Positions 1 through 15,389 of a DNA stretch of 15,389 nt are shown piece by piece. The notes below the pieces were generated by a model that was not told the DNA's origin, ran no database searches, and worked only from the letters and a program-made list of their open reading frames with translations. The position numbers and the translations under genes are program-made. The stretch's first letter is position 1. Each line of letters starts with the position of its first letter. Origin of the DNA: an archaeon (GTDB lineage Archaea > Nanobdellota > Nanobdellia > SCGC-AAA011-G17 > GW2011-AR17); NCBI GenBank assembly GCA_023245975.1, contig JAHFJF010000011.1, positions 1-15,389 of the forward strand, read 5' to 3'.

Positions 1-31
1 AAAGTAACTTTAACAAGGAGGGATGATTTTT

Positions 32-1300
32 ATGGAAGACAAGGAATTCAGCAGGTTTGAGAATTTGATATACCAATTTACGGGCGTTTCAGGTGAGCCA
101 TTCAGCAAGATTGTCCCTATAGCAGGGAAAAAGCCAGGAGATTCGTGGACAGATGGCTCTTCATTCGGAATGAAGAAGATATTCGATAGTGATGTTCTCC
201 TTGTTCCAGATTGGAGTACATTAAAAGAGGATCCGTGGACACCTAATACGGGAGTTGTATTCTGTGATCTTCATGATAAGAATGGGCCACTTGCATATTC
301 TCCGAGGGATTTATTGAAGCGTATAGCATCAGAAGTTAAGAATAAAACAGGCTATACGTACAAAACAGGCGCAGAGATGGAATTTTTCCTGTTGCCAATG
401 AAAGATGGTAAGCCAGTTTTTGAATTTTCTGACATGGATTATTATTTTGCTCCTGAAAGTGATAAAATGATGGCAATTTATAGTGATATAAAATCTGCAC
501 TGCAATCTCTGGGAGTTAGTGTAGAGGCATTCCATCACGAAGTCGCGCCTGGCCAATATGAGGTAAGCTTCACGTTTGATGACGCATTGAAAAATGCAGA
601 CAATATTCAAACAGTTAAAAAAACACTTAAACGCATCGCTAAAAGCTATGATTTGTATGCTACTTTCATGCCAAAGCCATTCTTCGGAGTTAATGGTTCA
701 GGGATGCATGTCCATCAAAGCCTTTCTAAAAGCGAGGATAATGCTTTTGCCAAAGGTTCAGAGCTTTCCGATATTGCATTGCAATTCATAGCAGGGCAAG
801 TAAAGCATGCGCGTGGATTGGCAGCAGCTATAGCTCCAACAGTAAACTCTTACAAGAGATTGGTTCCAGGCTATGAAGCCCCGGTTTATGCCTGCTGGTC
901 AAGGACTAATAGGTCAGCGATGATTAGGGAGCCTGAAAGAAAAGGCAATCCGAAAGCGGCAAGGATTGAACTCAGATGCCCCGACCCATCTTCAAATCCC
1001 TATGTTGCGTTTTCAGCAATGCTTGTTGCAGGCATGGATGGAATTAAAGATAATCTCCATGTAGACCCAATTGACAGCACAAATATCTACCACTTGAGCA
1101 AGTCAGAAAGAAGAGATAAAGGCATTGTAGAATTGCCATGCTCTTTGGCAGAAGCCGTTACTGAAATGGAGAATGATAAGGTAATAATGGATGCATTTGG
1201 GGATTTTGGAGACAAATACCTTGAGACTTTAGCCAAGGATGCTGAGGAATACCGTTTAGCAGTTACTGAATGGGAAAGGGAAAAATATCACACAAGATAA
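32..1300 (+). CDS. glnA: Glutamine synthetase, type I (class GSI-alpha-like)
   Basis: Catalyses ATP-dependent formation of glutamine from glutamate and ammonia in the cytoplasm. Signatures appear in the usual order: DGSS (about residues 41-44), the metal-binding GAEMEFF (113-119, E115 and E117), HHEVAPGQYEVSF (168-180), NGSGMHVHQS (221-230), NSYKRLVPGYEAP (272-284), NRSAMIREP (293-301) and RIELRCPDPSSNPY (311-324). The region NIYHLSKSERR lacks the NLYDLPPEE-type tyrosine that is adenylylated in the GSI-beta class, so covalent control is unlikely. At 422 residues it is slightly shorter than the usual 440-470. An ATG at 23 is in frame, but the Shine-Dalgarno GGAGG (17-21) ends one base before it, while ATG 32 lies at a normal spacing, so I start at 32. 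It is convergent with the metalloprotease-like gene 15 nt away. Confidence 0.96.
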   Translation: MEDKEFSRFENLIYQFTGVSGEPFSKIVPIAGKKPGDSWTDGSSFGMKKIFDSDVLLVPDWSTLKEDPWTPNTGVVFCDLHDKNGPLAYSPRDLLKRIASEVKNKTGYTYKTGAEMEFFLLPMKDGKPVFEFSDMDYYFAPESDKMMAIYSDIKSALQSLGVSVEAFHHEVAPGQYEVSFTFDDALKNADNIQTVKKTLKRIAKSYDLYATFMPKPFFGVNGSGMHVHQSLSKSEDNAFAKGSELSDIALQFIAGQVKHARGLAAAIAPTVNSYKRLVPGYEAPVYACWSRTNRSAMIREPERKGNPKAARIELRCPDPSSNPYVAFSAMLVAGMDGIKDNLHVDPIDSTNIYHLSKSERRDKGIVELPCSLAEAVTEMENDKVIMDAFGDFGDKYLETLAKDAEEYRLAVTEWEREKYHTR

Positions 1301-1315
1301 TCATGTGCTAACTAA

Positions 1316-2194
1316 CTAAGGCTGAATCGTCTGCAGCCAATGGGCGTAATCTTCTGGATGAGATAGCTCTTCAAATGTCTTTGGTGGATGCTGCGCAATT
1401 AATGTTATTGCTTGAGGCCCTATTTCATTCACAACTTTCGATACAAATCCAGTTCCAGCAAAATACTGGCTTAGCTTGTCAATATCGAGTTGTGTTTCAG
1501 TAATAGTAGGTTGTATTACTTCAGACATCGCTACTAAAAATCCATTACCATAAACAAATTCAGAAGCATAAGTGGCTATCCCCTCATCTATTGTAAGTCT
1601 TATGAAGAATTCACTGCCATCATCTACATCCAAGATGTGTGGGTTTACTTCATGTACATAGCCATGCATTATTTCATGTGCTAATACTAATTTCTCATCT
1701 TCTTCAAATTTTGGGGAATTGTCGAATGGTGCTAATGTTATGGCATTATTGCTGTAAAGTGCAACTGTAATTCCCTCTTCTGGGCCATATAATAATCCTG
1801 CAATATGCCTGTTCATAATCAGTGCATCCCTTGTTGAATGGTAATACAGCTGCATATAAGCAAGAAGGCCATAATTCTTATCCGTAACATTTGCATAATC
1901 CAGATATGATGCAATAAAGGCAGCCCTGCATTCGGCAAAGCTGGAATATATTCTTGGCGTATGAATATCAATGTTTAACTCATCTTCAAGCTTTCTTGTT
2001 ATTTTTGGCGCGTTATTCTCATACTGGTCGTTATAGCCAGAGATTTTTGCAGTCAAGTCGGCTGACCTTATGCCTAGTTCCATTGTCGCTGTTAGAATCA
2101 ATGCCAGTTTGGTGGCTTTCCTAAAAAGCCCTCCAAAAGACATCACAAATGCATAACCGAATGGGCTGCTCTCTTTTTTTGCCGTGTAAGGCAT
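1316..2194 (-). CDS. Membrane-anchored HExxH (gluzincin-like) metalloprotease-like protein
   Basis: A 292-residue protein I cannot assign to a named family. It holds a zinc-protease signature LAHEIMHGY (H173, E174, H177) followed about 27 residues later by IDEGIATYASE (E204), the spacing and context expected for the third ligand of a gluzincin. An N-terminal hydrophobic run around residues 27-42 (KATKLALILTATMEL) with basic residues before it looks like a signal anchor, which would place the catalytic part outside the membrane. An upstream in-frame ATG at 2215 is possible, but the TATA box centred near 2221 would then lie inside or against the coding region; ATG 2194 sits 26-27 nt downstream and suits a leaderless transcript. 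Divergent from the metallophosphoesterase with a shared TATA. The substrate is unknown. Confidence 0.72.
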   Translation of the reverse strand: MPYTAKKESSPFGYAFVMSFGGLFRKATKLALILTATMELGIRSADLTAKISGYNDQYENNAPKITRKLEDELNIDIHTPRIYSSFAECRAAFIASYLDYANVTDKNYGLLAYMQLYYHSTRDALIMNRHIAGLLYGPEEGITVALYSNNAITLAPFDNSPKFEEDEKLVLAHEIMHGYVHEVNPHILDVDDGSEFFIRLTIDEGIATYASEFVYGNGFLVAMSEVIQPTITETQLDIDKLSQYFAGTGFVSKVVNEIGPQAITLIAQHPPKTFEELSHPEDYAHWLQTIQP

Positions 2195-2216
2195 TCTGAT
2201 TTTATATGACAGCATA

Positions 2217-2227
2217 GTATATAAATC
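2217..2227. promoter_or_regulatory. Shared bidirectional TATA box for the divergent pair 2194(-)/2249(+)
   Basis: The sequence GTATATAAATC contains the palindrome TATATA (2218-2223). Its centre is about 26.5 nt from the minus-strand ATG at 2194 and about 28.5 nt from the plus-strand ATG at 2249, which is where archaeal TBP/TFB places the start site. On the minus strand it reads GAAAGGATTTATATAC, with a purine-rich BRE-like stretch; the plus-strand BRE is weaker, so the minus direction may be favoured. Confidence 0.65.
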
Positions 2228-2248
2228 CTTTCAACAAAAAATAACCCT

Positions 2249-2845
2249 ATGAACATATTGGCATTCAGCGATTTCCACGAGAGCAGGAAATCATTAAAGG
2301 AAGTAAAGGAAAAAGTAAGTGATGCAGATATTATTGTCTGTCATGGTGACTTGACGAACTGGGGGAGAAACCTTGAGAAGATGGTGGCTGAAATATGCTC
2401 TTGGGAAAAGACTGTCTTGTTCTTGCACGGTAATCATGAGGATGAGGAATCAATGAGGGAAGCCGTTAAGAAGTATAAAAATGCAAAATTCTTGCATATG
2501 TGTTCTTATCGCTTAGGCAATTATATTATATTCGGTTATGGCGGAGGAGGATTTGCCACTAACGATGAAGTTTTCGATAAAGTCTCAGAGAAATTCGCTT
2601 CAGAGATAAAGAAAGATGATATAGTAATCATGGTAAGCCACGGCCCACCTTATGGCAATAAAACGGATTATCTTGGGTCTGATATGGGCCATCGTGGATG
2701 CAAGTCTTATACTAAATTTATTGAGAAATACAAGCCGATGCTGTGGATATGCGGTCACCTTCACGAAACTTTTGGCAAGGTTGATTTGAAAGGTAAGACA
2801 GTAATAACTAATCCTGGGCCAGAAGGAAGAATACTGAAAGTTTAA
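2249..2845 (+). CDS. Calcineurin-like metallophosphoesterase
   Basis: A 198-residue single-domain metallophosphoesterase. All metal-binding blocks are visible: SDFHE (D8, H10), HGDLT (D34), HGNHE (N62, H63), SHGPP (H131) and GHLHE (H170, H172), ending in a typical NPGPEG strand. Such enzymes hydrolyse phosphoesters with two metal ions; the substrate (nucleotide, nucleic acid or phosphoprotein) cannot be read from the sequence. It starts at an ATG directly downstream of the shared TATA with no Shine-Dalgarno, so a leaderless message is expected. Its TAA overlaps the stop codon of the convergent Lys-rich mini-gene. Confidence 0.9.
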   Translation: MNILAFSDFHESRKSLKEVKEKVSDADIIVCHGDLTNWGRNLEKMVAEICSWEKTVLFLHGNHEDEESMREAVKKYKNAKFLHMCSYRLGNYIIFGYGGGGFATNDEVFDKVSEKFASEIKKDDIVIMVSHGPPYGNKTDYLGSDMGHRGCKSYTKFIEKYKPMLWICGHLHETFGKVDLKGKTVITNPGPEGRILKV

Positions 2846-2997
2846 CGCCTCTTCTTTTTCTTTTGCAGTGGTTTCTTGGCCTTTTGCTTCTTCTTTGGAG
2901 ATTTTTGCTTAGGTTTTGACTTAGCCTTTGGCTTAATTTTTTCTTCTTTAGGAGATTTCTTTGGTTTTAGAACCAGACGTGGCCTTGTTACTAGCAA
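2842..2997 (-). CDS. Small Lys/Pro-rich basic protein (51 aa), histone H1-tail-like
   Basis: A TTG-started frame encodes about 51 residues: a short TRPRLVLKP head followed by repeated K-P, S-P-K and K-x-K units such as KPKKSPKEEK and KSKPKQKSPKKKQK, ending KKKKRR. I count 21 Lys, 4 Arg, 7 Pro and only 2 acidic residues. The start is well supported: GAGGTGA (3003-3009 on the minus strand) lies 5 nt upstream of TTG 2997, an in-frame TGA immediately precedes the TTG, and an AT-rich TATA-like run (about 3031-3041) precedes the ribosome site. Composition resembles the disordered tails of histone H1 and other small nucleic-acid-binding proteins. Binding to DNA, RNA or ribosomes is an inference. Convergent with the phosphoesterase, sharing its terminal bases. 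Confidence 0.68.
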   Translation of the reverse strand: MLVTRPRLVLKPKKSPKEEKIKPKAKSKPKQKSPKKKQKAKKPLQKKKKRR

Positions 2998-3002
2998 TCA
3001 GT

Positions 3003-3041
3003 TCACCTCTTTTTTGTCTAAGGGTGTAAAATATATATAAT
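3003..3041 (-). promoter_or_regulatory. TATA-like box and Shine-Dalgarno of the Lys-rich mini-gene
   Basis: On the minus strand an ATTATATATATTTT run is followed about 25-30 nt later by AGAGGTGA, a near-perfect match to the archaeal anti-Shine-Dalgarno, then 5 nt to the TTG. The ribosome site is what decides the unusual start codon. Confidence 0.55.
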
Positions 3042-3047
3042 TTTCCC

Positions 3048-3803
3048 TTACTTTGTCCTAATTCCTTTAAAAAGCCTGCTAAAATTCAGGAAAATGTTAT
3101 TTTCAGTTTCGGTAGTATCCAATCCTTTGAGCTCTGCTATCTTCTTAACTGTAAAAGAAACATTTGCAGGCTCATTCCGACCGCCTTTTTCATTGGATAA
3201 GAAAGGGCTGTCCGTCTCTGTCAGTAAATGGCTTAAAGAAACAGTCTTGACCAATTCCTGGAAATGAGTTGAAAAGACTATGTTTGGCGGTATTGACATA
3301 TACCATCCATTGTCTTCTATCTTCCTAGCCAAGGATAATTTGCCAGAAAAACAATGCATATTAACAAGTTTTGCATTTGATGATACTAAGCAATCAAAAA
3401 CTTCTTGCTCAGCCTTTCTGGAATGCACTATCAATGGTATTTTCATCTTTTCAGACAATTTTATGAATCTCTCAAAAACCTCTTTTTGGATTTTCAAGTC
3501 AGGCAATAATTTCAAGTCCAGCCCAACTTCTCCTAAGGCTACAGGCTTTGAATTCTCTATGAATTTGAATTCCTTGTCAAGCTGTTCTTCTGTCATTTTA
3601 ACGGTTTCAGAAGGATAAATGCCTAATGCAGGCTTAATCAAGTGGTATTTAGCTGATAATGCTATTGTCTTTCTATTGGTCGCAGGGTCAGTCCCATTGT
3701 TAATTATAGCTATTACCTCAGCTCCGTGCGCTCTTTTGATTACTTCGTCTATGTCTTCATCAAAATCCCTAAAGTCCAAATGTGCGTGAACATCTACTAG
3801 CAT
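3048..3803 (-). CDS. TatD-family metal-dependent hydrolase
   Basis: A TIM-barrel hydrolase of the TatD group (amidohydrolase superfamily), members of which are metal-dependent DNases or phosphoesterases. Numbered from ATG 3803 (251 residues): the HAH metal motif (H6, H8), GIYPSE in place of the usual GxHPxx block (61-66), GEVGLDL (91-97, E92), VHSR (H127), MHCFSG (H150) and TETDSP (D198). All expected metal ligands are present; the divergent GIYPSE and GEVGLDLKL are lineage variants. An in-frame ATG at 3827 would add 8 residues before the conserved MLVDVHAHLD start; 3803 is preferred because the TATA centred near 3830 lies 26-28 nt upstream. The function in nucleic-acid or D-aminoacyl-tRNA processing is not decided by sequence. 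Confidence 0.88.
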   Translation of the reverse strand: MLVDVHAHLDFRDFDEDIDEVIKRAHGAEVIAIINNGTDPATNRKTIALSAKYHLIKPALGIYPSETVKMTEEQLDKEFKFIENSKPVALGEVGLDLKLLPDLKIQKEVFERFIKLSEKMKIPLIVHSRKAEQEVFDCLVSSNAKLVNMHCFSGKLSLARKIEDNGWYMSIPPNIVFSTHFQELVKTVSLSHLLTETDSPFLSNEKGGRNEPANVSFTVKKIAELKGLDTTETENNIFLNFSRLFKGIRTK

Positions 3804-3824
3804 AGCCAATTCTAACTTAAATAA

Positions 3825-3836
3825 CATTTAAATAAC
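3825..3836. promoter_or_regulatory. Shared bidirectional TATA box for the divergent pair 3803(-)/3860(+)
   Basis: The palindrome ATTTAAAT (3826-3833), extended to TTTAAATAA on the plus strand and TTATTTAAAT on the minus, lies about 26-28 nt from the minus start 3803 and 29-31 nt from the plus start 3860. No other TATA-like element of similar quality is present between the genes, and neither gene has a Shine-Dalgarno, so one element probably serves two leaderless transcripts. Confidence 0.62.
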
Positions 3837-3859
3837 TTGTCTTAAATCAGGGTAAAATA

Positions 3860-4546
3860 ATGGCAAAAGTTACTGTTATTGGAATGGAGATAGCTAATCC
3901 GGGCAATCTTGGGGCAATAGCTAGGGTTATGCAGAATTTTGGCTTAGATAAATTAGCCTTGATTAATCCAAAGTGTAATCATTTGAGCAAGGAAGCATTA
4001 GATAGGGCCACACATGCTAAAAGCATACTACAGAATGCAGAAAAAATAGTTTCACTGAAAGAAGCAAGAAGGAAATTCGATACCTTGGTTGGAACAACAG
4101 CGAGGACAGGTACTGATTACAACCTGCAAAGAACACCTTTGTCTCCAGTGCAGTTTTCTGGTATGCTAAGTAAATTGGGCAATACTGGCATAGTCTTAGG
4201 GAGGGAAGATCATGGATTAAGCAATGAGGAAATATCTCTATGCGATTTTATAGTAACAATCCCGGCTGCCAAGAAATATGCGACAATGAATGTCTCGCAT
4301 GCAGCAGCAATATTATTATATGAAATTTATATGGGAAGCAACGAAGCAACGGCAATAAAGATGGCCACAGGTAAGGATAAAGAGGCTTTGCTAAAACTGA
4401 TTGATCATGCTTTAGCAAAGATTGAATTCACAACTAATGAAAAGCGTGAAACGCAAAGGAAGCTATGGAAAAGGCTTGTAGGTAAATCAATGCTGACTAG
4501 AAGGGAAGCATTTGGCCTTTGCGGCTTTTTCAGGAAACTAGAATGA
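3860..4546 (+). CDS. trmJ: TrmJ-like SPOUT (SpoU-class) tRNA 2'-O-methyltransferase
   Basis: A 228-residue SPOUT methyltransferase. The SpoU motifs are complete: NPGNLGAIARVMQNFG (13-28, motif 1), IVLGREDHGLSNEEI (111-125, motif 2) and ATMNVSHAAAILLYE (141-155, motif 3), which together form the knotted S-adenosylmethionine site and the dimer interface. The size, the early motif 1 and the charged C-terminal helices (KLIDHALAK...KLWKRLVGK) match the TrmJ group, which methylates the ribose of residue 32 in tRNA anticodon loops; a different RNA target cannot be excluded. First gene of an ATGA-coupled three-gene operon with a TIM-barrel protein and a Trm11-like enzyme, which supports a tRNA modification role. 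Leaderless start predicted from the TATA at 3826-3835. Confidence 0.88.
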   Translation: MAKVTVIGMEIANPGNLGAIARVMQNFGLDKLALINPKCNHLSKEALDRATHAKSILQNAEKIVSLKEARRKFDTLVGTTARTGTDYNLQRTPLSPVQFSGMLSKLGNTGIVLGREDHGLSNEEISLCDFIVTIPAAKKYATMNVSHAAAILLYEIYMGSNEATAIKMATGKDKEALLKLIDHALAKIEFTTNEKRETQRKLWKRLVGKSMLTRREAFGLCGFFRKLE

Positions 4547-5262
4547 GAATCGGCATCAAGGTATATTCCAAGGACCATGAGCTTATTCCGGAATATGCTA
4601 AGCATGCTGATTTTATTGAAGTCCTGGTAGAGCCGGGATTTGATTACAGGCTGCTTAAGAAATATGGTGCAGAATATGTTGTGCATGTCCCGCATAATAA
4701 GTTTGGCTTTAATCCTGCAGATAAGAATTCATGGGAATTGTCAAAAAAAATTCTTGATTTCTCAAAGGAAGCAGCAGATTATCTCAATTCAAAAAAGATG
4801 ATAACGCATGTTGGCCATTTTACCAATGATGGCTGCAATGAGGAGAATATAATAGAATTTATAAGTGCAAATAAGGATGATAGGATTATTCTGGAGAACT
4901 TGCCTAAAAAAACCAAATACCATTCTTTTCCATTTGCCACGCCTGAAGACATTGAGTCTATTTCAAAGAAATTAGGCTTGGGTATCTGCTTGGATTTTTC
5001 GCATGCAACATGTGCCGCAGCAGTATTGAAGATAGACTTTATCAAATTAATAGGACAAATTAATTCTCTAAATCCAAGGCATTACCATATTTCAGATGGA
5101 TGGATAAGCAGCGATACTGATATAGATTTACATTTTTTTAAAGGGAATTATCCATTGGAAAAGTTCAAGGCTATAATCCCAAAGAATGGTGAAGTTACCA
5201 TTGAGACATACCACGAGGACATTTCTGTTAAGATCAAGGAGATAGAATTCTTAAGAACATGA
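4543..5262 (+). CDS. Endonuclease IV / sugar-isomerase-fold TIM-barrel protein
   Basis: A 239-residue protein of the xylose isomerase-like TIM-barrel superfamily (AP endonuclease family 2). Candidate metal ligands fall at barrel-strand ends: VVHVPHN (H48, H51), THVGHF (H89, H92), ILENLP (E118), LDFSHA (D151, H154), HYHISDG (H182) and IETYHED (E221), the order seen in endonuclease IV. It is shorter than typical endonuclease IV (about 280) and I cannot tell whether it cleaves abasic DNA or acts on a sugar. The start at 4543 forms an ATGA overlap with the trmJ stop; an in-frame ATG at 4519 is inside trmJ and less likely. Its own TGA overlaps the next start in the same way, so the three genes are translationally coupled. 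Confidence 0.83.
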   Translation: MRIGIKVYSKDHELIPEYAKHADFIEVLVEPGFDYRLLKKYGAEYVVHVPHNKFGFNPADKNSWELSKKILDFSKEAADYLNSKKMITHVGHFTNDGCNEENIIEFISANKDDRIILENLPKKTKYHSFPFATPEDIESISKKLGLGICLDFSHATCAAAVLKIDFIKLIGQINSLNPRHYHISDGWISSDTDIDLHFFKGNYPLEKFKAIIPKNGEVTIETYHEDISVKIKEIEFLRT

Positions 5263-6194
5263 GATATGCCTTTTACCTGTCAGGTGAGAATTTAAAGCTT
5301 GGAATTGAGGAGATAAAAGCATTTGTTAATAACGTTGAAGTAAATGGAAGAATTGCAATTGTCGATTGTGAGAAATTTGATTTTACTAGGCTGGCATACA
5401 CTAAAAAAGTAACTCGCTTGATTGTAGAATGCAAAGAGAAGGAATTGCTTAAGAAACTAAAATCTGCGGATTTTGGTATAACAGGCGCTTATTGTGTTCG
5501 GGCAATTAATTTCAGTGAGAAAAAGGCAGCTGATGCAGTTTGGAATTCTTTTAAAGCGCCAGAAGTTAATCTTGAGAAACCGGAACATGTCATACAGGTA
5601 ATTTGCGAGAATGGTTCCTGTTATTCAGGAATATTGGAGTATGATAACCAAGAAGAATTCTCAAAAAGAAGGCCGCATTTAAGGCCTGGTTTCCATCCAA
5701 GTTCAATGTTGCCGAAATTAGCGAGGGCATTAGTTAACCTTTCTAGGATTAAGGAAGGCAATACTTTATTAGATCCATTTTGTGGCACTGGTGGCATATT
5801 GATTGAAGCAGGTTTTATGGGAATTCAAACAATCGGTCTCGACATTAATGAAGAGATGCTATTTCTGGCAGAAAGAAATCTAAAGAAATATACGATTAAA
5901 AATTATCAATTAACAAAGGGCGATGCAACAAAAGAATTGCCGGAATGTGATGCCATCGTAACAGACCTCCCATATGGGAAGTCATCATCTTTATTTGGGA
6001 AAAATCGCATCAATCTTTATAATAAATTCCTGAAAAATGCATACAGCAGATTAAATAGTGGCCGCTATTGTGTTTTAATGATTCCGAACATTGTAAATGT
6101 TAGCATTGGAAAATTTAAGAAAGAATCTGAGATAGAGCATTATGTAAATAAGTCCCTTACAAGAAAGATATTGGTTCTTAAGAAACTAAATTAA
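5259..6194 (+). CDS. Trm11/Trm-G10-type tRNA guanosine methyltransferase
   Basis: A 311-residue class I methyltransferase of the archaeal Trm-G10/Trm11 group (COG1041-like), which makes N2-methyl- or N2,N2-dimethylguanosine at tRNA position 10. Residues 1-100 form a THUMP-like RNA-binding region beginning FYLSGENLKLGIEEI. The family-typical linker KRRPHLRPGFHPSSMLPKL (136-153) leads into the SAM site LDPFCGTGG (171-179) and GLDINEEM (193-200). The catalytic DxPYG motif appears as TDLPYGKSS (235-243). Last gene of the trmJ operon, with ATGA coupling to its upstream neighbour. Its 3' end overlaps by 9 nt the convergent membrane protease gene. Confidence 0.88.
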   Translation: MRYAFYLSGENLKLGIEEIKAFVNNVEVNGRIAIVDCEKFDFTRLAYTKKVTRLIVECKEKELLKKLKSADFGITGAYCVRAINFSEKKAADAVWNSFKAPEVNLEKPEHVIQVICENGSCYSGILEYDNQEEFSKRRPHLRPGFHPSSMLPKLARALVNLSRIKEGNTLLDPFCGTGGILIEAGFMGIQTIGLDINEEMLFLAERNLKKYTIKNYQLTKGDATKELPECDAIVTDLPYGKSSSLFGKNRINLYNKFLKNAYSRLNSGRYCVLMIPNIVNVSIGKFKKESEIEHYVNKSLTRKILVLKKLN

Positions 6195-7385
6195 AGTTAT
6201 CAAGAAAAATAATGATTTAAACAGGAATGCAAATAATTTTATCAGCCATGGCAATAGGTTTATGAAAATTAGCGATAATAGTAGATAGCTGACTGCGATA
6301 AAGACCTTTTTCGCTTTTTCTTCGTTCTTGAGCAATGCAGTTGCGCCAATAAGGAACATCTTGCCGCCATCAATTGGTCCCAAAGGCAAGAGATTAAACA
6401 AGCCAACGCCCAAGCTGATTATGAAAAGCCATACGAACAAGAGATTAATCCACAGCAATGCAAATGGAATCTTTCCCAAGAAGGCGAGGCTATCCCTTAC
6501 ATCATATTTCTGCTTGAATCCAGTAACACCGAAAAATCCTTTTTCTGGGGAATCCGGATTTGCAGCAAGCTTTACTGAATATTCTCCCTTGTCTGTAAGA
6601 ATGGTTGCAGTGTCGCCTGGCTTAAATTTAGCTGTTGCATCCGCAAATTCATCAATGTCGCTTGTTGAAATCGAATTTACTCCAGTTATTACGAATGGCA
6701 ATTCAATCCCAGTCTTTGACATGGGATAATTCTCAACAAATGCAGTTACTATCAAGCCTTGAGGCTGGAATGCATAAGAGATTGCAGGAGACAGTGCAAA
6801 AGAAAGTATAAGCATGAAAATAATCCCAGACACAAGATTTGAAAATGGCCCTGCTGAAAGAACTGCAAGCTGCTTGAATTTTGATTTTTCTGCCATTTGC
6901 TTGTCATCAGGCTCTACAAACGCTGCAAGTAATGGGCCTAAGAAAGCAAATCCAGAGCTTTTTACTTTTATGTTATACAACCTTGCATAAATCCCATGTG
7001 AGAATTCATGAACCACTGCCACTACAAATAATGCGATTACCCAATGCCAGAAAGACAAGGCAGGGGCTCCTGGAATATCAATGCCAGGCAATACAGGCGA
7101 TAATGGCGGTGCAGTTCCTGGCACTGCGATATATTTCAAGGTTTCTTTTACAAGAAAATATAAGATAAATCCCATTCCAAGAAAGCCAGTTAAAACTGAC
7201 AAGTATGAAATATAATTCAATAGCCGTGGGAATTTCTTGGCTATTCGCCCCATTAGGTTTATGCCCAATTTAGATTTGTACATTATAAATATTTTGCCTT
7301 GTACTTCGAACTTATTCTTATAGAGCGCATAAATTAATAGAATGAAACCGTAAAATATTCCTAATGAGATTAAATCCCAATTCAT
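6186..7385 (-). CDS. Site-2-type intramembrane protease (M50) with PDZ-like domain
   Basis: A 399-residue polytopic membrane protein. It has TM segments near 5-22 and 62-80, then a segment with the zinc motif VVHEFSHG (H126, E127, H130), a cluster PFSNLVSGIIFMLILSF (180-196), and the second M50 motif NLLPLGPIDGGKM (331-343, D339) in a later TM segment, followed by two C-terminal hydrophobic segments. Between the two catalytic halves, about residues 205-290, lies a PDZ-like insert (VNSISTSDIDEFADATAKFKPGD...). Site-2 proteases cut transmembrane substrates, often anti-sigma or transcription factors; no substrate is apparent here. Shine-Dalgarno-like GAGG lies 8 nt before the ATG and a TATA-like TTAAAT overlaps the end of the upstream gene. 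The tail overlaps the convergent Trm11-like gene by 9 nt. Confidence 0.9.
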   Translation of the reverse strand: MNWDLISLGIFYGFILLIYALYKNKFEVQGKIFIMYKSKLGINLMGRIAKKFPRLLNYISYLSVLTGFLGMGFILYFLVKETLKYIAVPGTAPPLSPVLPGIDIPGAPALSFWHWVIALFVVAVVHEFSHGIYARLYNIKVKSSGFAFLGPLLAAFVEPDDKQMAEKSKFKQLAVLSAGPFSNLVSGIIFMLILSFALSPAISYAFQPQGLIVTAFVENYPMSKTGIELPFVITGVNSISTSDIDEFADATAKFKPGDTATILTDKGEYSVKLAANPDSPEKGFFGVTGFKQKYDVRDSLAFLGKIPFALLWINLLFVWLFIISLGVGLFNLLPLGPIDGGKMFLIGATALLKNEEKAKKVFIAVSYLLLSLIFINLLPWLIKLFAFLFKSLFFLITLI

Positions 7386-7428
7386 AACAATTGCCTCTTT
7401 TTAATAGAATTAGTCTGAAAGAATCTAT

Positions 7429-7749
7429 TTAAGCTTTATCTTCTGGAAAAATTGGTTTGTGCATTAATACCAGATAAACATTGGCGGTTGTCCCTGATTT
7501 AAGTTTTCTGCCTATCCTTGAATATTCAAATCCTTCATATTTGTCAATCAGCTTTAGTTCTTTATCATCTACTTCAAAGACTTTGCCATAAACTTTTGAT
7601 GCCTGATTATAAGTTAGATTTAGATATTCATTATATGATGAAATGGAATAGTTTTGCAGCTCATCATCTGCCATTGTTGGCACTCGTCCTAGAATTGATT
7701 CCAATATCGCTGGTTTTGTAAGCGTCCCATAAGCAAAAATCTTATGCAT
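7429..7749 (-). CDS. Gamma-glutamylcyclotransferase-like (GGCT/AIG2) protein
   Basis: A 106-residue single-domain protein of the GGCT-like fold. It shows the substrate-binding FAYGTLTKP loop (5-13), VYGKVFEVDD (53-62) and LIDKYEGFEYSR (68-78); E72 in the last block matches the catalytic glutamate of the family. Members cyclise gamma-glutamyl amines or peptides to 5-oxoproline, or remove gamma-glutamylamine adducts. The exact substrate is not readable. It lies 15 nt downstream of the L40e gene on the same strand, so it is probably cotranscribed with aIF5A and L40e, with GAGATGAT as a weak ribosome site. Confidence 0.87.
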   Translation of the reverse strand: MHKIFAYGTLTKPAILESILGRVPTMADDELQNYSISSYNEYLNLTYNQASKVYGKVFEVDDKELKLIDKYEGFEYSRIGRKLKSGTTANVYLVLMHKPIFPEDKA

Positions 7750-7764
7750 AAAAATATCATCTCA

Positions 7765-7929
7765 TTACTTGGTTTTCTTAATCGGCCTGAAATTCTTCAT
7801 CCCGCATTTCTTGCAGACAACTGCTTTGGCTAGAACTTTTTTTATGTCGACCCTAGTCTTTGTCTTGCATCTTCTGCATACGAATACTCGGTTAAATATC
7901 CTGTTTGCTGTTGCTTCGAATTTTGCCAT
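7765..7929 (-). CDS. rpl40e: Large ribosomal subunit protein eL40 (L40e)
   Basis: A 54-residue zinc-ribbon ribosomal protein. The N-terminus ANRIFNRVFVCRRC and the C-terminal block CKKCGMKNFRPIKK match archaeal L40e. The two zinc knuckles are intact: C18-x2-C21 and C39-x2-C42. The spacing between knuckles is 17 residues, longer than the roughly 10 of classical archaeal and eukaryotic L40e, so the loop holds about 7 extra residues (KTRVDIKKVLAKAVV). The ATG lies 1 nt after the aIF5A stop, indicating translational coupling and pairing of a translation factor with a ribosomal protein. Confidence 0.88.
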   Translation of the reverse strand: MAKFEATANRIFNRVFVCRRCKTKTRVDIKKVLAKAVVCKKCGMKNFRPIKKTK

Positions 7930-7930
7930 T

Positions 7931-8323
7931 TTACTTTACCTGCTTGATTAGCTTTTCTCCCAATACGATCCAATAGTTTACTTGGGACCCTTCTTTGATT
8001 TGGCCCTTGAACTCTTCCGGTATTGGCAGGTCAAATGTTTCGTAAGTGTCCATGTCCATTATGTTTGCTTTATCTTCATGTACTGAAAGCACTTGTGCAT
8101 TCTTTTTCTCTACGATTGGAATTTGTACGTTATCATGCCCTGGCATGATTTTTATAATCTTTCTTCCATCCTTTATGGCTATCGCCTCTACCCTGCATTT
8201 GGCATGGCCGTGCTTTCCTGTCCTTGATATTTGTGAGGATTTTACTTCGCATGCGATACCGTCAAAAACTACGAATCTTCCGGGCTTTAATGAGGTTGCT
8301 ATGTCCTGTGTAGTATTGTCCAT
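7931..8323 (-). CDS. eif5a: Translation initiation/elongation factor aIF5A
   Basis: A 130-residue aIF5A, the archaeal orthologue of eIF5A/EF-P that relieves ribosome stalling on polyproline and other difficult sequences. The hypusination loop SRTGKHGHAK is present, with K37 the modified lysine, and the SH3-like N-domain (about 1-68) is followed by an OB-fold C-domain (about 70-130). A deoxyhypusine synthase must be encoded elsewhere; none is in this window. A TATA-like TTTATATA (about 8348-8355) is centred 28-29 nt upstream of the ATG, so the message is predicted to be leaderless with its own promoter inside the gap after the DUF460 gene. First gene of the aIF5A-L40e-GGCT cluster. Confidence 0.96.
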   Translation of the reverse strand: MDNTTQDIATSLKPGRFVVFDGIACEVKSSQISRTGKHGHAKCRVEAIAIKDGRKIIKIMPGHDNVQIPIVEKKNAQVLSVHEDKANIMDMDTYETFDLPIPEEFKGQIKEGSQVNYWIVLGEKLIKQVK

Positions 8324-8346
8324 TAGGTCAGAGAAAAACTGGTTTG

Positions 8347-8357
8347 CTATATAAATA
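8347..8357 (-). promoter_or_regulatory. TATA box of aIF5A
   Basis: Minus-strand ATATTTATATAG centred near 8352, about 29 nt before the aIF5A ATG at 8323; CCAAAT just upstream supplies a BRE-like A-rich stretch. No ribosome site precedes the ATG. Confidence 0.6.
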
Positions 8358-8370
8358 TTTGGGTTACAGT

Positions 8371-8883
8371 TCAGATTCGCCTTATGTTGAAATCAGCCAT
8401 GGCTATGTTTGTTGCCTGCATTGCCCTGTTTATGTTCCACCTGCTTTCAGTAAGAAGCAGTTTTTTGATTTCTGCCGGATCGAAATCAAAATCAGCTTGG
8501 CTGCACCTCAAGTCTATTTTGTTGAGCATGCCCCTTATTCTCTTGAAAGCGAAAATTGCAGACGCCAAGGCGTCTTTTTCATGCTTATTATCTAATTTGT
8601 AGTCTCTTGTAATGTAATTCTTTTCTTTTATTGTCATATTTTCTTCTGGCGATATTAATTTTGCGCCAAATGCAGTCGCGAATTTCTTAACTGAGTTAGG
8701 CGCAGGATACACGTCTGAAGCGACAACAACCGGTCTTCCTAGTTTTGTTATTTCCAATGGCAATGCATTCATGCTAATTTGTTTAGAGCTTTTTACTGAT
8801 AATATTGCACCATTAAGGTTTAGTAGGGCATATGCCAATGTCGTCCCAGGATCGAGCCCGACTATGAGAAGTTCCCTATGCAT
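8371..8883 (-). CDS. Stand-alone DUF460 / RNase H-like nuclease-fold protein
   Basis: A 170-residue protein matching the RuvC/YqgF-like nuclease half of the archaeal DUF460 family. Acidic residues in RNase H-fold positions are visible: GLDPGTTLAYALL (D11), VVVASDVYP (D57) and NKHEKDALASAIFAFK (E102, D104). Archaeal DUF460 proteins I know of are often about 600-650 residues, with this domain followed by a long coiled coil and a second domain. Here only the nuclease-like domain and a short C-terminal helical tail (LLLTESRWNINRAM...) remain, with a clean stop. The substrate is unknown. The TATA-like TTTTTATAATA near 8909-8919 lies about 31 nt upstream of the start. Confidence 0.78.
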   Translation of the reverse strand: MHRELLIVGLDPGTTLAYALLNLNGAILSVKSSKQISMNALPLEITKLGRPVVVASDVYPAPNSVKKFATAFGAKLISPEENMTIKEKNYITRDYKLDNKHEKDALASAIFAFKRIRGMLNKIDLRCSQADFDFDPAEIKKLLLTESRWNINRAMQATNIAMADFNIRRI

Positions 8884-8981
8884 TGTATGAGATGATTATA
8901 GTGGAAGATATTATAAAAATGTTTGGATGGAAAAAAATCAAAAGTTAATAATAAAAAGGATTGCCTAGCTTAAATAAGTTT

Positions 8982-9140
8982 CTAAAATGAAACATCTGTT
9001 ATTATATTGTTGGAATTGCTCATTACAAACCTCAAGGCATCCTTGTCAGTTGCCCGTGGGTTTTTCTTCCGATAGTCTAATGCCATATTGGCAGCCGCCA
9101 CCATTGCTTTTTTAGCTACTTCTTCTGTCATTCTGTCCAT
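8982..9140 (-). CDS. Small protein of unknown function, copy 1 of a tandem paralogous pair (52 aa)
   Basis: A 52-residue hypothetical protein with the frame MDRMTEEVAKKAMVA... It aligns end to end with the neighbouring gene upstream: shared positions include KKA..AAA..ALD (about 10-22), KNP (26-28), D.DA (32-35), V..N (39-42), I (46) and VS near the C-terminus. The first half is probably one amphipathic helix and the second half another. The ATG directly follows the TAA of the upstream paralogue, and GAGGTG about 9 nt upstream (inside that gene's last codons) is its ribosome site, so the two are translationally coupled. I recognise no family and propose no function. Confidence 0.7.
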   Translation of the reverse strand: MDRMTEEVAKKAMVAAANMALDYRKKNPRATDKDALRFVMSNSNNIITDVSF

Positions 9141-9293
9141 TTACCATGACACCTCTTTAAGTATGCTGTTGGCATTTACTACGACATGTCCTATTGCTTC
9201 ATCATCCATAGATTCAGGATTTTTTCTCTTAAAGTCCAGAGCTTTTGAAGCTGCCGCAATGATTGCTTTCTTAACCAAAAATTCATTCACCAT
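9141..9293 (-). CDS. Small protein of unknown function, copy 2 of a tandem paralogous pair (50 aa)
   Basis: A 50-residue hypothetical protein (MVNEFLVKKAIIAAASKALDF...) paralogous to the gene that follows it. Shared core: KKA-x2-AAA-x2-ALD, KNP, D-x-A, V-x2-N, I and a terminal VSW/VSF. Ribosome site AAGGTGAT lies 5 nt before the ATG, and a TATA-like TTTATTAAT (about 9337-9346) precedes it in the gap after the coiled-coil gene. The nucleotide sequences have diverged, so the duplication is old, yet the two are fused stop-to-start with no spacer. Possible roles as hetero-oligomer subunits are inference only. Confidence 0.7.
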   Translation of the reverse strand: MVNEFLVKKAIIAAASKALDFKRKNPESMDDEAIGHVVVNANSILKEVSW

Positions 9294-9355
9294 TTTTTAT
9301 CACCTTCTTTATTTTTCGTTGTTATCTGAACAACATCTTATTAATAAATCTTTGC

Positions 9356-9676
9356 TCATAATTTTCTCAAAACATCTTTCAATGCTTTTGCAGGGTCTTC
9401 ATTATCCTTTGGAACTTTCTTTGGGTTTATTTCCCTCATTACTTTCTCGAGGAATTTGTATTTCTGGTTTAATGTCAAAGCCAATTCTTTGAATGACTTG
9501 TTTTCCTGCTTTAATTGCGCATTCTCTCTTGCCAGCATTGCCAGCGCAACCCAAAGCTGTGCTTCTCCTGGCTTCTTTGAATGGGCATAGGCCTTTCTTT
9601 CAGAAGAAGATTCATGCACAAGATGCTCTAGGTATTCTTTTAGTACAGGATCCAGCTTATGTCTCCAGTCATGCAT
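9356..9676 (-). CDS. Hypothetical coiled-coil protein (106 aa)
   Basis: I do not recognise a named family. The protein starts MHDWRHKLDPVLKEYLEHL, has a polar stretch with Ser/Lys (23-38), then a helical segment LWVALAMLARENAQLKQE (41-58) continuing to about residue 82 with a coiled-coil-like pattern, and a charged tail ending ALKDVLRKL. No signal peptide or membrane span is seen, so it is probably a cytosolic dimer or a partner protein. A TATA-like TTATAAATA (about 9699-9709) is centred 28 nt before the ATG, consistent with a leaderless message. It sits upstream of the tandem small paralogues on the same strand and divergent from the FKBP gene. Confidence 0.68.
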   Translation of the reverse strand: MHDWRHKLDPVLKEYLEHLVHESSSERKAYAHSKKPGEAQLWVALAMLARENAQLKQENKSFKELALTLNQKYKFLEKVMREINPKKVPKDNEDPAKALKDVLRKL

Positions 9677-9698
9677 AAATTAGTGGTTATTAATTCTG

Positions 9699-9710
9699 TA
9701 TTTATAATAA
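9699..9710 (-). promoter_or_regulatory. TATA box of the coiled-coil gene
   Basis: Minus-strand TTATTATAAATA centred near 9704, about 28 nt before the ATG at 9676. This is separate from the plus-strand box at 9753-9761, so this divergent pair uses two promoters. Confidence 0.55.
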
Positions 9711-9752
9711 TTGCCATGAATTCCTCATAACATCAATTAAATCATAACATAA

Positions 9753-9762
9753 GTTTTATAAA
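9753..9762 (+). promoter_or_regulatory. TATA box of the FKBP gene
   Basis: GTTTTATAAA centred near 9757, about 28 nt before ATG 9785. There is no Shine-Dalgarno in between, which supports both a leaderless mRNA and the choice of ATG over the in-frame TTG at 9782. Confidence 0.6.
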
Positions 9763-9784
9763 CAAACCATTATTTTGATGGTTG

Positions 9785-10456
9785 ATGGTATTAGCAAAGA
9801 AAGGAGATTTCGTTGAGGTTACTTTTGTCGGCAAGGAAAAAGAATCAGGAAAGGTTTTTGACACTAATGACCCTGCAGAGGCAAAGAGGCTGAAATTAAA
9901 TACAGAGGAGCACCATTTGCATCCGTTGTATGCTTGCATAGGTAAGCAGGATGTAATATCTGGTCTAGATGAAGCTTTCGATGGGAAGGAAGTTGGCAAG
10001 AAATACAATATTGATGTTTCTTTTGACAAGGCATTCGGAAAGAAAGATGCGAAATTATATCATTTGGTTTCTGCATCTAAGTTCAAGGAACAAAAAATAG
10101 ATCCTTATCCAGGGATGCAGGTTACCTCAAACAATATGTCAGGCATAATAAAGACAGTTTCCGGAGGAAGGGTAATGGTTGATTTCAATCATCCTTTGGC
10201 AAGTAAAGATTTAAGTTATGAATTCACAATAAAAAGGGTTTTGCATGATGACAAAGAAAAATTAGATGCTACATTGCATACTTTCTTGGGATTGCATGAG
10301 GTTAAATCAGAAATAACTGAAGGTAATGCAACTGTTGAAATGGAACTGCCTGAGCCTTTGGCTAAAGAGCTGGAAAAAAAATTGCAAGAAAGAATTCCTA
10401 CTATTAAATCAGTAAAATTTGTCAAGCAGAAAAAAGAACCAAAAAAACAGGCATAA
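9785..10456 (+). CDS. FKBP-type (SlyD-like) peptidyl-prolyl isomerase
   Basis: A 223-residue prolyl cis-trans isomerase and folding chaperone of the archaeal long FKBP type. The FKBP core is split by the insert-in-flap domain, as in SlyD: KKGDFVEVTFVGKEKESGKVFDT (5-27), YACIGKQDVISGLDEAFDGKEVG (49-71), the insert (about 80-130), and the returning core strand VDFNHPLASKDLSYEFTI (132-149). Residues 160-223 form an extra C-terminal alpha/beta domain with a Lys-rich tail, known from archaeal long FKBPs. A cytosolic location is expected, as there is no signal peptide. It precedes ftsZ by 54 nt, which holds a separate TATA-like element. Confidence 0.93.
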   Translation: MVLAKKGDFVEVTFVGKEKESGKVFDTNDPAEAKRLKLNTEEHHLHPLYACIGKQDVISGLDEAFDGKEVGKKYNIDVSFDKAFGKKDAKLYHLVSASKFKEQKIDPYPGMQVTSNNMSGIIKTVSGGRVMVDFNHPLASKDLSYEFTIKRVLHDDKEKLDATLHTFLGLHEVKSEITEGNATVEMELPEPLAKELEKKLQERIPTIKSVKFVKQKKEPKKQA

Positions 10457-10510
10457 CTTTATAAAATAGGATACAATCCAGCTTTTGATAAAATAAAGGG
10501 GGGCTGATGT

Positions 10511-11626
10511 ATGGAAGGCATGTTTAAGGACGTTATTTCTGCAAAAGGTTTTGGTCCTAAAGGCAATGATGCAAGGCGAAATCCAATGGATGCCGAGCTT
10601 GAAGCTCTCCTCTCAAAACAAAAAACAAAAATCAAGGTTGTCGGTGCTGGCGGTGGCGGTAATAATTCTATTTCTAGGATGTCAGAGGTTGGAATAATTG
10701 GTTGTGAAACAATTGCAGTTAATACTGATGCTCAAGATCTTCTATATTCAAATGCAGATGTTAAGATATTGATTGGCAAGGAATTGACCCAGGGCTTGGG
10801 GGCTGGCAGCATACCGCAAGTTGGTGAAGAAGCAGCCAGGGAACAGGAATCCGAGATAAAGCAGAAATTGCAAGGCGCAGACATGGTGTTCATAACTTGT
10901 GGTTTAGGTGGCGGCACAGGAACTGGCTCTGCACCTGTAATAGCAGATATTGCAAAAAAATCTGGCGCCTTGACTATTGGCATTGTTACAATACCTTTCA
11001 CCATGGAAGGTTCTAGGAGATACGAGAATGCAATGCTTGGCTTGGAAAAATTGCAGACAGCTGTTGATACTTTGATAGTAATTCCGAATGATAAACTTTT
11101 AGAATTAGCTCCTGACCTGCCGTTGCATACAGCATTCAAGGTTGCTGATGAGATATTGACAAACTCAGTTAAGGGAATTGCTGAACTGGTTACCAAAGCT
11201 GGCTTGGTGAACTTGGACTTCGCGGACATCCGTGCAGTAATGGGCAGGGGCGGGGTTGCAATGATTGGCATTGGCGAATCAGATTCAGAGAACAGGGCCA
11301 TGGAAGCTGTTGAGAAAGCTATTAACAATCCTTTATTGGACGTAGATATTACTGGAGCAACCGGTGCTTTGATTAATGTGGCAGGTGGTACTGATTTAAC
11401 TCTCGACGAAGCAAGGAAAGTAGTAGAATCAGTTTCTGCGAAGGTTGATGAGGATGCAAGGGTTATCTGGGGTGCGCAGATTTCTGAAGACTTGGAAAAG
11501 ACAATCAGAGTATTATTAATAGTTACAGGCGTGCACTCTCCACAAATTCTAGGACCAAAGAAGAAGCCAAATCCTAAAGACAAGAAGGAATTCAGCCAAG
11601 AGATTGGAATTGAGTTTGTTGATTAA
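10511..11626 (+). CDS. ftsZ: Cell division GTPase FtsZ
   Basis: A 371-residue tubulin-fold GTPase that polymerises into the division ring. It has an N-terminal extension of about 38 residues, the T1 loop [10 protein letters not shown] (44-53), the tubulin signature [10 protein letters not shown] (131-140), the catalytic T7 loop NLDFAD (234-239: N234, D236, D239) and the C-terminal domain VAMIGIGES. After the core, a short Pro/Lys linker ([16 protein letters not shown]) leads to a terminal IGIEFVD peptide that could be the partner-binding tail used by SepF in archaea; that last point is inference. I do not assign FtsZ1 versus FtsZ2. A TATA-like CTTTATAAAA (about 10457-10466) and a G-rich GGGGGGCTGAT ribosome site precede ATG 10511. 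First of the conserved ftsZ-secE-spt5 block. Confidence 0.97.
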
Positions 11627-11649
11627 ATTACAGCCACATTAAAAAAGCA

Positions 11650-11659
11650 AAGTTTATAA
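11650..11659 (+). promoter_or_regulatory. TATA box of secE-spt5
   Basis: AGTTTATAAG centred near 11655, about 28 nt before the secE ATG; the upstream AAAAAAGCAA supplies a BRE-like stretch. There is no ribosome site between it and the ATG, so the transcript should be leaderless and separate from ftsZ. Confidence 0.6.
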
Positions 11660-11682
11660 GTAAAACTTATTCCTTAAGCAGA

Positions 11683-11886
11683 ATGGCCTTCAAAGAAAAG
11701 CTTAAGGAAACTTGGGTAAAACTCAAAAGCTTTATAAAGGAGAGCTTTAGAATCCTTAAGATCACCAAGAAACCTAGCAAGGAAGAGTACAAGGTTATCG
11801 TAAAAATTTCAGGCCTTGGAATACTCCTCATTGGCTTAATCGGTTTTGTAATAACAGTCACTTGGACATTGATAGTTGGAATCTAA
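11683..11886 (+). CDS. secE: Protein translocase subunit SecE (Sec61-gamma)
   Basis: A 67-residue single-span translocon subunit. An amphipathic, Lys-rich cytosolic helix (about 1-37, with LKSFIKESFRILKITKKPSKEEY) leads into one transmembrane segment (about 43-66, SGLGILLIGLIGFVITVTW), the standard archaeal SecE layout. SecE clamps SecY in the membrane channel. The spt5 start follows the stop after 1 nt, and the ftsZ-secE-spt5 order is the usual archaeal one. Confidence 0.93.
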   Translation: MAFKEKLKETWVKLKSFIKESFRILKITKKPSKEEYKVIVKISGLGILLIGLIGFVITVTWTLIVGI

Positions 11887-11887
11887 A

Positions 11888-12397
11888 ATGGAAACGCACA
11901 TCTATGCATTGAAAACTACCGCAAACAGGGAAGACCAAGTTGTTGATTTCGTCACGTCAAATGCAATGAAAAAGAAGCTTGAAGTATATTCAATATTAAG
12001 GCCTCATGGCATGCGAGGCTATGTTTTCTTGGAAGCAATGGATGAAGTTTCTGCAAGGGAATCATTTGAGGGAGTTCCATACGCAAGAGGATTGCTGAAA
12101 AAAGAAGTTACAATGGCAGAGATTGAGCCTATGCTTGAGCAGGCTAAGCAGTCAGTTAACATCCAAAAGAATGATATTGTTGAGATAATTTCGGGCCCAT
12201 TCAAGAGAGAGCAGGCTAAGGTTGCAAGAATAGATACTCAAAAAGATGAAGTAATAGTTGAATTATTGGAAGCTGCAGTCCCAATTCCAATTACACTGAA
12301 ATTAGATGCTGTTAAGGTAATCAGAAGGGAAGGCGAAAAGTCACAAGAGGAAAAAGAAGAGGAAGAAGAAAGGCAGCGCCAGAAAGAAGAAGAATAA
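11888..12397 (+). CDS. spt5: Transcription elongation factor Spt5 (NusG homologue)
   Basis: A 169-residue Spt5 that binds the clamp of archaeal RNA polymerase with Spt4 and promotes processive elongation. The NGN domain covers about 1-85 (YALKTTANREDQVVDF, RPHGMRGYVFLEA, EGVPYARGLL) and a KOW domain about 93-150 (IQKNDIVEIISGPFKREQAKV). After it comes an unusual acidic, charged tail of about 18-20 residues (SQEEKEEEEERQRQKEEE) that classical archaeal Spt5, which normally ends soon after KOW, lacks. Start at ATG 11888, 1 nt after secE; a TTG at 11876 inside secE is less likely. L11, L1 and L10, which often follow in archaea, are absent here. Confidence 0.95.
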   Translation: METHIYALKTTANREDQVVDFVTSNAMKKKLEVYSILRPHGMRGYVFLEAMDEVSARESFEGVPYARGLLKKEVTMAEIEPMLEQAKQSVNIQKNDIVEIISGPFKREQAKVARIDTQKDEVIVELLEAAVPIPITLKLDAVKVIRREGEKSQEEKEEEEERQRQKEEE

Positions 12398-12402
12398 TTT
12401 TC

Positions 12403-12822
12403 TTAAAATTCTTTATTGAATTCAACAACTTCCATGCCCCTATTATAGCCTAACTTTTCATAGAAGTGCAATGTTTTCTTGTTGAACCTTGGTGCATATA
12501 ATATTATTTCATACATCTTCCTTTTCTTGCAGACCTTTTGAAATTCAACCATGAGTTTCTTTCCGATGCCATTACTCCTGTAATCTGGATGAACAACCAG
12601 CAACCACAAAAGTACGGCATCTCCCGCAGTTCTCTCCCCAAACAGATATCCGATTATTTTCTTGTCAGATTCCGCAACAATGAAAATTTGTTTTTCTTTA
12701 ATAAATTTTTTCAAGTCAGAAAGCCTGATGTATTCTCCAGAAGCTTTTTTTAATTCTTCAATCTTAGACAAGTCATAGCAAGCCTTGCAATCATCGATTT
12801 TTGCGGGTCGAAGTTTTAGCAT
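12403..12822 (-). CDS. GNAT-family N-acetyltransferase
   Basis: A 139-residue single-domain acetyltransferase. The acetyl-CoA pyrophosphate loop is VHPDYRSNGIGKKLM (77-91, R82-x2-G-x-G87), preceded by the core strand IIGYLFGE and followed by the TLHFYEKLGYNRG motif (117-129) found in RimI-like and other small GNATs. It could acetylate a protein N-terminus, a lysine or a small molecule; the specificity is not decided. A GGTGAT ribosome site lies 5 nt before the ATG. It is convergent with spt5 (5 nt between stops) and divergent from the L7Ae operon. Confidence 0.9.
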   Translation of the reverse strand: MLKLRPAKIDDCKACYDLSKIEELKKASGEYIRLSDLKKFIKEKQIFIVAESDKKIIGYLFGERTAGDAVLLWLLVVHPDYRSNGIGKKLMVEFQKVCKKRKMYEIILYAPRFNKKTLHFYEKLGYNRGMEVVEFNKEF

Positions 12823-12971
12823 TTTATCACCATTGTTTTAAGGTCAGATATTAGCTATAAGCCATTATCTGTTCTATCTGTTATAAAAGGGTTTTGAGTC
12901 GGCTTATTACCCCCTATATCCCTCATAAAATAAGTCTCTGGCTTAGGTGGTAGCCAATAGGAAGCAAAAGC
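12823..12971. other. Intergenic region between the GNAT gene and the L7Ae operon
   Basis: About 150 nt before the L7Ae TATA. It holds the GNAT promoter side (TATA-like GCTTATAGC, about 12858-12866 on minus) and another TATA-like TTATAAAA near 12881-12888 whose partner is unclear. There is a weak inverted repeat GGCT..AGCC near 12939-12954. I find no tRNA, box C/D or coding frame. Confidence 0.4.
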
Positions 12972-12978
12972 TTTAAAA
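12972..12978 (+). promoter_or_regulatory. TATA box of the L7Ae-S28e-L24e-NDK operon
   Basis: TTTAAAA preceded by the BRE-like GCAAAAGC. With 26 nt spacing the transcript would begin near 13000, at the first base of the k-loop. Confidence 0.6.
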
Positions 12979-12999
12979 GGAGTCCCTAATTCTCTATGC

Positions 13000-13021
13000 A
13001 AAACCAATGATAGGAGGTTTT
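13000..13021 (+). promoter_or_regulatory. Candidate L7Ae-binding kink-turn/kink-loop in the L7Ae leader
   Basis: A 6-bp stem AAAACC (13000-13005) pairs with GGTTTT (13016-13021). Between them are a 3-nt bulge AAT (13006-13008), GA (13009-13010), a loop TAG, and GA (13014-13015). The two GA dinucleotides can form the tandem sheared pairs that define a k-turn, with a 3-nt bulge on the correct strand and the loop replacing the second stem, as in archaeal kink-loops. The Shine-Dalgarno AGGAGG overlaps the second GA and the closing strand, so L7Ae binding would hide it. The loop is very short, which is the weak point. Confidence 0.6.
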
Positions 13022-13025
13022 AACA

Positions 13026-13361
13026 ATGGACGAGAAAGAATTACAAGAAAAAGTCTATGAGGCCATTGAACTTGCAAAGCGTTCTGGCAAAATTAAGAAA
13101 GGCACAAACGAAGTTACAAAAGCTGTTGAGAAAGGTATTGCTAAATTAGTTGTTGCAGCAAAGGATGTTAATCCCCCTGAAGTTGTGATGCACCTGCAGC
13201 CATTGTGCAAGGAAAAAGGAATATTATTTGCTACAGTTGCAAAGAAAGACGAGCTTGGAACAGCAGCCGGATTGGTTGTGGGCACAAGCTGTGTCGCGAT
13301 AATTGTTGAAGGCGATGCTAAAAACTTGTTGGCAAAGATAGAGGGCAGCCTTAAGGCATAA
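13026..13361 (+). CDS. rpl7ae: Ribosomal protein L7Ae (kink-turn-binding)
   Basis: A 111-residue L7Ae protein that binds kink-turns in 23S rRNA, box C/D and H/ACA guide RNAs and RNase P RNA. The RNA-binding core [17 protein letters not shown] (21-37) is canonical, as is the specificity loop DELGTAAGL (75-83). It is the first gene of the classical archaeal L7Ae-S28e-L24e-NDK operon. ATG 13026 follows AGGAGG by about 8 nt; the leader predicted from the TATA at 12972 is only about 26 nt and is almost entirely the candidate k-loop, which suggests that the protein represses its own translation. Confidence 0.97.
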
Positions 13362-13366
13362 TCAAA

Positions 13367-13678
13367 ATGGCAAAAGAGCAGAAAGAGCAAAAGCCAAGAA
13401 AAGAAGAAGTAGCCCAAGTTCCCCAGCAGGCTTCACAACAGAAACAGGAATCTGGAAAGGTATTGTTCTCACATGCATTTCCTGCAGTTGTTGAAGAGAT
13501 TGTTGGCCGCACTGGCGCAAGAGGGGAAATAACTCAGGTTAGATGCAAGATAATGGATGGCAGGGATGCTAATAAGGTCATTACAAGGAATGTAAAGGGT
13601 CCTGTAAGGCTAAAGGATGTTCTTATGCTTCGAGAAACTGAAATAGAAGCCAGAAAAATGATGAAAGGCGGTAAATAA
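13367..13678 (+). CDS. rps28e: Small ribosomal subunit protein eS28 (S28e) with N-terminal extension
   Basis: A 103-residue S28e. The conserved part is about residues 38-97: [53 protein letters not shown], near-identical to archaeal S28e. Typical S28e is about 65-75 residues; here residues 1-35 form an extra, low-complexity Gln/Lys/Glu-rich tail ([19 protein letters not shown]). There is no in-frame Met between residue 1 and the conserved domain, and ATG 13367 lies 5 nt after the L7Ae stop, so the extension is real in the gene. It could be a disordered arm on the 30S subunit. Confidence 0.93.
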
Positions 13679-13680
13679 AA

Positions 13681-13845
13681 ATGCCCAAATGCTCATTTTG
13701 CAACAAGGAACTTGAAAGGGGTACTGGCGTTCTTTATGCACAAAAAGATGGAAGGATTCTTTATTTTGACCGTATGAGATGTGAGAAGAATATGCTCAAG
13801 TTGGGTAGAAAGCCAAGTTCATTTAAATGGGCTAGCAACAAATGA
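13681..13845 (+). CDS. rpl24e: Large ribosomal subunit protein eL24 (L24e)
   Basis: A 54-residue zinc-ribbon ribosomal protein: MPKCSFCNKELERGTGVLY, YFDRMRCEKNMLKLGRKP and SSFKW correspond to the L24e core. The first pair C4-x2-C7 and the fourth ligand C34 are present, but in the usual F-C-x3-C block the first Cys is replaced by Asp (F29-D30...C34), leaving a C3D or incomplete zinc site. The ATG starts 2 nt after the S28e stop, and the TGA stop overlaps the NDK start (ATGA), so it is translated within the operon. Confidence 0.93.
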   Translation: MPKCSFCNKELERGTGVLYAQKDGRILYFDRMRCEKNMLKLGRKPSSFKWASNK

Positions 13846-14321
13846 TTGAAGCTACATTAGTTCTTGTAAAGCCAGATGGCGTTCAAAGAGGATTAATTGG
13901 AGAGATAATAAGCCGCTTTGAAAAAAGAGGATTGAAAGTAGCGGCATTGAAGATGGTAAGGATAGATAAGGACTTTTCAAAAGAGCACTATGCAGACCAT
14001 GTTGGCAAGGATTTCTATCACGGATTGGAAGAATTTATTACGTCTGCTCCGGTTGTTGCAATGGTTATTGAAGGGGTTAACGCAATAGAAAATGTAAGAA
14101 AAATTGTTGGCACCACAGAGCCTAAAGCAGCCCCATTAGGAACAATTCGAGGCGATTTTGCTCATGTGTCATACGAATATGCCGACAAGAAAAAAATGTC
14201 TATCAGGAATTTGGTTCATGCGTCAGGAAACAAAAAAGATGCTGACAGGGAAATTGGGTTGTGGTTTTCTATGGAAGATTTGCATTCATATGAAGGCGCA
14301 AATGACAAGCACGTATTTTAA
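13842..14321 (+). CDS. ndk: Nucleoside diphosphate kinase
   Basis: A 159-residue NDK that exchanges terminal phosphates between nucleoside tri- and diphosphates. It shows LVLVKPDGVQRGLIGEII (6-23, the K-P-D substrate-binding block), YADHVGKDFYHGL (50-62), a GTTEPKAAPLGTIRGDF block (90-106) and the catalytic IRNLVHASGNKKDADREIGLWF (121-142) with phospho-acceptor H126. It follows L24e with an ATGA overlap, the standard position in archaea. infB, which often comes next, is missing; a decarboxylase with its own TATA follows instead. The C-terminus is about 10 residues longer than in bacterial NDKs. Confidence 0.97.
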   Translation: MIEATLVLVKPDGVQRGLIGEIISRFEKRGLKVAALKMVRIDKDFSKEHYADHVGKDFYHGLEEFITSAPVVAMVIEGVNAIENVRKIVGTTEPKAAPLGTIRGDFAHVSYEYADKKKMSIRNLVHASGNKKDADREIGLWFSMEDLHSYEGANDKHVF

Positions 14322-14325
14322 GAAG

Positions 14326-14335
14326 TTTTATAAAC
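14326..14335 (+). promoter_or_regulatory. TATA box of the pyruvoyl arginine decarboxylase gene
   Basis: TTTTATAAAC centred near 14330. A start site about 26 nt downstream (near 14356) falls after the ATG at 14352, so it supports the downstream ATG 14370 and places AAGGAG (14356-14361) at the very 5' end of the message. Confidence 0.5.
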
Positions 14336-14369
14336 AAAAAAAATTTCAATTATGCAAGGAGTTTATGAA

Positions 14370-14924
14370 ATGGCATTTGAAATGGTTCCCAAGGAAATGT
14401 TTTTCACGCATGGCGTTGGAAGGCACAAGGATAAGCTCTCATCTTTTGAATTAGCATTGAGGGATGCAGGAATTGAAATTTGCAATTTAGTAATGGTTTC
14501 CAGCATTTTTCCTCCGCATTGCAAGATAATACCCAAAGAAGAAGGAATAAAAAAATTAACTCCTGGCCAAGTAACATTTTGCGTAATGGCGAGAAGCGAG
14601 ACTAATGAGCCGAATAGATTAATAGCGGCATCTATAGGATTAGCAGTCCCCAAAGATGAAAGTGGTTATGGTTACCTTTCTGAGCACCATACGTATGGAG
14701 AAACAGCTCACAGGGCTGGAGAATATGCGGAAGATTTGGCTGCAACAATGCTAGCTACTACATTAGGCATAAAATTTAACCCTGAAACAGAGTGGGATGA
14801 AAGGGAACAATTATTCAAGATGTCAGGAAAAGTATTGAAGACGATGGACGTAACCCAATCTGCAGAAGGGGACAAGGATGGCTTGTGGACAACAGTAGTG
14901 GCAACGGCAATTTTGCTTTTCTGA
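14370..14924 (+). CDS. pdaD: Pyruvoyl-dependent arginine decarboxylase
   Basis: Decarboxylates arginine to agmatine, the first step of archaeal polyamine synthesis. The proenzyme cleaves itself at a Ser-Ser bond to give beta and alpha chains, the new alpha-chain N-terminus becoming the pyruvoyl group. Numbered from ATG 14370 (184 residues): [19 protein letters not shown] (5-23), the cleavage region [14 protein letters not shown] (40-53, pyruvoyl precursor S45), [34 protein letters not shown], and the terminal [17 protein letters not shown]. All conserved blocks are intact. An in-frame ATG at 14352 adds 6 residues; I prefer 14370 because AAGGAG precedes it by 8 nt and the TATA lies only about 22 nt before 14352. 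Agmatine products feed tRNA agmatidine and polyamines, and polyamines feed hypusine on aIF5A; that link is by pathway knowledge. Confidence 0.92.
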
Positions 14925-14934
14925 TGAAATGATT

Positions 14935-15339
14935 CTAAATCTGCCTGTCTATCTCGGAAGCAATATCTTCAATCTCTTGCAGTGAAGAATTCAAATCATC
15001 TTTAATGCTACGTACCAATTGCTTCAAATCTCGTACTCTCAATGAATATTTTCCGCCGTTATGTATCACTATGCCGGATGCGATCAGCCTGTTAAGGTGA
15101 TGGACTACAGTACCACGGGATAAATTCAATTTGTAAGACAGCTCATCACTTGATAAAGACACTCCCTTCTTTGCAGCCTTAAGTAGTTCAACAAAAACCC
15201 TGAAGCAAGACCTGCTTTTGTCCCTTAAGCTAACTAATCCTAAAGAATTCGAGAGCCATTGAACTTCGGAATTAACACTAGTATCGGCCGGCTTCCTAAC
15301 TCTGAGTATTGTTATTTTGCGAAACTCTATGGTGGTCAT
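14935..15339 (-). CDS. Winged helix-turn-helix (ArsR-like) transcriptional regulator
   Basis: A 134-residue DNA-binding protein. An N-terminal strand region (IEFRKITILRVRKP) and a hinge with NSLGLVSLRDKSRSCFRVF precede a winged helix at about 62-101, whose recognition helix is SRGTVVHHLNRLIASG (74-89) and wing HNGGKYSLRV (93-102). The C-terminal 107-134 is a helical dimer-type segment. ArsR-type dimers bind palindromic operators; the effector is unknown and there are no metal-binding cysteine clusters. I recall similar proteins as common regulators in Woesearchaeota/Pacearchaeota-type genomes, which I cannot verify here. A TATA-like ATAAATATATATG centred near 15367 lies 28 nt upstream, so the message is probably leaderless. 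Confidence 0.87.
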   Translation of the reverse strand: MTTIEFRKITILRVRKPADTSVNSEVQWLSNSLGLVSLRDKSRSCFRVFVELLKAAKKGVSLSSDELSYKLNLSRGTVVHHLNRLIASGIVIHNGGKYSLRVRDLKQLVRSIKDDLNSSLQEIEDIASEIDRQI

Positions 15340-15360
15340 ATGACAGAGAATAAGAAAACA

Positions 15361-15373
15361 AACATATATATTT
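15361..15373 (-). promoter_or_regulatory. TATA box of the winged-helix regulator
   Basis: Minus-strand ATAAATATATATG, centred about 28 nt before the ATG at 15339. The T-rich spacer contains no ribosome site, consistent with a leaderless transcript. Confidence 0.6.
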
Positions 15374-15389
15374 ATGCTTCCTTATAATA

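Follow-up and report, generated by a model that had tools for sequence, protein, structure and literature searches.

A tiny, strongly basic gene missed by gene finders recurs behind TatD in an order of Nanobdellota archaea

A small polybasic gene between TatD and a phosphoesterase

The DNA analysed here, referred to as the window, is a stretch of 15,389 nucleotides from a Nanobdellota archaeon (contig JAHFJF010000011.1, genome G000), and its features are collected in Table 1. The minus strand between the genes of a TatD-family nuclease and a calcineurin-like metallophosphoesterase carries a real gene that is tiny, encodes a strongly positive product and has been missed by gene finders. A complete small gene had been claimed here by a sequence-only reading of the window, and its TATA-like run, GAGGTGA Shine-Dalgarno site (SD), TTG start and 51 codons were all found at 2842-3040. 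The stop codon of the ORF (2844-2842) shares bases with that of the convergent phosphoesterase gene (2843-2845), and an in-frame TGA directly before the TTG makes an earlier start codon impossible in this frame. The composition is also as that reading had described it: Lys and Arg account for 25 of the 51 residues (49%), the only acids are two Glu, and two SPK and three KPK units are present.

Table 1. Features of the small gene and its conserved neighbourhood in the window
Feature	Position	Strand	Remark
Calcineurin-like metallophosphoesterase gene	2249..2845	plus	convergent downstream anchor
51-aa Lys/Pro-rich ORF	2842..2997	minus	window's member of the polybasic family; TTG start; syntenic relatives
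GAGGTGA Shine-Dalgarno site (SD)	3003..3009	minus	5 nt ahead of the TTG
TATA-like promoter element TTATATATATTTTA	3027..3040	minus	between the TatD stop and the SD
TatD-family nuclease gene	3048..3827	minus	upstream syntenic anchor; same strand as the small gene
Site-2-protease-like gene (name presumed from sequence features)	6186..7385	minus	in conserved neighbourhood
aIF5A/eIF5A gene	7931..8323	minus	in conserved neighbourhood

GAGGTGA is scarce in the genome, with 8 occurrences on both strands of 312 kb (40 other contigs plus the window), and GAGGTG stands at a candidate start in 2 of 268 long ORFs. SD-led polybasic ORFs number just two in these 312 kb, namely the window ORF and the gene of ribosomal protein eL41. 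To gauge chance, the spacer was shuffled 5000 times with dinucleotides preserved, and only the first ORF of at least 40 aa was scored in each shuffle. Such an ORF arose in 497 of the 5000 shuffled spacers, a single one of which reached a K+R content of at least 0.45, and GAGGTGA stood ahead of none of the 497.

Elsewhere in the window, the minus strand at 1316-2215 encodes a 299-aa protein with no Pfam match at E <= 0.01, in which a metalloprotease-like motif, HEIMH, can be made out by eye. The adjacent minus-strand ORFs at 8982-9140 and 9141-9293 (52 and 50 aa) look alike by eye and may have arisen by tandem duplication of a gene for a small, uncharacterised protein.

Sequence searches

The window ORF shares words with seven candidates among 5.8 billion predicted proteins, none of which reaches E <= 10 in a search that low complexity limits, and it is therefore seemingly absent from public protein sets. 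No model in Pfam or NCBIfam matches it, and a protein search of 99 genomes of the order returned only the ORF itself and a hit in G020 at E = 0.08, which is at chance level and contains internal stops. A 71-aa relative from G004 had 6279 candidates, none passing E <= 0.001, whereas a 131-aa relative from G041 had, among its best 7995 candidates, at least 25 proteins at E <= 10 (top 1.7e-6), several of which carry precomputed HC2 domains. A scan of 2780-3120 against Rfam gave two opposite-strand matches, both far under gathering scores, and no title or abstract start among the open-access papers retrieved describes these peptides.

Syntenic relatives behind TatD

Because the composition of the ORF defeats protein searches, relatives were sought by synteny. 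Searches by tblastn with the window's genes revealed the order eIF5A, site-2 protease, TatD, small gene and convergent phosphoesterase in many families across the order, with extra genes interspersed in some of them, and this recurring order on either side places the window's gene by both flanks. TatD was located in 84 of the 99 genomes, the window's own included, with no same-genus relative among them; a TatD search in wider genome contigs found only two distant bacterial loci. Loci were considered usable if the TatD stop was present and followed by at least 400 nt, which applied to 79 of the 84 and left out G045 (TatD stop not on the contig) and G007, G062, G064 and G083 (less than 400 nt downstream).

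An SD-led polybasic ORF (at least 37% basic residues) on the same strand as TatD is present in 40 of the 79 usable loci, with its SD 25-152 nt past the TatD stop. An SD-like motif was required by the filter, so that its presence in the 40 members is by construction; within this prefiltered set the motif is GAGGTG in 37 and GGGGTGA in 3. No SD-led polybasic ORF was found across 83 loci in the controls, for which the 600 nt downstream were read on the opposite strand and the upstream flank (at least 600 nt long in 81 of the 83) on both. The 40 TatD-linked members range from 8 to 131 aa, 22 of them being no longer than 27 aa, and start with ATG (33), GTG (4) or TTG (3). A scan without the SD requirement added only two clearly polybasic frames: that of G062, which lies outside the count and runs off the contig end, and the 71-aa ORF of G004, a genome of the window's own family, which follows TatD without an SD and is perhaps leaderless. 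Also outside the count, G064 carries an ORF-less unit and G083 a promoter-like stretch only.

The gene lies behind TatD in 12 of 18 families, including all 11 loci of family f16, all 6 of f8 and 8 of 9 of f4, and is found at the TatD slot in none of f2, f6, f10, f13, f18 and f19. In G310, an f16 genome outside the count, no such gene lies within 260 nt past TatD, and G311 is likewise outside the count. TatD itself lies elsewhere in G018 and G037 (f2), where the site-2 protease and the phosphoesterase still flank a polybasic gene. Among the 15 usable loci of the window's own family, the SD-led form occurs in 1, and the gene in 2 with the copy of G004.

The sequence-only reading had proposed a hidden TTG-start gene belonging to this lineage, and the equivalent spacer of relatives does contain an equivalent gene, of which the window ORF, immediately past TatD on its strand and with a GAGGTG-type SD, is the local copy; the gene is lineage-wide. 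The conservation in related spacers that it had proposed as a test holds in part, the gene being present in 40 of the 79 loci and its flanks persisting without it in the other 39 (the SD-less copy of G004 counted as missing). The loss despite conserved flanks that it had named as counter-evidence does occur in part, both in three f12 loci (below) and in the window's own family, where 13 of 15 loci lack the gene even with G004 counted as having it. This scarcity among close relatives, together with the low complexity of the sequence and the lack of a convincing relative in sequence searches, would fit a spurious ORF of an A/G-rich spacer. Such an origin is nevertheless extremely improbable, since 40 of 79 loci have a polybasic ORF in the syntenic position and the controls have none, a scarce GAGGTGA sits at the right place and a comparable frame appeared in just 1 of 5000 shuffles.

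Copies outside the TatD slot

The pattern GAGGTGA-(1-12)-ATGGY-N4-ARRARR matches 54 of the 99 genomes of the order, and its reverse matches one. In a sample of the class that re-includes the genomes of the order, it matches 89 of 281 genomes, compared with 5 for the reversed pattern. Translation of 79 distinct matches within the order gave 60 polybasic peptides, 4 f8 proteins in which a polybasic tail adjoins a hydrophobic region, and 15 unrelated proteins. Of the 20 matches translated from beyond the order (those with a locus), polybasic and other products made up 10 each. The family as analysed below comprises 86 members, of which 40 are TatD-linked and 46 are not; ten of the 86 lie outside the order, and three from within it are C-x-x-C forms.

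Several of these copies have peculiarities of their own. Three f9 genomes contain two or three copies in tandem (L155, L156, L157), each polybasic gene with a TATA-like box and GAGGTGA, beside a membrane protein gene that we take to be Lgt-like; none of the 8 f9 genomes searched for TatD yielded it. In f8, L147, L148, L149 and L150 encode proteins with a polybasic N-terminal tail and a similar C-terminal hydrophobic region, which is probably a membrane region. The polybasic peptides of L108, L141, L142 and L165, the last of them Cys-rich, carry terminal or internal C-x-x-C motifs (CEFC, CEYC, CKYC) and are possibly metal-binding.

Transcription signals and constraint on the family

A TATA-like hexamer lies 18-75 nt before the SD in 71 of the 86 members, compared with a mean of 39.4 and a maximum of 51 in shuffles. 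The 3' end folds with z < -1.5 in 31 of the 40 TatD-linked members (mean -2.51) and in 13 of the 46 others (mean -0.75), compared with 4 of 80 other genes (mean +0.18), and the 40 nt past the stop have a T content of 0.59 in members compared with 0.37. The window copy has no terminator-like fold at its 3' end (z = +0.43). The gene, its syntenic family and the promoter- and terminator-like signals of its relatives are thus supported by computation.

The charge of the product is conserved. The 40 TatD-linked members contain only 2 acidic residues in 1365, both of them in the window ORF, have a median net charge of 0.61 per residue and, in 39 of 40 cases, end with at least three basic residues among the last four. 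The window copy has more Pro and less Arg than its relatives, and at the short end of the family stand oligocations such as MAAKKKAKKRR. Codon differences in 17 pairs, hand-chosen and mostly from the same genus or family (G055 with L179 spans two orders), comprise 106 synonymous and 54 nonsynonymous changes, compared with an expected synonymous share of 0.22, or 0.33 counting transitions only, although matching codons through the protein alignment biases the count towards synonymous changes where the sequence is repetitive. Among peptides of 11-12 aa, five pairs of equal length, which share members, differ by 11 synonymous and 0 nonsynonymous changes. All four third bases are used in Ala and Thr codons, and both AGR and CGN are used for Arg (82 of the 86 members covered). 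Computation thus supports constraint on the amino acids of the family.

This constraint bears on the proposal that the transcript is the conserved product, with a 5' hairpin, a GAGGUGA complementary to the anti-SD and a terminator hairpin acting as a small RNA in which the ORF would be secondary. The f12 loci of G044, G064 and G087 (L233, L238, L239) would fit such an RNA, in that they retain a TATA-like box, a GAGGTG-like motif (GAAGTGA in G064), a 5'-hairpin-like sequence recognised by eye and a 3' hairpin-like end around no polybasic ORF. A fold with z < -1.5 directly before the SD in 9 of the 17 TatD-linked members of f12 and f16 would fit as well, as would the frequent use of the last Lys/Arg codons as an arm of the 3' stem. 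Outside those members, however, the 5' fold is weak (z < -1.5 in 12 of 69, mean -0.37), the simple 5' hairpin does not recur when the units of G044 and G087 are folded whole, and the synonymous excess, the varied third positions of Ala and Thr and the mixed Arg codons point to selection on amino acids, making an RNA product very unlikely. The three ORF-less units, in which promoter-like and hairpin-like sequence surrounds no polybasic frame, speak against a purely peptide-based account and are either relics or functional RNAs; the TatD-linked unit of G064 may be a relic, as that genome has two further copies that are coding.

Comparison with known basic proteins

Because length is free (8-131 aa) and charge is conserved, bulk charge rather than a fold is suggested to be what is selected. 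SPK and KPK units are motifs of histone H1, and the window ORF resembles the Lys/Pro-rich C-terminal tail of eukaryotic H1 in these units and in overall composition (at least ~40% basic, few acids, low complexity), with a K+R content of 0.49 and 2 acids. Eukaryotic H1 also possesses a globular winged-helix domain; no winged-helix match at E <= 1 was found in the ORF or four relatives, and common ancestry has no support here. The family also resembles chlamydial HC2 and other bacterial H1-like proteins, the C-terminal tail of AlgP among them, in that Lys/Arg-rich repeats are interspersed with Ala, Thr, Val or Pro and acids are nearly absent. In the window ORF and the four relatives scanned, the only Pfam match is that of a 131-aa relative to the HC2 model (PF07382) at E = 2e-8 and 35 bits, which lies under the cut-off of 40; the window ORF itself has none. 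Scores against the bacterial H1-like NCBIfam models NF038052 and NF038053 (23.8 and 17) are also under the cut-offs of 80 and 135, and more than half of the TatD-linked members, at 27 aa or fewer, are unlike bacterial H1-like proteins in size. The label of a histone-H1-tail-like protein given by the sequence-only reading is thus apt for composition and for the presumed mode of action, but formal family membership falls short.

A core histone (PF00808 match, E <= 0.001) is also encoded by G000. Known archaeal nucleoid-associated proteins (NAPs) are usually encoded in single-gene operons (PMC7613761), and the window gene, with 51 aa and a TATA-like box and SD of its own, appears to share their small size and this arrangement. 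The same report describes WP_019177984.1 of Methanomassiliicoccales as a small, Lys-rich candidate NAP in a single-gene operon (PMC7613761); it has 74 aa, is predicted to adopt a novel fold and has reported orthologues in other genomes, and it is set beside the window ORF by description only.

The eL41/eS32 identity was rejected, since G000 possesses a separate eL41 gene and the window ORF has no PDB match. This eL41 gene (contig C27, locus L219, minus strand, start 3180, 34 aa) matches PDB 6tmf_c at E = 0.002 and, like the window ORF, is tiny, basic, TTG-started and led by a strong SD (GGAGGT), and it is missed by its own Pfam model. PF05162 (eL41) matched nothing over its cut-off in the 99 genomes or in control genomes, the model being too weak, and the eL41/eS32 gene at L219 is probably unannotated in the lineage.

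Candidate functions of the polycation

Conserved charge, the single-gene operons of archaeal NAPs and the core histone of G000 together favour an H1-tail- or protamine-like nucleic-acid binder, a reading to which we give an even chance. The small gene would be transcribed independently and, with its unusually strong SD, which hints at an abundant peptide, would yield an intrinsically disordered polycation. We infer that this product would bind nucleic acid by charge and without sequence specificity, most likely DNA, which it may neutralise and condense beside the core histone of the same genome, in the manner of an H1 tail, chlamydial HC2 or protamine. At 8-14 aa, the smallest members are very short to act as DNA condensers, and presence of the gene at the TatD slot has no clear link to the core histone, which was found in 32 of the 40 genomes with the gene and 25 of the 39 without.

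The sequence-only reading had left room for a chromatin, RNA or ribosome-associated protein, from which eL41/eS32 specifically drops out, its gene lying elsewhere in the genome. A peptide acting on RNA, associated with the ribosome or rRNA and like eL41/eS32 or bTHX in size and charge, would accord with the 22 members in the range of the tiniest ribosomal proteins and with a GAGGTG-type SD that is unusual in the genome; bTHX is comparable in size and charge to such a basic peptide. We nonetheless consider it unlikely, since one syntenic locus spanning 8 to 131 aa would hardly be tolerable for a ribosomal protein site, the slot lacks the gene in about half of the loci, some genomes carry two or three copies, and eL41 is already encoded separately.

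An encoded counter-ion, in which an oligolysine peptide replaces polyamines or pairs with a polyanion such as polyphosphate, is suggested by the oligocationic nature of the shortest members. A search for spermidine synthase (PF01564) found none in G000, whose genome is 76% complete; the model scored above its cut-off in 17 of 60 genomes searched, with E < 1e-15 in three, and the remaining matches are possibly other methyltransferase-like proteins. AlgP, an H1-like protein of bacteria, associates with polyphosphate granules and possesses an N-terminal helical domain (PMC9239181); members of the present family have no such domain. The long, repeat-rich members are unlike polyamine substitutes, however, and the window itself may provide for agmatine synthesis through an arginine decarboxylase-like ORF recognised by eye (14352-14924), so a counter-ion of this kind appears quite improbable.

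The H1-tail- or protamine-like polycation may belong to a broader class, which we propose tentatively and regard as somewhat doubtful: annotation-invisible, stand-alone genes for ultra-short oligolysine/oligoarginine peptides (8-14 aa, with repeats extending to 131), each with its own promoter, near-consensus SD and terminator, whose products would serve the nucleoid or RNA as genetically encoded counter-ions. The window gene would then lie at the ancestral locus, and the transcript would have outlived the frame in some lineages.

Implications

As genes of this kind are short and of low complexity, homology searches largely fail on them, and a conserved and possibly abundant component of the cell could go unseen. 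Synteny, SD and charge together provide a simple recipe for finding such genes, and the natural series from 8 to 131 aa offers a test of the minimum length of a functional polycation gene. If the favoured reading is true, H1-like or protamine-like polycations would exist in archaea beside core histones.
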